This document shows, in pieces, positions 1 to 50,488 of a stretch of 50,488 bases of DNA. Made by a program: the position numbers and the translations under genes. The notes under the pieces are model-generated. The model saw only the letters and a list, made by a program, of their open reading frames with translations. It was not told the DNA's origin and searched no databases. This stretch comes from a virus: positions 1 to 50,488 of IMG/VR virus record IMGVR_UViG_3300023181_000038, one strand, 5' to 3'. The first letter of the stretch is position 1. Each line of letters begins with the position of its first letter.

Positions 1-145
1 GATTGGCCTGTGTAATCTTCCGGCAGGCATCCGGCACACTTTCGAAACATTTCCACCATTTCACGCCGCAGGCAAGATTTGTGGTAGGTATCTCCGTGGG
101 CAAGTCTGTGATCAGCCAAATGCAGCAATAGCAACATGTCAGACT
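1..145. repeat. Terminal redundancy, left copy
   Basis: The first 145 bases are repeated at 50344-50488. The copies differ only at base 19 (T here, C in the right copy). The repeat lies inside a gene that is open across both ends, so it reflects a circular or circularly permuted genome, not a duplicated gene. It changes one residue of the spanning protein (Glu here, Gly at the right end). Confidence 0.95.
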
Positions 146-251
146 GTGAAGTTTCGAGCGGGGCAGTGCCGAAGTTTTCAATGTCCTTAGAGATTTTCGC
201 ATGCGCTTCAATAGCGTCTTCTACTTCTTTAGGTAGCGGTGTTTTATTCAT
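1..251 (-). CDS. Hypothetical protein, N-terminal part of the gene spanning the circular join
   Basis: The ATG at 251 opens a frame that runs off the left edge. It continues in the same frame at 50343 down to the stop at 50178, giving a protein of about 138 residues. The start MNKTPLPKEVEDAIE leads into an acidic helix. A segment with two Leu/His-rich stretches and four Cys follows (near residues 60-80). The C-terminal third is Pro- and Ala-rich. No family is recognised. The upstream neighbour on the strand (269-643) ends 17 bases before the ATG, so this looks like a member of the same leftward operon of small genes. Confidence 0.75.
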   Translation of the reverse strand, partial: MNKTPLPKEVEDAIEAHAKISKDIENFGTAPLETSQSDMLLLLHLADHRLAHGDTYHKSCLRREMVEMFRKCAGCLPEDYTGQ

Positions 252-268
252 GATTGGTGGGGGTTGAT

Positions 269-643
269 TTATGGTGAATTGCCTTCATTCGGCTTCCCAA
301 ACTTTAGTTCATCTCTCATTGACACAACTAATGCCTGCGCTTTCATTTCCTCTGCTGTCTCTCTGAGAAATTCAATAGCCATTCGGCCTGTGTATTCATG
401 TTTTTCAAAGTAATCGGCAATGCTGTCTAATGACTGCCCTGTGTTTTTGTGCATCATTTCAACCGCATCGTTCCTTGTGTACGTGTTGCCGAAATAGAAG
501 TTCAGCGCCTTCGCGATTATCTCCGCTCCTTCCAAATGGGCAGAAACGGCCACAGTTTTGCCGGTCGTGGAGTCTTTTACCTCTTTCCCGTCCGATACCC
601 AATCACCGCAGATTTTGCGCTCCGGCCTAAATCTATTACTCAT
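269..643 (-). CDS. Hypothetical protein, 124 aa
   Basis: Soluble and predicted mostly helical, with no signal peptide or membrane segment. The N-terminus is basic (MSNRFRPERK) and is followed by a motif GDWVSDGKEVKD. The C-terminal half is amphipathic helix rich in Met, Glu and Ala. Its start overlaps the end of the DUF551 gene 636-1094 by 8 bases, which suggests translational coupling. No domain is recognised. It lies in the leftward run of small accessory genes that begins at the promoter near 3100. Confidence 0.7.
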   Translation of the reverse strand: MSNRFRPERKICGDWVSDGKEVKDSTTGKTVAVSAHLEGAEIIAKALNFYFGNTYTRNDAVEMMHKNTGQSLDSIADYFEKHEYTGRMAIEFLRETAEEMKAQALVVSMRDELKFGKPNEGNSP

Positions 644-1094
644 CGGTAGCGGTGTGGGTTGGGGGTGATGGGAGAGGCTGCCAATGCGTTATATCTATGT
701 CGTCTGCGTCAGCTTCATCGCTGTTTATCTTTCCGGCGTCAACATAGAACATCCCGGTGTTGCATTGCGCCCAGCACCATCCTTCGCCGGGATCGCCAAT
801 GAAACGCTCCACAATACAGACGCGAGCAGGATATTGATCATTATATCCCCATACGGTCTGCCCGAAATCAGGCATCCTGTCATTCACGCATATCCACTCT
901 CTTTCTGCCTCCAAAGTCTCAATGCGCTTCCGTAGTGCTGCTGTTTCTTCTTCCAATATGGCGGTGCAGGCGCGGGCGGCGGCTTTATTGTCACATAGAA
1001 GAACATCATGCTCATTACTCCATTCCTGCGTTGAATCAATCGCTCGCTGCATCCGCTCGTAAATGGTATCTGTGGCTTCCTGGGATTCTTTCAT
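636..1094 (-). CDS. DUF551 domain protein
   Basis: The C-terminal half carries the signature of DUF551 (PF04448): WICVNDRMPD near residue 90, a short beta-rich core, and the closing THWQPLPSPP. The family is widespread in phages and its function is unknown. The first 85 residues are a helical, coiled-coil-like segment (EEETAALRKRIETLEAE) that varies between members. A second member lies at 1627-2016, so this phage has two diverged copies with a nuclease gene between them. The paralogy is inferred from the shared WI.V.DR.P and THWQP motifs. Confidence 0.85.
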   Translation of the reverse strand: MKESQEATDTIYERMQRAIDSTQEWSNEHDVLLCDNKAAARACTAILEEETAALRKRIETLEAEREWICVNDRMPDFGQTVWGYNDQYPARVCIVERFIGDPGEGWCWAQCNTGMFYVDAGKINSDEADADDIDITHWQPLPSPPTHTATDE

Positions 1095-1096
1095 GG

Positions 1097-1624
1097 CTAT
1101 TCGGTGGGGCTATTTTGTGAGGTTTCAAATTCTTCAAGCGGTTGATAGCATTCATCAATCCTCCCGCGTATTTGTAGGCGGCGAAGGGCGGAGTACATGA
1201 GCGCCATTTCTGCATTCGCATTCTTCTCGTGCTTTATCCATTCCACGCCGCCGTATAAGCCATTCTCAACTTTGCGTTGCGGCTGATGTACAGCGATGGC
1301 TTTCCCTTTCTCGCTGACATAAATGAGGCCCCAACCTTCGGGCAATTCCTCCTTCTTAATAAGACCTGTCGGGCAGCAGTAGTACCGGCGCGTACCCATC
1401 CCTGTGTGCGGCTCCTTTCGGAACTTCTTATGCTTATCGCACAGGAAATCAGACCGGCTAATCTTCACTTCAATCAGAACGGAATGCCCCCATGAGCCGA
1501 AGCCTATAACGTCCGGCTGTTCGCCAGTATTGTTGTTGCTGACGAACTCTTTGAACGCAACGCCGCAGGAGGCATTTTTAAGCACCCAGCGGTGGGCAAT
1601 TTGAACAAGATCTTTGTGTGTCAT
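1097..1624 (-). CDS. PD-(D/E)XK-type nuclease, phage Holliday-junction/MmcB-like group
   Basis: With the ATG at 1624 the product is 175 aa. The catalytic arrangement is visible as Asp38 in QPDVIGFG and Glu52-Val-Lys54 in LIEVKISRSDF, the usual D...ExK of this fold. The following lysine-rich DKHKKFRKE is common in phage members that act on branched or damaged DNA. An upstream in-frame extension of 17 residues would overlap the preceding gene and adds nothing conserved, so the shorter start is chosen. It sits two bases after the end of 1627-2016. The precise substrate cannot be read from the sequence. Confidence 0.7.
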   Translation of the reverse strand: MTHKDLVQIAHRWVLKNASCGVAFKEFVSNNNTGEQPDVIGFGSWGHSVLIEVKISRSDFLCDKHKKFRKEPHTGMGTRRYYCCPTGLIKKEELPEGWGLIYVSEKGKAIAVHQPQRKVENGLYGGVEWIKHEKNANAEMALMYSALRRLQIRGRIDECYQPLEEFETSQNSPTE

Positions 1625-1626
1625 GG

Positions 1627-2016
1627 CTATGATGGGTTTAGTGGTGGTGGAGATGGGATGGTAAACGGTTGCCAATGTGTCGGACGAATAGCGAAGTCGC
1701 CACTGTCATAGAAATAGCCATCGGTGAAACAGCCAAGACTTACTGACCCGTCAATGAAGCCGACAAATACATTGTCCACGGAAGTCTCAGGCAGCCGATC
1801 CTTCACACTAATCCATCCATTTTCGGCCTCCTTCTCTAAAGAAGATTGACGGCCTGCTATGTAGCCTAAAGCCATTGCAGCCTTATATATTGGCTCTAGA
1901 TATTTCATCTGATATTTAAGATCGCTTGTCGGACAATCTGCAAGCATGTGTGTAAACTCAGACTCCGCCCACTTCGTGGCGGCTTCCTCTATCAGTTCTT
2001 TTGTTGGGTCTTGCAT
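1627..2016 (-). CDS. DUF551 domain protein, second copy
   Basis: 129 aa. The DUF551 hallmark WISVKDRLPE occurs near residue 68 and the terminal THWQPFTIPSPPP near 112. Between them is a beta-rich stretch with Phe/Gly/Tyr pairs typical of the family. The N-terminal 60 residues are helical and acidic. Function is unknown for the family. It is the closer of the two copies to the family consensus and sits four bases from the next gene (2020-2391). Confidence 0.88.
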   Translation of the reverse strand: MQDPTKELIEEAATKWAESEFTHMLADCPTSDLKYQMKYLEPIYKAAMALGYIAGRQSSLEKEAENGWISVKDRLPETSVDNVFVGFIDGSVSLGCFTDGYFYDSGDFAIRPTHWQPFTIPSPPPLNPS

Positions 2017-2019
2017 GGC

Positions 2020-2391
2020 TTATCTGTTGAAATAGTCTTCGAGTGATTGACTGAGTGCCGCCCATTCAGGGTAGATGCCATACTTAGTGTCCGTCTCTCC
2101 TTCCTCTCCATCGCACATTTGCTCAATGTCATCATCAGTAAGAAATTCGAGATGCGCGGTAAAGAATTGCTTTGCAGCATTGGCAATGCTCTTTGTGTGC
2201 TTCGCCGGCCATTCCGTAGGCTCAGGATTATAGCGATTCACACCGCCATTTGCGTAGAGTATTTCGCGCATCATCTGCACTGCCACTACCTCCCATTCTT
2301 GATCATTCTGCGGCATCCGCTCTTCGTCGGATAAAACTCTTTTCTGTGTCATGTTCTGATGTTCGTGAGCTAACAATCTTTTCTGTGTCAT
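2020..2391 (-). CDS. Hypothetical protein with a duplicated start
   Basis: 123 aa and acidic, with a central NRYNPEPTEWP motif also present in recognisable form in the neighbour 2412-2795 (APEPFEWLSNPP). The first 13 codons are a duplication of the next 13: both units begin MTQKR, and a 16-base identical block occurs at 2338-2353 and 2377-2392. Either Met (2391 or 2352) could initiate. The rest is helical with an acidic loop (CDGEEGETD). No known domain. Confidence 0.75.
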   Translation of the reverse strand: MTQKRLLAHEHQNMTQKRVLSDEERMPQNDQEWEVVAVQMMREILYANGGVNRYNPEPTEWPAKHTKSIANAAKQFFTAHLEFLTDDDIEQMCDGEEGETDTKYGIYPEWAALSQSLEDYFNR

Positions 2392-2411
2392 GGGTGTTAC
2401 TTCTCTTTTGG

Positions 2412-2795
2412 TTAGGATGAAATGCGGGCGTTGACTTGCTCTATTGTAACAACGCTTGATTCGAGCAGCACGATGAGCCTATCGGCGCGGGCCTCGGCTT
2501 CTGATGCAAAGAGGCCGTAAGCCGCCTCGTTATCATCATTACACCACTCCCAATTTGCGTATTCGCTTAATTCACTGCCACGGCGGATAGTGTATTCCTC
2601 GCTATTAAGCATCTGCCCTAATTCTGCTACTGTAAAAGCGGGCGGGTTAGACAGCCATTCAAATGGCTCAGGCGCGTAATGGCTGATAACTATTCCCCCT
2701 TCCCTTTGGTAAGCAAATAGGCTAAGCGCCGTCACCCCCAATTCTTTCAGGCGTTCGCCCTGTTCTCGTGTACATACTTGCTGCGATGCGTTCAT
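2412..2795 (-). CDS. Hypothetical protein, 127 aa
   Basis: Contains EPFEWLSNPPAFTVAELGQML followed by a WEWCNDDNEAAYGLFASEAEA region, a layout common in small phage proteins of unknown role. It shares the EP.EW motif with the next gene, so the two may be distant relatives. It is soluble, with no signal peptide. It is the second gene after the promoter at 3084-3114. Confidence 0.75.
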   Translation of the reverse strand: MNASQQVCTREQGERLKELGVTALSLFAYQREGGIVISHYAPEPFEWLSNPPAFTVAELGQMLNSEEYTIRRGSELSEYANWEWCNDDNEAAYGLFASEAEARADRLIVLLESSVVTIEQVNARISS

Positions 2796-2823
2796 GATCT
2801 TTTCTTTTAGTTCCCTGTTACAG

Positions 2824-2841
2824 GGAGAGGGTTAGGGGTGG
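2824..2841. repeat. 18-bp direct repeat, copy 1
   Basis: GGAGAGGGTTAGGGGTGG occurs here and, identical, at 6184-6201. Both copies cover the 3' end and stop of a small minus-strand gene. Probable remnant of exchange or duplication between accessory gene ends. Confidence 0.7.
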
Positions 2842-3047
2842 TATAGAACCTTTCTGTCTTTCTGTGCGCCGTTGAAAAAGGAAAGCTCTTTCCCGTTACC
2901 TTGGTAAAATATCTGATAGCGTCCGGCGGCGGTAACGCGAATCCGTGTTACGATGCGTGTGTACGACAGGTTTGGCAAGTCGCAAATGATTACATCTCCT
3001 ACTATTACCTGAGAAGTCATTGGGTTGTTTGAGATTGTGTAAGTCAT
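2832..3047 (-). CDS. Small beta-rich protein, first gene of its operon
   Basis: With the ATG at 3047 the product is 71 aa. The pattern is short strands with regularly spaced Ile/Val (QVIVGDVIICDL, TRIVTRIRVTAAGRYQIFY), suggesting a small barrel. A 22-residue upstream extension would run through the promoter and operator, so the shorter start is preferred. The function is unknown. Being first after a strong promoter under operator control, it is probably made early and abundantly (inference). Confidence 0.65.
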   Translation of the reverse strand: MTYTISNNPMTSQVIVGDVIICDLPNLSYTRIVTRIRVTAAGRYQIFYQGNGKELSFFNGAQKDRKVLYHP

Positions 3048-3083
3048 GGTCGGTTTTTTGTGCCTTCCGGCGATTTGATAGAC

Positions 3084-3114
3084 CAAAAGTAAAGACTTTT
3101 TCTTTACCGCCAAA
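3084..3114 (-). promoter_or_regulatory. Bacteroidota-type promoter for the leftward operon from 3047
   Basis: On the minus strand TTTG (3111-3114) is followed after 19 bases by TACTTTTG (3084-3091). This is an exact match to the TTTG / TAnnTTTG pattern of the Bacteroidota housekeeping sigma factor. Initiation would fall near 3077, leaving a leader of about 30 bases before the ATG at 3047. The inverted repeat 3089-3107 lies between the two boxes. Confidence 0.75.
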
Positions 3115-3151
3115 TTATTTGAGAAGAAAATGAAAAGATTTTTTCTTTACC
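3089..3151. promoter_or_regulatory. Two operator-like repeats in a divergent promoter region
   Basis: GTAAAGA, a 5-base spacer and TCTTTAC form a perfect inverted repeat at 3089-3107, between the promoter boxes of the leftward operon. A direct copy of the 20-base unit, matching at 18 of 20 positions, lies at 3132-3151 just before the rightward gene 3160-3336. Two similar sites flanking divergent starts fit a repressor that controls both directions. Its identity is not known; the 58-aa product of 3160 is one candidate. Confidence 0.6.
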
Positions 3152-3159
3152 TTCGGGCC

Positions 3160-3336
3160 ATGTCAGATTTGGTAATAGAGAACTTCAAGGTGCCGCCGGA
3201 GTACCGGAAGCTGCTCGTTGATATTTGCGATAAAAGAGCCACAGTAAAAAAGGTTAAGAAGGTGGATGTATACATTGATCTATTGGAGAAAGAGGCAAAG
3301 CGTTTGAAAATCCCGCTGCCGGAGAAGAAATCATAG
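3160..3336 (+). CDS. Small basic protein, possible local regulator
   Basis: 58 aa and rich in Lys and Glu. Starts MSDLVIENFKVPPEYRKLL and ends in a basic amphipathic helix. It is the only rightward gene in this arm, divergent from the operon at 3047. A longer start at 3130 would run through the second operator copy, so the ATG at 3160 is used. Size, charge and position suit a DNA-binding autoregulator, but no helix-turn-helix or ribbon-helix-helix family is confidently recognised. Confidence 0.55.
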   Translation: MSDLVIENFKVPPEYRKLLVDICDKRATVKKVKKVDVYIDLLEKEAKRLKIPLPEKKS

Positions 3337-3349
3337 GGCTTGGGTACGG

Positions 3350-3715
3350 TCAGGAGGTCAGGGTTTCGAGGTCGGTCTTGAAGTTGCGGAAGTTTAGTAC
3401 CGTATAACGCAATATCTTCCATCCCAATACAGCGGCAGCGTTCGTCTTGTCGCAATCGCCGGTGAATCCGGTACAAGACGTGTGGCGACTCTTCGCACTC
3501 ATTATGCCGTCATATTCAACCGCCACGCAAATGTTGTCCGGCAGAAAGATTGCAATGTCGAACCGCCACCGTCTTACCGGATGGAACCTGTATTCAGTGT
3601 CAAAGGGTAGGCCCATGCCTGCCAATACAGTTTTGATGTGCGTAAGGCCAACAGGGTCTTTCTTCTTCACCGGCATCTTGCGGTATTCAGCCGCACTCAT
3701 CACGTCCTTTGCCAT
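3350..3715 (-). CDS. Vsr/DUF559-like endonuclease, candidate junction resolvase
   Basis: 121 aa. The order of motifs is that of phage restriction-fold nucleases often annotated as resolvases: FDTEYRFHPVRRWRFDIA near residues 40-56, AVEYDG near 67, a histidine- and cysteine-containing loop (SRHTSCTGFTGDCDK), then LGWKILRYT near 98. The Asp in RWRFD and the Glu in VEYDG are the likely metal ligands. It would process recombination or packaging intermediates. The first codon overlaps the stop of the gene upstream. Assignment to the fold is firm; the exact substrate is inferred. Confidence 0.75.
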   Translation of the reverse strand: MAKDVMSAAEYRKMPVKKKDPVGLTHIKTVLAGMGLPFDTEYRFHPVRRWRFDIAIFLPDNICVAVEYDGIMSAKSRHTSCTGFTGDCDKTNAAAVLGWKILRYTVLNFRNFKTDLETLTS

Positions 3716-4353
3716 CAGTCAACGATCGTTTCAGGCTGTGATTCATGGGCTGCGGACGTTTCAGAGGGTGTAATAGATGGCAACAGTTCTACCGGGACCG
3801 CCGTTCGAATCTTGCCTGCGGACCAACTTATGGGCGGGTGCTTCTCAATTATATTGTTCACCAGTTTCAAGGCAGCAATCAGTTCCTTGTTTGCCACATC
3901 TTCGAAACTTGCATCTTCGGGCAACTCATCGCATTCAATGTCTATTGTGCTGAGGTGGTTTGGCTCACAAATCAGTAGGTCCAGCGTGGTAGGGTCAATG
4001 TCGTTGTCCTCGCAGTATGAAAGCAAATCATCCCAGCTGAAGAAAAACTCATCCCCATCGTGCAGGGTCAACGCGCCTACCTCGTCCCATTGCTCAAATG
4101 GCAACTTTTCGTAAGCCTCTTTTGTGCGTTTGTGTTGGCAATCCTTACAGTAGATGTAGTGACGTTTTGCAATCCCGCCACAGTCGCACTTATGGTGTGT
4201 TGACCCTTCGTATCGCGCCGCCCTTTCGTCCTGCCCAAAGTATCGCCCCGTGCTGCTTACCCATCCCGTAACGGTCTGAATACTTGCCGCTTCGGGACTT
4301 TCAAACATGATAACAGGCTCTTCCTTTTTTTCGTATTTAATGTGATTGTTCAT
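3715..4353 (-). CDS. Hypothetical zinc-ribbon protein
   Basis: 212 aa. Residues about 46-75 hold a YEGSTHHKCDCGG motif followed by YCKDCQHK, four Cys spaced like a zinc ribbon. The remainder is acidic with no membrane segment. Proteins with this YEGSTH...C.CG start occur in phages and are uncharacterised. An internal Met (position 16, coordinate 4308) is an alternative start. It overlaps the resolvase-like gene that follows, suggesting coupled translation. Confidence 0.75.
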   Translation of the reverse strand: MNNHIKYEKKEEPVIMFESPEAASIQTVTGWVSSTGRYFGQDERAARYEGSTHHKCDCGGIAKRHYIYCKDCQHKRTKEAYEKLPFEQWDEVGALTLHDGDEFFFSWDDLLSYCEDNDIDPTTLDLLICEPNHLSTIDIECDELPEDASFEDVANKELIAALKLVNNIIEKHPPISWSAGKIRTAVPVELLPSITPSETSAAHESQPETIVD

Positions 4354-4384
4354 AATGGTTATTTTGTGCCGTCATCGGGCGTGG

Positions 4385-4606
4385 TCAAGAGTGTGGGTTA
4401 TGCTTTAGGCTCTGAGCCATTGATTTTATATCGTGATCTGATTTTATTGTTACTCTCGGGGTTGATGGCTGGAATGAAATCGTGTCCCCATCCTTCTTTA
4501 CCAGCTTCCAGGCATTCACTGCATCTTTCACATCTGCCATGCTCGAGCATTGACGCCCGAATAATTGCTTTGAATCGCGGATCAGAGTGAGGACGCCGTT
4601 AATCAT
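4385..4606 (-). CDS. Hypothetical protein, 73 aa
   Basis: Starts MINGVLTLIRDSKQLFG and has the look of a small single-domain protein with an alpha/beta pattern. No recognisable motif. Its ATG overlaps the stop of the HNH gene 4603-5094 (ATGA), which supports the start. Downstream is a 31-base gap to 3715-4353. Confidence 0.65.
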   Translation of the reverse strand: MINGVLTLIRDSKQLFGRQCSSMADVKDAVNAWKLVKKDGDTISFQPSTPRVTIKSDHDIKSMAQSLKHNPHS

Positions 4607-5094
4607 GCGTTCAGGCGATTGCGGTAAAGCGAAAAGCCGCGGCTCACAGCTTCGTCGATATTCATGGCTGTGATTTTTTCGTGACAGCTATGGCAGACAG
4701 CTAACCATTTTGTACTGTCCAGCATTAACTCTCCTATGCGGCCTTGTTGATGGTGGCATTCTGTGGCGGCCTCTGTGCACCCTGGCATGTCCGCTTCGCA
4801 CCTGGTATGCGATTCCATCCAAACTTTGCGCAGGGCCAAATAAGCCGCTGTTTTTCGACTGCCCTTCTCCGAGTGCGGAGGTATGGGTTTTCGTGCCTTC
4901 TTGCCCCCTCCCTGTTCGATTGCGGAGGGCTTGCGGGTTGTTGCGTAGGGATCCTTTGGCTTCTGCGTCGATTTGACCTTCTGACGAGAAAGCCAATAGT
5001 GCTTTTGACACAATCCTGCGATCAAGGGCTGCGTCCCCCTGTTTTCTGAACACTCTTTGCAGGGGCCGGTGATGGGGCGAATTATTGTGTTCAT
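4603..5094 (-). CDS. HNH-type endonuclease with an N-terminal Cys/His cluster
   Basis: 163 aa. The C-terminal half has the HNH layout: CEADMPGC, then ECHHQQGR, then LAVCHSCHEKIT. This gives two CxxC-like zinc pairs around the conserved HH. The N-terminus has another Cys/His group (CKEC near 12-15 and LCQKHYW near 28-34), followed by a basic linker rich in Lys and Pro. Such proteins resemble NinG-like or recombination-linked phage nucleases. Its stop overlaps the next gene's ATG, and its own start overlaps the end of 5091-5552. Confidence 0.8.
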   Translation of the reverse strand: MNTIIRPITGPCKECSENRGTQPLIAGLCQKHYWLSRQKVKSTQKPKDPYATTRKPSAIEQGGGKKARKPIPPHSEKGSRKTAAYLALRKVWMESHTRCEADMPGCTEAATECHHQQGRIGELMLDSTKWLAVCHSCHEKITAMNIDEAVSRGFSLYRNRLNA

Positions 5095-5552
5095 GCCGAG
5101 ATCAATTCAGGGTTTTCGTAGATGTTGCCAATTACCTCAATCCGTTCACCCGGACGGGCGAGGGTGCTGAAATTCCGGTAGTCACGTATCAGGTCTGACC
5201 AAATGACGAATGAGCCAAAAACGAACTTCACTTGCTTAATATCGTCCCGGTACGCGCCATCCACCCAGCATTGCGATTTTTCGAATTGGTGAGTATAATT
5301 CTTAAAACTGTCGTAGAAATAAAGTTGAACAACGTCGCCCTCAAACACTGGTTTATTATTTCGATCATGCACCCCCGTACTCTGCAAAAGCGTACAGTCA
5401 GAAACCGGGATAAACTTCATGTCTGGCCCAACTCCGAATTGGACACGAAGACCAAACCAATCATCGTTTGTCTTAAAAAAGTGTTGAACAGGCTGTGCTG
5501 CTGACATGCCGTACTCAGCGTTGAATGCGCGAACTATTATCTCTCTGCTCAT
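5091..5552 (-). CDS. YopX-family protein
   Basis: 153 aa. It ends in the signature VIGNIYENPELIS and has a central STGVHDRNNKPVFEGDVV, the hallmarks of the YopX family (PF09643), small beta-rich proteins common in phages with no settled function. The motif usually reads TGLKDKNGKEIYEGDI; this copy has diverged. A closer match to the consensus is encoded at 15398-15805, so the genome carries two. Confidence 0.85.
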   Translation of the reverse strand: MSREIIVRAFNAEYGMSAAQPVQHFFKTNDDWFGLRVQFGVGPDMKFIPVSDCTLLQSTGVHDRNNKPVFEGDVVQLYFYDSFKNYTHQFEKSQCWVDGAYRDDIKQVKFVFGSFVIWSDLIRDYRNFSTLARPGERIEVIGNIYENPELISA

Positions 5553-5564
5553 TGTTTCTAATTT

Positions 5565-5840
5565 TTAGTTGTTGATAGGTTTTACTGATTCACTTTCGTA
5601 GCGCCATTGATAGCCGGTGGTGTTGTTTATGCCGTTGATTATTTTGATAAGCGATCCGCGCACCATGCCATTTTTATCCTCCGCTTCTACGCCTGATTCA
5701 TAGCGGGTTTCTATGCCATCCGAATCTGTTCGTATCATCGGCTTCTTTCTCGATGTAGACTTGTAATTGTCCTTTGAGTAATCAGTTGGAGCGGATATGC
5801 ACTCCAATGTGCTGACGTCGAATGTTTGTTGAGTATCCAT
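5565..5840 (-). CDS. Hypothetical protein, 91 aa
   Basis: Polar, with no membrane segment. Contains a charged RKKPMIRTDSDGIETRYESG stretch in the middle. The C-terminal half (NGMVRGSLIKIING) may be a small beta domain. No family recognised. It follows 5851-6168 by ten bases. Confidence 0.6.
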   Translation of the reverse strand: MDTQQTFDVSTLECISAPTDYSKDNYKSTSRKKPMIRTDSDGIETRYESGVEAEDKNGMVRGSLIKIINGINNTTGYQWRYESESVKPINN

Positions 5841-5850
5841 TTGTGGCGTT

Positions 5851-6168
5851 TTATTTGACGGTTTTAACGGTTACGGAATCTGCTTTCACTTCGCGCTTCT
5901 TTGGCGTAAACGCCTGGAAGTCTGATGTGCCGCATTCTGATCTTGAAACCCAGCCGGATAAAAGCATGGCGCAAATAATCACAGGCAAAGCCTTCTTTGC
6001 CTTCTTAATCGCTCCATTGATTGCCGCCTCTGCTATGTTGCGGGCCTTATCTGCACCTCCTATGGCTTCTATGTCCTTTGGAGTGTGGAAGGTTCGAATA
6101 GGTTGGGTTCGGCGAAGTGAAGGGTCAGGCATAGGCTTTCGGCCTCTCTTTGGTTTTGATTGTTCCAT
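5851..6168 (-). CDS. Hypothetical protein with an AT-hook-like N-terminus and one hydrophobic segment
   Basis: The ATG at 6168 gives 105 aa beginning MEQSKPKRGRKPMPD. KRGRKP resembles an AT-hook or basic DNA-contact motif. A hydrophobic stretch, ALPVIICAMLLSGWV, lies near residue 72. An upstream in-frame extension overlaps 6176-6445 and is rejected. No family recognised. Confidence 0.6.
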   Translation of the reverse strand: MEQSKPKRGRKPMPDPSLRRTQPIRTFHTPKDIEAIGGADKARNIAEAAINGAIKKAKKALPVIICAMLLSGWVSRSECGTSDFQAFTPKKREVKADSVTVKTVK

Positions 6169-6175
6169 TTTTCGT

Positions 6176-6445
6176 TTAGTGATGGAGAGGGTTAGGGGTG
6201 GATGGCGGTTGAGCGCCGTTAAGTATTGCCGCCATTTGTTCATTTGTGATAAAATGGTTTGTGTCAATCGGGAATGGGTCGCTGAAACTTCTGCATACTT
6301 TTTCCATCGCCCTGTCACCGCATGGACATTCGAAAATTATCCTTCGGCAACTGAAGCCTGCGTACTGTGAAGCAATTGGTTTGATGTGGATGTGAATGTG
6401 CGGGAAGGGCTTTAGTCCGAATAGCCGGCGGAGTATCTTTTTCAT
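6176..6445 (-). CDS. Hypothetical protein, 89 aa
   Basis: The start MKKILRRLFGLKPFPHIHIHIKP is basic with a His-rich stretch. Cys33, Cys40 and Cys42 may form part of a metal site. The C-terminus is Pro-rich and lies within the 18-base repeat shared with 2824-2841. Its ATG overlaps the stop of 6445-6672 by one base. Confidence 0.6.
   Translation of the reverse strand: MKKILRRLFGLKPFPHIHIHIKPIASQYAGFSCRRIIFECPCGDRAMEKVCRSFSDPFPIDTNHFITNEQMAAILNGAQPPSTPNPLHH
6184..6201. repeat. 18-bp direct repeat, copy 2
   Basis: Identical to 2824-2841 and in the same position relative to the end of a small minus-strand gene. Confidence 0.7.
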
Positions 6446-6672
6446 TAGAACACGGCTCCATTGATGGTTACAGAACGTAGCAACACATCCCCGTCTGTCC
6501 GTCGAAACTCGACAGTCACCCTATCACAGCCCTTGTAGGCGGCGTCCTTCGCAACGCGGATAACTTCTTTATAGTAAGCGTCAAAGGCTAATTCAATCCC
6601 AAGATCTGCCGGGATGGATAGCGCCGTCTTTAGGCTACTTTCTGTTCTGATCTTTATATGAAGTGCTGACAT
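6445..6672 (-). CDS. Hypothetical protein, 75 aa
   Basis: Small alpha/beta protein with the pattern LKTALSIPADLGIELAFDAY followed by CDRVTVEFRR and a terminal strand SVTINGAVF. No family recognised. One-base overlaps with both neighbours place it in a tightly coupled operon. Confidence 0.65.
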   Translation of the reverse strand: MSALHIKIRTESSLKTALSIPADLGIELAFDAYYKEVIRVAKDAAYKGCDRVTVEFRRTDGDVLLRSVTINGAVF

Positions 6673-6917
6673 TAGCTTTTGAATTCAGGGAGTTTAGAAA
6701 ATTCTTTGTACAGGTCAATCTCTACTACACTCTTGGTCTGCATGTCAACTGCTGTAAGCCAGTCGCATGCGCCACCTTCTCCTATCTCGACATACATAAA
6801 GCCATCCTGTATCATCCCGCCGATTACCATGCGGCTGAAAAACTCGTAGTCGAATGATGCCCACTTGCTGCGGATCATTTCAACTGTCTTGCAGATGGAT
6901 TGCTTTGCTCGTTTCAT
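6672..6917 (-). CDS. Hypothetical protein, 81 aa, first gene after a promoter
   Basis: Begins MKRAKQSICKTVEMIRSKW and contains MVIGGMIQDGFMYVEIG. Function unknown. The strong promoter at 6938-6970 lies just upstream, so this is the first gene of the block running to 3350. Confidence 0.65.
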   Translation of the reverse strand: MKRAKQSICKTVEMIRSKWASFDYEFFSRMVIGGMIQDGFMYVEIGEGGACDWLTAVDMQTKSVVEIDLYKEFSKLPEFKS

Positions 6918-6937
6918 GGCTTCGTGCGTTTGAGATT

Positions 6938-6970
6938 CAAAGATAGCATCAATCTTTTTGTTCTGACAAA
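6938..6970 (-). promoter_or_regulatory. Bacteroidota-type promoter with a possible operator
   Basis: On the minus strand TTTG (6967-6970), 21 bases, then TATCTTTG (6938-6945), an exact TAnnTTTG. The expected start is near 6931, a short leader before the ATG at 6917. TGACA (6964-6968) and TGTCA (6976-6980) form an inverted repeat over the upstream box that could be a regulator site. Confidence 0.7.
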
Positions 6971-6983
6971 TTATCTGTCACAT

Positions 6984-7193
6984 TTAATTGGAAATATACG
7001 TTTGATACCTCCGCAACATGATCTGGCTGTAACAGTGATCTATCCGCTCGAATATTAAACGCCATTCTAAGTATTGGTGATAGCTGTTGTAATCCTCCCG
7101 CGTAATGCCGGTTACGATCTTGCCGTCTACCATTTTTGCGGCCTTTGGAGTAAGGAAGTGGCGAAGGTTTATTTGAATGGTGGCGTTTGTCAT
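6984..7193 (-). CDS. Hypothetical protein, 69 aa
   Basis: Contains LRHFLTPKAAKMVDGKIVTG and a basic C-terminus with several Tyr and Arg. It overlaps the gene upstream by four bases and ends just before the 6938-6970 promoter, so it is probably the last gene of the replication operon. No family recognised. Confidence 0.65.
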   Translation of the reverse strand: MTNATIQINLRHFLTPKAAKMVDGKIVTGITREDYNSYHQYLEWRLIFERIDHCYSQIMLRRYQTYISN

Positions 7194-7417
7194 ATGGCTG
7201 GGTTGTTTTGCATTTGACCTTCACGATTGATGCAATACTTGGCAAATTCATCAGTAGAAATGCCTTCCTTTTGCAGTTTTCCGACGACATTCTTTGCGGC
7301 AAATCGAAATGCTTCGTCTGCCTTTTGAAACTCAACAGCGGCTTTGTATTGGTACTGGAAGAGCATTTCTATTTTCTCTTCTCTCGTTAGTTCTTTGTCA
7401 GTCTTTCCAGAAGTCAT
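7190..7417 (-). CDS. Hypothetical helical protein, 75 aa
   Basis: Predicted all-helical and charged (ELTREEKIEMLFQYQYKAAVEF). Its start lies inside the last 20 bases of the primase-helicase gene, an overlap typical of coupled phage genes. No known domain. The position suggests an accessory replication role, but nothing in the sequence confirms it. Confidence 0.65.
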   Translation of the reverse strand: MTSGKTDKELTREEKIEMLFQYQYKAAVEFQKADEAFRFAAKNVVGKLQKEGISTDEFAKYCINREGQMQNNPAI

Positions 7418-9269
7418 CGGGTAGTTTTATGGGTACGTGAATGGTAGATTTTACAGCAATGTTTTCAGGCGTTCGCTGGTAGAAGTCGATACCTCTCTTT
7501 CTTAGAGCGCATTCCATAGGGTCATTGTGCAGCGTTTCAAACCTTCGCGTTGCCCTCACGTAACGTAGTTCAACATACCCCGGCTTACCCACCGTCTTTT
7601 GCCGCCTGATTTTCTTTGAGTGCAATTCGCAAAGCGGATCGTCTGGATTAGTGGCAATGAATGGGCGATGATACACAAGCAAATTGTCTAGCTTATTCTG
7701 CCACATCGCTCCGTCTGCAAGGTCGTAACGGTCAGGGCAGGGGTAATTCCCTGTCGAATCCTTACCTGATGGCGCTTTTGGGTGAGCAAGGATAAAGAAC
7801 ATGATTTGATGAGCCTGAGCAAAACGGGCAAAAGAGCTTAGCACTTTCTCCAAATACTTATCGGAACGCGCGCCATAATCGTTATCCATCTGGTTAAATG
7901 GATCAATGCAAACTCCGTCTACCTTTTCTTTCACAATCATCTCCAAAAAGCGCTCATTCACATAATCAGGCGTTGGGCTGTCATTTTGAGGATAGAGGTA
8001 AAAAATGTGCTTTGCTATCCAATCGTAAGCCCTATCGTAAATTTCGGTTGATGGCCTGTTGGGGTTTGTTGGCGTGCAGTCGGCACCCAATAGCATTTCA
8101 ACAAAATCATGATAATATTCTGCTGCGGGGTTATCCTCCGGCGCGAAAGAGCAAAACTTTTCTCCGTACAGGATACAGCGCATGAGCATGTACCACTTTA
8201 TCAGGGCGCTTTTTCCTACGTTGCCATATCCGGTTAGCCCTGACAATTCCCCCCGTTTCGCCTTCCAAACCTTATCAATGAAAGCGTCATCAATTCCGGA
8301 AATGGAATCGTACCCGTTAGAGTGGATCTTCAAAGCATCTGATTTGACTTCATGCGCGTAAATAACATCCCTCCCTGGTTCATCTTCGTTGAACTCTGGA
8401 ATGTCTTTGTAGTTGACTTTGTTCCGGCTTTTTATTTCGACAAGTTGATCTTTTTCAAAGCATACCGTCCCAAATGCGGGGCCGTTCTTTTTGTATGCGC
8501 TGCGAACACTGCTCATCATTTCCTTTGCGGTGAAATCAGCCGCGGTAGGGAATTCAATGCTTATCAACTCTCCCGCGCTGCGTGATTCGATCCCGTACCG
8601 GCAGCAAGCCCCCGCCAACGCAAAAATGAAATTGTTACGGCTGCCTGTTGAAAATGCGCCGCGCTTATTGCTGATCCATTTTAACAGCCGCGCAAATACT
8701 TCGCTATCCGAATCCGTTGCACTTACTCGCTCCGCTCTTTGTTCCGTGGTAAGCACTGCATTGTAAACCTGCGCATTGGGGTTTATGTAGATATGCGGAT
8801 CGTAAGATTCAAAGCAAAGCCTTTCTTCGTTTGCGCCAGAAGGGTCAGCGTCGGGGAAAGTCTCTCGCAGGGCTGCAAAGTGTTCCCGGTGTTTACTCCC
8901 GTCTGCTACGCGGATAAGCGCCTTTAAGCCATGCCCTGATGGAGATTGCCAGCAAGCATAGGTAAAGGGGAAATCACGCATAGCTGCCGCTGTTTCTCCA
9001 ACTTCCGGCAAATGGTCAAAGTCCAACACCAAAAAGCCTGAGTGCGTTGTGAGCGCCTTATCCCCCCTCTGTGCAAAGGTTCCTGCAAAGGCAACCGCCG
9101 GCAAAGTCTTTTTCAGTTGGTCAATGGTTGCTTTGTCCGTTGTTGCGCGGATCTGGTCAACGATTGATGCGCTCTTCCCGTCCTTAATCCGCGCCAATGC
9201 TTTGCTAACCGAAATGTGGTGCGGGTTCTTAGTGAAAATAGATTCGTAAATCGTTATATTATTTTCCAT
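7398..9269 (-). CDS. Primase-helicase: BT4734/VirE-N domain fused to a RecA-like helicase
   Basis: 623 aa. Residues about 1-190 match the BT4734-like VirE N-terminal type found in Bacteroidota mobile elements: LVLDFDHLPE near 83 and NEERLCFESYDP near 150. A linker leads to a DnaB/RecA-like ATPase from about 315 on, with Walker A GYGNVGKSALI and Walker B VDGVCIDPFNQM, followed by FFILAHPKAP, a likely sensor/motif 3 strand. The expected role is to prime and unwind DNA at the fork, loaded by the initiator encoded just upstream. The fusion substitutes for separate primase and helicase genes, none of which are seen elsewhere. Confidence 0.85.
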   Translation of the reverse strand: MENNITIYESIFTKNPHHISVSKALARIKDGKSASIVDQIRATTDKATIDQLKKTLPAVAFAGTFAQRGDKALTTHSGFLVLDFDHLPEVGETAAAMRDFPFTYACWQSPSGHGLKALIRVADGSKHREHFAALRETFPDADPSGANEERLCFESYDPHIYINPNAQVYNAVLTTEQRAERVSATDSDSEVFARLLKWISNKRGAFSTGSRNNFIFALAGACCRYGIESRSAGELISIEFPTAADFTAKEMMSSVRSAYKKNGPAFGTVCFEKDQLVEIKSRNKVNYKDIPEFNEDEPGRDVIYAHEVKSDALKIHSNGYDSISGIDDAFIDKVWKAKRGELSGLTGYGNVGKSALIKWYMLMRCILYGEKFCSFAPEDNPAAEYYHDFVEMLLGADCTPTNPNRPSTEIYDRAYDWIAKHIFYLYPQNDSPTPDYVNERFLEMIVKEKVDGVCIDPFNQMDNDYGARSDKYLEKVLSSFARFAQAHQIMFFILAHPKAPSGKDSTGNYPCPDRYDLADGAMWQNKLDNLLVYHRPFIATNPDDPLCELHSKKIRRQKTVGKPGYVELRYVRATRRFETLHNDPMECALRKRGIDFYQRTPENIAVKSTIHVPIKLPDDFWKD

Positions 9270-10035
9270 TCTGTTTTGATTGATAGTCTAGCCATTCGGC
9301 TACTGTGGAGAAATCTTTTTCTGTCATTACGTGGGTAGATGTTCGGCGTGTAGGTTTTGACGCCTCTTTCTTCGATTCCCTTTCTGCGGCCCCTTGAGCC
9401 GTTTTGATAAACCCAACCGCCCACGCGGTCCATTTCATTATTGGCGAACCGTCTCGATAAAGCCATGCAGTCTCTTCATTTTTTAGAAAGAACGGCTCTG
9501 CTAAATCCTCGCGCCCATGAGTTGAAAAAAATACAAGCACTTGTTCCATTGTGGGGGCGTAAGATGGGCGGAAGATCTTTTCAATTTCTTTCGCGCCCGC
9601 GCTTTCTCTCTCTTCTTCTTTCTCTTCTTCTAATTCTTTACATTCTTGTTTGTAGGAACCCTCCGTGCCCGCTCCGCGCCCTTTGCCTGCCCCCACCGTG
9701 CCCTTTGCCTGCCCCGTTTCTTGATAACTCTCATATTTACAGACAGTTAACCGTGTCGTTACAGTTACCGATTCTGTCTCAATCATGCCGTCACTTTTTA
9801 ATAGTTCAAAAAAGTTTCTTACGACTTTTACGGAGCATCGCCAGCTTTCTGCCCACCCCTGTAAGGACTTCACACATTGTCCTCTTTTGCATAAGACTAA
9901 CGTGCCCTTTAGAAGAACCTTGCGATCTTCATGGTTGGCCTCCATAAGGATGTCTACCCACCACTGAAAACGTTGGGGGTCTTTCCATAGCCAATGATCT
10001 TTTATCTGCCGGTGCAGTTTAATCCAACCGGCCAT
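9259..10035 (-). CDS. Phage replication initiator / helicase loader, winged-helix type
   Basis: 258 aa from the ATG at 10035; an upstream TTG start is possible. The N-terminal GWIKLHRQIKDHWLWKDP and the following WSAES-like region (WAESWRCSVKVVRNFFELL) are typical of winged-helix initiators of the phage O / DnaD-related kind. A Gly-rich then Glu-rich linker (about 115-155) precedes a C-terminal domain with AWLYRDGSPIMKWTAWAVGF, a segment thought to contact the replicative helicase. It overlaps the primase-helicase gene by 11 bases, consistent with joint action at the origin. Confidence 0.75.
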   Translation of the reverse strand: MAGWIKLHRQIKDHWLWKDPQRFQWWVDILMEANHEDRKVLLKGTLVLCKRGQCVKSLQGWAESWRCSVKVVRNFFELLKSDGMIETESVTVTTRLTVCKYESYQETGQAKGTVGAGKGRGAGTEGSYKQECKELEEEKEEERESAGAKEIEKIFRPSYAPTMEQVLVFFSTHGREDLAEPFFLKNEETAWLYRDGSPIMKWTAWAVGFIKTAQGAAERESKKEASKPTRRTSTHVMTEKDFSTVAEWLDYQSKQNGK

Positions 10036-10478
10036 TATGAACAAAAAATATTATCCCTGTTAGGGTGCGAAAGAACAGTTGAATCAGACAAGGCTTTTGT
10101 CACCTCGATTGGATTGTTGCCATGTGCTATGCCCAACATAGGCTCAACCAAGTTCCTTTCGGAGATAGCCCTGCACTTATGGATAAACGCATATCCGTCA
10201 AGAGCGTTCTTCATTTGATTGCACCAACGGCAAGCGGGTGCCAAATTTGATGGCATGTTCTTGCCTCCTGACGCCCGGCTATAAAAATGGTCAAGTTGCC
10301 ATGTGGAAGATTTTAGGTGGTCGTTGCAGTAAGCGCAGTGAAAATTGAAGCGCTCTAAGACCATCAATACGTCATGAGTAGTGATGTTATCTTCAAATCT
10401 CTTATTTGCGGTTACGGCCTTCGCAGTGCATTTGTAGACCCTTGCCATTGTGGTCTGATGCGGCGTGTAAAGTATCAT
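10035..10478 (-). CDS. HNH endonuclease
   Basis: 147 aa, or 137 from the internal Met at 10448. The signature elements are CAYCND, the catalytic LDHFYSRASGG, and LAPACRWCNQMKNA, that is two CxxC pairs around the H-N. Free-standing HNH genes of this shape are often mobile. Here it interrupts the replication region, with a structured 44-base hairpin just upstream. A packaging or homing role is possible; the sequence does not decide. Confidence 0.82.
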   Translation of the reverse strand: MILYTPHQTTMARVYKCTAKAVTANKRFEDNITTHDVLMVLERFNFHCAYCNDHLKSSTWQLDHFYSRASGGKNMPSNLAPACRWCNQMKNALDGYAFIHKCRAISERNLVEPMLGIAHGNNPIEVTKALSDSTVLSHPNRDNIFCS

Positions 10479-10487
10479 AAAATAGAG

Positions 10488-10531
10488 AAATCCTATGAGG
10501 CTTGCCCGGCAAAGCGCACCCCATAGGATTT
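10488..10531 (-). other. Two-stem hairpin upstream of the HNH gene
   Basis: AAATCCTATG (10488-10497) pairs perfectly with CATAGGATTT (10522-10531). Inside, GCTTTGCC and GGCAAGC form a second stem with one bulge. No T-run follows on the minus strand, so it is not a normal terminator. It lies in the 145-base gap 10479-10623, which otherwise holds only a 14-codon frame. A leader structure for the HNH mRNA or an element border are both possible. Confidence 0.55.
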
Positions 10532-10623
10532 AGTCATGAGTTAAATAAACGCCGGTTGCCGCCAGCAATTAACCCTACAATAAGTTTCTCCGCTATTGCG
10601 GAATAGACTGCAAATTACGGTGA

Positions 10624-10839
10624 TTAATCCGCTTTGTCAACTTTCTTGCTACCGAAGGTAATTTCTAGTGCAGCAAAAATGCAAACAAGAAAGGCAATAA
10701 ATGAAATGACGCCAAAGAACCCTCTTTCTTCTCCGCCCCAATCGCGCGGATTTAGGCTAACGGTTTGTATTGAGCAAGCCATCCACAGAACGAGAATAAC
10801 AGAGAAATAAACGGCAACGCATTTTATAATGATCTTCAT
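10624..10839 (-). CDS. Small membrane protein, two segments
   Basis: 71 aa. Two hydrophobic helices are clear: residues about 7-24 (VAVYFSVILVLWMACSI) and 43-61 (GVISFIAFLVCIFAALEI), joined by a polar loop with RDWGGEERG. The C-terminus is charged. Overlaps the XRE gene stop by four bases (ATGA). Function unknown. Confidence 0.65.
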   Translation of the reverse strand: MKIIIKCVAVYFSVILVLWMACSIQTVSLNPRDWGGEERGFFGVISFIAFLVCIFAALEITFGSKKVDKAD

Positions 10840-11111
10840 GATTTAGGTGGAATTATTTTAGTAACGGTTCGTGTTTTACCGATCTGTTCGGTGACTATCT
10901 GCGCGCATGGCATTCTGAATACTATGCTTAACGCCTCCATAATCTGCAATAACTCCGGCACAGTAGGCCAATGCTTACCGGCCTCTATCATATGCATTCT
11001 GTGGCTTGTGACGCCAATGTAGGCGGCTAATGTATTCTGCCGGAGATTCAATGTCTTGCGCATGGATTTGATCTGATCGCCGATGTAGGCGAGTTGGTCG
11101 GATTGGGTCAT
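10836..11111 (-). CDS. XRE-family helix-turn-helix regulator
   Basis: 91 aa. The core from about residue 12 to 70 fits the XRE/Cro fold: IKSMRKTLNLRQNTLAAYIGVTSHRMHMIEAG, with the recognition helix in VTSHRMHMIE, then WPTVPELLQIMEALSI. A short C-terminal tail (TEQIGKTRTVTKIIPPKS) may dimerise. It is embedded in the replication operon, so it is likely to adjust early expression rather than maintain lysogeny, but either is possible. Confidence 0.82.
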   Translation of the reverse strand: MTQSDQLAYIGDQIKSMRKTLNLRQNTLAAYIGVTSHRMHMIEAGKHWPTVPELLQIMEALSIVFRMPCAQIVTEQIGKTRTVTKIIPPKS

Positions 11112-11341
11112 GCTGTCCAGCGGTCTAAAACTTCACGAACTGCATCTTTAATAGGTCTGCCGTCAATGATGCAGGCGTCGCTATTCATAAGAGTTTCAAT
11201 TTGCTTAAACTCTTTATCCTGCATGGCTTTTAGGCGTTCTACAATATTGGCATAAGACTGCCGCGAATGTTCGATAAGAGCCATTACTTCGGGGTGTTGA
11301 ATCAATTCAGGTGAATCGACAAATATTTCTACTAATTTCAT
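11108..11341 (-). CDS. Hypothetical protein, 77 aa
   Basis: Helical and charged (MKLVEIFVDSPELIQHPEVM...), with a Cys in SDACIIDGRP. No known domain. ATGA overlap with the XRE gene suggests they are made together; a regulator partner is conceivable (inference only). Confidence 0.6.
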   Translation of the reverse strand: MKLVEIFVDSPELIQHPEVMALIEHSRQSYANIVERLKAMQDKEFKQIETLMNSDACIIDGRPIKDAVREVLDRWTA

Positions 11342-11355
11342 AATTTTTTAATTTT

Positions 11356-11505
11356 TTATTGATGTACCGGGAAATTTTCGTTTGTCTTTTGATGTTGGAC
11401 TATTGCTACCTCTCCCATTAAAAAGAGTATGGTTACTCTGTCTCCTGCTTTGCCGTACATGGCTTTCTTTGGACTCAGGGCGGGCGTGGTGAGGGTGGCA
11501 GTCAT
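11356..11505 (-). CDS. Very small beta-rich protein, 49 aa
   Basis: ATG at 11505, TAA at 11356-11358. The sequence MTATLTTPALSPKKAMYG then GDRVTILFLMGEVAIVQHQ resembles in pattern the small strand-rich product of 2832-3047. It fills most of the gap between 11341 and 11525. No independent evidence beyond an open frame with sensible composition. Confidence 0.45.
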   Translation of the reverse strand: MTATLTTPALSPKKAMYGKAGDRVTILFLMGEVAIVQHQKTNENFPVHQ

Positions 11506-11524
11506 GCGATTGATGTGATCATTG

Positions 11525-11701
11525 TTATCGTCGCTTTTTTGTTAATTCAAGGATGTGAAGGAGTATTGCGCATACACTTGCGGAAAGCATTACAAGGCAG
11601 ACGAAGGGGTTGTCATGCCCTCGCACGAGTTCATGAATGGAACTGGAGAAAATGACTGTTGCAAGTATGAGCAGCAACACTGTTGGAGTTCGGCTTCTCA
11701 T
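11525..11701 (-). CDS. Small membrane protein, 58 aa
   Basis: ATG at 11701 overlaps the stop of the methyltransferase gene (ATGA). The protein starts MRSRTPTVLLLILATVIFSS and has a second hydrophobic helix, PFVCLVMLSASVCAILLHIL. It ends in basic residues (TKKRR), giving a helical hairpin. The function is unknown; the coupling is good support for a real gene. Confidence 0.55.
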   Translation of the reverse strand: MRSRTPTVLLLILATVIFSSSIHELVRGHDNPFVCLVMLSASVCAILLHILELTKKRR

Positions 11702-12363
11702 TGAAAAAGGCTTTGCTGCTGAATGGCGAGTTCAAATCGCTTTTCTGACGCCGCGAAGTATTCAGGGTCTAATTCGTAGCCGGTAAAGTCAAATCCCATC
11801 TGATGTGCCGCAATCCGGCTGCTGCCGCTGCCTAAGTGGCTGTCAAGAATTGTGTCACCGGATTGCGCATATTTGTCAAGTAACCATCTGTATAATGCGA
11901 CTGGCTTTTGCGTCGGGTGTATCTTTCTTTCGCCTTCAGGATTGTTTAGATATCCAAACCCGATCCAGTCGTATTTAAACTTTCTTACCGCAGTGCTGAA
12001 AGAGGTCCATGCCAATTCGCAATCGGCGAAGTCTGATCCATCGTTGCTTTTCTTGTCCCAAACGATGAAGCATGGCGTGGGCTGCAAGTGCCCTATGAAA
12101 TAGTTGCCTCCCCAAATAATTTGGTTTTTGCTAACGCGCTGCAGTTCTCTGAAGTATTCTTCGGTCGGTATATCATTGTCCCAATCCTTGGCAGAATAGG
12201 CAGCGGATTTCAGCCCTTTAGCTCTCGCTTGACCTCCCTCTCGCTTCTTACCGCCATGCTCTCCTATGCCGTATGGAGGGTCTACTATCGCAAGATCAAA
12301 AGCCTTATCCGGCATCAGCCGCATTGCCGCTAAGCAATCCTCATTAAATACTTCGCTTTTCAT
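11698..12363 (-). CDS. DNA methyltransferase, beta-class, probably N6-adenine
   Basis: 221 aa from the ATG at 12363 (MKSEVFNEDCLAAM), the usual opening of this class. Motif IV is DPPYG at residues 28-32. The target-recognition region follows, and motif I lies near the C-terminus as DSHLGSGSSRIAA with FTGYELD after it, an order typical of the beta group. HPTQKP is also present. It would modify phage DNA against host restriction; no partner endonuclease is adjacent. A longer start at 12483 overlaps the previous stop (ATGA) but adds 40 unrelated residues across a hairpin. Confidence 0.85.
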   Translation of the reverse strand: MKSEVFNEDCLAAMRLMPDKAFDLAIVDPPYGIGEHGGKKREGGQARAKGLKSAAYSAKDWDNDIPTEEYFRELQRVSKNQIIWGGNYFIGHLQPTPCFIVWDKKSNDGSDFADCELAWTSFSTAVRKFKYDWIGFGYLNNPEGERKIHPTQKPVALYRWLLDKYAQSGDTILDSHLGSGSSRIAAHQMGFDFTGYELDPEYFAASEKRFELAIQQQSLFQ

Positions 12364-12382
12364 ATAGCTATTTCTATTTTGA

Positions 12383-12431
12383 ATTAAAACCGGGGGCAGC
12401 CCAATCCCGACTAAAAACCCACCACCCCCGG
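12383..12431 (-). terminator. Possible attenuator before the methyltransferase
   Basis: On the minus strand CCGGGGG (complement of 12425-12431) pairs with CCCCCGG (complement of 12390-12396) across a 28-base loop and is followed by TTTTAATT. The long loop makes it a weak intrinsic terminator. If it works, it lowers methyltransferase expression relative to the recombination genes and supports the shorter methyltransferase start. Confidence 0.4.
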
Positions 12432-12479
12432 CGTCCAACGTCAGATTTAGGCCCTCCGTTGACACGGGCACTGTGAGAG

Positions 12480-12818
12480 TCATGCGGCCGCCACTTTGTT
12501 CTGAGAAATGATCTCTGTGATTGCGTCTACGTTCTTCACATTCATTACGGTGTCCAAAAGGAGCAGCACATCCTGCACATGCTCACCGTTCAATTCTGTG
12601 TAGATCATGCGCCAATTCTCGTCGTTGCCGGCATGCATGAAGGCTCTGTGCCTGCTGTTTTCAGTTAGCCGCTTCATGGCGTTCTGAATGTTCTTGATCT
12701 CCGCTTTCATATTTGAAGGGGTGGCGTTGTCCATCGCAAGCCAATCCAGCGATGCGCCAAAAATCTTTTGCAGATACAGCACACGGCGGAATGATGTTAC
12801 AAATGTTTGATGGCTCAT
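12480..12818 (-). CDS. Hypothetical helical protein in the recombination cluster, 112 aa
   Basis: Predicted helical, beginning MSHQTFVTSFRRVLYLQKIFG, with a middle rich in Asn/Lys and a C-terminal KNVDAITEIISQNK. No family recognised. It abuts the exonuclease gene (one-base overlap), so it may assist recombination or DNA processing. Confidence 0.65.
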   Translation of the reverse strand: MSHQTFVTSFRRVLYLQKIFGASLDWLAMDNATPSNMKAEIKNIQNAMKRLTENSRHRAFMHAGNDENWRMIYTELNGEHVQDVLLLLDTVMNVKNVDAITEIISQNKVAAA

Positions 12819-13591
12819 TAGTATTCTTTACCCTCCACTATGATTTTACAAGCTGATTCTTTCTCAAAAAAGGAAGGATATTTTTCTGCCGCATGCTCAC
12901 GGCACTTTTTTACCTTTTCGTAAATTTTTTGAATGGCGTCTTCATCACGCGGAATTTCAATGATGATGTTTCTTTCACTCAGCGATATGTCTGTGTAGAT
13001 CATATTCCGCTCCAATTCATCGCATGCTTCTAAATACTCTGGTGATTCGGTAGACAAGCATGCCATTTTGTACATTAGGCGGCGTTTTTCGTCCTCAATT
13101 AGTGTCAAAGGAGTGTCGATAAGGCAATATGCCAGATAAGCCTTCTTTGCGCCTGTTAGGGCCATGTACCCCATTAGTTGCCAGTAATAGGCGGTGCTTA
13201 ATTTGCTTTCGTGTTGCCGGAAGAAAGTGAAGATGTCCCAGCTGCTTTTCACATCGTGGACAATTTCCGCGTTGTTGATTGATTCGCCTTCATAAAGGTC
13301 AGGCGTCCCGATGATAAATTCATTGCCAATGCGCTCTTCGTTTTTTCGGTAGAACTTTTTAGTAACGCGGCTGTAAAGGGTAATGCTATCCTCTTCGACC
13401 ATTAAACCTTTATTGGTGTACCGATTGGCAATGTCGGGGTAACGCTTATACCTGGCACTTACCATAACGTCCGAAAGGTGCCCTTTCGCAGTCTCGGACA
13501 ATAGCCCCGCGTCCTTCGCTGCTTTCTCCTTTGGGGCGGTCATAATAAGCCCTAACGAACTACATCTGATTTTTATATCTTCCGGCTTCAT
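12818..13591 (-). CDS. Phage recombination exonuclease, PD-(D/E)XK (YqaJ/lambda-exo type)
   Basis: 257 aa. Candidate catalytic residues are Glu66, Asp98 in IIGTPDLY, and Asp113-Val-Lys115 in VHDVKSSWD. The later YYWQLMGYMALTG matches the QxxxY-like helix of RecB/lambda-exonuclease nucleases. It would resect duplex ends to give 3' tails for the strand-pairing ATPase encoded immediately upstream (ATGA overlap), forming a two-component recombination pair. Confidence 0.8.
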   Translation of the reverse strand: MKPEDIKIRCSSLGLIMTAPKEKAAKDAGLLSETAKGHLSDVMVSARYKRYPDIANRYTNKGLMVEEDSITLYSRVTKKFYRKNEERIGNEFIIGTPDLYEGESINNAEIVHDVKSSWDIFTFFRQHESKLSTAYYWQLMGYMALTGAKKAYLAYCLIDTPLTLIEDEKRRLMYKMACLSTESPEYLEACDELERNMIYTDISLSERNIIIEIPRDEDAIQKIYEKVKKCREHAAEKYPSFFEKESACKIIVEGKEY

Positions 13592-14640
13592 CCTCTGATT
13601 TGTTTTTGCTTGGATTCGTAAAGATCAATTTGTGTCTGCGTTGTAATTGCAGGCCAGATTGCTTTTAAATCATCAATGCTCACCGCATCTTGAATCATCA
13701 ACCTGATTCGTTCGTCTGTTTTGTCAATTGCTGCCGGATCTTCATTGGCTTGCGTGGCCTGACGTTCGTATTCCTCAGCGGACGCTTTGCAAAGGTCTTT
13801 GTGGGCCAGCAATAGCGGTTGTAGGGGCTTTGGTACGGACTGCCATATTTTACCCACCGCCGCAACGCCAAGCTCACAAGCCATTTGCATTTCAGATTTA
13901 AGGCGAGTCACTCCCGCATCTTCCTTTTCTCCGGTATTGATCCAATCAATAATCTGCTTGCCGGTATTGACGCCAAGATAATTCTTACCCTCCCCAAAGG
14001 CAGGCAATAGAAAAGAAGGCACCTTTAAAAATTGCTGATTACGACCTGAATTTTCCATAAGCAAGGAGGCAGTCATTTCAAACATGAAGTTCTTTTCCTG
14101 CACCGGCTGTAATCCTTGAGGAATGAACTCATCCCTGCCGTTTACCTTTTCAATCTTGATCTTATCACGCGCTCTGATGCAGCAGATGATGTGCATGTTG
14201 CATTGCAGCAGGGTGTTCATGAATCGCTTGTGTTCACGCTTTGCGCCCGCCCAATTCGCAACTTTCCGAGGTTGTCCGTTGGCCGTTGGTGCGTTCGCAA
14301 TGTCATCACAACCGCCTTCGCCTTCCCATTCGTGGGTCACGGAGTCAATAACAAGCACTTCAACGCCTGCATCCTGGAACTCTTTTATTGCTGCGCTGTA
14401 TCGGGATGGGGAGAATGGCGGGAACAGATCCGCGATCATAAAAGGCGCGTCCAATATGTCAGCGTAGAGGGAGCCGCGCTTATTCTCTGTGTCGAGAAAC
14501 CCGATTTTAGAAGTATGTCCAACCATGCCCCGTGCTATTTGCAGGGCGGTGTATGTCTTACCGGAACCGGACACCCCGGCTATCCCGATTATTGCTTTTG
14601 ATTCGCCGCGCTTAGCGGGTCTGATGTTTAGTATACCCAT
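13588..14640 (-). CDS. Sak4-like RecA-fold recombinase (phage AAA ATPase, PF13479 type)
   Basis: 350 aa. Walker A GVSGSGKT at residues 22-29, Walker B VEVLVIDSV near 93-101. The acidic THEWEGEGG loop and WAGAKREHKRFMN follow, the usual layout of this phage ATPase family. The C-terminal 100 residues are helical with no clear domain. The role is single-strand annealing or RecA-like pairing with the exonuclease downstream. No phage SSB is recognised, so host SSB may be used. Confidence 0.83.
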   Translation of the reverse strand: MGILNIRPAKRGESKAIIGIAGVSGSGKTYTALQIARGMVGHTSKIGFLDTENKRGSLYADILDAPFMIADLFPPFSPSRYSAAIKEFQDAGVEVLVIDSVTHEWEGEGGCDDIANAPTANGQPRKVANWAGAKREHKRFMNTLLQCNMHIICCIRARDKIKIEKVNGRDEFIPQGLQPVQEKNFMFEMTASLLMENSGRNQQFLKVPSFLLPAFGEGKNYLGVNTGKQIIDWINTGEKEDAGVTRLKSEMQMACELGVAAVGKIWQSVPKPLQPLLLAHKDLCKASAEEYERQATQANEDPAAIDKTDERIRLMIQDAVSIDDLKAIWPAITTQTQIDLYESKQKQIRG

Positions 14641-14773
14641 GTTGTTTTTTAAGGTCGTTTAAGTAATCTGCGGCGGTCCCATTTCGGGCAAAGTGTGCCG
14701 GCAAATCGAATGGTAAAAAAGGTGCCTGTGTAAAGAAGAAATGTTGACATTTAGTCCAATGTGGCTTCGTCAT
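14612..14773 (-). CDS. Possible small protein, 53 aa
   Basis: Starts at the ATG at 14773 (MTKPHWTKCQHFFF) and overlaps both the previous gene's end and the first 29 bases of the recombinase gene. The composition (FDLPAHFARNGTAADYLNDL) looks protein-like. A second, 33-codon frame also fits the gap, so this is tentative. Confidence 0.35.
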   Translation of the reverse strand: MTKPHWTKCQHFFFTQAPFLPFDLPAHFARNGTAADYLNDLKKQHGYTKHQTR

Positions 14774-14936
14774 CAAAAAGAAGTTCCGCGGTGCCATCTC
14801 CCAATGCGGCCCAATCTTTTACATTTTCAATAGTCAGCCCATCCCATGCTTTTTCTAAGGCTTCGTCTTCGGATTCAGCTTCAACTTGCATTGCCATTCT
14901 CCCCTTCATTTGATATTCTACTATATAGGTCTTCAT
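14751..14936 (-). CDS. Small acidic protein, DpnD/PcfM-like pattern
   Basis: 61 aa. MKTYIVEYQMKGRMAMQVEAESEDEALEKAW is the strand-strand-helix pattern of the small DpnD/PcfM-like family. The rest is acidic. It is coupled by ATGA to the 34-aa membrane peptide upstream. Function unknown. Confidence 0.6.
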   Translation of the reverse strand: MKTYIVEYQMKGRMAMQVEAESEDEALEKAWDGLTIENVKDWAALGDGTAELLFDDEATLD

Positions 14937-15037
14937 GGTTGGTGATCTTGTTTTTGCTGGTTAGAAGTGTGGATGATGAATTGATGTATAAGAAACAAAG
15001 CGGCAATAAATGAACCGGCTAAGAGGACGTAGTGCAT
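14933..15037 (-). CDS. Membrane micropeptide, 34 aa
   Basis: MHYVLLAGSFIAALFLIHQF is one transmembrane helix, followed by a polar tail (THTSNQQKQ-like). The start lies in the end of 15019-15273 and its stop overlaps the next ATG (ATGA), which is stronger support than the length alone. Confidence 0.5.
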   Translation of the reverse strand: MHYVLLAGSFIAALFLIHQFIIHTSNQQKQDHQP

Positions 15038-15273
15038 GGGTGGAGGATGTTTGGTTTTTCTTCCGGCTTGTAAGAATCGAGAAGAATATCGTTAAGTGAA
15101 AACGTAAATGTGTATGGAAACCCTTCTATTATCTTGGCGAAGTCGCGCAATGCCGCGATATAATCCTGATTCCTGTACTCGCCGGCCATACTCCCTCGAT
15201 TTCGTGCGTCAAAACATCTCTGTTTCGCTGCGTTGGCCAGATTCAATATGGCGTCTTGTTGCTCCGTAGTCAT
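15019..15273 (-). CDS. Hypothetical protein, 84 aa
   Basis: Helical, starting MTTEQQDAILNLANAAKQRC, with a central GEYRNQDYIAALRDFAKIIEG. ATGA overlap with the 43-aa gene upstream. No family recognised. Confidence 0.65.
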   Translation of the reverse strand: MTTEQQDAILNLANAAKQRCFDARNRGSMAGEYRNQDYIAALRDFAKIIEGFPYTFTFSLNDILLDSYKPEEKPNILHPCTTSS

Positions 15274-15401
15274 GGCGTATTGGTGGGTTTTAAAGATTTA
15301 GTTGCTTCTAGGTGTTCTTCTGTTGATTCATTAGGGAGGTAAGAGATAGCGCGTTCATCCTCTATCGCTTCGTCTGATTCGCTGAGGTCGTAGTCTCTCA
15401 T
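15270..15401 (-). CDS. Very small acidic protein, 43 aa
   Basis: ATG at 15401 lies in the stop of the YopX gene (ATGA), and its own stop overlaps the next ATG in the same way. The product is acidic, MRDYDLSESDEAIEDERA. An upstream extension through the YopX gene is rejected. Function unknown. Confidence 0.55.
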   Translation of the reverse strand: MRDYDLSESDEAIEDERAISYLPNESTEEHLEATKSLKPTNTP

Positions 15402-15805
15402 GGCTGCGGCAGGAGTTCTGGATTCTCGTAGATGTTGCCTATCAAAACTCCATGCAGGAGTAAAGAACATTGACGTAATGGTTGCTGGTGCCCGCGCCAA
15501 TTACGAGTCCCGATAACTACCCATTGATCGTACGGCATTGCAACGGTTCCTATCAGTCGAACTTCCTTTGGCCCATCTTTTAACCCTGTAGAAATCCGCG
15601 TCTTGATTATGTCGCCTTCATACACTTCTTTGCCGTTCTTATCTTTCAGGCCGGTGTACTGCATGATGGCTGGCTTCTCATCATCGTTGTGATTGTCCAT
15701 CGGAAACCAAAGCCCATTGTCACATACCTGCAACTCATCAGCCATTATCATTCGTGGCCCCTCTGGACTTTCGGCGTCCCAAAGGCGGAATTTTATCTCT
15801 CTCAT
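15398..15805 (-). CDS. YopX-family protein
   Basis: 135 aa, close to the family consensus: MREIKFRLWD at the start, MQYTGLKDKNGKEVYEGDII at about 48-67, and IGNIYENPELL at the end. A small beta-rich phage protein of unknown function (PF09643). A diverged relative is at 5091-5552. It overlaps both neighbours by four bases. Confidence 0.92.
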   Translation of the reverse strand: MREIKFRLWDAESPEGPRMIMADELQVCDNGLWFPMDNHNDDEKPAIMQYTGLKDKNGKEVYEGDIIKTRISTGLKDGPKEVRLIGTVAMPYDQWVVIGTRNWRGHQQPLRQCSLLLHGVLIGNIYENPELLPQP

Positions 15806-16014
15806 GGCTGAACAGTTAAGGCACCATTAGAAATAAGCTCGGCTATGATGGCGGCGCGTTCCTCACGGAGAGAAATCGAAGGCTCATCTGTTGTGGCTTC
15901 ATGCTTTACTTGCGCAACAATATTTGATATTGCCTTGCGCCAAAATCTATTGCCGGGACAGGCCAAAGAAATGGCCTGCAATTTGGCGTAGTCTATTGTT
16001 TTTTGATCTTCCAT
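15802..16014 (-). CDS. Hypothetical protein, 70 aa
   Basis: Helical: MEDQKTIDYAKLQAISLAC, then FWRKAISNIVAQVKHE and a final AAIIAELISNGAL. No family. It is the second gene after the promoter at 16287-16318. Confidence 0.6.
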   Translation of the reverse strand: MEDQKTIDYAKLQAISLACPGNRFWRKAISNIVAQVKHEATTDEPSISLREERAAIIAELISNGALTVQP

Positions 16015-16039
16015 TTTGTTTGGTTGCGTTTAAAATTGG

Positions 16040-16267
16040 TTAGGCTTTTAATGCGGTAACTGATGTAAGAAGGCGCAACATCTCACGCGCTGTTTCCAGA
16101 CCGCCCACATTGCCGGATAAATACCGCTCAACTGTGGATAGTGATGTGCCCATGAGAATGGCAACCTCCATGCGCTGCGTGTGTGTTGCGGTGATTGCTT
16201 TTAGCTTTTCAGATAGCAACTCCTTTTCGGCGCTGATCTGCTCTTTTACTGTGGTTCGTTTTTTCAT
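16040..16267 (-). CDS. Small HTH regulator, first gene of the recombination/replication operon
   Basis: 75 aa from the ATG at 16267. The segment THTQRMEVAILMGTSLSTVERYLSG fits a helix-turn-helix, with the turn at MGTSLST. The N-terminus is basic. A 16-residue upstream extension would cover the promoter, so the shorter start is used. It probably acts on its own promoter or nearby ones. Confidence 0.65.
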   Translation of the reverse strand: MKKRTTVKEQISAEKELLSEKLKAITATHTQRMEVAILMGTSLSTVERYLSGNVGGLETAREMLRLLTSVTALKA

Positions 16268-16286
16268 TTTCTTCGTTATTGAGACA

Positions 16287-16318
16287 CAAAGATGGGGTTT
16301 GTTTTTGAACTGCACAAA
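16287..16318 (-). promoter_or_regulatory. Bacteroidota-type promoter for the recombination/replication operon
   Basis: On the minus strand TTTG (16315-16318), 20 bases, then CATCTTTG (16287-16294), seven of eight matches to TAnnTTTG. The start would be near 16280, about 13 bases before the ATG of the HTH gene, so the leader is very short. Confidence 0.6.
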
Positions 16319-16360
16319 TAAATTTCAGAATAGGGGTGAATCTTAGAAATGTTGGGGCAA

Positions 16361-16386
16361 ATAAAAAAGCCGCACAATGGCGGCTT
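16361..16386 (-). terminator. Intrinsic terminator after the endolysin
   Basis: AAGCCGC (16367-16373) and GCGGCTT (16380-16386) form a perfect 7-bp stem with a 6-base loop. On the minus strand it is followed by a run of Ts (A-run at 16363-16366 and beyond). It ends the transcript of 17198-16410 and separates it from the next promoter. Confidence 0.8.
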
Positions 16387-16409
16387 AATGTATAATCAGT
16401 GTGATATAC

Positions 16410-16919
16410 TTACAACAAAACATATCCGGCCTTATCAACCTTGCCAGCGTTGCGCAATTCAAGCAACTGACGCCATGTTTTACCGAATGCTTTTTCAAGA
16501 TGCGGGTAATCGCGGATTGTAGAAAATTTGCCGCCCCACTTCCACCCTGCATCCTCAAATACTTTTACTACTTCGCGCCAATCGGCTGCGCCGTCACCAT
16601 CGAAATCTTTGGCAATATCCCAGCTTACGGTTATCCCGTCAATAAGTAGGCAAAAGTCTATTGCGAGGCCATAGTTATGGAATGAAGATCCGGCATTTGC
16701 ATTGGTAACCTTCGCCCCCGGTTTCGTTCGCCCCTGCGCGTATAATGCGGCTTGCTCTGCGAATGTCCGGTAACCCTGCACTATTCTTATGGACGCGCGG
16801 CCTTTTAGCGCCTTAGACGCCTCTATATAAAGGCGCTTCGCTTCCTCTCTCAACTTTGGATGAAGCAACGCGATCCTATTGAGCGAAATAGCGTCTAATT
16901 CTGTTACGGTCTGTGCCAT
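16410..16919 (-). CDS. Endolysin, M15-family peptidase
   Basis: 169 aa. The zinc-site motif SSFHNYGLAIDF gives His81 and Asp88, with His140 in RDYPHLE as the third ligand. The VQGYRTFAEQAALYAQGR segment before it is characteristic of the L-Ala-D-Glu / VanY-like peptidases. It cleaves the peptide stem of peptidoglycan at lysis. There is no signal peptide, so it needs the holin. It is encoded about 3 kb from the membrane/lysis genes and has its own terminator. Confidence 0.92.
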   Translation of the reverse strand: MAQTVTELDAISLNRIALLHPKLREEAKRLYIEASKALKGRASIRIVQGYRTFAEQAALYAQGRTKPGAKVTNANAGSSFHNYGLAIDFCLLIDGITVSWDIAKDFDGDGAADWREVVKVFEDAGWKWGGKFSTIRDYPHLEKAFGKTWRQLLELRNAGKVDKAGYVLL

Positions 16920-16922
16920 GAT

Positions 16923-17198
16923 TTACGATTGTGTTTCTTCCGGCAAATATCCCAAAGCCCGCTGTAAGAAGCGAATTAAGCCGTATTTGCTAGGCTTCCT
17001 TAGTAGTTTACGCAATTCAGATTTAAGGAGCCGCAAGGCCGCAGAAATTAGCGCGTCTGTGGTGCTGTGGTCAGGTGCCAGGGCAACGGCTTTCTGAAAA
17101 TACGGCGCGGAATCAAATCCGGCTTTTCTGTAGCGTTGGAGTACATCGCTTATTTCAATGTCTGCACTTAGGGCGCTTGCTGCGTCTGATTCGCTCAT
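16923..17198 (-). CDS. Hypothetical protein upstream of the endolysin, 91 aa
   Basis: Helical: acidic N-terminus (MSESDAASALSADIEISD) and strongly basic second half (LLKSELRKLLRKPSKYG). No family recognised. It is the first gene of the short leftward transcript, and lies at the edge of the 600-base divergent regulatory region. Confidence 0.6.
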   Translation of the reverse strand: MSESDAASALSADIEISDVLQRYRKAGFDSAPYFQKAVALAPDHSTTDALISAALRLLKSELRKLLRKPSKYGLIRFLQRALGYLPEETQS

Positions 17199-17277
17199 GG
17201 ATGTGAAGGTACAAAAACAGCGGGCAAATGGTTTTTGTTTAAGGCTGACCTGCTCAAAGGAAGTCCCCCGCTATTTT

Positions 17278-17310
17278 AATCACCACGCTATCTGTGGTAG
17301 CGTGGTGATT
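17278..17310. repeat. Perfect 13-bp inverted repeat in the divergent intergenic region
   Basis: AATCACCACGCTA (17278-17290) and TAGCGTGGTGATT (17298-17310) pair perfectly around a 7-base loop. No T-run follows on either strand, so it is not an ordinary terminator. It lies 80 bases upstream of the leftward start at 17198 and 70 bases upstream of the rightward promoter. A regulator site or replication-related hairpin are possible. Confidence 0.7.
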
Positions 17311-17381
17311 GTTGGGAAGGCTCAAAAGTAATCTACAAATACCGCAAGGTCACTTTCGGGGCAAAAAAAATAAATTAAGGC

Positions 17382-17411
17382 TTGTTTGTTTGGGATTGTT
17401 ACCTATTTTTG
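17382..17411 (+). promoter_or_regulatory. Bacteroidota-type promoter, rightward
   Basis: TTG (17382-17384), 19 bases, then TATTTTTG (17404-17411), an exact TAnnTTTG. The expected start is near 17418. It drives a transcript that meets an intrinsic terminator about 115 bases later. Confidence 0.7.
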
Positions 17412-17417
17412 CTGTAT

Positions 17418-17534
17418 CAAATCCGAAGGACATGGGTGCAACTATGGCTTTTTCTTCGGGTTTAGGAATAGATGTTTGCCCTTAGTGGTATACCTTTCCC
17501 CTAAGCCCTCGCCGCACCCGAGGGCTTTTTCTTT
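17418..17534 (+). ncRNA. Candidate structured small RNA or attenuated leader
   Basis: Between the promoter above and the terminator lies a sequence with a 12-bp stem (17419-17430 with 17452-17463, two G-U pairs), a 5-bp stem CTTAG/CTAAG (17481-17485 with 17501-17505), and the terminator hairpin. The last two compete for 17503-17505. A 17-codon frame (MGATMAFSSGLGIDVCP, 17432-17485) overlaps the structure. It could be an independent RNA or a leader whose reading controls the genes downstream. It matches no family I know. Confidence 0.5.
17503..17534 (+). terminator. Intrinsic terminator
   Basis: AAGCCCTCG (17503-17511) pairs perfectly with CGAGGGCTT (17519-17527) across a 7-base loop and is followed by TTTCTTT. 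Strong intrinsic terminator for rightward transcription. Confidence 0.85.
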
Positions 17535-17571
17535 GCCCCTACTCTAACGAAATGATGCGCCATAGATACGC

Positions 17572-17712
17572 ATGGAGAGGAGTAAAAATCTGCGGGTGCT
17601 GCATTGTGCCAAAATGCTTTTAAATGTTGAAGATGGGTTTTCTATAGCTTGCTACCCGTCAACAGCCGAAACGAACGACGAAACTCATTGTACTGCCAGT
17701 CTGAAAAGGTGA
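17572..17712 (+). CDS. Possible small protein, 46 aa
   Basis: ATG at 17572, stop at 17710-17712. MERSKNLRVLHCAKMLLNVE, then a Thr- and Cys-containing tail. It sits right after the terminator, and its stop is the first arm of the hairpin 17708-17768. No family recognised and no clear promoter, so it is tentative. Confidence 0.35.
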   Translation: MERSKNLRVLHCAKMLLNVEDGFSIACYPSTAETNDETHCTASLKR

Positions 17713-17768
17713 GCGAAAATCTGCTAATTCTCTAAGGGGGTTGGGGGATTAGCTTGCTTTCGCTTACC
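17708..17768 (+). other. Long two-part hairpin before the rightward gene cluster
   Basis: Outer stem GGTGAGCGAAA (17708-17718) with TTTCGCTTACC (17758-17768), 11 bp with one G-U. After a 4x4 internal loop, an inner stem of GCTAAT/ATTAGC extends through G-U pairs to about 11 bp, with a G-rich apex (two G5 runs at 17736-17747). It stands 57 bases before the ATG at 17825. A regulatory leader or origin structure are both possible. Confidence 0.6.
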
Positions 17769-17824
17769 TACAACCTTCTAAAATCTATTGTTTGCCAATC
17801 ACAAATAATTTCGCGCACAATCAA

Positions 17825-18067
17825 ATGATACAAAGGCTTTTTCACAGGCTCTACCTCTATTTACTTCTTGTCCGCCTACGCATGTGCGCGAAGAACATTA
17901 AGAAATGGGATGCGCAAAAATGCGATTGGGGGCCGGCTGCGAGATATTTGATAGGCACATTTGTTTCGGAAGAAAAACACAAGGCACGGGGCATTGAGGC
18001 CAAAATAAAAGCAGGAATATTAAATATGCAGACTCCTAGATTTCTACTGAATAGACCAACATTTTAA
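17825..18067 (+). CDS. Hypothetical basic protein, 80 aa
   Basis: Starts at the ATG at 17825 (MIQRLFHRLYLYLLLVRLRMC); a TTG at 17792 would add 11 residues. The N-terminus is hydrophobic and basic, possibly membrane-associated. The rest is Lys-rich with KNIKKWDAQKCDWGPA. One base separates it from the next gene. Confidence 0.6.
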   Translation: MIQRLFHRLYLYLLLVRLRMCAKNIKKWDAQKCDWGPAARYLIGTFVSEEKHKARGIEAKIKAGILNMQTPRFLLNRPTF

Positions 18068-18068
18068 A

Positions 18069-18479
18069 ATGAACGCTCTACAGATACTAAAAGCAAAAGG
18101 CGCTGACATAGATCAAGAAGCGTTGCGAAAGGAATTCATGGATTACATCCCGCGAAGATTGGAGCGCGAAATGATGAAGCCTTGTGGCTGCTGCAAAGAG
18201 CAAGATCAAAGAGATATGATGCACGCGGATGCACTGGACATTATCGACTTCCACTACCGGCGCTACCTAAAAGGCACACTCCTTACTCTGCACAGAATCA
18301 CCCACGCCTTCCGCTTGCTGCCAAAAGAGCGATTCTTTGAAGGCATTACGATAATGGACGCGATATACTGCACCGCATTAGTTCATGAGTTCTATGAACT
18401 ATGCACAAGGCACCAATCAGCGAAGAAACAAATCCTGGCATTAGCCCTTAAACTTTACGCAATAAAAACGAAAGCATGA
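18069..18479 (+). CDS. Hypothetical protein with a Cys cluster, 136 aa
   Basis: Residues about 38-43 (KPCGCCKEQD) hold three Cys. The rest is helical, with several His in THAFRLL and HEFYELCTRH. No family recognised. ATGA overlap with the ASCH gene that follows. Confidence 0.65.
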   Translation: MNALQILKAKGADIDQEALRKEFMDYIPRRLEREMMKPCGCCKEQDQRDMMHADALDIIDFHYRRYLKGTLLTLHRITHAFRLLPKERFFEGITIMDAIYCTALVHEFYELCTRHQSAKKQILALALKLYAIKTKA

Positions 18480-18880
18480 AAACTCTACACCTGACTTTGA
18501 AAAAGAAGTGGTTCGATATGATTGAGTCCGGCGAAAAGCTGGAAGAGTACAGAGAGATTAAGCCGTATTGGGTTCAACGGCTCATGGGTTGCGGCGGGCC
18601 GAAGGAAAGGCCGGATGACCACAAACATGTTCCCGGAAACTTTTGTTTTGACATCATGGCCGGCCATCCGCCGGCGAATGTTGTCGCTTCATATATGATG
18701 ATGTTCAAAGAGTTTGACGCAATCATCTTTAAGAATGGGTATTCTAAGGAGGCGCGCTCGATGTACGTCACTTGCAACGGTATCGATATTAGCCGGGGCC
18801 GTGAAGAGTGGGGCGCAGAACCGGATAAGTACTATTTCAGATTCCGCGTGAGTAACCCTATTAAAATGCAACAACCCTAA
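18476..18880 (+). CDS. ASCH-domain protein
   Basis: 134 aa. The opening KTLHLTLKKKWFDMIESGEK followed by KLEEYREIKPYW is the ASCH domain signature. Family members bind or cut RNA or act on modified nucleosides. The middle has GHPPANVV and the C-terminus YFRFRVSNPI. In phages it is a common accessory gene, probably acting early on host RNA or nucleotides (inference). First codon overlaps the previous stop. Confidence 0.85.
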   Translation: MKTLHLTLKKKWFDMIESGEKLEEYREIKPYWVQRLMGCGGPKERPDDHKHVPGNFCFDIMAGHPPANVVASYMMMFKEFDAIIFKNGYSKEARSMYVTCNGIDISRGREEWGAEPDKYYFRFRVSNPIKMQQP

Positions 18881-18885
18881 CACCC

Positions 18886-19104
18886 ATGAACACACCTGAA
18901 ACAACAACAGTAGAGATAGTATGGCAAGGCATGAGTACTTGTGACATAAGTATAAACAACACCCTGTTTAATCGCTCTAACAACAAACACACCTCGGCAA
19001 GCTGGAAAGAACTTTCTGGTAGCGATTGGATAAATATTTACGACCTTACCCGAATAGGAGAGCTTGAATCTATTTTTCAACAGCATAAAAACAAAGAAGC
19101 ATGA
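18886..19104 (+). CDS. Hypothetical protein, 72 aa
   Basis: Polar: MNTPETTTVEIVWQGMSTCD, then SWKELSGSDWINIYDLTR. Predicted alpha/beta. Its stop overlaps the next ATG (ATGA). No family recognised. Confidence 0.65.
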   Translation: MNTPETTTVEIVWQGMSTCDISINNTLFNRSNNKHTSASWKELSGSDWINIYDLTRIGELESIFQQHKNKEA

Positions 19105-19451
19105 GCAACATTGAAATAATGGAGAAACGATACCGCGCATTTGACGCGATAGTGTCACCGCAGGTACCCGTTAACCGTTCTGTATGACTAGAAGGCGGCA
19201 TTCTAACACAAGAAGAAATAAGTGCAGAGAAATTCGCAAAAGTCGGGGCATGGATAAAGTCAGAACACGAAGCCCTGCACGGCATGGATGATTACAATAA
19301 GGTAGGACACCTTAAAAATATTATGGTCATTACCCCATGCTGCCGGCACATCCCATCAGTAAATGCGGCGCGGGAAGTTGTGGTTGCAGAGTATGACGCG
19401 ATCAAAAAACGCCTAGATAAGAAATACAAAAAGGATGGGCGATACAATTGA
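19101..19451 (+). pseudogene. Hypothetical gene interrupted by an in-frame TGA
   Basis: From the ATG at 19101 (ATGA overlap with the gene before) the frame reads MSNIEIMEKRYRAFDAIVSP... up to a TGA at 19185-19187. It then stays open to a second TGA at 19449-19451, 116 codons in all. The downstream part is protein-like (EGGILTQEEISAEKFAKVG, ITPCCRHIP). One base change (TGG to TGA) would explain it. Possibilities are a recent nonsense mutation, a sequencing error, or readthrough. It is the last gene of the rightward cluster. Confidence 0.7.
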
Positions 19452-19462
19452 TGGATAGAATA

Positions 19463-19492
19463 AAAATGCCGGGAGATTAACCCCGGCATTTT
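19463..19492. terminator. Bidirectional intrinsic terminator between convergent genes
   Basis: AATGCCGGG (19465-19473) and CCCGGCATT (19482-19490) pair perfectly around an 8-base loop, with A-T pairs and T-runs outside on both strands. It serves the rightward cluster ending at 19451 and the leftward late genes ending at 19493. Confidence 0.9.
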
Positions 19493-19852
19493 CTATGGTA
19501 TCATGTTCTTCCTTCGCAATCGCCTCTCCTGCCGAAAATACTTCACGTACAATACAGTAACAAGCAGGGCAGCTAAGTAGTTCGCGATATTAAACCGAGT
19601 AGGCACAGCCAATACGATAAACAGGACATTAATGATGGACAGGATAAGCAAGTATTCAGACGCAAGACGGGCCTGAGTGCGGCATCCGAGATTATTTATC
19701 GCCCACGCATAAAACACAGTTGCTAGAGCCTCCGTAATTCGGTTAATCGTGAGCCATGCTTCTTCGTCAATAAACCAACGAACATTACGCCCTGCGCCGT
19801 GAATAATAATCCCGGCGATAATGATGTAGGAGGCGTTACGGGCATTTACCAT
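19493..19852 (-). CDS. Multi-spanning membrane protein, last gene of the late operon
   Basis: 119 aa with hydrophobic segments at about 7-20 (ASYIIIAGIIIHGAG), 33-52, 66-84 (YLLILSIINVLFIVLAV) and 89-103, and a basic tail (FRQERRLRRKN). Its place beside holin-like genes suggests a role in lysis or superinfection exclusion. No family recognised. Confidence 0.65.
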   Translation of the reverse strand: MVNARNASYIIIAGIIIHGAGRNVRWFIDEEAWLTINRITEALATVFYAWAINNLGCRTQARLASEYLLILSIINVLFIVLAVPTRFNIANYLAALLVTVLYVKYFRQERRLRRKNMIP

Positions 19853-20193
19853 TTGATAGGCGGTGCAGTAGGGCCAACAATGCCGGCGCTACCATAAGTA
19901 GTCGTTGTGCCTACCCTTACGAATGTGGCGCTGAAATCGCCGTCATCAACCGCCGGAGTATAGACCAGGAACCGACCGCCCTCTGAGCTTGTTTCAAGGC
20001 TGTAGCCTGCCTCATTGTTGCCTACATAGTCAGCGGTAAGGCCAACAAGTGTGCCGTTAAATCCAAATGCAGAGATGGTATCTGCGTCGTCGTGCAATTG
20101 CCAATAGATGTTATCTGTCATTGAACGAAAATAAACCGTTTTGCCAGTTATTTTCTCCAATAGCCACGCCAAAAACCTAATTATATTTTTCAT
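19846..20193 (-). CDS. Hypothetical protein, possibly virion-associated, 115 aa
   Basis: A basic-hydrophobic N-terminus (MKNIIRFLAWLLEKITG) leads to a Thr/Gly-rich beta region (GTTTTYGSAGIVGPTAPP) like those of phage tail or adsorption proteins. It overlaps the next gene. Role not clear. Confidence 0.6.
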   Translation of the reverse strand: MKNIIRFLAWLLEKITGKTVYFRSMTDNIYWQLHDDADTISAFGFNGTLVGLTADYVGNNEAGYSLETSSEGGRFLVYTPAVDDGDFSATFVRVGTTTTYGSAGIVGPTAPPIKW

Positions 20194-20196
20194 TTA

Positions 20197-20496
20197 TTAT
20201 TTGCTATCAAGTGTTGAGGTGCTATCGTATTGTGCGGCTTTCCATCGTAGAACGCTGTCGCTAACATATAGGCTACGAAGGTCACTCGCAGAGTATCCCC
20301 AATTCGCAAGGCTAACGGTGAGCTTAGCCATGCTAGCAGCATTCTGTTTAGCATCTTCCAGCCTCCCCTCTTCACACTTCGCACAAGCATCCTGCTGTTT
20401 TGTGAGCATGAGGTAAAAAACAAATGCCATAACGTATCCGGCATCTCTCCCAATGAGCTTTCGCCATCCCGGCGGGGTGCTTGTATCTGTGGACAT
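20197..20496 (-). CDS. Single-pass membrane protein, candidate inner-membrane spanin
   Basis: 99 aa. Short cytoplasmic N-terminus with GWRKLIGRDAGY, one hydrophobic helix at about 21-32 (VMAFVFYLMLT), then a charged helical tail (KQQDACAKCEEGRLEDAKQN). An N-terminal anchor with a helical periplasmic tail is what an i-spanin would look like. The small lipoprotein at 21544-21720 is the possible partner. A nearly coextensive frame at 20190-20501 is judged a shadow. Confidence 0.55.
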   Translation of the reverse strand: MSTDTSTPPGWRKLIGRDAGYVMAFVFYLMLTKQQDACAKCEEGRLEDAKQNAASMAKLTVSLANWGYSASDLRSLYVSDSVLRWKAAQYDSTSTLDSK

Positions 20497-20555
20497 TGCA
20501 TAAATATAGTCTGTAAATACTGCGAATATAATATCTGTTTATCGTTACTTAGATA

Positions 20556-20861
20556 TTAATCCCCCCTTCGCCAATCCAAAGCCTTTATTAAATGGCGCAT
20601 GGCTAAACAGTAAGTAAGGTGCCCTAGTCGCATAATGGGATCAATAGTATAGCTGTCTACCAGAAACAGCGCCAACTGATTGAGCATTTGAATACACAGA
20701 GCGGCCCAAAATAGCTTTATGAACATCAGCCCGCTATGCGTGGTCTGCACATGCTTATCCTTCATTACACGGCGCAATTGCCCCAACAGCCCCGCACTCC
20801 AAACAATGAGCAAGGCGCTAAAAACCTTATTGATTAGGTAAATCGTCTGCTCCATCATCAT
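20556..20861 (-). CDS. Membrane protein of the lysis region, 101 aa
   Basis: Three Met codons in a row (20861-20855) offer starts; MMMEQTIYLINKVFSALLIVW. Hydrophobic segments at about 9-26, 48-60 (FIKLFWAALCIQML) and 62-70. A longer start would run deeper into the holin-like gene. Function unknown, probably in the host envelope. Confidence 0.6.
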   Translation of the reverse strand: MMMEQTIYLINKVFSALLIVWSAGLLGQLRRVMKDKHVQTTHSGLMFIKLFWAALCIQMLNQLALFLVDSYTIDPIMRLGHLTYCLAMRHLIKALDWRRGD

Positions 20862-21165
20862 CCTTTTCCTTCTTTGAATTGAAAAGATCGTCCGCCGCCT
20901 TTTGCCCACCCTTCGTTATCCTGGCAGCCATTTCCTGAGAGGCGTATCCCGATGCAAAAGACAGTATACCGGATATGAACGGAGGAAGCCCCATGCCGAA
21001 GGTCAGCCATGCTACGGTGCCGGCCATGAGCGTTCCGCTAACAAACCTTGCCGCGAATCGCGCAAAGGGTTCTTTACCGTTTACTGCACGAATGATTGAG
21101 GCCGCTGCTCCTAACAGCGTGTTTGGCAACAAGTGCTTAACGTGTTCCGAATCGAGAAATGCCAT
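20827..21165 (-). CDS. Holin-like protein (LydA / Phage_holin_3 type)
   Basis: 112 aa. LLGAAASIIRAVNGKEPFARF, then GTLMAGTVAWLTFGMGLPPF and GILSFASGYASQEM, three weakly hydrophobic segments followed by a charged tail (KKEKDDDGADD). This matches the LydA-like holin pattern. It would open the inner membrane for the M15 endolysin. Overlaps the next gene by 35 bases. Confidence 0.7.
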   Translation of the reverse strand: MAFLDSEHVKHLLPNTLLGAAASIIRAVNGKEPFARFAARFVSGTLMAGTVAWLTFGMGLPPFISGILSFASGYASQEMAARITKGGQKAADDLFNSKKEKDDDGADDLPNQ

Positions 21166-21268
21166 TCAATTAGCATCGTGTCAGCAATAAGGGCGGACAA
21201 GGGAAGGGATTATGCAAAGGACATCGAAAATGTCGCACCAAATGCTTGAGATTACTGATTCCATGCTT

Positions 21269-21538
21269 CTACGGTTTGACTGCAACCACCTTCGCGTCGG
21301 TGAAAAAGTTCTTAACAATATACGCCGAACCTCCGCTAAAACCCGCAAGAAGTATGGGCTTAAAGGTGAGCATTGAGAATGTAAAATCGGGTCCGGCCAC
21401 TGCTTCATACAACGCACGTACAACAGCCGCGCCAACGGCAACGATTAACCCCTTGCCAACATCTCTCCAATTAAGGCGATACGGGCCACTACTGATAACC
21501 TTTAGCGGCGTCCCCGCCTGTACAATTTCGTCTGCCAT
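21269..21538 (-). CDS. Small membrane protein of the lysis region, 89 aa
   Basis: ATG at 21538 (MADEIVQAGTPLKVISSG); a TTG nine bases upstream is possible. Two hydrophobic segments: GLIVAVGAAVVRALYEAV and PILLAGFSGGSAYIV. It follows the small lipoprotein gene by five bases. It could be a second holin or antiholin. Confidence 0.6.
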   Translation of the reverse strand: MADEIVQAGTPLKVISSGPYRLNWRDVGKGLIVAVGAAVVRALYEAVAGPDFTFSMLTFKPILLAGFSGGSAYIVKNFFTDAKVVAVKP

Positions 21539-21543
21539 TGTGT

Positions 21544-21720
21544 TCAATCTATTGAGTAATTTGAGTGATTATATTCTGCTCTTGGAGCGGTTAATGTATC
21601 TGCGTTCGTATTGGATCCACCGCGAGGATTGCAGGACTGTGAGAAAAACCATAGCAGAAAGCCCAATGATACTGAAAACACAAAGAACCTCCCTGGTTGT
21701 AGCAATTCATTATTCATCAT
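21544..21720 (-). CDS. Small lipoprotein, candidate outer-membrane spanin
   Basis: 58 aa. MMNNELLQPGR precedes a hydrophobic helix FFVFSVSLGFLLWFFSQSC, with Cys30 as a probable lipidation site (SQSC; a loose lipobox). The mature chain is about 29 residues, polar and Pro-containing. Its start overlaps the stop of 21710-21931. Rz1-type o-spanins are such tiny lipoproteins, and the neighbours are holin-like. Confidence 0.55.
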   Translation of the reverse strand: MMNNELLQPGRFFVFSVSLGFLLWFFSQSCNPRGGSNTNADTLTAPRAEYNHSNYSID

Positions 21721-21931
21721 AACGGTTTATTTTAGCTTCTGCGCAAAACTCTTCAATCAATCGGCTGTCCAAATCACCTAGCCCTTTACCCTCTTTTGCC
21801 CTAGCGTCCCTCATTGCCATTATAAGTACTTGCAGTGCCTTGTTTTGGTCTTTCGGCTTAAGGGGCCGCAGTACATGCGCCAACAATGATACAGCAGTTT
21901 CTATTTCATTGGATATTGATTCATTACGCAT
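21710..21931 (-). CDS. Hypothetical helical protein, 73 aa
   Basis: MRNESISNEIETAVSLLAHV, then KPKDQNKALQVLIMAMRDA and a C-terminal acidic helix. No family recognised. It sits between the fibre cassette and the lysis genes. Confidence 0.65.
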   Translation of the reverse strand: MRNESISNEIETAVSLLAHVLRPLKPKDQNKALQVLIMAMRDARAKEGKGLGDLDSRLIEEFCAEAKINRYDE

Positions 21932-21944
21932 GATCTATTGGGGG

Positions 21945-22193
21945 TTACGCTTCCTGATTGTGTGATGCTTCATCCACTTCCTCAACAATATCCAATAGAC
22001 GAACCTTTGACCCATCCGGCAATACTATTATAGGGTTGCTGAGAAAGAAATGATACTGCGCGACAAGGTTCTTTTTAGCCTGCTGCAAGCCTGAAACGCG
22101 CTGCGAATCGGCCAACATCTCATTGTTCCCGGCAAAGGTCAGGACGCGCAATTTTCCGCCCTTGCCTGATCGTATTTCTCCGCGCTGTGCCAT
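21945..22193 (-). CDS. Hypothetical protein, 82 aa
   Basis: Basic start MAQRGEIRSGKGGKLRVLTF, middle with QQAKKNLVAQYHFFLSNP, acidic end (DIVEEVDEASHNQEA). Soluble and without the signal peptide carried by the genes just upstream. No family recognised. Confidence 0.65.
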   Translation of the reverse strand: MAQRGEIRSGKGGKLRVLTFAGNNEMLADSQRVSGLQQAKKNLVAQYHFFLSNPIIVLPDGSKVRLLDIVEEVDEASHNQEA

Positions 22194-22202
22194 GATGCAA
22201 AA

Positions 22203-22973
22203 TTACTGCAATACTTCACGCCCCGAATTGTAGGTGTAGACGGGAGCGCCCAAAGTATTAATGCTGCGAAGTTTCACATAATAACCTGCTGGCACGAAGC
22301 ATGACAATTGACCTGCCTGTGTGTTCGTGTTTGTAATAGCCACAGCAAGGCCCACTACATTGCCGTTTGCCATCCTACCCACTTCAACCCAATCGCTTGC
22401 AGTCGCGCTATTTGTTGGTGCTATCTCAAGGACTATCGTACCTATAGCGCCGCCGCCAAGTGTTGATGTGGTCACTATAGTGGCGGAATAGCTAACAAGC
22501 GCGTCCCTTGTCGCGCTTACCTGGAATCCCGTAGCGCCTGTACTTGTAGTAATAGATCGCGTTACAGAAGTCATTATGCGAGGTGTTACCATGAAAGTAT
22601 CGCCCACCCGCGTTAGCCCATTGCCAGCCTGCAAATACGGCGAAGTGCTTTGCGCCCAACAGCTATTGCCGTTTTTTATTCGATAGCTGCCCGAATCAAG
22701 GCCGGGGCAATTACCTACCCAATTTAAGAAAACAGCGCGGTTATTAGCCAGCAGGACGCCAACAGGGGTTGCTACCTCTGTTGGGTCCGGTGACCATACT
22801 TTAAAAGAATCAATGCTCATCCCGACGAACAATTGCGCCCTGCCTCTATTTATACTATCCTTTGTTATCAAAGCTCCATTTCTAGTTAGCACAACAACAC
22901 CGGATGCTTGGCAGAATCCATTCCAATCGATAACGAGAAGTGTTAACAGGCATATCAGACGAATATCTTTCAT
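22203..22973 (-). CDS. Secreted beta-rich protein of the tail-fibre cassette
   Basis: 256 aa with an N-terminal signal peptide (MKDIRLICLLTLLVIDWNG, then FCQASG). The likely cut is before or after the Gln at about 22. The mature part starts TRNGALITKDSINRG and is Thr/Ser/Val-rich beta, with Cys pairs in GNCPGLDSG and NSCWAQ that could form disulphides in the periplasm. No family recognised. Last of five consecutive genes with signal peptides. Confidence 0.7.
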   Translation of the reverse strand: MKDIRLICLLTLLVIDWNGFCQASGVVVLTRNGALITKDSINRGRAQLFVGMSIDSFKVWSPDPTEVATPVGVLLANNRAVFLNWVGNCPGLDSGSYRIKNGNSCWAQSTSPYLQAGNGLTRVGDTFMVTPRIMTSVTRSITTSTGATGFQVSATRDALVSYSATIVTTSTLGGGAIGTIVLEIAPTNSATASDWVEVGRMANGNVVGLAVAITNTNTQAGQLSCFVPAGYYVKLRSINTLGAPVYTYNSGREVLQ

Positions 22974-23002
22974 CGTTCAGTCTTTTATCGGGGTTAAAAT
23001 AA

Positions 23003-23212
23003 TTATGGGGTTACAGGGCAAGCGCCAATTTGATCGTTGTGCATGGTGTGTTGGAATAGCTGCGATACGGGAATCACAAGCGTCTGATATTGCGCAGGAC
23101 GGCGCGGTCCTACGATGCGATGGCAAACGGTAACTGTTGGCTCGTCTGCGGTAGCGGCAACGGTTGCGAGAAGTACAGCGCAAGCTGCTAGAATCATTGG
23201 TTTCTTTTTCAT
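23003..23212 (-). CDS. Small secreted CH...H..H.D..G.C domain protein
   Basis: 69 aa. Signal peptide MKKKPMILAACAVLLATVAATA, then TVTVCHRIVG. The mature chain has Cys30-His31, His55, His58, Asp60 and Cys65, matching the short VTICH...H..H.D..G.C repeat common in bacterial extracellular proteins. It may bind metal or form one disulphide. Finding it as a stand-alone secreted protein in a phage tail locus is unusual. Overlapping frames are rejected. Confidence 0.65.
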   Translation of the reverse strand: MKKKPMILAACAVLLATVAATADEPTVTVCHRIVGPRRPAQYQTLVIPVSQLFQHTMHNDQIGACPVTP

Positions 23213-23222
23213 GGTGTTTTAT

Positions 23223-24089
23223 TTAGTGCCCTACGGCGGTGTTAAAAATGGATATAGCCGCTGCCCTGTTTGTGGCCTCTGTTGCATTCAACCCTTGACC
23301 AAAGGATGCGAAGGTTATTACCCCGGTAAAATACCCGCCTGCTGTTCCGCCGCTATTAAGCGCGCCTATGTAGAATGGTTGAAATGTTGTCCCTAACTGA
23401 CTGTTTAGCGCGCTTGAATTAAAAACCACTCCGTCACGGTACAACGCGGTAACGGCTGCGCCCGTCCTTACGGCGAGCCAATCACCAACAGATGTTGTAC
23501 TTGTACCTGCAGCAGTGTTTGTTAAACCGTTGCCGTGTACGCTATATGTCGCTGTATTTGTGGCGCTTCTTGGCAATATCAATGTCCGGCGCGATGGGCT
23601 TTCAAAAACACCTAGCAGATAGAAATTGCCTCCGCTCGCAGACGTTGGCGTTGTTACTCCTACATGGAAATTATCTCTCTGCGCATTGGGTATTAAGTAA
23701 GCTGGATTAGCGTATTCAGCCCCGCTCAACACAAGCCCTGTTGAGTTGTGCGTAGGACCGCCTGTAAACGTCAATTTATGAGTCATCGTATCCCGCAGAT
23801 TGTATGCCTGCGTTCCAGCCGTGCCGCCCAAAAATGGATAAATGGCATAACACTTTGCCCATATACCGGCAGACTTCAACGAGATAACGAGATTCGTTAC
23901 TGCTGTTGCAAACGTTGGGTTTGAATTGTTGATGGCGAACAGATACTTATTCGCGTCCGTGTCAGATGGCGGCGCGGGCGGTGGCCCATACGCTTGATTA
24001 TTCGCGTGGAATACGGCAATAGGAGACTGTCCCGCAACCGGGATAGCCAAGCACAGACACAGGATCAGCTTAATTGTAATTCTTGCCAT
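23223..24089 (-). CDS. LamG/ConA-like tail protein with a signal peptide
   Basis: 288 aa from the ATG at 24089 (MARITIKLILCLCLAIPVAG, then QSP, predicted cleavage before Gln). The mature chain has KCYAIYPFLGGTAGTQAYNL and, later, SVGDWLAVRT and GVVFNSSALN, the phage form of a concanavalin/LamG jelly-roll that binds glycans. The upstream extension is rejected because it runs 97 bases into the previous gene, whereas this start overlaps it by only 20. Probable receptor-binding component. Confidence 0.7.
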   Translation of the reverse strand: MARITIKLILCLCLAIPVAGQSPIAVFHANNQAYGPPPAPPSDTDANKYLFAINNSNPTFATAVTNLVISLKSAGIWAKCYAIYPFLGGTAGTQAYNLRDTMTHKLTFTGGPTHNSTGLVLSGAEYANPAYLIPNAQRDNFHVGVTTPTSASGGNFYLLGVFESPSRRTLILPRSATNTATYSVHGNGLTNTAAGTSTTSVGDWLAVRTGAAVTALYRDGVVFNSSALNSQLGTTFQPFYIGALNSGGTAGGYFTGVITFASFGQGLNATEATNRAAAISIFNTAVGH

Positions 24090-25437
24090 AGTTCCAGAGG
24101 TACGATGTGCCATTGTATACAAATGAAATAATATCCACGGCACCGGCAGTGGTTGTAAGCGTGATAGCACCCGCGCCGCCACCAATGACCTTTGACCCTG
24201 CGGGTAGTGTCAATGTACGAGAACCCGTGCCATCCTGCGTAACGATAAGCGTGCCATAATCGCCCGCTGTCGCGCCTGATATGGCAAGCGTTCTATTCCC
24301 GCCGAGCGTCACCATTGCATTGTATCCGCTGCCGAATGTCCAAGTGATTGTAGCACCATCGGTAAGCGTCTGAAATGCCTTTGAGGGGATGGTTACTGTA
24401 TTAGACAGAACGCCGCTGCCATCAATCGCCAACCCTGTGCCAACTTTAACACCCCCCAATACGGAAGCGGATGCAGTAGGTAGGACATAGCCACTCCCTC
24501 CCGGTCCAAATCCGTTCCCGTCAACCTCAACAACAATGATGTCATTAAGCGTTACGCCGGATGTAAATGTTACTGTTGTCGATGTGGATGAATAAGTAGG
24601 ACGGAAAACATGCAAGCCATTACGGTATACGTGCAGCTTAGACGTATCAGACGGTATTGTGCCCGCTGTGACGTTAAAAAGCGTCTGCCCTGATGTTGCC
24701 ACGTATTGTTGTCGAAACCCGGGAGAATCGGCAAGATTCGCAATACCCAGGTTTGTTCTTGCTCCTGCTGCCGTTGTTGCGCCTGTGCCGCCATTCGCCA
24801 CGGCAAGCGTACCTCCTAAAGTGAGCGTTGTGGAGCCCGTCAGGGTGAGCCCTGTCGAACCACCTGAGCCGCCTGTTACTGTGCCGGTGTTTGACGTGTA
24901 ACCTGATGGGTTAGATGCAAGATAGTAGGTGTTGTTGTCGTATGTGATAACTCCGCTGTTAGCTTTGACGAATCCCGGCCCCGTAAGTTGCGCCTGCTTA
25001 CTCGCGATCAGCGCTGAATCACCCGAAGAAAGACCGCCGGCATACTGAGGGATGTTCAATGTATTCCCTACGAGCGTAGCAGCGCCGGAATTACCGGTTG
25101 TAGTGAGGGAGAGTGTGCCCTGCTTGCCGGCCAATGCCGTATTGATCCGGCTGCGGGTTGTATCAAGGCTGTACTTCGTGGCATAGATCGTGGAATCAGT
25201 CACGCCGGAGATTGTCAGCCAAACCGACCCGTTCCACAGCTGAATAGCGTTCGATTCATACCGGATAGAACCGGCCTGCTTTGGACCATACGCGCCTCCG
25301 TAGTCAAATTCTGTGGCAGATACTGCCGGGAGCTTCATCCGGGCAATTACTTCTAGCGCGTGATACCGGTATGGGATCGAAACCTGCGCATCAACAAAAA
25401 GGGGCAGTAAGAACAGTATTGCGATTAATCGTTTCAT
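24070..25437 (-). CDS. Tail fibre protein with a Sec signal peptide
   Basis: 455 aa. Signal peptide MKRLIAILFLLPLFVDA, then QVS at the predicted cut. The chain has phage-fibre features: the NGGTGATTAAGARTNLG motif near 220, VLGGVKVGTGLAIDGSGVLS near 328, and Gly/Thr-rich beta repeats. The C-terminal GSRTLTLPAGSKV / GTSYLWNYGK region looks like a trimeric tip. A fibre that should be cytoplasmic carries an export signal, as do its neighbours. Confidence 0.8.
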   Translation of the reverse strand: MKRLIAILFLLPLFVDAQVSIPYRYHALEVIARMKLPAVSATEFDYGGAYGPKQAGSIRYESNAIQLWNGSVWLTISGVTDSTIYATKYSLDTTRSRINTALAGKQGTLSLTTTGNSGAATLVGNTLNIPQYAGGLSSGDSALIASKQAQLTGPGFVKANSGVITYDNNTYYLASNPSGYTSNTGTVTGGSGGSTGLTLTGSTTLTLGGTLAVANGGTGATTAAGARTNLGIANLADSPGFRQQYVATSGQTLFNVTAGTIPSDTSKLHVYRNGLHVFRPTYSSTSTTVTFTSGVTLNDIIVVEVDGNGFGPGGSGYVLPTASASVLGGVKVGTGLAIDGSGVLSNTVTIPSKAFQTLTDGATITWTFGSGYNAMVTLGGNRTLAISGATAGDYGTLIVTQDGTGSRTLTLPAGSKVIGGGAGAITLTTTAGAVDIISFVYNGTSYLWNYGKNYN

Positions 25438-27368
25438 TATTTTTTCTCTATTCTTATTTCGTAGGTGAACTGCACAGGGTAGTCAGGAAAGAACCGGATG
25501 GCGTCTGCCGAATTGTGGTAAAACTTGGGAACCAGGAACTCCCCTTTTTTGGCATACAGCGTTATCCCGGTCAGTGTGTAAGAGCCCATCCGTTCCGTGC
25601 TGCCAAACTTTACCTGAGAGCGAACAATTTCTTTGTTGATGTATGCGAGATCGTTGACAGGGTTTCTTAATCGGCCCTGTACCGCGATCCCTACGATTCT
25701 TTCGCTCCCTGTGATGTCGTCCCCACAGGTGCCTTTGATCGTCACTTCGTATGTTCCATCCTCCGGTATCTCAATAAACCCGACTGAATCCTTTGCGACA
25801 AACCCGCCGCCGTCGGATTGCATAATGTGCCCATCGCGTTGATAATGGAAAGGGTCAGAATTGAAATTTATCTGAACAATAGCCGAACCGCTAAACGCTG
25901 CGTAGTTCTGATCACTCAATTTGTTGACGCGGATGATTGTACCATCCTGTGCCGTCGCGCCATCGTAAAGGATCGCGTATTTATTCCCGCTACCAGCCTG
26001 CACAACTGACGCATAGCCCCAATCGTAAGGGTTGTACCCGCGCGCTGTATTATCCGCTTCCGGTTTGAAGTCGTAGACCCTCGGGTTAGCTGCAAGTTTG
26101 GAGATGTCACGGATAACGCCGGTATCGCAGACGAAAGTCATTAGCTTGCCCGCTGAATTGCCACGATAACCAATAGTTATTTCTACCTTATCGCCGTAGT
26201 AAGCCACCTCAGAGGGATAGGCATAAGTTGTTGTTGATAGCCTAGCCGAAAAGTTGCCGGTGTAAGTAATGGTAGACCCGCCGTTATCGCTCCGATAGAC
26301 GCGCGATATAGACCCTGCTGCGGGGCGAATCACATAGATAATAGAACCGTTTGGAGCTTGCGCAAAACCCATTTCATTCATCAAAACGCCCGTGTCTATG
26401 TAGGACTTAACGGAGAATGTCTTCCCGCTGTCTAGGCTTTTTAGCAGGACAACCTTGTTTTTTATCGAGTAAGCGCCAACGTGGTATTCCCCGTTTTGCA
26501 TCAATTTGCCTTTCCCAAAGATGACAAGTGTATCACCGGGGAAAGCCGGCTGAGCTTGCGCCGGGGCATTAACCCATGTAGCGCCGGAATCATCCGAATA
26601 CCGTACTGCGAATGTGTTCGCGCCTATTTTGTTATACGGCACTATAATCCTACCTCCCGGTCCAATCCCTGAACTGTATCCTGCTACGTCCATCGTGTTG
26701 ATTACCGTATCCGGCACACTCCATTTGCCATTGTAGACCGTGTGCATTACATAAGCTGTACTGTTATGGTTCGGTGCCTCTGTGTACAGTACGTGATGCT
26801 TTGCGCCCAATGTACTTGCAACAGGGAATCCGCGATAACTCACAATGGATGGTGTGTTTATTTCGCCTTCTGTAATGTCAGGTGACGGCACGTCGAACAA
26901 AGAAACCGCAGGGCCAACTTTCAAAACCCCTGAATCGTCTGTTATTACCGTCCTAATCCCATTGCCTGAAATCCCTATATCTCTAATGTTGCCTACTACA
27001 TGCAGCGCATGGGTAGGAGATGAAGTATTGATACCAACACGCCCGTTAGAATCCCACATTGAACTATTGCCCAAAACGGTAGGGGCGGTAAATTTTGAGG
27101 CGTAGTTAGCCGTACCGGTGCCTGTGAGAGTGCCAGAACCGCCACCCGAACTTTTTGTGCGAAGCGTAAGAAGGCCATTCCCGTCGATTCCCAATACCTT
27201 ATTGCTATCAGAATTAGCAAGGTTTGTTAGATAAACCTTATTGCCAATACGGAGTTTGCCTAAAATATAATTAGAATCATTAACCCCCGATCCGCCTACC
27301 CGCCCAGGGTTCTGCGCGGAAGATAAAAGGGCAAATGAAACTATAAGTAGTGTTATTAGAATTCTCAT
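25437..27368 (-). CDS. Sialidase-like beta-propeller tail spike with a signal peptide
   Basis: 643 aa. Signal peptide MRILITLLIVSFALLSSA, then QNP. Residues about 70-150 hold fibre-like motifs (GRVGINTSSPTHALHVVG). From about 190 to 460 a propeller carries three Asp-box repeats: SDDSGATW near 257, SLDSGKTF near 311 and SDNGGSTI near 359. The end is a beta-sandwich (YEIRIEKK). A glycan-binding or cleaving depolymerase is likely; catalytic residues cannot be fixed by eye. Confidence 0.75.
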   Translation of the reverse strand: MRILITLLIVSFALLSSAQNPGRVGGSGVNDSNYILGKLRIGNKVYLTNLANSDSNKVLGIDGNGLLTLRTKSSGGGSGTLTGTGTANYASKFTAPTVLGNSSMWDSNGRVGINTSSPTHALHVVGNIRDIGISGNGIRTVITDDSGVLKVGPAVSLFDVPSPDITEGEINTPSIVSYRGFPVASTLGAKHHVLYTEAPNHNSTAYVMHTVYNGKWSVPDTVINTMDVAGYSSGIGPGGRIIVPYNKIGANTFAVRYSDDSGATWVNAPAQAQPAFPGDTLVIFGKGKLMQNGEYHVGAYSIKNKVVLLKSLDSGKTFSVKSYIDTGVLMNEMGFAQAPNGSIIYVIRPAAGSISRVYRSDNGGSTITYTGNFSARLSTTTYAYPSEVAYYGDKVEITIGYRGNSAGKLMTFVCDTGVIRDISKLAANPRVYDFKPEADNTARGYNPYDWGYASVVQAGSGNKYAILYDGATAQDGTIIRVNKLSDQNYAAFSGSAIVQINFNSDPFHYQRDGHIMQSDGGGFVAKDSVGFIEIPEDGTYEVTIKGTCGDDITGSERIVGIAVQGRLRNPVNDLAYINKEIVRSQVKFGSTERMGSYTLTGITLYAKKGEFLVPKFYHNSADAIRFFPDYPVQFTYEIRIEKK

Positions 27369-27910
27369 GCGGGTATTTGTTGAACCAAAACGTAAATGTT
27401 TACATTATCATACTCTAGCAATTCCTGCGATGCGACAGGCTCTAGGAATTGAGACCCTATAAACACAGCCAATACTTGCGCATCGCCAATGGTTGCCTTT
27501 AGCGCGTCTACAGTTACCGGCCCGATTACAGGTATAGGAGTTGATTGCGAATATATCTCATCCGGCGTCCCCACCTGATAGCACCGCATTTCTGATAGGT
27601 AAATAGCCATTATTTCGATTGATGAATATTCTTCAATGTTGTAGTAGGTAATGCCACCACCAATGATGGCCGAAAATGTGCCCTGTAGCCCGTTAATTAC
27701 TTTAAATACGTCATTTAGGTAAGTAACTAACGCTGTCTTATTGGCAAATATAATCTCTATCGGGTAAGGAGTGCCGTTGATAAGCAACCCGACAACTTGT
27801 ATGTTATTAAATGGCAGCCTGTCCGAATCAATCACAAGCAATGTAGCCGCCTCTTTCCTCATCAGAGAAACGCAGCCGCCGCATCGCACTATAAATTGAT
27901 AGCCTATCAT
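27365..27910 (-). CDS. Hypothetical tail-region protein, 181 aa
   Basis: Mixed alpha/beta with MIGYQFIVRCGGCVSLMRKE at the start, LPFNNIQVVGLLING and EEYSSIEIMAIYLSEM. No signal peptide is obvious. It overlaps the spike gene by four bases and follows the 588-aa protein. Possibly an adaptor between baseplate and spike (inference). Confidence 0.65.
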   Translation of the reverse strand: MIGYQFIVRCGGCVSLMRKEAATLLVIDSDRLPFNNIQVVGLLINGTPYPIEIIFANKTALVTYLNDVFKVINGLQGTFSAIIGGGITYYNIEEYSSIEIMAIYLSEMRCYQVGTPDEIYSQSTPIPVIGPVTVDALKATIGDAQVLAVFIGSQFLEPVASQELLEYDNVNIYVLVQQIPA

Positions 27911-27913
27911 TAC

Positions 27914-29680
27914 TTAGTCTGTGTACACGCTCCACCCTGCGGCCTGTAGGTCAAAAATAGCCGGTGCGGAAGAGATTGTTGGAGGTGCTGCCGGCGTCTG
28001 CCCTGAAAGGTCTATCGAACCGCCACCGGAATAGTTTGTGTTATCCGCAAGGCTAATCAGTATGTTGTCAACCTGTGTAGAGCTGAGTGTATTTGTAGAA
28101 AGATCGATGTTTACAAGGTTTGCGAAAGCGTTAGCGGGAGTGGTTACAAAGTATGGTCCCGTACCAATGTTATCTAACCCTGATACCTCCACTTTGAAAG
28201 ACGAAAGGCTATTCTTTGCCGGCAGGATGTTAGCCAGATCAAAGAGAGGGATATTGTGCGCAATGATTTGAAAGTAAATCATCGATACAGGCAGGTCACC
28301 GTCAAAAGCTGTCAGCACCGGCACGTCAATAGGCGCGATAAAATACAACCGGTTGATTGTGTTTTTATGGTAGAAACGTATGCCCGAATTCCCACCCGGA
28401 AGAGTAAAGCCATTGTTTGCTATACCTGATGCCGGCAGATATTGCCCTGCTAAGTTCGATCCAACTATGATGTGATCGCCCGCGTATGTGTACCCGAACG
28501 CGCCACCGCCTGTAATGGTCGTATCAAAGTACCCTGCCATTGTCACGCCCGTTGCAGACGAATAGCTTTCATCTGGCCCGTTTGAGTAGAAATAAAAGCC
28601 GCCGGATGTAGTAAATACCCCATCAAGGCCAATCGCATTAAGGCTTGCCAAATAAGCGTTTTCAGCAGTTGAATCGAGTATCTCAACAACATTAACACCT
28701 AACGGAGATAGAGGAATAGTTGAAGCCGCATCAGACATTGACAGGTCAGCCAATGCGTAGGGGAATGTTGCGGGACGCTCAAATAACTGCAAATCACCTG
28801 TGCCGTATGTCGTGGTATCTATTGCCCGTTTCTCCTGCAAGGCTACCGTGCCGGTTGATAACGGGGTAGGCGTTCTTTCTGTGCGGTCAAGCGTGGAGTT
28901 TTCCGCCCTGACAAAATTCTTTTGATCAATATTGAGCGTAGGGCATACTAATATTTCCTCAATTATGTCCAGCGCCCAAGCGGGCAGCCCCATTTCTGAA
29001 TGTCGGTACAGCTTCGCGCCTACAAATAGCTCACACTCCCGTATCCGGTCCGAATGAAGTAATTGCGGGTCTTTAATCTGATTTATGAATCTGCTATCGT
29101 CGTAAATGCTGCGATAGTTCCTGAATTCCCCTTCCGCCCTGAATTGAAAATTAGGTTTTAGCACCCACCACACGTTATGCGGGTCCTCTGCCGTGCCTTT
29201 GTAGCGATAGAGCAACGTTCCCGGCCAATCCGCCGCTACGTCCATTGGCTCGCTGATATAACGGCGTGTTTCGCCATCTCTTACCGTTGTGACTAAAACA
29301 CAGTATCGCCCCGGCGGGTAGGTAGCATTATCGAGCGGTATGCGGTATTGGTAGGTATCCAACTGCACACCGTTTTGTGTGTTGCCTGCTGCTTGTAGCG
29401 AATTATTTAAAGCAATTGTAGCTATGGTAACCGCATTACAGTCTATAACCGTGCAGACAATAGTCCCGCCTAACAGGTCGTTCGTATTGACCTGGAATGT
29501 GATCGTATCCCCATTGCGCCACTTTTGATAGTACTGTGATTTGCGATTCCACCACAGGTAGGAATCCTGATACCAATCTTTGCGTAGATGCTTTGTGTAA
29601 AATGCCGCGTTCGTCACCGCATCCATTAATACTAATGGAATCGGGTTCATGGCCGGTGTCTGAAAGATATGTGAGGCCAT
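27914..29680 (-). CDS. Baseplate/tail protein with a leucine-rich C-terminal domain
   Basis: 588 aa. The first 200 residues have short strands and many Trp/Tyr (KDWYQDSYLWWNRKSQYYQKW), a pattern of phage tail-tip proteins. Residues about 490-588 are LRR-like: LVNIDLSTNTLSSTQVDNIL, GGSIDLSGQTPAAPP, then DLQAAGWSV. This is a C-terminal repeat seen on phage and surface proteins that is likely to contact a receptor. No export signal. Confidence 0.7.
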   Translation of the reverse strand: MASHIFQTPAMNPIPLVLMDAVTNAAFYTKHLRKDWYQDSYLWWNRKSQYYQKWRNGDTITFQVNTNDLLGGTIVCTVIDCNAVTIATIALNNSLQAAGNTQNGVQLDTYQYRIPLDNATYPPGRYCVLVTTVRDGETRRYISEPMDVAADWPGTLLYRYKGTAEDPHNVWWVLKPNFQFRAEGEFRNYRSIYDDSRFINQIKDPQLLHSDRIRECELFVGAKLYRHSEMGLPAWALDIIEEILVCPTLNIDQKNFVRAENSTLDRTERTPTPLSTGTVALQEKRAIDTTTYGTGDLQLFERPATFPYALADLSMSDAASTIPLSPLGVNVVEILDSTAENAYLASLNAIGLDGVFTTSGGFYFYSNGPDESYSSATGVTMAGYFDTTITGGGAFGYTYAGDHIIVGSNLAGQYLPASGIANNGFTLPGGNSGIRFYHKNTINRLYFIAPIDVPVLTAFDGDLPVSMIYFQIIAHNIPLFDLANILPAKNSLSSFKVEVSGLDNIGTGPYFVTTPANAFANLVNIDLSTNTLSSTQVDNILISLADNTNYSGGGSIDLSGQTPAAPPTISSAPAIFDLQAAGWSVYTD

Positions 29681-31800
29681 TAGTTAATAAGGTCTGCGGG
29701 GTCTACGTCAGGATGACAGAGCAAAGTAAAATCATATTGTTGAGGGAACGCCGGTTTAGTGCCCACCTCCATTGCAAAGCCTTTCAATAATCTCCCTTTC
29801 CAATAGAACGAAAAGTAACCGTGAGGCATGGCGTCCATTAATGTAATCATATTGGCGCTAGGCACGCAGGTAAAGCGCAACAATATTGGCAGGAAGTAAG
29901 GGTTAGTCAAAAGGCTGTTGGGTATGTCTGCCTTTTCTGATACCGTACCCGCACCGATGTTGCTTACAAGGTCTACATTCTTATCCCCGGTCTTAAAGAT
30001 AATGTCAGAGTTGCGAAGGTGCATGATAGCCGCCTCTAGCCGTGCGCCTCTAAGTTGCTTCCTGTGCGGCGTAAGCGCGATATTATAGACACTGCCGGGG
30101 AATGGCACACCGGAAGTATTGAGGAACGTGTTGGGCCTGTAAATAGTCCAGGCACCGTTTACTTGCGTATTGCTAATGTCGATCAGGATTGTATCATTAT
30201 CGCTTCCGCTGTCGGTTGTGGTTTTATTAGCTAGATTCCTGCGTATAAACTCAATGCCTATGGAATCCGCGCGGAATGAACTAAGTCTGTCAGCCTCTTC
30301 CTGATTCCGCGTAAAGCCATGTGTCAACGTCTGCCCCTGATTGTATTCAAATCGCCCATTTAGCTGATCGTAATCACGCGCCTGATACCCGATCTGAACT
30401 TTGTTCACAAAAACATCATTGTATGGCGGAGTTTTCAGGTCGGTTACTTCACCCAAATTAGCGATCTCCGTATTTTGGAATACTTCTGCCAACGGCACCA
30501 AAGCCAATTCCCCTCCCGGATTAAGTGTGTTTGTCACCTCAATAAGGCCCATACTCCATTGCGTTGAAGCATCCTGAAATACATCAGCAATTGTTGTTTT
30601 GATCTTCGCGTCTGGCAGACCGCGCACCGCATCACCGCATGTCACTGCCGTATTGTATGGACGGCTATCCCAAAAGGCATTGCGAGAAAAGCCCGAATTG
30701 GTCAGCAGTGTAGACGTGCCGGCAACAGATTGTCCGATAGCCTGACCGACAATCTTCGCCCAAAGCTGCCAGTAACGATATGCCTTAATTGTTGTTTCGG
30801 GGTATAATGAACTAAATGATATTTTGATTGATGGGGTAGAATTAACGGGTATGCCGTAATTCCAATCAGCGCCGGGGTTCGGTGTTGTCATGCTGGCCCT
30901 GAAATAGAGCTTATCCCCCGGCTGCATCGTAACGCTAAAAGAACCGGATGGGCTAAAAGTCAATCCGTCGAAATTGAGATAGTTATTCTCGCTGATTATA
31001 TCGTTAATAAATCCCGTGACGCCCGCCGAATCCTTAACAAAGAAACCTACACGATACACTGCCGCCAATGGTGAGGCAATGGCAGTGCCTGTAATCTCAA
31101 AGTCGTAATCGACAGTGATAATAGTTGGAGTTGATGCCTGAAAGAAATGTTTGCCTGCAAATTGCAAAGAGGCAACATCTGAATAATCAACATTTTGTAC
31201 ATCCTGATCGTCCCCCGTTTCCGTAGCAACTAGGGTTATCTTAGGGACATTGGCGATGTTTATATTATCCCCCAAAGGATTATTGCTCATAATGAACGAT
31301 GCGCTATTCAATAGCTGCACACCATCCATTTTTACCGACAGGCAATCGGCATCCCCTATCGTTATTTCTTGAGGGACACGTTCATTTGCTTTCAATAGCG
31401 CCTGCACATTTGATTCCAATATCTGCACTTGCGGCAAATCGGGATCGCCGTCGAACTTGCTAAAGTCTATCGCGCCTGAGTAGTAAGGCACATACAGCCA
31501 TTGCCCCGGTTCACGTATTTCTATCGAAAGAATGGCATCGCCTTCAATCCCTTGTGTAAGGTAGACATGGCATACAATCCTTGCCGCGTCCGTGTGCATT
31601 TGGTAAGGCGTGGTGAGCGTTCTGCCAATGCCCCAATAGGTAGGGTGCCGGAGCCATTTAATCTCTGTCTGATCCCATCCGATAGGCGCATCAATATATC
31701 GTGGGTTACTATCGGTAGCAACTTGCCCAATACTATTTACATAGTAGTATCCGCCCTGTGGCGTCATTATGCTGAATCGGAACTTACCAGGGGTAGCCAT
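29680..31800 (-). CDS. Large tail protein after the tape measure (distal tail / baseplate hub)
   Basis: 706 aa and beta-rich throughout. Starts MATPGKFRFSIMTPQGGYYYV. Position directly after the tape measure, size and absence of coiled coil fit the distal-tail or hub protein of siphoviruses. No catalytic motif is recognised. One-base overlap with the next gene. Confidence 0.65.
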   Translation of the reverse strand: MATPGKFRFSIMTPQGGYYYVNSIGQVATDSNPRYIDAPIGWDQTEIKWLRHPTYWGIGRTLTTPYQMHTDAARIVCHVYLTQGIEGDAILSIEIREPGQWLYVPYYSGAIDFSKFDGDPDLPQVQILESNVQALLKANERVPQEITIGDADCLSVKMDGVQLLNSASFIMSNNPLGDNINIANVPKITLVATETGDDQDVQNVDYSDVASLQFAGKHFFQASTPTIITVDYDFEITGTAIASPLAAVYRVGFFVKDSAGVTGFINDIISENNYLNFDGLTFSPSGSFSVTMQPGDKLYFRASMTTPNPGADWNYGIPVNSTPSIKISFSSLYPETTIKAYRYWQLWAKIVGQAIGQSVAGTSTLLTNSGFSRNAFWDSRPYNTAVTCGDAVRGLPDAKIKTTIADVFQDASTQWSMGLIEVTNTLNPGGELALVPLAEVFQNTEIANLGEVTDLKTPPYNDVFVNKVQIGYQARDYDQLNGRFEYNQGQTLTHGFTRNQEEADRLSSFRADSIGIEFIRRNLANKTTTDSGSDNDTILIDISNTQVNGAWTIYRPNTFLNTSGVPFPGSVYNIALTPHRKQLRGARLEAAIMHLRNSDIIFKTGDKNVDLVSNIGAGTVSEKADIPNSLLTNPYFLPILLRFTCVPSANMITLMDAMPHGYFSFYWKGRLLKGFAMEVGTKPAFPQQYDFTLLCHPDVDPADLIN

Positions 31801-31803
31801 GTG

Positions 31804-34800
31804 TTATGCCCAATTCTGTTTTATGTAAGCGCGCATGCTTGCGTCAACCTGAATGTTTACTTTGCTGCCCTTAACTGCACGTTCAATTCTTGCTCCCCAT
31901 TTATCGAATGATTCGTTATTCCCATTTGCTGCTTTCTGCGTTTGAATATTACGCACCAATTGAGGGGCAAGCATACCGTAAGCCATAGCATTAAGCCGCT
32001 CTGACGGGATAACCGTAGTGCCTGCGCGAAGATCTTTAATCTGATCTCCTTTTACGGCGTATGGATCCCGCCCCGGTTCGATGATGTACTCCAATCCGCT
32101 TTTGTTATCCCCTACGCGGGCCAATCCACCTTTGTGCTTCGCCTTCCCATCAATACCCGCACCCTCTGCGTAAGCTGGCAGTGGTGTGGCAAGTACGGTA
32201 GCAAGTTGAATGGCACCAACGCCGGCGCTCAATGCAGCTAATGGGATACCGGCAACCGGTCCAAACTGTGAGAACGCCTTAATTACGGCCTGTGCGGTCA
32301 ATGCGATGATTTCACCAATGGCAATAGCCCTTTCGTATTTCGCCTGATCCCTGCGCAATTGCTTTTCTCTCGCTGCAATGTCTTCACGTTGTGCCGCTGC
32401 CTTTGCTTCCGCTACCGCTATCCGCGCCTGCTTTTCTTCCGCGAAAAATGCCGCCTTCTCTTCGTCTGATATGTTTTGAAGATTGTACTTCTCCAATAGC
32501 TTTTGGCGCTCTTCCTGCGACATTATCGACGCCTGAATAGCACGCACCTCTTTATCCTTATTCTTATCGATTTGCACCTCTTCATTTTGAAGGCTTGCAA
32601 ACCGTGTTTCAAATTGAGCGGATACTACTGTCTTAAAAAGGGTGTACAGGGCTTTCATTGCCTCTGCCCGCTTGTCATCTATTTTTTTACTAAGCTCCGC
32701 CGCTTTCTCGTTGTCCTCAATTATTTGGTCGTTCTTCTCCTTATTCAGCGCTACCTCAATATCGTGATACTTCTTTTGCAGGGCCGTGGTATCATAGCCC
32801 ATCCTGCCAAGCTCAAAAAGCTCAGTCCCTATACGATTTTTCAGGGCTTTCAGTTCTTCTAAGTCGTACTTGTCGTTTATATCCTTTAGCTGCTTCCGGT
32901 ATTTCTCTTCCGATATAAGGCCGTTCTTAAAACGCGCTGACAATGCGATACGCTCATTCTGTTCGTCAATACTTCTTGACGCACTTATGGCGCTTAAGTC
33001 ACCCTCGTATAGCTTTTGACGCTCTAATAGATAGTTCCGAGTTATGCCTATTATCTGCGCGTTAGTGTCCATCTCCGCGTTAATTCGCAGATTCAATTCA
33101 GGGAATCCCTTTTTGTCCTTTGCTGTCCTTTCCTTTGGCGTTGCAGGGTCATTACCAAACAGCGTTTGTCCCGCAAGTGCAGCGGATTTTTGCGCGTCGG
33201 TGAGATATTTCGATTGCTCTTTTTGAGCCTCTTTTAACGCTGCTGTAATGTCGTTAAAACGCTTCTTTAATTCTGTGACTTTGGTTTGGGCAAAAAACTG
33301 ATCCAACCCCCGACTTTCTGCATCACCGGTCTTACCCGCCTTATCTCGCGCCTCTCTTGCTTTGGTGAGATCTTCCAAAGCCTCCGTTTGTGCCGTAGTG
33401 AGGTCGTAAACAGTTTCACTTGCGGCTGCAAATTTCTTTTCCGCCGCCTGTGCCGCCGCCCTGTTAAGAAGCGCCTGAGTGGCTTCGTTTATCGCTGCCG
33501 TGGCTTTGCCTTGTAGAATTATTTCTTTGTCAAGATTGCCGAAGTAGTCGGGATATGTTTCTTGCAGTTCTTTTATCGCCCTTGCCCTATTACCTGTGGA
33601 TTGCTCATTGTCCGCTGCGAGTGTGGTAAGAATATTCAATCTTGCAATTTCCTGTTGCGCTGCAACGCGGGACGATGATTCTATGTTGTCAATACTTTCT
33701 TTGTACTTTTTATTGGCAGCTTCGGCTTTCTTTGATGCTGCACTTGCGCCTGTGAACACTCCTACAATCTTATCGCCAAATGTTGTGGCAACAATAATAA
33801 TGCCCAATAAAAGGGTGTTCATTGAAAACAATGTATTGATTAGCCGTTTGCCCACGCTGGAATTTGCCGCCGTAGCTGCTGTATTTTCAGTAACAGCAAC
33901 ATTCAGGCGGTTCATCGCAACAGTTGATTCCGTTGCTGCTACAGCCGCCGCGCCGTTTGCCCTTACCTGACCGCCAATCGCTGCCGCATCATCCACATTA
34001 GCCCCTGCGTTTAGCAATATTGCCTCGGTGTTAACTGCCGCCGCTTCTGCTGCCTCAATTGAAGTTGCCGATGCCGCAATTTGCTCTGCAATTTGCTCTT
34101 TTATGGCAACTGCTTGTTCCGTTGTGGCAGTGATGTTATCTACAATCGAATCAACCTGATCCGCAAGCGCATTGCCGGTGGCTTGAGATAGCTTTATGGC
34201 TTCGGCTTGCAGTGCCTTTTGCACCTCCAATTGCGTATTGAGCGCCGCAGTGTTGGCGGCAAACTCTTTCACCTTTAGGGATGCCTTGCTCAACTCATCA
34301 AAAAATTGCGGCAACTGATTAGACCATGAAAGAAACAATTGTTGTGCAGATTGTACGGATGGCACCTCTCGCAATAGCCCCTGCAACGAAGCGCCGAGCC
34401 CATCATAAGCGGATTTGTAGTTACCAACATTCCGTTGATTCTGTCCAACCGCCGCTTCAATAGTCCCTAGCTTGTCGCTTAGTTCTTTTGCATTTTTAAT
34501 GGCGGCAATAGTCCGGGCATCACCTTCGCCAAGTGTGAGATAAAATTCCTTAGCCTGTTTTTCAGCCAGCCCGTATTCTGCACGAAGTTTACCGTAAGCC
34601 GTTTGTAGGCTATTCGCGCCCTTAGCCTCCCGTGCTGCCGCTGCTGTAGCCTTATTGCTGCGGTCAATCTTCCTGTCAGCCTCTTTTGATGTAATTGCAT
34701 CTGCTGCCGCTCGCTCTTTTGCTGCTTTTGCCGCAAACAAATCAGCCTTCCCTGCTTCTGTGGCCGTTTTGCTAAGGTCAAGGTTGGCTTTTATCAACTT

Positions 34801-35004
34801 CGCCGCTGCCGCATCTGCCCTTGCCTGCGCACTCAGGAAAGCAGTAATTCCTTTTGCATCACCCAGCGCATTAGCCGCATCACGTGCCGCCTCTGCATAT
34901 TTAGCAATAGCGGGTATGCCATCCTGCACGGCCTTAGTCGCACGATTGACGTTATCAATCGCGGAACTAGGGATAATCTCTACTATATCTGCAAAATCGG
35001 CCAT
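31804..35004 (-). CDS. Tape measure protein
   Basis: 1066 aa, the longest product here. Ala-rich helices dominate (residues 1-330). Two hydrophobic segments are clear: LLLGIIIVATTFGDKIVGVF near 400 and a Gly/Ala-rich one near 945. Coiled-coil regions with KELQETYPDYFG, EERIALSARFK and similar lie between. The C-terminal AEGAGIDGKAKHKGGLARVGD and EYIIEPGRDPYAV match the ends of many phage tape measures. It sets tail length and may form the DNA channel. Confidence 0.9.
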   Translation of the reverse strand: MADFADIVEIIPSSAIDNVNRATKAVQDGIPAIAKYAEAARDAANALGDAKGITAFLSAQARADAAAAKLIKANLDLSKTATEAGKADLFAAKAAKERAAADAITSKEADRKIDRSNKATAAAAREAKGANSLQTAYGKLRAEYGLAEKQAKEFYLTLGEGDARTIAAIKNAKELSDKLGTIEAAVGQNQRNVGNYKSAYDGLGASLQGLLREVPSVQSAQQLFLSWSNQLPQFFDELSKASLKVKEFAANTAALNTQLEVQKALQAEAIKLSQATGNALADQVDSIVDNITATTEQAVAIKEQIAEQIAASATSIEAAEAAAVNTEAILLNAGANVDDAAAIGGQVRANGAAAVAATESTVAMNRLNVAVTENTAATAANSSVGKRLINTLFSMNTLLLGIIIVATTFGDKIVGVFTGASAASKKAEAANKKYKESIDNIESSSRVAAQQEIARLNILTTLAADNEQSTGNRARAIKELQETYPDYFGNLDKEIILQGKATAAINEATQALLNRAAAQAAEKKFAAASETVYDLTTAQTEALEDLTKAREARDKAGKTGDAESRGLDQFFAQTKVTELKKRFNDITAALKEAQKEQSKYLTDAQKSAALAGQTLFGNDPATPKERTAKDKKGFPELNLRINAEMDTNAQIIGITRNYLLERQKLYEGDLSAISASRSIDEQNERIALSARFKNGLISEEKYRKQLKDINDKYDLEELKALKNRIGTELFELGRMGYDTTALQKKYHDIEVALNKEKNDQIIEDNEKAAELSKKIDDKRAEAMKALYTLFKTVVSAQFETRFASLQNEEVQIDKNKDKEVRAIQASIMSQEERQKLLEKYNLQNISDEEKAAFFAEEKQARIAVAEAKAAAQREDIAAREKQLRRDQAKYERAIAIGEIIALTAQAVIKAFSQFGPVAGIPLAALSAGVGAIQLATVLATPLPAYAEGAGIDGKAKHKGGLARVGDNKSGLEYIIEPGRDPYAVKGDQIKDLRAGTTVIPSERLNAMAYGMLAPQLVRNIQTQKAANGNNESFDKWGARIERAVKGSKVNIQVDASMRAYIKQNWA

Positions 35005-35282
35005 TACTTACTTGCTTCTATTAGGTCATTCAAATCCCTTTTGTTCCTCTCCGCGTCCCGTAGGTAGCAATTCGCTTTGTGTGCAATTATCGCATCTTGT
35101 ACGTCAATCATTTTGCCGAATGTGTCCAACCCGCGCTGATAATACTTTTTGAAATGGTCGCTAGCAACACCGTACTTCTTTGCTACCGCATTGCAGACCG
35201 CGCCTTGCATCGCATAGCGTATTTTAAGCCTCTTCAGGTTCAGCTTCCGTAGGTGTTGCTTTAGCTCTTTCAACATAATCAA
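35004..35282 (-). CDS. Probable tail assembly protein T-like frame, overlapping its upstream gene
   Basis: The frame ends one base from the tape-measure start and overlaps the upstream gene for 59 bases. Internal sequence RYAMQGAVCNAVAKKYGVASD and an acidic-basic helix. The position (just before the tape measure, overlapping frame) is that of the lambda GT-type extension. It lies in the +1 (equivalently -2) frame relative to 35224-35877, so a frameshift fusion is possible. A free start (MLKELK or MQGAV) is the alternative. Confidence 0.6.
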   Translation of the reverse strand: MIMLKELKQHLRKLNLKRLKIRYAMQGAVCNAVAKKYGVASDHFKKYYQRGLDTFGKMIDVQDAIIAHKANCYLRDAERNKRDLNDLIEASK

Positions 35283-35877
35283 TGTAGTCTCTGTAATGTA
35301 TGCAAAATTCGCGTGTTGAAATGTCGTTGATGCCGATGTGATACTTTGCTGTTTTACTTATGCTCACAAGGCACCGGATGTAGGTAGATCGGGTTGGCAA
35401 TTCGTTCGACGCTTCTTTTTGAACAGGCAATAATCCTTCCGCTTCTTTCTCTTTTATCTGCCTTTGTAGGATAAACCGCTTCGCCTGGATTTCAACCAAC
35501 CTCAAATCTTCTAAATAGCTTTCTTCGCTGTATTCCCTGTCAAAACCTTCCTCTCGCAGTTGGTGGGCAAGGTCAGGGTGTGGACCATACTGCCCCATCG
35601 CATTCATTAACAGCGTAACGCGGTCAATGTTCAGGTTCAGCATTTCAATCTCTGCCGTCAGAGTAGCAACGCGGCTCATTCTTTCACCCCCTACGGCCTC
35701 ATTAAACTCCTGCTGTATGTTTTGCCATGCGTGAGCTAATAAAGCCCGTGGTGCGTTTACTTTGGCCCGCGAAAGGTGCTGTAAGTTCCCGGTGGTTGAG
35801 CAATCAACATAAACAGAGAACGGCAGATCATCAATGCACGAAAAAACGCTCCACTTCTCTAATTCCGATGGGGTCAC
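35224..35877 (-). CDS. Probable tail assembly chaperone (G-like)
   Basis: 217 aa from a GTG at 35877; no ATG lies nearby in this frame except one much further upstream. The opening ELEKWSVFSCIDDLPFSVYVDC followed by NLQHLSRA resembles small phage proteins encoded before the tape measure. A helical acidic middle and a polar end (ATPTEAEPEEA) follow. By position it is the chaperone G homologue. Confidence 0.6.
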   Translation of the reverse strand: MTPSELEKWSVFSCIDDLPFSVYVDCSTTGNLQHLSRAKVNAPRALLAHAWQNIQQEFNEAVGGERMSRVATLTAEIEMLNLNIDRVTLLMNAMGQYGPHPDLAHQLREEGFDREYSEESYLEDLRLVEIQAKRFILQRQIKEKEAEGLLPVQKEASNELPTRSTYIRCLVSISKTAKYHIGINDISTREFCIHYRDYIDYVERAKATPTEAEPEEA

Positions 35878-36049
35878 GGTCAGGGGCGTAGAATGTGTAC
35901 CCTCCGTTTGCAGTAGCTGCAAGAACCATGCTTCGGTTTGCATATCCATTTTTACGCGCCCATGTGCGGCCCCTTTCCTTAGCCTGTTCTTTGAGCGCGT
36001 TATCATGGGCTATTTCTCTTTCTGTTGATTGGCAGTTTATGCAACTCAT
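35831..36049 (-). CDS. Hypothetical small protein with a CxxC, 72 aa
   Basis: MSCINCQSTEREIAHDNALKE, with two Cys near the start, then RTWARKNGYANRSMVLAATA. ATGA overlap with 36046-36513 and a stop inside the start region of the next gene. No family recognised. Could be an RNA- or zinc-binding assembly factor. Confidence 0.65.
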   Translation of the reverse strand: MSCINCQSTEREIAHDNALKEQAKERGRTWARKNGYANRSMVLAATANGGYTFYAPDRDPIGIREVERFFVH

Positions 36050-36513
36050 TTTAGAAACTCTGTGGCAAATTTTCGTTTAACAACCGGCCCCCAAATCTTA
36101 CTCCAAAGATACTCCCGGCTTTCTTGGGTTAATCCCAAAGCCTGATTGCCGGTTTTGTTCTGAATATCAGTGCCCCACGGAACATTGGCAACCATTCTAT
36201 ACCCCTGCCCTACAACCTCTAGTTTTATTAAGCTATGGGTGTAGCCATTGATGAAGAAGTTACGCACGCCACGCGGCGTCTGTGGCGTTATCTTGGCTTT
36301 GTAGCGCTCGTATGCCTCCGCTTGCTTTGGCCTCCCTGCAAAATATGGATCATCTACATACCGTCCGAGCGTACCGCCGTCTTTCCCTTTCCCCTCCATC
36401 ATCTGCGCTCTGTTTAGAACAATCGCTGGTAGTGGATTCTCTACCATTGCGTCAGCGGTGAGGTTAACGAGATTGATTCGCCGCAGCCGTTTCAGTATTT
36501 CATTGAAGCCCAT
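36046..36513 (-). CDS. Head-tail or tail-completion protein, 155 aa
   Basis: ATG at 36513 (MGFNEILKRLRRINLVNL). Contains LGRYVDDPYFAGRPKQAEAY and TPRGVRNFFINGYTHSLIKL, a basic protein without membrane segments. In siphovirus order this slot (between tube and chaperones) is usually a tail-completion or minor tail protein. A longer start would lie inside the terminator hairpin, so it is rejected. Confidence 0.6.
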   Translation of the reverse strand: MGFNEILKRLRRINLVNLTADAMVENPLPAIVLNRAQMMEGKGKDGGTLGRYVDDPYFAGRPKQAEAYERYKAKITPQTPRGVRNFFINGYTHSLIKLEVVGQGYRMVANVPWGTDIQNKTGNQALGLTQESREYLWSKIWGPVVKRKFATEFLK

Positions 36514-36546
36514 CGGTAAAAAGAAAGGCGGCAACATGGCCGCCTT
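36514..36546 (-). terminator. Intrinsic terminator inside the structural operon
   Basis: AAGGCGGC (36525-36532) pairs with GCCGCCTT (36539-36546) around a 6-base loop. On the minus strand TTTCTTTTTACC follows, ending right at the start of the next gene. It would lower expression of the tail assembly genes and those after relative to the tail tube. Confidence 0.8.
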
Positions 36547-36552
36547 AATTGG

Positions 36553-36813
36553 TTAGTTTTTGCTAGGTGCTGGCGGTGCCTTATCTGCGGTCTTTTCTGC
36601 CTTCGGGGCGGCTTTCTCCATCACAGCGGCATAAAGCCCCTGCATGCGGATCTTGCGCGATTCATCACCATATCCCGCGAACAGGCTTTTGCTTGTTTCT
36701 GCCGTCATGAACTTTTCCAGGCTGCCATGACTTGCAATGTGGTCAATGTTTACGCTTACGGGTGTTTCTCCCTCACCGTATGACCAATCCATAAACTCTT
36801 TGTTCTTTTTCAT
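36553..36813 (-). CDS. Small tail-region protein, 86 aa
   Basis: ATG at 36813 (MKKNKEFMDWSYGEGETPVS); a longer start through the hairpin 36830-36856 is rejected. The end is Pro/Ala/Lys-rich (KADKAPPAPSKN-like). It lies between the tail tube gene and the terminator. No family recognised. Confidence 0.6.
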   Translation of the reverse strand: MKKNKEFMDWSYGEGETPVSVNIDHIASHGSLEKFMTAETSKSLFAGYGDESRKIRMQGLYAAVMEKAAPKAEKTADKAPPAPSKN

Positions 36814-36829
36814 TTGTTGGTAAGTTATT

Positions 36830-36856
36830 GCCGGTGCCCCATTGTGAGGCACCGGC
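36830..36856 (-). other. Strong hairpin downstream of the tail tube gene
   Basis: GCCGGTGCC (36830-36838) pairs perfectly with GGCACCGGC (36848-36856) across a 9-base loop. No T-run follows on the minus strand, so it may protect the tail-tube mRNA or act as a processing barrier more than as a terminator. Confidence 0.7.
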
Positions 36857-36865
36857 GAAGTGAGA

Positions 36866-37849
36866 TTAAGCTACTTTGAGCGAAAGGATGTTTGACTCAA
36901 ACCATGCCGGCCCGATGCCTGCAAGTGTTGCAACGTCCTTCATTTCGATTGTCAGCACGTTGCCCGATGTTGGATAGTCCGCATCGCCGGTATCCATTGT
37001 GAGAACGTATTGCCCCGCGCCTGCCGGACTTGCAACGAGCGAAGTGATCGTTATAGCCGCGCCTGTTGCCTTGTTCTTAGCGGTAAGCATAGCCGCCGTT
37101 AGCGCGTAGATCGTGCCCAAAGAGCTTTGCCCGCAACCTGTACCGAAAAGCAGGGTAACAACGCCGGCAACAAGGGTAGACGTATTCTGAATGATAACAT
37201 CCTGAACGGCGTTATCCTGGCCCCATTTCAGCGGGTTGAAGTTCTTGCCGAAAGAATCCTGCGCTTGCAGTGTTGCGTATTGCTCGTTGTATTCTGTCGC
37301 GTCTGCGTAGTCTACATCGAAATAGTAAGTGCCTGCGTCAGCAAAGGTTGCTTTGCCTTTATTCGGTGCCTTAAGACGGGAAACAGCCTGTCCGCCCAAT
37401 TCAGGAACGCCGGTTGTAAGGTTGTTCTTGTTGACAACGATAAGGCGGCCCATCTTGTCCACTGCGATAACGTCAAACTCATTCTCGCGGCCATTGAAGG
37501 CAACGAGTGAAGCGTGAAAGCAATCGCCTTTTGTGTGGCGGTAGCGCGTCCGATAGTATGCGTCACGGTTAACTGTCTGCGAGCCGTCCGCGTATTCGGT
37601 CATTGTCTCTTCGGAATCCTGCGGGGTAACCTCCACAAAGTTTCCGATTGGGTGCCAGCGTTCCGCATAAAGCGTTGCGTGAACTTTCCCGGCAATGAAT
37701 GTTTTGAGATCAGCAGCATTGGCCGCTGTGATTACTGAGCCTTTCGGGATAAGGAAGAGCCCAACCTCTACGGCATTGCTTTGTGTGCAACGTCCGATGC
37801 CAGTATTACCGGCGCGTGATTGGCATTGTAATTGATTAAAAGCTGCCAT
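36866..37849 (-). CDS. Major tail (tube) protein
   Basis: 327 aa. MAAFNQLQCQSRAGNTG; the middle has YYRTRYRHTKGDCFHASLVAF and a beta-rich core with DAGTYYFDVDYADATEYNEQ. Late in the chain an extra Ig-like domain is suggested (ITITSLVASPAGAGQYVLTM). Position after the connectors, beta content and predicted abundance (hairpin, then terminator downstream) support the tube assignment. Confidence 0.7.
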   Translation of the reverse strand: MAAFNQLQCQSRAGNTGIGRCTQSNAVEVGLFLIPKGSVITAANAADLKTFIAGKVHATLYAERWHPIGNFVEVTPQDSEETMTEYADGSQTVNRDAYYRTRYRHTKGDCFHASLVAFNGRENEFDVIAVDKMGRLIVVNKNNLTTGVPELGGQAVSRLKAPNKGKATFADAGTYYFDVDYADATEYNEQYATLQAQDSFGKNFNPLKWGQDNAVQDVIIQNTSTLVAGVVTLLFGTGCGQSSLGTIYALTAAMLTAKNKATGAAITITSLVASPAGAGQYVLTMDTGDADYPTSGNVLTIEMKDVATLAGIGPAWFESNILSLKVA

Positions 37850-37851
37850 GT

Positions 37852-38439
37852 TTAGTTTATAAAGAGGTTAGTGTAACAATCGTTGATGTTGTAGGTTAAT
37901 TCTAAATTGTAGCGGAAGTGTAGCCAGGGTTGCATGTCTTTGAATCTGTCCCGACTGCTGTTACGGTAAAATGAGTATTCAGCAAGCACATTCTGTATGC
38001 CGTTGATTCGCTCTGTCATCGCTACGGCTGCGGGTCGATCTGCGAAGAACTTTGTAACGATCTGCTGCACTTCTTCGTCTGCTCTGTGTGCCGCTGTTAC
38101 GCCGGTTAGCTTCTCAATGTTTACGGAAAAAATCAGTGCAAGCGTGGCAACAGATTGGCCGGATGGAGCATCGTTGGTAATACGCTCAGGGTTGGTAAAG
38201 AACGCGGTGGCGGCAACCTTATCATCTAAATAGGCATCGCGGTATTCTCGCTTGCCGACATAGACTTCTGGTACATAACCATCTTCCGGCCCTTTCTTTT
38301 GATTCCTGTACGCACGTCCGTAGAAGTTGAATTGATCCCCTGTAATGCCCCATTCAATCAATAAGTGATCAAATAGTTCCTGCTGCAACATCTGAATAGG
38401 GATGTCGATGCCATCGGGGGTTTCTTTAAGGACTACCAT
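37852..38439 (-). CDS. Head-tail connector / tail terminator protein
   Basis: 195 aa from the ATG at 38439 (MVVLKETPDGIDIPIQMLQQ). Mixed alpha/beta with FNFYGRAYRNQKKGPEDGYV and HFRYNLELTYNIN. In gene order it stands where the tail terminator usually is, before the tube gene. A TTG 18 bases upstream is possible. No motif settles the assignment. Confidence 0.55.
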   Translation of the reverse strand: MVVLKETPDGIDIPIQMLQQELFDHLLIEWGITGDQFNFYGRAYRNQKKGPEDGYVPEVYVGKREYRDAYLDDKVAATAFFTNPERITNDAPSGQSVATLALIFSVNIEKLTGVTAAHRADEEVQQIVTKFFADRPAAVAMTERINGIQNVLAEYSFYRNSSRDRFKDMQPWLHFRYNLELTYNINDCYTNLFIN

Positions 38440-39065
38440 TTGTAAGAAGCATTCCAAACACGGGGCGATCTGCCAGCCTCTTTAGGGAACAGAATTTCAA
38501 TGACCGTTTCTATTGCATCGCGGTAAAGACCACGAACGCCGCGAGATATAGTTTTGCCGTTCCCGTCTGTATAGCCTTCCATTGCATTTTGCACCTGATC
38601 GTAGGCGGCTGCCATGCGCTCGTCAAAATTGCTCCGATTAGACGTGGATATAAGTTCAAGAACATCAAGCGCCATGCGGTAGCCAATAGCGTTATCAAAT
38701 AACGATGTACGGACGTTCAGGATGATGTTGCTAAAGTCAACGCCGGACACATCTATACGATTCCCGTAGGTATCCATGTAGTAGTACGCCCTGTCATTCT
38801 GATCAAACACATCCGACAACACACTTTGAACCGCCGATCTTTTCTTGTCGAGTAGATAGGCGTTCTTAGTCGCGTCCGTTGCGTCGTAATTCGGCATCGT
38901 GGCGATGACATATTCAACGATAGCCAGACCGTGAAAATCCTTAAAGAACCTACCGGAAGTAGATTCAGCATTTTCAGCAGACAAGGCAAAGTCAGATGGA
39001 GCAACCGGGGCCGCCCATCCAACTCTGTCCTGTAGTGCCTGTACGGCTGTGCTGTTGTAAAACAT
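38433..39065 (-). CDS. Head completion / adaptor protein
   Basis: 210 aa. MFYNSTAVQALQDRVGWAAP, a helical middle (KKRSAVQSVLSDVFDQNDR), and a C-terminal ISRGVRGLYRDAIETVIEIL. It follows the capsid and a small gene, the slot for connector proteins. Family not recognised. Confidence 0.55.
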   Translation of the reverse strand: MFYNSTAVQALQDRVGWAAPVAPSDFALSAENAESTSGRFFKDFHGLAIVEYVIATMPNYDATDATKNAYLLDKKRSAVQSVLSDVFDQNDRAYYYMDTYGNRIDVSGVDFSNIILNVRTSLFDNAIGYRMALDVLELISTSNRSNFDERMAAAYDQVQNAMEGYTDGNGKTISRGVRGLYRDAIETVIEILFPKEAGRSPRVWNASYKW

Positions 39066-39067
39066 GC

Positions 39068-39289
39068 TTAGTCTTCTGCTTCTTCCGTGGATTCTGTGCC
39101 GTTGTATTGCACTGTGCCCAATTCTACAGCGCGATCTAAGCGCTCCTGGTCAAAGTGGCTCACGTCATCCCCTACTTCGTATTGCTGCGGTGTAGGAGTA
39201 GTCATGTAGTCGCGGTGATCCTGAAAAGGGATTGCTACCGTGTACAATGGCATTGATTTGCCCTCTGCGTTCTTCTTAGGCCGTGCCAT
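39068..39289 (-). CDS. Small head-region protein, 73 aa
   Basis: MARPKKNAEGKSMPLYTVAI, then DHRDYMTTPTPQQYEVGDD, acidic end. Small genes immediately after the capsid often encode head-tail or decoration factors. No family recognised. Confidence 0.6.
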   Translation of the reverse strand: MARPKKNAEGKSMPLYTVAIPFQDHRDYMTTPTPQQYEVGDDVSHFDQERLDRAVELGTVQYNGTESTEEAED

Positions 39290-39291
39290 AA

Positions 39292-40398
39292 TTAAGAAGC
39301 GGTTACAGTGCTATCCATCGTGTAGATGTGCAGCGGGTTATCAATCACAGGAACAACACGCGCCTGACTGTTCGTTACTTCCATCAGTGAAGGCCGATTG
39401 AGGCTGTACTTTGATACAAGGATGAAGTCATCCGCCGTTTGGTAGTTCACGCCGGCAACCGGAATATCCTGCTCTGCAAGGCGCGTCCATGCGAGTGTAC
39501 CAATATCAGCGGTGGTAACACCAACAACTGCGCCGGCTTTCCACGGTTTGTATTGGGTTCTTACACCGTTACGCTCAAAGCGAACACTGCGGTCGATGAT
39601 CTCGATTTCAAAGCCATAGCGCTGCTGAATAGCAGGGTTAAACTGAGAAAGTGTAGGCGTCATAGCGGTTGTGCCAGAGAAGCCAGCGTAAGCCGCGTAA
39701 ACAGCCTTACCCTCTGTGGTCTTCGCCATGTTGTTGAACGTGTTACGGTCCATCATCAGCATCATGATGTTATCACCCTGGAAGGATGCCTGATCGATGA
39801 GGCGTTGAAGATCGCTGAACGGCGTAGCAGACACGTTAGACCACGGCAAAGTGGAAGTGAAGGCGTTGGCGCTAGAGTACCCGTAGTTAATACGCACACC
39901 TGTACCTATTGTTTCGCTGTCATCAATGACAACAAAACCGGAGGAAAGACCCTCAAGGAAGCAGGCTTCAATGCGCTCCATGATACCTGTGATGACCATT
40001 GGTACATCATCAAGAATCTTAGCTGCAATCTGCGCTTCTGCGGCGGCACCTGTACCGGAAAGACGGGAAACAAGCGCCATTAAGTCAGACAGTTGCTTTT
40101 CACGCTTTACAAGCTCCATACCCATCTTAGGGATGTCGCCTGATACGCGACCGAGAGATGGGCGCTTTTTCAGCGGAATGGATGAATCCATTGCAATGAT
40201 GTCCGCAGCAATGATGCTGTTGTTGACGGTAAGGGTTTCCCACTTGCCATCCATTGACATATTCTTTTTCAGGAAGCGGCGGAACAGATAAGACTGCGCG
40301 GCGGCTTGCGTGTTTTGGTCGTTAAAGCGTTGTACTACGCGGGTAACAAGACCCGGAAAGTACTGCTGTACCCATGCGAGGAAAAGAGTAGGATTCAT
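39292..40398 (-). CDS. Major capsid protein (HK97 fold, probably E-like family)
   Basis: 368 aa. The N-terminal MNPTLFLAWVQQYFPGLV and C-terminal DIPVAGVNYQTADDFILVSKY with SLNRPSLMEVT resemble the phage capsid E group (PF03864). The middle (IAKILDDVPMVITGIMERIE, MMLMMDRNTFNN) gives the expected spine helix and P-domain pattern. It lies directly after the decoration and scaffold genes in the usual order. Confidence 0.85.
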   Translation of the reverse strand: MNPTLFLAWVQQYFPGLVTRVVQRFNDQNTQAAAQSYLFRRFLKKNMSMDGKWETLTVNNSIIAADIIAMDSSIPLKKRPSLGRVSGDIPKMGMELVKREKQLSDLMALVSRLSGTGAAAEAQIAAKILDDVPMVITGIMERIEACFLEGLSSGFVVIDDSETIGTGVRINYGYSSANAFTSTLPWSNVSATPFSDLQRLIDQASFQGDNIMMLMMDRNTFNNMAKTTEGKAVYAAYAGFSGTTAMTPTLSQFNPAIQQRYGFEIEIIDRSVRFERNGVRTQYKPWKAGAVVGVTTADIGTLAWTRLAEQDIPVAGVNYQTADDFILVSKYSLNRPSLMEVTNSQARVVPVIDNPLHIYTMDSTVTAS

Positions 40399-40400
40399 AA

Positions 40401-41075
40401 TTAGTCAGCAAGTGCAGTGATGCGGCCATTGGTAGCCGTAGTGAAAGCCGCCGCAATGGTGGCGAAATCATACGGTGCAGCGACCGGGTTAAAGTTGCCC
40501 CTTACCATGATGCCGGCGAAGGGTTTAGCCGTAAGTACTGAATTAATCAGAATACCTTGATAGGTATGCGACGCAGGCAGTGCAGCATAAGCGCCCGCTT
40601 CGTTGGTAGAACCAACGGTTACGGAAAAGCCTGTGCCAGTGTTGCCGATGTTGGCGGCGGCGGCGGAAAGAACATCGCCGGCTGCGTAGCCCGTGCCTTT
40701 GTTCACAATCACCACAGCAGATACTGCGCCACCCGTTACGGTAATATCAGCGGTTGCGCCTGACCCTGTACCGCCTGTCAGAGCAACGGCGGCATAGGTT
40801 ACGGCTGAGCCAGTAGAGGTTGGTGTGTAAGCGGAACCAGGGGTAACGATACCGAGTCCACCAATAGAATTTACGCCCGTAATGGGCATGGGCTTGAATT
40901 GCCCTGTTGCGGTTGCCTTGATGATTACGTGACCGGAACGAATGACGGTAGGCGTGAAGCCTGTGACGTCAAGTGTACGGCCTCCGCGAATGGATTGGAG
41001 ATTATCGACAATTGCGATACTATCCAAGCCATCATCATAGGTATTCGCTGTGTAACCGAGGTCTGCGACTGCCAT
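40401..41075 (-). CDS. Head decoration protein with an inserted Gly-rich beta domain
   Basis: 224 aa. The ends look like a gpD-type decoration protein: RSGHVIIKATATGQFKPMPI near 46-65 and QGILINSVLTAKPFAGIMVRG near 173-193. Between about residues 75 and 157 sits a Gly/Thr/Ala-rich insert (GGTGSGATADITVTGG, NKGTGYAAGDVLS) like those seen in several phage surface proteins. The insert probably projects from the capsid. Confidence 0.7.
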   Translation of the reverse strand: MAVADLGYTANTYDDGLDSIAIVDNLQSIRGGRTLDVTGFTPTVIRSGHVIIKATATGQFKPMPITGVNSIGGLGIVTPGSAYTPTSTGSAVTYAAVALTGGTGSGATADITVTGGAVSAVVIVNKGTGYAAGDVLSAAAANIGNTGTGFSVTVGSTNEAGAYAALPASHTYQGILINSVLTAKPFAGIMVRGNFNPVAAPYDFATIAAAFTTATNGRITALAD

Positions 41076-41093
41076 TTTTTGAGGTTGTTTGGG

Positions 41094-41741
41094 TTAGAGA
41101 TTATTCATTACAGCGTCCAATTGTTCTTTAGACGCCTCTTTTACTGCTCCTTTCGGAGATTGGCCTATTCCGCTCTGTGCGGGCGGTGCGTCATTGCCAA
41201 GCGGTTGCAGCTTGTATTGCGTGGAAAACTCCCCAAACTTTGTTGATAGGGCTGTTGCCTTTTCTTCAAAATCCGCCTCCGATGTTGGAATGTAACCGGC
41301 TCTGATGAACTCCGGCACGTCCTTAACGCGAGGGTCTTTGTTGAATCGTTCCGCGATACTTTGTGCCTGTTTCCCGGCTTCAATCGCATTAACCTTGTCA
41401 GCAAGCGCCTTGTTTTGTAGGATCAATGCCTTTGCCCATTCGGGCGTATCGGCATGAATCCCGGTATCTTCCGGCTTTTCTGTTTCGGTTGATTCGCCTC
41501 TTACTGCCTTTTCTGCATCGGCCTTAGCTTTTGCGGTTGCAGCGGTAGCGCGGCGATCTGCCTCTTTTGCTGCGTCCAAAACGTCATCTTCACGGTCTGA
41601 GATGTAAGCATCTATCCCTTCTTCATCTTCGATTTTGTCCGCCCAACGGGCTGCGATTGAATCTTTTAAGTCTTTCGATACGCTTTTGCCCTTGAATTTG
41701 ATATCAAGTGCCGCTTTTACCTTATCCTTAGGTACTGCCAT
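41094..41741 (-). CDS. Scaffolding protein
   Basis: 215 aa, highly charged and helical: MAVPKDKVKAALDIKFKGK, a Lys/Glu/Ala-rich middle (AAKEADRRATAATAKAKADAE), then TPEWAKALILQNKALADKVN. This is the usual composition and position (before decoration and capsid) of phage scaffolds. No protease domain is seen. Confidence 0.8.
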   Translation of the reverse strand: MAVPKDKVKAALDIKFKGKSVSKDLKDSIAARWADKIEDEEGIDAYISDREDDVLDAAKEADRRATAATAKAKADAEKAVRGESTETEKPEDTGIHADTPEWAKALILQNKALADKVNAIEAGKQAQSIAERFNKDPRVKDVPEFIRAGYIPTSEADFEEKATALSTKFGEFSTQYKLQPLGNDAPPAQSGIGQSPKGAVKEASKEQLDAVMNNL

Positions 41742-41751
41742 TCGGTATGTA

Positions 41752-41783
41752 TTTGACGTAAAAGTATTCCTGTATATACTTTA
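41752..41783 (+). promoter_or_regulatory. Possible promoter and palindrome between divergent operons
   Basis: TTTG (41752-41755), 19 bases, then TATACTTT (41775-41782), an imperfect TAnnTTTG. AAAGTAT (41761-41767) and ATACTTT (41776-41782) form an inverted repeat that covers the downstream box. It lies between the leftward scaffold gene and the rightward gene at 41811, so one regulator could affect both. Confidence 0.45.
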
Positions 41784-41810
41784 GTGTTAATTATATTGAT
41801 TCGTTTTAGA

Positions 41811-42167
41811 ATGGATATGCGCTATATTCGCGGTATGGGAAAGACCATTATTGAGATCGACAACCGAATAAACGGCGTTGATGAGCTTTGGGCGCTCACC
41901 GCCGATTTAGTCAAGGCAATTGGCGTGGTGAATGATATTCGAGTCAAAATATCCTCATTAGAAGTATCATCAGAGGTGACGCTCAAGCCGCTCAAAATTG
42001 ACGTTACAGGGCCAGAGGAAGAAAAGGAACTTTCAGACAAAATACTGTCTGCCATTTTCGATAATGTTTCTTGCTATGGCGGAGAGATGGGCGGCAGAGG
42101 AAGCGCGGCGGAGGTGATATGCGATTTGATAGGGATAAAATACAACAAAACTGCACACGATGACTAA
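41811..42167 (+). CDS. Hypothetical protein, first of the rightward island
   Basis: 118 aa from 41811 (MDMRYIRGMGKTIIEIDNRI); MGKTIIEI at 41835 is an alternative start. Contains VVNDIRVKISSLEVSSEV and an acidic end. It is the first of eleven tightly packed rightward genes. No family recognised. Confidence 0.65.
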   Translation: MDMRYIRGMGKTIIEIDNRINGVDELWALTADLVKAIGVVNDIRVKISSLEVSSEVTLKPLKIDVTGPEEEKELSDKILSAIFDNVSCYGGEMGGRGSAAEVICDLIGIKYNKTAHDD

Positions 42168-42387
42168 CAAAGAGGTAATAGCAGAACTGCGCTCACGTTT
42201 GAAGCCTTATGTGGGGGTTCGCACCGCATCCGGCAAGTCAATGACACAGGCGTACTTTAGCCAGACAACGCGCCAAATTGATAATGGTATGTGTAAGCCC
42301 GCAACCGTTGAGAAGTTCTTCTCACTTTTTGGGTACGCAGGACAATGGAATGAGTTTCACAAAACATCAAAGACAAAAGACAAATGA
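42160..42387 (+). CDS. Hypothetical protein, 75 aa
   Basis: Overlaps the previous gene by eight bases. MTNKEVIAELRSRLKPYVGV, then SMTQAYFSQTTRQIDNGMC and a basic end. The helix pattern resembles a small DNA-binding protein but no HTH is confidently called. Confidence 0.6.
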   Translation: MTNKEVIAELRSRLKPYVGVRTASGKSMTQAYFSQTTRQIDNGMCKPATVEKFFSLFGYAGQWNEFHKTSKTKDK

Positions 42388-42617
42388 GCAATACCGATAA
42401 TGATCCACAAGGATTAAAAGACCTAGAAAGGGCCGTTGAAAAGTTGGGGCGTTCTGCGGAGCGATTTGTCGGGCTTCACCGAATGAATAGCCAGCTAAAG
42501 AAACTTGTTGCAGAAGGTGAAACGGAAGAGGCGGAAGCCTTGTCTATAGAGATGTTTATTGAGCAAGGGAAGGCGTTTTTTGGAGATGGCTTTACATTAC
42601 CAACCAAACCCGAATGA
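42384..42617 (+). CDS. Hypothetical acidic helical protein, 77 aa
   Basis: ATGA overlap at both ends. MSNTDNDPQGLKDLERAVEK, coiled-coil-like, then ETEEAEALSIEMFIEQGK. No family recognised. Confidence 0.6.
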   Translation: MSNTDNDPQGLKDLERAVEKLGRSAERFVGLHRMNSQLKKLVAEGETEEAEALSIEMFIEQGKAFFGDGFTLPTKPE

Positions 42618-42802
42618 AAATACTAGAAACATTTTTAGTCCGCCTCGATGACAACTGGCTGGAAATCTTCCATTGTTGCACAAACGACAGACGCCATTAC
42701 TTCACGAGAAAGGGTGGAGATATTGAGCGAATCGAAAAGGCGCAATACGATAAGCTAATTGACGATTACAGAGAATTTATTTCACAAACCAAACAACCAT
42801 AA
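42614..42802 (+). CDS. Hypothetical protein, 62 aa
   Basis: MKILETFLVRLDDNWLEIFH with FHCCTNDRRHYF, small alpha/beta. Overlaps the previous stop by four bases. No family recognised. Confidence 0.6.
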   Translation: MKILETFLVRLDDNWLEIFHCCTNDRRHYFTRKGGDIERIEKAQYDKLIDDYREFISQTKQP

Positions 42803-42803
42803 A

Positions 42804-43013
42804 ATGAACGAACAACTTACAAAGAGAGAGCAAGTGGCGCTTGAAATGTTTAAAGACCTAATGGCCTCCGTAAGAGGAGGCGGGCTTTACCGAAAACATG
42901 AACACATTGAACAGGCGGCCCCTCAAAATGTAATCATTTGGGCTTTTGAAGATGCTGATAAATTCCTTGCCCACAGCGCCTCATCTACTCACATCGAAAA
43001 AGAAGCTGACTAA
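42804..43013 (+). CDS. Hypothetical protein, 69 aa
   Basis: ATG at 42804, one base after the previous stop (MNEQLTKREQVALEMFKDLM). A longer frame begins inside the previous gene and is rejected. Contains GGGLYRKHEHIEQAAPQNV. Its stop overlaps the peroxiredoxin ATG. Confidence 0.6.
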   Translation: MNEQLTKREQVALEMFKDLMASVRGGGLYRKHEHIEQAAPQNVIIWAFEDADKFLAHSASSTHIEKEAD

Positions 43014-43561
43014 TGATTTCAATAGGCTCACAATTCCCCCGGTTCAATCTTCCGGCAGTTAGTACAGTAGGATTCGCCACAACTACGGAGCAAGTCAGCA
43101 ATGACACCTACGCAGGGCAATGGCTCCTTTTTTTCTGGTATCCTGCGGATTTTACAACGATCTGCCCGACTGAACTACTTGCCCTGTCTGAGCAATACAA
43201 AGCGTTTGTAGACCGTGGATGCGCTGTGTTGGGCGCTTCTACTGATTCGGTGGGAACGCACGAACGTTGGCTACTTACAGAGCAAATGAGCGGGGTTCAA
43301 TTCTCGTTGCTGTCAGATGGTTTTGATGGCAAACGTTGCCTTTCATGGGAGTTGGATATTGTTCGCGACAATACAGAAGAGGTTGATCGCGCAACCTTCA
43401 TTATCGACCCCGAAGGCATCATTCGCTGGATATGCGTGAACGATCCTAAAGTTGGGCGCAACATTGACGAAATCCTTCGCGTATTGGACGCCTTGCAGAC
43501 AGATGAAATGTGCCCTTGTAATTGGGAGAATGGAGATGAAACGATAAACCCACAGCCATGA
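43013..43561 (+). CDS. AhpC-type peroxiredoxin
   Basis: 182 aa. Peroxidatic Cys51 in DFTTICPTELL, preceded by WLLFFWYPAD. RATFIIDPEGIIRW and GRNIDEILRVLDALQ match AhpC. The C-terminal EMCPCNWENGDETI has Cys167 and Cys169 where typical AhpC has one resolving Cys. This spacing recalls the three-Cys AhpC of actinobacteria. It would reduce peroxides, using host thioredoxin or AhpD-like donors, in the cytoplasm. No reductase partner is present. A redox enzyme within a phage structural module is uncommon. Confidence 0.9.
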   Translation: MISIGSQFPRFNLPAVSTVGFATTTEQVSNDTYAGQWLLFFWYPADFTTICPTELLALSEQYKAFVDRGCAVLGASTDSVGTHERWLLTEQMSGVQFSLLSDGFDGKRCLSWELDIVRDNTEEVDRATFIIDPEGIIRWICVNDPKVGRNIDEILRVLDALQTDEMCPCNWENGDETINPQP

Positions 43562-43872
43562 TTGAACTACACAAAATATCCTTTAGTATCCCCGGCGATG
43601 ATGTCTTTCAAACACACAGAGGCGATATGCTGCACGATGCCTCATTGCCAGGGCCTCGCGGCGAGTTTAACTGCTTGCCAGACGATGAATTAGACCCCGT
43701 TGTGGTCGGCATTGTTACGCACATTGACGACTCTTTCGAGCTACGCCAGCTAATGTCGGCATCTGGCTTAAAGCCCTACCGATTCCACAACAAGACAACT
43801 GGAGATTATATCCACGGCTACCTAGTGGATGGTAACGGTACTTATCACGGGTTTAAAAACGCACTCTCATAG
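43558..43872 (+). CDS. Hypothetical protein, 104 aa
   Basis: ATGA overlap with the peroxiredoxin. MIELHKISFSIPGDDVFQTH, then DELDPVVVGIVTHIDDSF and GYLVDGNGTYHGF, predicted beta-rich. No family recognised. Coupled translation suggests a related role, but nothing shows it. Confidence 0.65.
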   Translation: MIELHKISFSIPGDDVFQTHRGDMLHDASLPGPRGEFNCLPDDELDPVVVGIVTHIDDSFELRQLMSASGLKPYRFHNKTTGDYIHGYLVDGNGTYHGFKNALS

Positions 43873-43874
43873 TT

Positions 43875-44066
43875 ATGACTAAAGCAACAAAAGGATTAAT
43901 ACATTTTTACGGGTACTTGTCAGTAATTCTTGCAGGTATCTTATTTTTTGCAGGTATGATTGCAAAGAGCGATGCCGTTATGGGCGCGGCATGTGTGTTT
44001 ATATTGATTGCTTCGTTCGTAGGCGCTATCGTTGTGATTTTTACCGGCTACTCTAATCAAGCATAA
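43875..44066 (+). CDS. Small membrane protein, two segments
   Basis: 63 aa: GYLSVILAGILFFAGMIA (about 13-30) and MGAACVFILIASFVGAIVVI (36-55), with short polar ends. One-base overlap with the next gene. Function unknown; it may shield the infected cell. Confidence 0.65.
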   Translation: MTKATKGLIHFYGYLSVILAGILFFAGMIAKSDAVMGAACVFILIASFVGAIVVIFTGYSNQA

Positions 44067-44266
44067 TGTGCCCAACACCTGACAAGGAACGCTTCGCCTC
44101 AAAACAGAAAGCGAAAGAGCACATCAAGGTTCGCAAACACAAATGGACGGATGCCGTTAAAGCTATGATTTACCGCTGTCCAGGCTTAGGCTGCGATTGG
44201 TGGCACATTACTACTCACCGTGCCTCTCTAGCTGATAGAGCGGCAATAAAGAAACGATTCGGATGA
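44066..44266 (+). CDS. Small zinc-finger-like protein
   Basis: 66 aa. MCPTPDKERFASKQKAKEHI and YRCPGLGCDWWHITTH: a CP...C..C.WWH pattern typical of a family of tiny phage proteins that begin CPTP.K. It probably binds one zinc with three Cys and one His. Role unknown. Confidence 0.75.
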   Translation: MCPTPDKERFASKQKAKEHIKVRKHKWTDAVKAMIYRCPGLGCDWWHITTHRASLADRAAIKKRFG

Positions 44267-44577
44267 GCTGGGAGGAATTGTTAGAACGCATAAAGATTCG
44301 CAATACAATAATGAAAGAGTGTACCAAAAAGAAATGGTTTGATCTAACACCCGAAGAGTTAGAAGAGATCGAGCGCCGACATGAAGAACGCATGCGGTGG
44401 TGGCTTATCGCTATCGGCCCGTTCCTGCCAATATTCGGGATATGGGTTGTCTGGTTCCTGCAAAGGCGCGGATACGAACCTTTTAAGGGCGCTATTCATA
44501 CGCTCATTGGGGCATTTTATCAAGCCGCAATGCTAACAATCCTACTTAATGTAATTGCCTCACACCTTTGTGCATGA
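44263..44577 (+). CDS. Membrane protein, 104 aa
   Basis: N-terminal charged helix (LTPEELEEIERRHEERM), then WWLIAIGPFLPIFGIWVVWF and FYQAAMLTILLNVIASHL. Two membrane segments with a charged cytoplasmic head. ATGA overlap at both ends. Function unknown. Confidence 0.65.
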   Translation: MSWEELLERIKIRNTIMKECTKKKWFDLTPEELEEIERRHEERMRWWLIAIGPFLPIFGIWVVWFLQRRGYEPFKGAIHTLIGAFYQAAMLTILLNVIASHLCA

Positions 44578-44753
44578 CCTCCCACGAACTTAAAGAGCAA
44601 TACCGGGAACTATTGGATCGATACGACAAGATGAATGCGTATCAACGTAGGTACGGTGATGGTCGTGAAGTGTTCGATGAATTGCGGAGGCTAAGGGATT
44701 TGATGCAGAAGATTGAAGAAGGAACGAACATTTACAAATTAACTCGCAAATGA
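44574..44753 (+). CDS. Hypothetical helical protein, 59 aa, last of the rightward island
   Basis: ATG at 44574 overlaps the previous stop (MTSHELKEQYRELLDRYDKM). Coiled-coil-like and charged. It ends eight bases from the convergent portal gene. No family recognised. Confidence 0.6.
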   Translation: MTSHELKEQYRELLDRYDKMNAYQRRYGDGREVFDELRRLRDLMQKIEEGTNIYKLTRK

Positions 44754-44761
44754 TATATGTC

Positions 44762-44799
44762 CTAACTCTGGCCTAAAGCGGCATTTTGATCAGAGTTAG
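44762..44799. repeat. Inverted repeat at the convergent gene ends
   Basis: CTAACTCTG (44762-44770) and CAGAGTTAG (44791-44799) pair perfectly across a 20-base loop that contains a small inner GCC/GGC stem. It covers the last codons of the portal gene and could end the rightward transcript, although the T-run is not immediate. Confidence 0.5.
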
Positions 44800-46192
44800 A
44801 GCTTGTATTTGCTTTTTGCTTTTGCATATCTTCCGCCTCTTCCTCTACAATCAAGTCATACGTTTGCTGCGAATCTTCCGTTAGTCCAGCTTGAGCCACA
44901 CTTTCACGGTGAGAGATGACAGGTTTCCCGCCGTTGGCTTTCATTGCGTTGTCAATACGCTCTGCTTCATCATCGATTTTGAAGATGCTGAATACCGGCG
45001 TAATCTCCAAATCCTTCGCGGCGGAAAGTGTTGGGGTGATCTCCGACAACGCAGATACAAGAAAGTTAAGCCGGCGCTGTATCCCTTCTCCATACGCGCC
45101 CATTTGAAGGTCTTTTGCCTTTAGATGGGCATCTATCAGGATTCGGTCATAAGCCACGCCGGAAATGCCTCCTAAGCCCTTCATTTCCTTAAAGGATATG
45201 TTAGGCGTCTGTGTCATGGTGTAGATGTAGTCCAGCAGGGTTTCTATCTCCAAACGAATAGCTTCCGGGGCTCCCTGCCATGTGACATACTGAACGCTTG
45301 AGCCTTGTTCGCCTTCCAATACCTTACCTGATTCCCCCTTTGCTGCCAGCCCCATTATATTGCCGGTCACAAACATCATCGGGGATCCAAAATAATCATT
45401 GGTGTCGCCGAAATTGGAGATGATTGTTTCCAGGCGTTCAATCATCGGTTGGACATCCTGCCATGCGCTTTGGTCTACGCCGTAGTAAATGATCGGTATT
45501 TTGCCATAAATCAACTTCTCTTCGCTCATCAATTCCCAACCATTGCCAGTGTCTTTAAGGCGCTGCAAAAGGTCTTTGGTATAAAGATTTGCGTATCGGG
45601 TCTTTGAATCCTCCCATTCAATAGCGAAGGCAATCATATCCCGGTTCTCATCCCATACAGGCATTAGCTTGTATCCATCGGAAGGGCTGTAAATATTGCA
45701 CCTAAGCTCTACCGTGCCGTCTTCATACTTCTTGCTGTACCAAATCTCTGCGCACTCTGTCTCGCTCACCAACCGGCGACAAATGTTTGCGTTCTTGTAT
45801 GGCTCTTTGTTTCTGGTTAGGACATTCTGAACAAGCGCGTAAAGTTCTTCCTGCGGCTTTTGTGTGGCCTCATCGAACTGTGCTGATAGATTCACCCCAC
45901 CGCCCGTAGTAAAAGCCACTAGGCGGCTTACAATGAGCTTTTGCAGCGGGATGGGTATGCGAGTGACGGGCTGCAATGACTGGTTGGTAATATCATTCCC
46001 ATTGCTATCCTTTTGCCCGGACGGTTTAAATATGGTCTTATCCGGCCTGTGGGCAGGGTTAAGAACCTTGTGGAATTCAGGGTAGTATTCCCTAAATGCT
46101 TTTATCTCATAGTAGGTCTTCCATTCAGCACGGATAGCCGGGATAAGTACGGAAGGCTTTGAAATGTTTTCTGTAAAGAATGATAAAAGCAT
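44762..46192 (-). CDS. Portal protein, SPP1 gp6-like
   Basis: 476 aa from the ATG at 46192. REYYPEFHKVLNPAHRPDKT near the start, TRIPIPLQKLIVSRLVAFTTG (about 77-97), LEGEQGSSVQYVTWQGAPEA (about 293-312) and TPNISFKEMKGLGGISGVAYD are features of the SPP1-type portal. The end is polar and disordered. It forms the dodecameric DNA gate and follows the terminase in the usual order. Confidence 0.85.
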   Translation of the reverse strand: MLLSFFTENISKPSVLIPAIRAEWKTYYEIKAFREYYPEFHKVLNPAHRPDKTIFKPSGQKDSNGNDITNQSLQPVTRIPIPLQKLIVSRLVAFTTGGGVNLSAQFDEATQKPQEELYALVQNVLTRNKEPYKNANICRRLVSETECAEIWYSKKYEDGTVELRCNIYSPSDGYKLMPVWDENRDMIAFAIEWEDSKTRYANLYTKDLLQRLKDTGNGWELMSEEKLIYGKIPIIYYGVDQSAWQDVQPMIERLETIISNFGDTNDYFGSPMMFVTGNIMGLAAKGESGKVLEGEQGSSVQYVTWQGAPEAIRLEIETLLDYIYTMTQTPNISFKEMKGLGGISGVAYDRILIDAHLKAKDLQMGAYGEGIQRRLNFLVSALSEITPTLSAAKDLEITPVFSIFKIDDEAERIDNAMKANGGKPVISHRESVAQAGLTEDSQQTYDLIVEEEAEDMQKQKANTSSNSDQNAALGQS

Positions 46193-46203
46193 CAATTAGT
46201 ATT

Positions 46204-47505
46204 TTAACCAAAGTTAGCGGCCCAACCTGAATTAGTCTTATTGCGTGTAAGTTCGGGGAACAATTCAGCCGCACCCCATACAAGGGCATCAATTCTATTC
46301 GGGGATGGTTCGCCTTTCTTGCCCTCCCATGTGGTCATTTCGTACTCTAATTCAGGCAACATGCCCACATGATGCGCCTTTGCGACTTCGTATAAAGCCG
46401 CCACAGGCTCAGCACGAGTGTATTTATCCCGCGTTGCGTGTACGCCACGGTAAGGAACATTTGCGCCTCCCGGCACCGTGCGAATAGCCATCTCAATTAG
46501 ATCGCCTCCATTGTTGACTTCCCCTACTATTCGGTCAGCCTTCCAGCGCCGGAACATGTCAATCCCCTTAGCTGCCCATTGTGCGGGGGTATAGCGTCCG
46601 GTTTGATCTTCCAGCACGTATAGATGGTTATCTAATGCACCTATACCTACTGCAATCAATCCTGTTTCATCACTATCTTCTTTGGCTGTAACAGCAGGAT
46701 CAATGGCAATGACAATGCGCTTTAATGGCGGCGCTACAGCAACGCGATAAAGATTGATTGTACGATCAGTCCACAGCGCGTCTTCCTCATTCTTATCCTG
46801 CCATGCGCCGATAATCTTGTAAGCGTACTTCTTTAAGTTAGTGGCTTTTACTCGCGCCACTTCATTAAGAAACTCTGTGGACAGGTATTCCAGATTGTCT
46901 AAGTAGGTCGTGTGAATGTGCAGCACGTCAGGGTGAGTGCTAATCTGCACAGGAACGCCGTCTATTATTTCAACCCGATGCGTGTCTTTGATATACTTCT
47001 TGTAGATGAAGTGCTGCGCGTTAGTTGGGTTCATAATCAGGATTACCCGATTCTTTATCCCCTTCTGACGGATGGACAGCACAAGCGTATCAAAGTCTTC
47101 CTCTGATTGCCATTCCTCCAACTCATCGCCTACAAACGTTGTAAGCCCCTGGATTGACTTTAGATTAGCTGTTTGATTGCCGGATGAAGTTTTAATGCCA
47201 CGGAAAATTATCTCGCTACCGCTGAACTTGTTGATAATGTCAGCCTTCACCACATGGAACTTATCAGCGAAGCCGTCCATGTCGATCTTTTGTTTGAACT
47301 CCGGGATGACCGAAAGTGTTGCAGCCGTCATTGTGTAACGGCTGAACAGAATCTTATGCCCCTTCTGGAATGAAAGGCGCTCTATGAACGTTGACGTATT
47401 GAAAGATTTCGCAGACCCCCTGCCGCCCGTGATAAGAAAGACAAACTTTTCTCCCTCTGTATAAAGGCGTTCGTACTTTGGGTTTACCTTAATAAGCCCA
47501 CCCAT
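46204..47505 (-). CDS. Terminase large subunit
   Basis: 433 aa. ATPase: Walker A GGRGSAKS at residues 27-34, Walker B FVGDELEEW near 128-136, and the coupling motif VILIMNPTNA. Nuclease: IVIAIDPAV, IVGEVNNGGD and NRIDALVWGAAEL supply the acidic metal ligands. It packages DNA at the portal with the small subunit encoded one base away. The family suggests headful (pac) packaging, which fits circular permutation, but the type cannot be proved from this sequence. Confidence 0.93.
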   Translation of the reverse strand: MGGLIKVNPKYERLYTEGEKFVFLITGGRGSAKSFNTSTFIERLSFQKGHKILFSRYTMTAATLSVIPEFKQKIDMDGFADKFHVVKADIINKFSGSEIIFRGIKTSSGNQTANLKSIQGLTTFVGDELEEWQSEEDFDTLVLSIRQKGIKNRVILIMNPTNAQHFIYKKYIKDTHRVEIIDGVPVQISTHPDVLHIHTTYLDNLEYLSTEFLNEVARVKATNLKKYAYKIIGAWQDKNEEDALWTDRTINLYRVAVAPPLKRIVIAIDPAVTAKEDSDETGLIAVGIGALDNHLYVLEDQTGRYTPAQWAAKGIDMFRRWKADRIVGEVNNGGDLIEMAIRTVPGGANVPYRGVHATRDKYTRAEPVAALYEVAKAHHVGMLPELEYEMTTWEGKKGEPSPNRIDALVWGAAELFPELTRNKTNSGWAANFG

Positions 47506-47928
47506 TTATGCCTTTGTGCTATTAGCGGCCAGCCACGCGGAAAGATCGATACTGCCAGAATGATCTTGTTTTATCGCCGCGTAATCTCCCTCTATCTTGC
47601 TGAGGTAATCCATAGCTTTAAGACGGTCGCTTGTTTGCTCCGCCAAATCCTCTGCTATTGCTGTAGCGATTTGCATTCTCCGCTCTTTGCTCATTATGGC
47701 CCCTCCCTGCCTCTTTACCGCGGCGTCAATGGATTGGTTAGCCATTGCGGTTTGGGCTGCTTTTTGCGTATCGATGTGGCGCTCTTTGGCTACTTTCCAC
47801 AACCTGTCAAATGACCGAACTGATATTTGCCATTTTTTGCCAGCCTTTGCCAAAACCTTGCCACGCTCGGTGCCTTTCTCTAATTCGGCAAGAATAAAAG
47901 AAATGTATGTCTCTTTATTTTCCTGCAT
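47506..47928 (-). CDS. Terminase small subunit
   Basis: 140 aa from the ATG at 47928 (MQENKETYISFILAELEKGT). The GTERGKVLAKAGKKWQISVR segment and RSFDRLWKVAKER form a helix-turn-helix-like DNA-binding part, followed by oligomerising helices (MSKERRMQIATAIAEDL). An upstream frame extension into the nuclease gene is rejected. The position immediately before the large subunit supports the call. Confidence 0.78.
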   Translation of the reverse strand: MQENKETYISFILAELEKGTERGKVLAKAGKKWQISVRSFDRLWKVAKERHIDTQKAAQTAMANQSIDAAVKRQGGAIMSKERRMQIATAIAEDLAEQTSDRLKAMDYLSKIEGDYAAIKQDHSGSIDLSAWLAANSTKA

Positions 47929-47929
47929 A

Positions 47930-48460
47930 TTATTGCGAAATACGGTAATCGCCTTTAGCTGTCCCGTTTTTGAACCCAATAAACTTCGACTTGTCCATAC
48001 CAATAAGCGATATTGGCAGGTTGAATTTATCAATGGTAAACGGGGTAGACCAATCCATTTTGGTCGTTACAATAGCGATCCTGTCAATAGGTTTCCCGCT
48101 GATCCCAAATATTGTCATGTACGAAAGACACTGACCTATTGCGCCTTGCAGTTCGGATTCGTATGTTGGGTTCTTGCATTCAACGCCGATACGCTCCCCG
48201 GATTTAGAAACAATGAGAAAATCAATCCTTTTGCTCCCTTTCGTGCGCCGAGCCTGTTTTAGACCATATTCGCGGAAGTGCTGACCATACTCTACCCCTA
48301 AACAGGATGCGCAAAATTCTTCAATGTTGTGTTCAATGAAATCGCATAGGTCTTTCTCCTTAGCAAAATCCGGGTTAAGGCATGACTTGATAGCCCAAAC
48401 ATCATACTCTCCATCTGGTAAATAAAACCCTGGCTTTTTGCCTTTTGATTCAACCGCCAT
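47930..48460 (-). CDS. PD-(D/E)XK nuclease-like protein
   Basis: 176 aa. RIDFLIVSKSGERIGVECKNP gives the Asp and the Glu-Cys-Lys of a restriction-type active site near 80-97, with a helix (GAIGQCLSYMTIFG) after it as in related nucleases. It stands one base upstream of the small terminase. A role in DNA processing before packaging, or defence against other DNA, is possible. Confidence 0.7.
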   Translation of the reverse strand: MAVESKGKKPGFYLPDGEYDVWAIKSCLNPDFAKEKDLCDFIEHNIEEFCASCLGVEYGQHFREYGLKQARRTKGSKRIDFLIVSKSGERIGVECKNPTYESELQGAIGQCLSYMTIFGISGKPIDRIAIVTTKMDWSTPFTIDKFNLPISLIGMDKSKFIGFKNGTAKGDYRISQ

Positions 48461-48545
48461 AATCTTACTCTCAAAGTTTTACGCTCTTAACGCAACCCTT
48501 TATTTGTTTTTGTGGCGGTCTTCTTTTTCAATCCCGCCGGTTAAT

Positions 48546-48836
48546 TTATGGGAAATATTCTGTATATCCTGTTATGACGGGGACTAGCTGAACTGCTGTC
48601 TTCCCTTCACCTAAGCATGTTGGGCACGTTACCTGGGTTCCGTCTGATGGATCAGGGCCGTACTTTGATGCTGGCGCCATGCCGGTCTTAGAGCAATCAG
48701 GGCAGGGGAATGTGTATGCCGCGTCCCTGATTGCTGTTATTGAGGCAAGGGCAGACGTTAGTGTAGTAGCACCACCTAGTAGGTCAATAAGCTGCTGCAC
48801 ATGATGCACCTTTACTGCTGCTGCGTTGTCTGCCAT
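48546..48836 (-). CDS. Small DnaJ-type zinc-finger protein
   Basis: 96 aa. FPCPDCSKTGMAP and VTCPTCLGEGKTA are two CxxC knuckles in the DnaJ cysteine-rich style. The N-terminal part is helical (VKVHHVQQLIDLLGG). It may act as a chaperone adaptor or bind RNA. It stands 85 bases upstream of the nuclease gene; that gap holds nothing that I can assign. Confidence 0.75.
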   Translation of the reverse strand: MADNAAAVKVHHVQQLIDLLGGATTLTSALASITAIRDAAYTFPCPDCSKTGMAPASKYGPDPSDGTQVTCPTCLGEGKTAVQLVPVITGYTEYFP

Positions 48837-48873
48837 TGTTTATGCGTCTCCGTCCATTGGATTCAAAGGTAGA

Positions 48874-49062
48874 TTATTTATTGTTACGCCAATTCTTTGA
48901 GATAGATATTCCTAATAGAACAATGAAAGTAGAACATGAGGCGAATAGATTAAAATCCAAAAATTTAAGCATAATGGGTTTCGTTTTGTCACAAAGACCG
49001 ATCAACGACAGCAACACCCCGGCAAAGCAAAAGTAGATTGCTATTGACATTATTGTTTTCAT
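48874..49062 (-). CDS. Small membrane protein, 62 aa
   Basis: MKTIMSIAIYFCFAGVLLSLI is a signal-anchor-like helix; a second segment is FASCSTFIVLLGISI. Short polar ends. Overlapping rightward frames are rejected. Function unknown. Confidence 0.6.
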   Translation of the reverse strand: MKTIMSIAIYFCFAGVLLSLIGLCDKTKPIMLKFLDFNLFASCSTFIVLLGISISKNWRNNK

Positions 49063-49064
49063 TT

Positions 49065-49280
49065 TTAAAAGGAGTTATCAACGTATTTATTTATTTGGTT
49101 AGGGTATTTGTCGATTAGTGCCGCGTCAATAGGATTCGGTTTTGTGGCAAGTTCAATGCCTCTCCTTACTCCGGCTTTCCATACACCACGCCTTACATGC
49201 GCTCCGGTACTTCCGGCTAAATCAGGGAACAATGCTAAGGCTTCTGCGTTCAGGGCTTCTTCTGTTATCTCTGTGAGCAT
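49065..49280 (-). CDS. Hypothetical protein, 71 aa
   Basis: MLTEITEEALNAEALALFPD, then GAHVRRGVWKAGVRRGIELA with a polar end. Helical. Two bases from the next gene. No family recognised. Confidence 0.6.
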   Translation of the reverse strand: MLTEITEEALNAEALALFPDLAGSTGAHVRRGVWKAGVRRGIELATKPNPIDAALIDKYPNQINKYVDNSF

Positions 49281-49282
49281 GG

Positions 49283-49558
49283 CTACTTAATTGGGAACAG
49301 TGTATTGTTTGGGTCGATCACCTGTTCTGGGAATTCCGTAGCCCACAATCCCACTGTGCATGCGTGGTAGTGGCAAAGGTTTTCATAGTGATAGATAAAC
49401 TGCTGCAATAGGCTGTGTTCATTTGAACCGGTTTCGATCTTATAACTGTTGAATAAACAGCGGTTCAAAATGTCCACTGCGTTATTCTCCGCTTGCAATG
49501 AAAGTTCAGGCGTTTTGCTGCGCTCCTTTGCGCTTTCAGGTTTATTGAATAGTAGCAT
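49283..49558 (-). CDS. Hypothetical protein, 91 aa
   Basis: Basic N-terminus (MLLFNKPESAKERSKTPELS), then helical with several Cys and His (FIYHYENLCHYHACTVGLW). No domain recognised. Confidence 0.6.
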   Translation of the reverse strand: MLLFNKPESAKERSKTPELSLQAENNAVDILNRCLFNSYKIETGSNEHSLLQQFIYHYENLCHYHACTVGLWATEFPEQVIDPNNTLFPIK

Positions 49559-49572
49559 ATCTCTTATAAGGG

Positions 49573-49854
49573 TTATTGATTCTTTCGGGTGAGGGTGAAA
49601 TCATTCATCAGATCAGCAATCGTACTGTCTTGCCATCCTGACTCTTGAAGCTGCGTCAAGATTGCTGCCCACGCAACATCTGCTAACGCAAAACTGATCG
49701 CGCTGTTCTTGGCAACATCGAGCTTCGTCTGCGCTTCCTTCTCTGCGTTCCACCTGTCTTGCAGTTTGTAATACTCCGCGTCCTGCTGCAAGATCTCTTT
49801 GGGGATGCGGTTACGCCAATCTTCCATGAAGGCTGTCTGTGTTGGGTGGCTCAT
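49573..49854 (-). CDS. Hypothetical helical protein, 93 aa
   Basis: MSHPTQTAFMEDWRNRIPKE, then DRWNAEKEAQTKLDVAKN, all-helical. No domain recognised. Two-base spacing to its upstream neighbour. Confidence 0.6.
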   Translation of the reverse strand: MSHPTQTAFMEDWRNRIPKEILQQDAEYYKLQDRWNAEKEAQTKLDVAKNSAISFALADVAWAAILTQLQESGWQDSTIADLMNDFTLTRKNQ

Positions 49855-49856
49855 GG

Positions 49857-50156
49857 CTAATAAAGGTCTTCGGAGTAAAGCTGATAGGGCACATTCTTCT
49901 CGTTACACTGCCCCGCATCTAAAGCGATTTGCCGCGCCTCGTATCTGTCAACAAACCTTTCATTTGATGTGAGAAAGCCTTGTTTTGACGGCTGCATTTT
50001 GCCCTGCGTTTTATTCAGTAGGTTGTAGCACAGGGAGACAATATCGCAGTGCCTGAACCCCGTGAGTACAAGGCCCTTTACGTTCGTGCAGCATTCGCTA
50101 CCGTAATCATATTCGGGGTAATGAATAGCCGCGCAAAGTATTCGCTCCTGTGTCAT
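49857..50156 (-). CDS. Hypothetical phage protein, 99 aa
   Basis: ATG at 50156 (MTQERILCAAIHYPEYDYGS); a GTG start 12 bases upstream is possible. The CAAIHY start and TGFRHCDIVSLCYNLL resemble a small group of phage proteins of unknown role. Follows the junction gene by 21 bases. Confidence 0.65.
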   Translation of the reverse strand: MTQERILCAAIHYPEYDYGSECCTNVKGLVLTGFRHCDIVSLCYNLLNKTQGKMQPSKQGFLTSNERFVDRYEARQIALDAGQCNEKNVPYQLYSEDLY

Positions 50157-50177
50157 ATTCTTTATCACTTATAGGGT

Positions 50178-50488
50178 TTAAGGTTTTGGGTTGATGTAGC
50201 GCAGGGCTACGGCGGTAGCGGCTTCGGACGCGGGCCTTCTCGCTGCGCCTGAAACAAAAGGCTGAATAGCGCGGTTGATTTCGTCCGTCAGCTTCTGAAG
50301 GTCTACGGCTTCAGGGGTGGGTGGTGGTACAGGGGAGGCGTCGGATTGGCCTGTGTAATCTCCCGGCAGGCATCCGGCACACTTTCGAAACATTTCCACC
50401 ATTTCACGCCGCAGGCAAGATTTGTGGTAGGTATCTCCGTGGGCAAGTCTGTGATCAGCCAAATGCAGCAATAGCAACATGTCAGACT
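50178..50488 (-). CDS. Hypothetical protein, C-terminal part of the gene spanning the circular join
   Basis: Continues the frame that starts at 251. The window-end piece includes a Met at 50480, but the true start is 38 codons upstream, reached at the left end of the window. The mature region has HLADHRLAHGDTYHKSC and two more Cys, then a Pro-rich tail. Base 50362 differs from base 19, giving Gly instead of Glu. Confidence 0.75.
   Translation of the reverse strand, partial: SDMLLLLHLADHRLAHGDTYHKSCLRREMVEMFRKCAGCLPGDYTGQSDASPVPPPTPEAVDLQKLTDEINRAIQPFVSGAARRPASEAATAVALRYINPKP
50344..50488. repeat. Terminal redundancy, right copy
   Basis: 145 bases identical to 1-145 except for C instead of T at 50362. 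Assembly overlap of a circular or circularly permuted genome. The mismatch may be true variation in the population or an assembly/sequencing error. Confidence 0.95.

What the first reader, a model, noticed from the sequence alone, without database searches (positions are those of the whole stretch)
22203..27368. Five consecutive genes of the tail-fibre cassette encode proteins with Sec signal peptides
Products of 27368, 25437, 24089, 23212 and 22973 all start with basic-hydrophobic-cleavage stretches. Three give Gln at the predicted +1 (SSA/QN, VDA/QV, VAG/QS), the pattern known as the Q-rule for Bacteroidota signal peptidase I substrates. Two are recognisable fibre or spike proteins (NGGTGATT repeat; Asp-box propeller) and one has a LamG-like fold. 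Tail parts are normally assembled in the cytoplasm, so either fibres are exported and joined to virions at or after lysis, or these are secreted decoys or enzymes. I know of no described phage system of this kind.
Basis: partly seen in the sequence, partly recalled or inferred. Interest (0 to 1): 0.82.

Follow-up and report, generated by a model that had tools for sequence, protein, structure and literature searches.

The report
Exported tail fibres in Bacteroidota phages
A phage of Bacteroidota bacteria marks all five genes of its tail-fibre block with the host's export signal, and relatives carry the same kind of signal on proteins found in finished virus particles, which suggests these fibres leave the cytoplasm before joining the virus, contrary to how tailed phages are normally thought to be built.

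Summary
Five consecutive minus-strand genes (27368, 25437, 24089, 23212, 22973) begin with Sec signal peptides; the four upstream tail genes have none. Four of five have Gln at a permitted +1 site. The starts are well supported: the first three genes overlap the preceding gene by 4, 1 and 20 bases.

It is not peculiar to this window. Runs of two to five consecutive signal-peptide genes sit at the fibre position in phage Pan5, four Bacteroidota chromosomal loci and several Cellulophaga phages. In three of those (phi10:1, phi19:1, phi18:3), 11 such proteins carry the GenBank note "annotation based on experimental MS/MS proteomics analysis", so they are recorded as virion components. The signal peptide plus a short mature adaptor is the conserved module, and C-terminal domains are swapped behind it. 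The C-terminal domain of the 22973 product occurs in 70 viral contigs; 41 of 66 of those ORFs have a signal peptide, against 10 of 290 control ORFs.

Best reading: late fibres are Sec-exported, cleaved, kept in the periplasm away from tails, and docked at lysis. Export and virion membership are well supported; docking after export is inferred. Earlier papers mention such signals only in passing.

The parts
25437..27368 (-). Fibre/spike gene 1 (643 aa): Sec signal peptide (27368-27315), SSA/Q; three Asp-box motifs in the mature part
   Evidence: Pfam BNR_2 below cut-off
24070..25437 (-). Fibre gene 2 (455 aa): signal peptide (25437-25387), VDA/Q; GSIRYESNAIQLWNGSVW motif, NGGTGATT motif, tail-fibre PHROG match
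   Evidence: (phrog_5481 tail fiber E 0.0015; phrog_19976 E 0.0031)
23223..24089 (-). Fibre gene 3 (288 aa): signal peptide (24089-24030), VAG/Q; phage protein family of unknown function, possibly LamG-like
   Evidence: (phrog_17104 E 3e-7)
23003..23212 (-). Small secreted protein (69 aa): signal peptide (23212-23147), ATA/D; mature part has a C-H...H..H-N-D..G-A-C motif
22203..22973 (-). Fibre gene 5 (256 aa): weaker signal peptide (22973-22911), GFC/Q or CQA/S; C-terminal domain (residues 129-256) shared with signal-peptide proteins and fibre-like proteins of other phages
   Evidence: (phrog_31472 E 2e-29)
27365..27910 (-). Tail-region gene without signal peptide (181 aa), upstream boundary of the block
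27914..29680 (-). Tail protein without signal peptide (588 aa), homologous to phage Pan5 gene 16
29680..31800 (-). Tail/virion structural protein without signal peptide (706 aa)
   Evidence: (phrog_15220)
31804..35004 (-). Likely tape-measure protein without signal peptide (1066 aa)
16410..16919 (-). Likely endolysin (Peptidase_M15_4), needed for the proposed docking at lysis

Best explanation
This is a tail-fibre cassette whose products are exported before assembly. Late in infection each fibre protein is made with an N-terminal Sec signal peptide, crosses the inner membrane, is cut by host signal peptidase I (usually leaving Gln, which the host should cyclise to pyroglutamate), and folds in the periplasm. 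Heads and fibre-less tails assemble in the cytoplasm. When holin, endolysin and spanin open the cell, the two pools meet and fibres dock to the tail tip through the short conserved segment that follows the cleavage site, while the variable C-terminal domains bind or degrade surface glycans. Shown by sequence here: the signal peptides, their restriction to the fibre block, and their recurrence. Shown by public data for relatives: presence of such proteins in virions. Inferred: cleavage, periplasmic folding, docking at lysis, and that this window's proteins behave like their Cellulophaga counterparts.
For: Five adjacent signal peptides with coupled starts, none in neighbouring tail genes. Same layout in Pan5: homologous tail genes, then two signal-peptide genes whose proteins show no clear BLASTP match to the window pairs compared. 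Runs of two to four such genes, most with Gln at +1, in four Bacteroidota chromosomal loci with phage-like tail genes. MS/MS notes on 11 signal-peptide proteins: phi10:1 gp091-094, phi19:1 gp101-104, phi18:3 gp085-087, while portal, capsid and other MS/MS-detected proteins examined lack one. Signal peptide plus mature adaptor is 86-96% identical between phages over alignment blocks, whereas the C-terminal blocks are mostly 16-47%; one C-terminal domain (76% identical) occurs behind two unrelated N-termini, both signal peptides ending at Gln. 21 of 23 distinct N-termini have a Gln at a permitted +1 site; the published mean for Bacteroidetes is 71% (PMC5837995). No T9SS C-terminal domain was found by Pfam on the proteins scanned. 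Hits for terminase and capsid proteins place the phage among Bacteroidota phages.
Against: No proteomics exists for this phage. The GenBank notes do not report mature N-termini, so uncleaved or co-purified protein is possible. One signal-peptide protein of phi10:1 (gp095) has no MS/MS note. Many Bacteroidota phages have fibre cassettes without signal peptides (BS-TP2, RAP44, Arctus_1, JQ, a Porphyromonas prophage, crAss-like phi4:1 and contig L010). How fibres find tails during lysis is unknown.
Confidence: 0.6

Rival explanations
1. The proteins are secreted and act off the virion: polysaccharide lyases that loosen the capsule or matrix, or receptor-binding decoys that stop progeny from sticking to debris and block superinfection.
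For: Several relatives have lyase, beta-helix or lectin-like domains or annotations. phi10:1 gp095 has a signal peptide but no MS/MS note. In Pseudomonas phage AF the signal-peptide gene lies just after the lysis genes. The 23212 product looks like a small secreted protein. PMC10367356 favours an outer-membrane role for Q-rule phage proteins.
Against: Eleven of these proteins are listed as structural by MS/MS. The conserved N-terminus with swapped C-termini is what a virion-attachment module predicts. Domains are shared with fibres that have no signal peptide.
Confidence: 0.22
2. Both: a virion pool and a secreted pool, with the excess masking receptors on the lysing cell and debris.
For: Compatible with the MS/MS notes and with export.
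Against: No direct evidence for surface binding in the producing cell; no outer-membrane secretion signal found.
Confidence: 0.1
3. The hydrophobic N-terminus is not cleaved and serves as an anchor, either in the membrane or in the tail.
For: Cleavage has not been measured in any of these phages, as far as the records seen here tell.
Against: Permitted small residues before and Gln at +1 in 21 of 23; unrelated N-termini share only these properties.
Confidence: 0.05
4. Wrong start codons or chance hydrophobic N-termini.
For: My predictor is rule-based, not SignalP; about 3% of control ORFs pass it.
Against: Overlapping starts, five in a row, shuffles, recurrence in unrelated phages.
Confidence: 0.02

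Closest known systems
Cellulophaga phages of Assiduviridae and Pachyviridae (phi10:1, phi19:1, phi18:3, phi46:3, phi19:3, phi13:2, Nekkels), late structural genes
   Same: Three to five signal-peptide genes at the fibre position, nearly all in a row and nearly all with Gln at a permitted +1; in three phages recorded as structural by MS/MS
   Different: The fibre proteins themselves are not detectably homologous to those of the window; the GenBank notes seen do not remark on the signal peptides
Cellulophaga phage Ingeline (Duneviridae), fibre cassette
   Same: Four consecutive signal-peptide genes; signal peptides on Ingeline and Nekkels lyase proteins are mentioned in PMC8776804
   Different: Non-homologous to the window; no virion proteomics seen
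Pseudanabaena phage Pan5 (ON968456)
   Same: Homologous tail genes in the same order, followed by two signal-peptide fibre genes
   Different: Fibre proteins show no clear BLASTP match to the window pairs compared; listed host is a cyanobacterium
phrog_31472 family (Pseudomonas phages AF, AH02, Orisa03 and environmental relatives)
   Same: Share the C-terminal domain of the 22973 product; most also have a signal peptide
   Different: Most members have Ala or Gly rather than Gln after cleavage and many a different conserved mature start (D-[IL]-x3-Q-R-N); virion membership unknown
Filamentous phage coat proteins (from general knowledge)
   Same: Virion proteins made with a Sec signal peptide
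   Different: Assembled into the virion at the membrane during extrusion without lysis; no tail, no dsDNA capsid

Membership tests
Caudoviricetes tail fibre/spike genes | Located after tape measure and distal tail genes | tested here: met
Caudoviricetes tail fibre/spike genes | Sequence match to known tail-fibre families | tested here: inconclusive
   Weak for 25437 (phrog_5481, E 0.0015); 22973 shares a domain with a protein inside the Erwinia phage phiEa2809 tail-fibre cluster; 27368, 24089 and 23212 have no match to named fibre families
Caudoviricetes tail fibre/spike genes | Present in virions | not testable with these tools
   No proteomics for this phage; recorded for counterparts in phi10:1, phi19:1, phi18:3
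Sec/SPI substrates | Positive n-region, hydrophobic core, small residues at -3 and -1 | tested here: met
   one of five (22973) weaker
Sec/SPI substrates | Cleavage in vivo | not testable with these tools
   Needs N-terminal proteomics
Bacteroidetes Q-rule substrates | Gln at +1 after SPI cleavage | tested here: met
   4 of 5 in the window, 21 of 23 across the set
T9SS cargo | C-terminal type IX sorting domain | tested here: not met
   No match in Pfam
Lipoproteins (SPII) | Lipobox with Cys at +1 | tested here: not met
   No lipobox seen in the five

The most novel reading that the evidence does not exclude
A widespread assembly route for tailed phages in which receptor-binding fibres are sent out through the host Sec pathway, matured in the periplasm as pyroglutamate-capped proteins, and docked onto tails only when the cell breaks, so that virions stay non-adhesive inside the cell. 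The 22973-domain family suggests that a similar route exists in phages of Proteobacteria.
Probability: 0.5. Interest if true: 0.88.

Novelty: new variant of a known kind. Interest (0 to 1): 0.74.

Why it matters
Tail assembly of dsDNA phages is taught as wholly cytoplasmic. If a common group of Bacteroidota phages exports its fibres first, then final virion assembly happens at lysis, fibres can use periplasmic folding, and glycan-binding or glycan-cutting domains are kept apart from the cytoplasm. It would also matter in practice: such fibres made in a laboratory strain with the signal peptide left on may not be the natural form, and a Gln-ending signal peptide in a fibre gene could help assign viral contigs to Bacteroidota hosts. 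The Cellulophaga phages with existing virion proteomics make it directly testable, perhaps by re-analysing stored spectra.

Tried and rejected
Wrong start codons: rejected because starts overlap upstream genes. T9SS export: no C-terminal domain by Pfam. Lipoproteins: no lipobox. Shared descent of all the fibres as the reason for shared signal peptides: rejected, since the window fibres gave no BLASTP match to the other signal-peptide proteins except through the 22973 C-terminal domain. Structure prediction of the 22973 and 24089 products without an alignment failed (mean pLDDT 35 and 31), so no fold search was run. Sequence search against solved structures gave nothing firm. Single-protein scans of viral contigs with the 706-aa tail protein and the 643-aa fibre found no relative; the two-row tail-protein alignment found one (L010), which has no signal peptides on its fibre genes, and the alignment of the next tail protein found none. 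The first genome scan found nothing; a terminase alignment gave mostly Bacteroidota genomes. Two genome searches failed on a wrong handle. A search with phrog_18512 across 396 Bacteroidota genomes found only the already known locus, so I have no prevalence figure for the phylum. Papers on tail fibres with Sec export: none found, but subscription journals, including (from memory) the original Cellulophaga phage proteomics paper, are not held.
Full report
What was checked. The window is a 50,488-base IMG/VR virus record. On the minus strand it carries a tailed-phage late region: terminase, portal, capsid, likely tape measure, two tail proteins, then the block in question. Terminase matches are best to phages of Bacteroides and Riemerella, the capsid to human-gut, Cellulophaga and Porphyromonas phages, and a terminase alignment pulls out almost only Bacteroidota genomes, so the host is very likely a Bacteroidota bacterium.

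The observation. The five gene products start with a basic residue or two, a hydrophobic core and a small-residue cleavage site; four of five have Gln at a permitted +1. A rule-based predictor written here scores all five and none of the flanking tail genes. Shuffling each protein's own first 40 residues rarely reaches the observed score (0 to 0.15% for four, 2.75% for the 22973 product). The first three starts overlap the end of the preceding gene (4, 1 and 20 bases), so a downstream start is unlikely.

What the genes are. The 25437 product has weak tail-fibre PHROG matches, the 27368 product three Asp-box motifs, the 24089 product belongs to a phage family of unknown function, and the 22973 product shares its last 128 residues with proteins of Pseudomonas phages and of Erwinia phage phiEa2809, the latter within its tail-fibre cluster. 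The 23212 product is a 69-residue protein with a Cys-His...His..His-Asn-Asp..Gly-Ala-Cys motif.

The pattern recurs. Phage Pan5 has homologous tail genes in the same order, then two signal-peptide genes whose proteins show no clear BLASTP match to the window pairs compared. A Bacteroidota chromosome locus (L058) has tail genes, two signal-peptide genes, membrane proteins and a possible lysis enzyme. Three more loci from the same genus show two to four such genes in a row. In Cellulophaga phages, Nekkels has three, Ingeline four, phi10:1 five, phi46:3 five, phi18:3 three, phi19:1 four, phi19:3 four in a row plus one further on; phi13:2 has three, interrupted by a short gene without one.

Virion membership. 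MS/MS-detected portal, capsid and other tail proteins that I examined in phi10:1 and phi19:1 lack signal peptides. This is the strongest evidence against the pure decoy reading, though it comes from counterparts by layout, not by sequence homology of the fibres.

The signal peptide belongs to the conserved attachment module. In two fibre families the first alignment block, signal peptide and the first stretch of mature protein, is 86-87% identical between phages (up to 96% further into one N-terminal module), while the C-terminal blocks fall mostly to 16-47%. Conversely, Nekkels gp53 and phi10:1 gp092 share a 76% identical C-terminal region behind unrelated N-termini, and both N-termini are signal peptides followed by Gln. 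Export is therefore kept through module exchange, which argues for selection.

A second lineage. The C-terminal domain of the 22973 product found 70 viral contigs. Among ORFs of 150 residues or more, 41 of 66 carry a signal peptide, against 10 of 290 other ORFs in the same loci (Fisher P about 5e-27; related contigs are not independent, so the P value overstates). Many start, after cleavage, with a conserved D-[IL]-x3-Q-R-N segment. Pseudomonas phages AF, AH02 and Orisa03 are among the family. The same domain also ends a long fibre-like protein without a signal peptide in phiEa2809.

Not universal. Fibre cassettes of BS-TP2, RAP44, Arctus_1, JQ, a Porphyromonas prophage, three human-gut contigs, contig L010 and crAss-like phi4:1 have no signal peptides on fibre genes. 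phi4:1 shares a domain with the signal-peptide protein Nekkels gp53 and its proteins there are also recorded as structural by MS/MS, so both routes seem to exist in phages of one host genus.

Mechanism. The simplest model is Sec export, signal peptidase I cleavage, pyroglutamate formation as known for Bacteroidetes (PMC5837995), folding in the periplasm, and docking at lysis. No type IX sorting domain was found, which fits a stop in the periplasm. Docking after export is inference.

Earlier work. PMC8776804 mentions signal peptides on lyase proteins of Nekkels and Ingeline and says such enzymes usually sit on tails. PMC10367356 mentions Q-rule signal peptides on five P. gingivalis phage genes and suggests effects on outer membranes. 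PMC6199706 takes the absence of signal peptides as supporting phage origin for variable proteins. I found no paper proposing Sec-exported virion fibres, within an open-access library.

Noticed in passing
L002 (phage Pan5) 4360-4761, 16457-19378, 19380-20501: Pan5 is listed as a Pseudanabaena phage, yet its signal peptides follow the Bacteroidota Q-rule and its tail genes resemble those of this Bacteroidota phage; its true host may be a Bacteroidota companion of the cyanobacterial culture.
   Followed up: partly
L002 4360-4761: The protein annotated as the capsid cement protein of Pan5 also begins with a signal peptide (ITQA/QAPK), which would extend export to a head part.
   Followed up: no
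L064-L133 (70 viral contigs): A family of phage fibre-like proteins with signal peptide, conserved D-[IL]-x3-Q-R-N mature start, collagen-like or variable middle and a shared C-terminal domain; many look proteobacterial.
   Followed up: partly
window 23003-23212: Tiny secreted protein with a Cys-His...His..His-Asn-Asp..Gly-Ala-Cys motif; no other ORF in the loci held here matches the pattern I used.
   Followed up: partly
window 43013-43561: Phage-borne AhpC/TSA peroxiredoxin gene (Pfam AhpC-TSA, E 5e-29) on the plus strand between capsid and portal genes.
   Followed up: no
window 15398-15805: YopX-family gene; YopX genes are also annotated in Nekkels and phi10:1.
   Followed up: no
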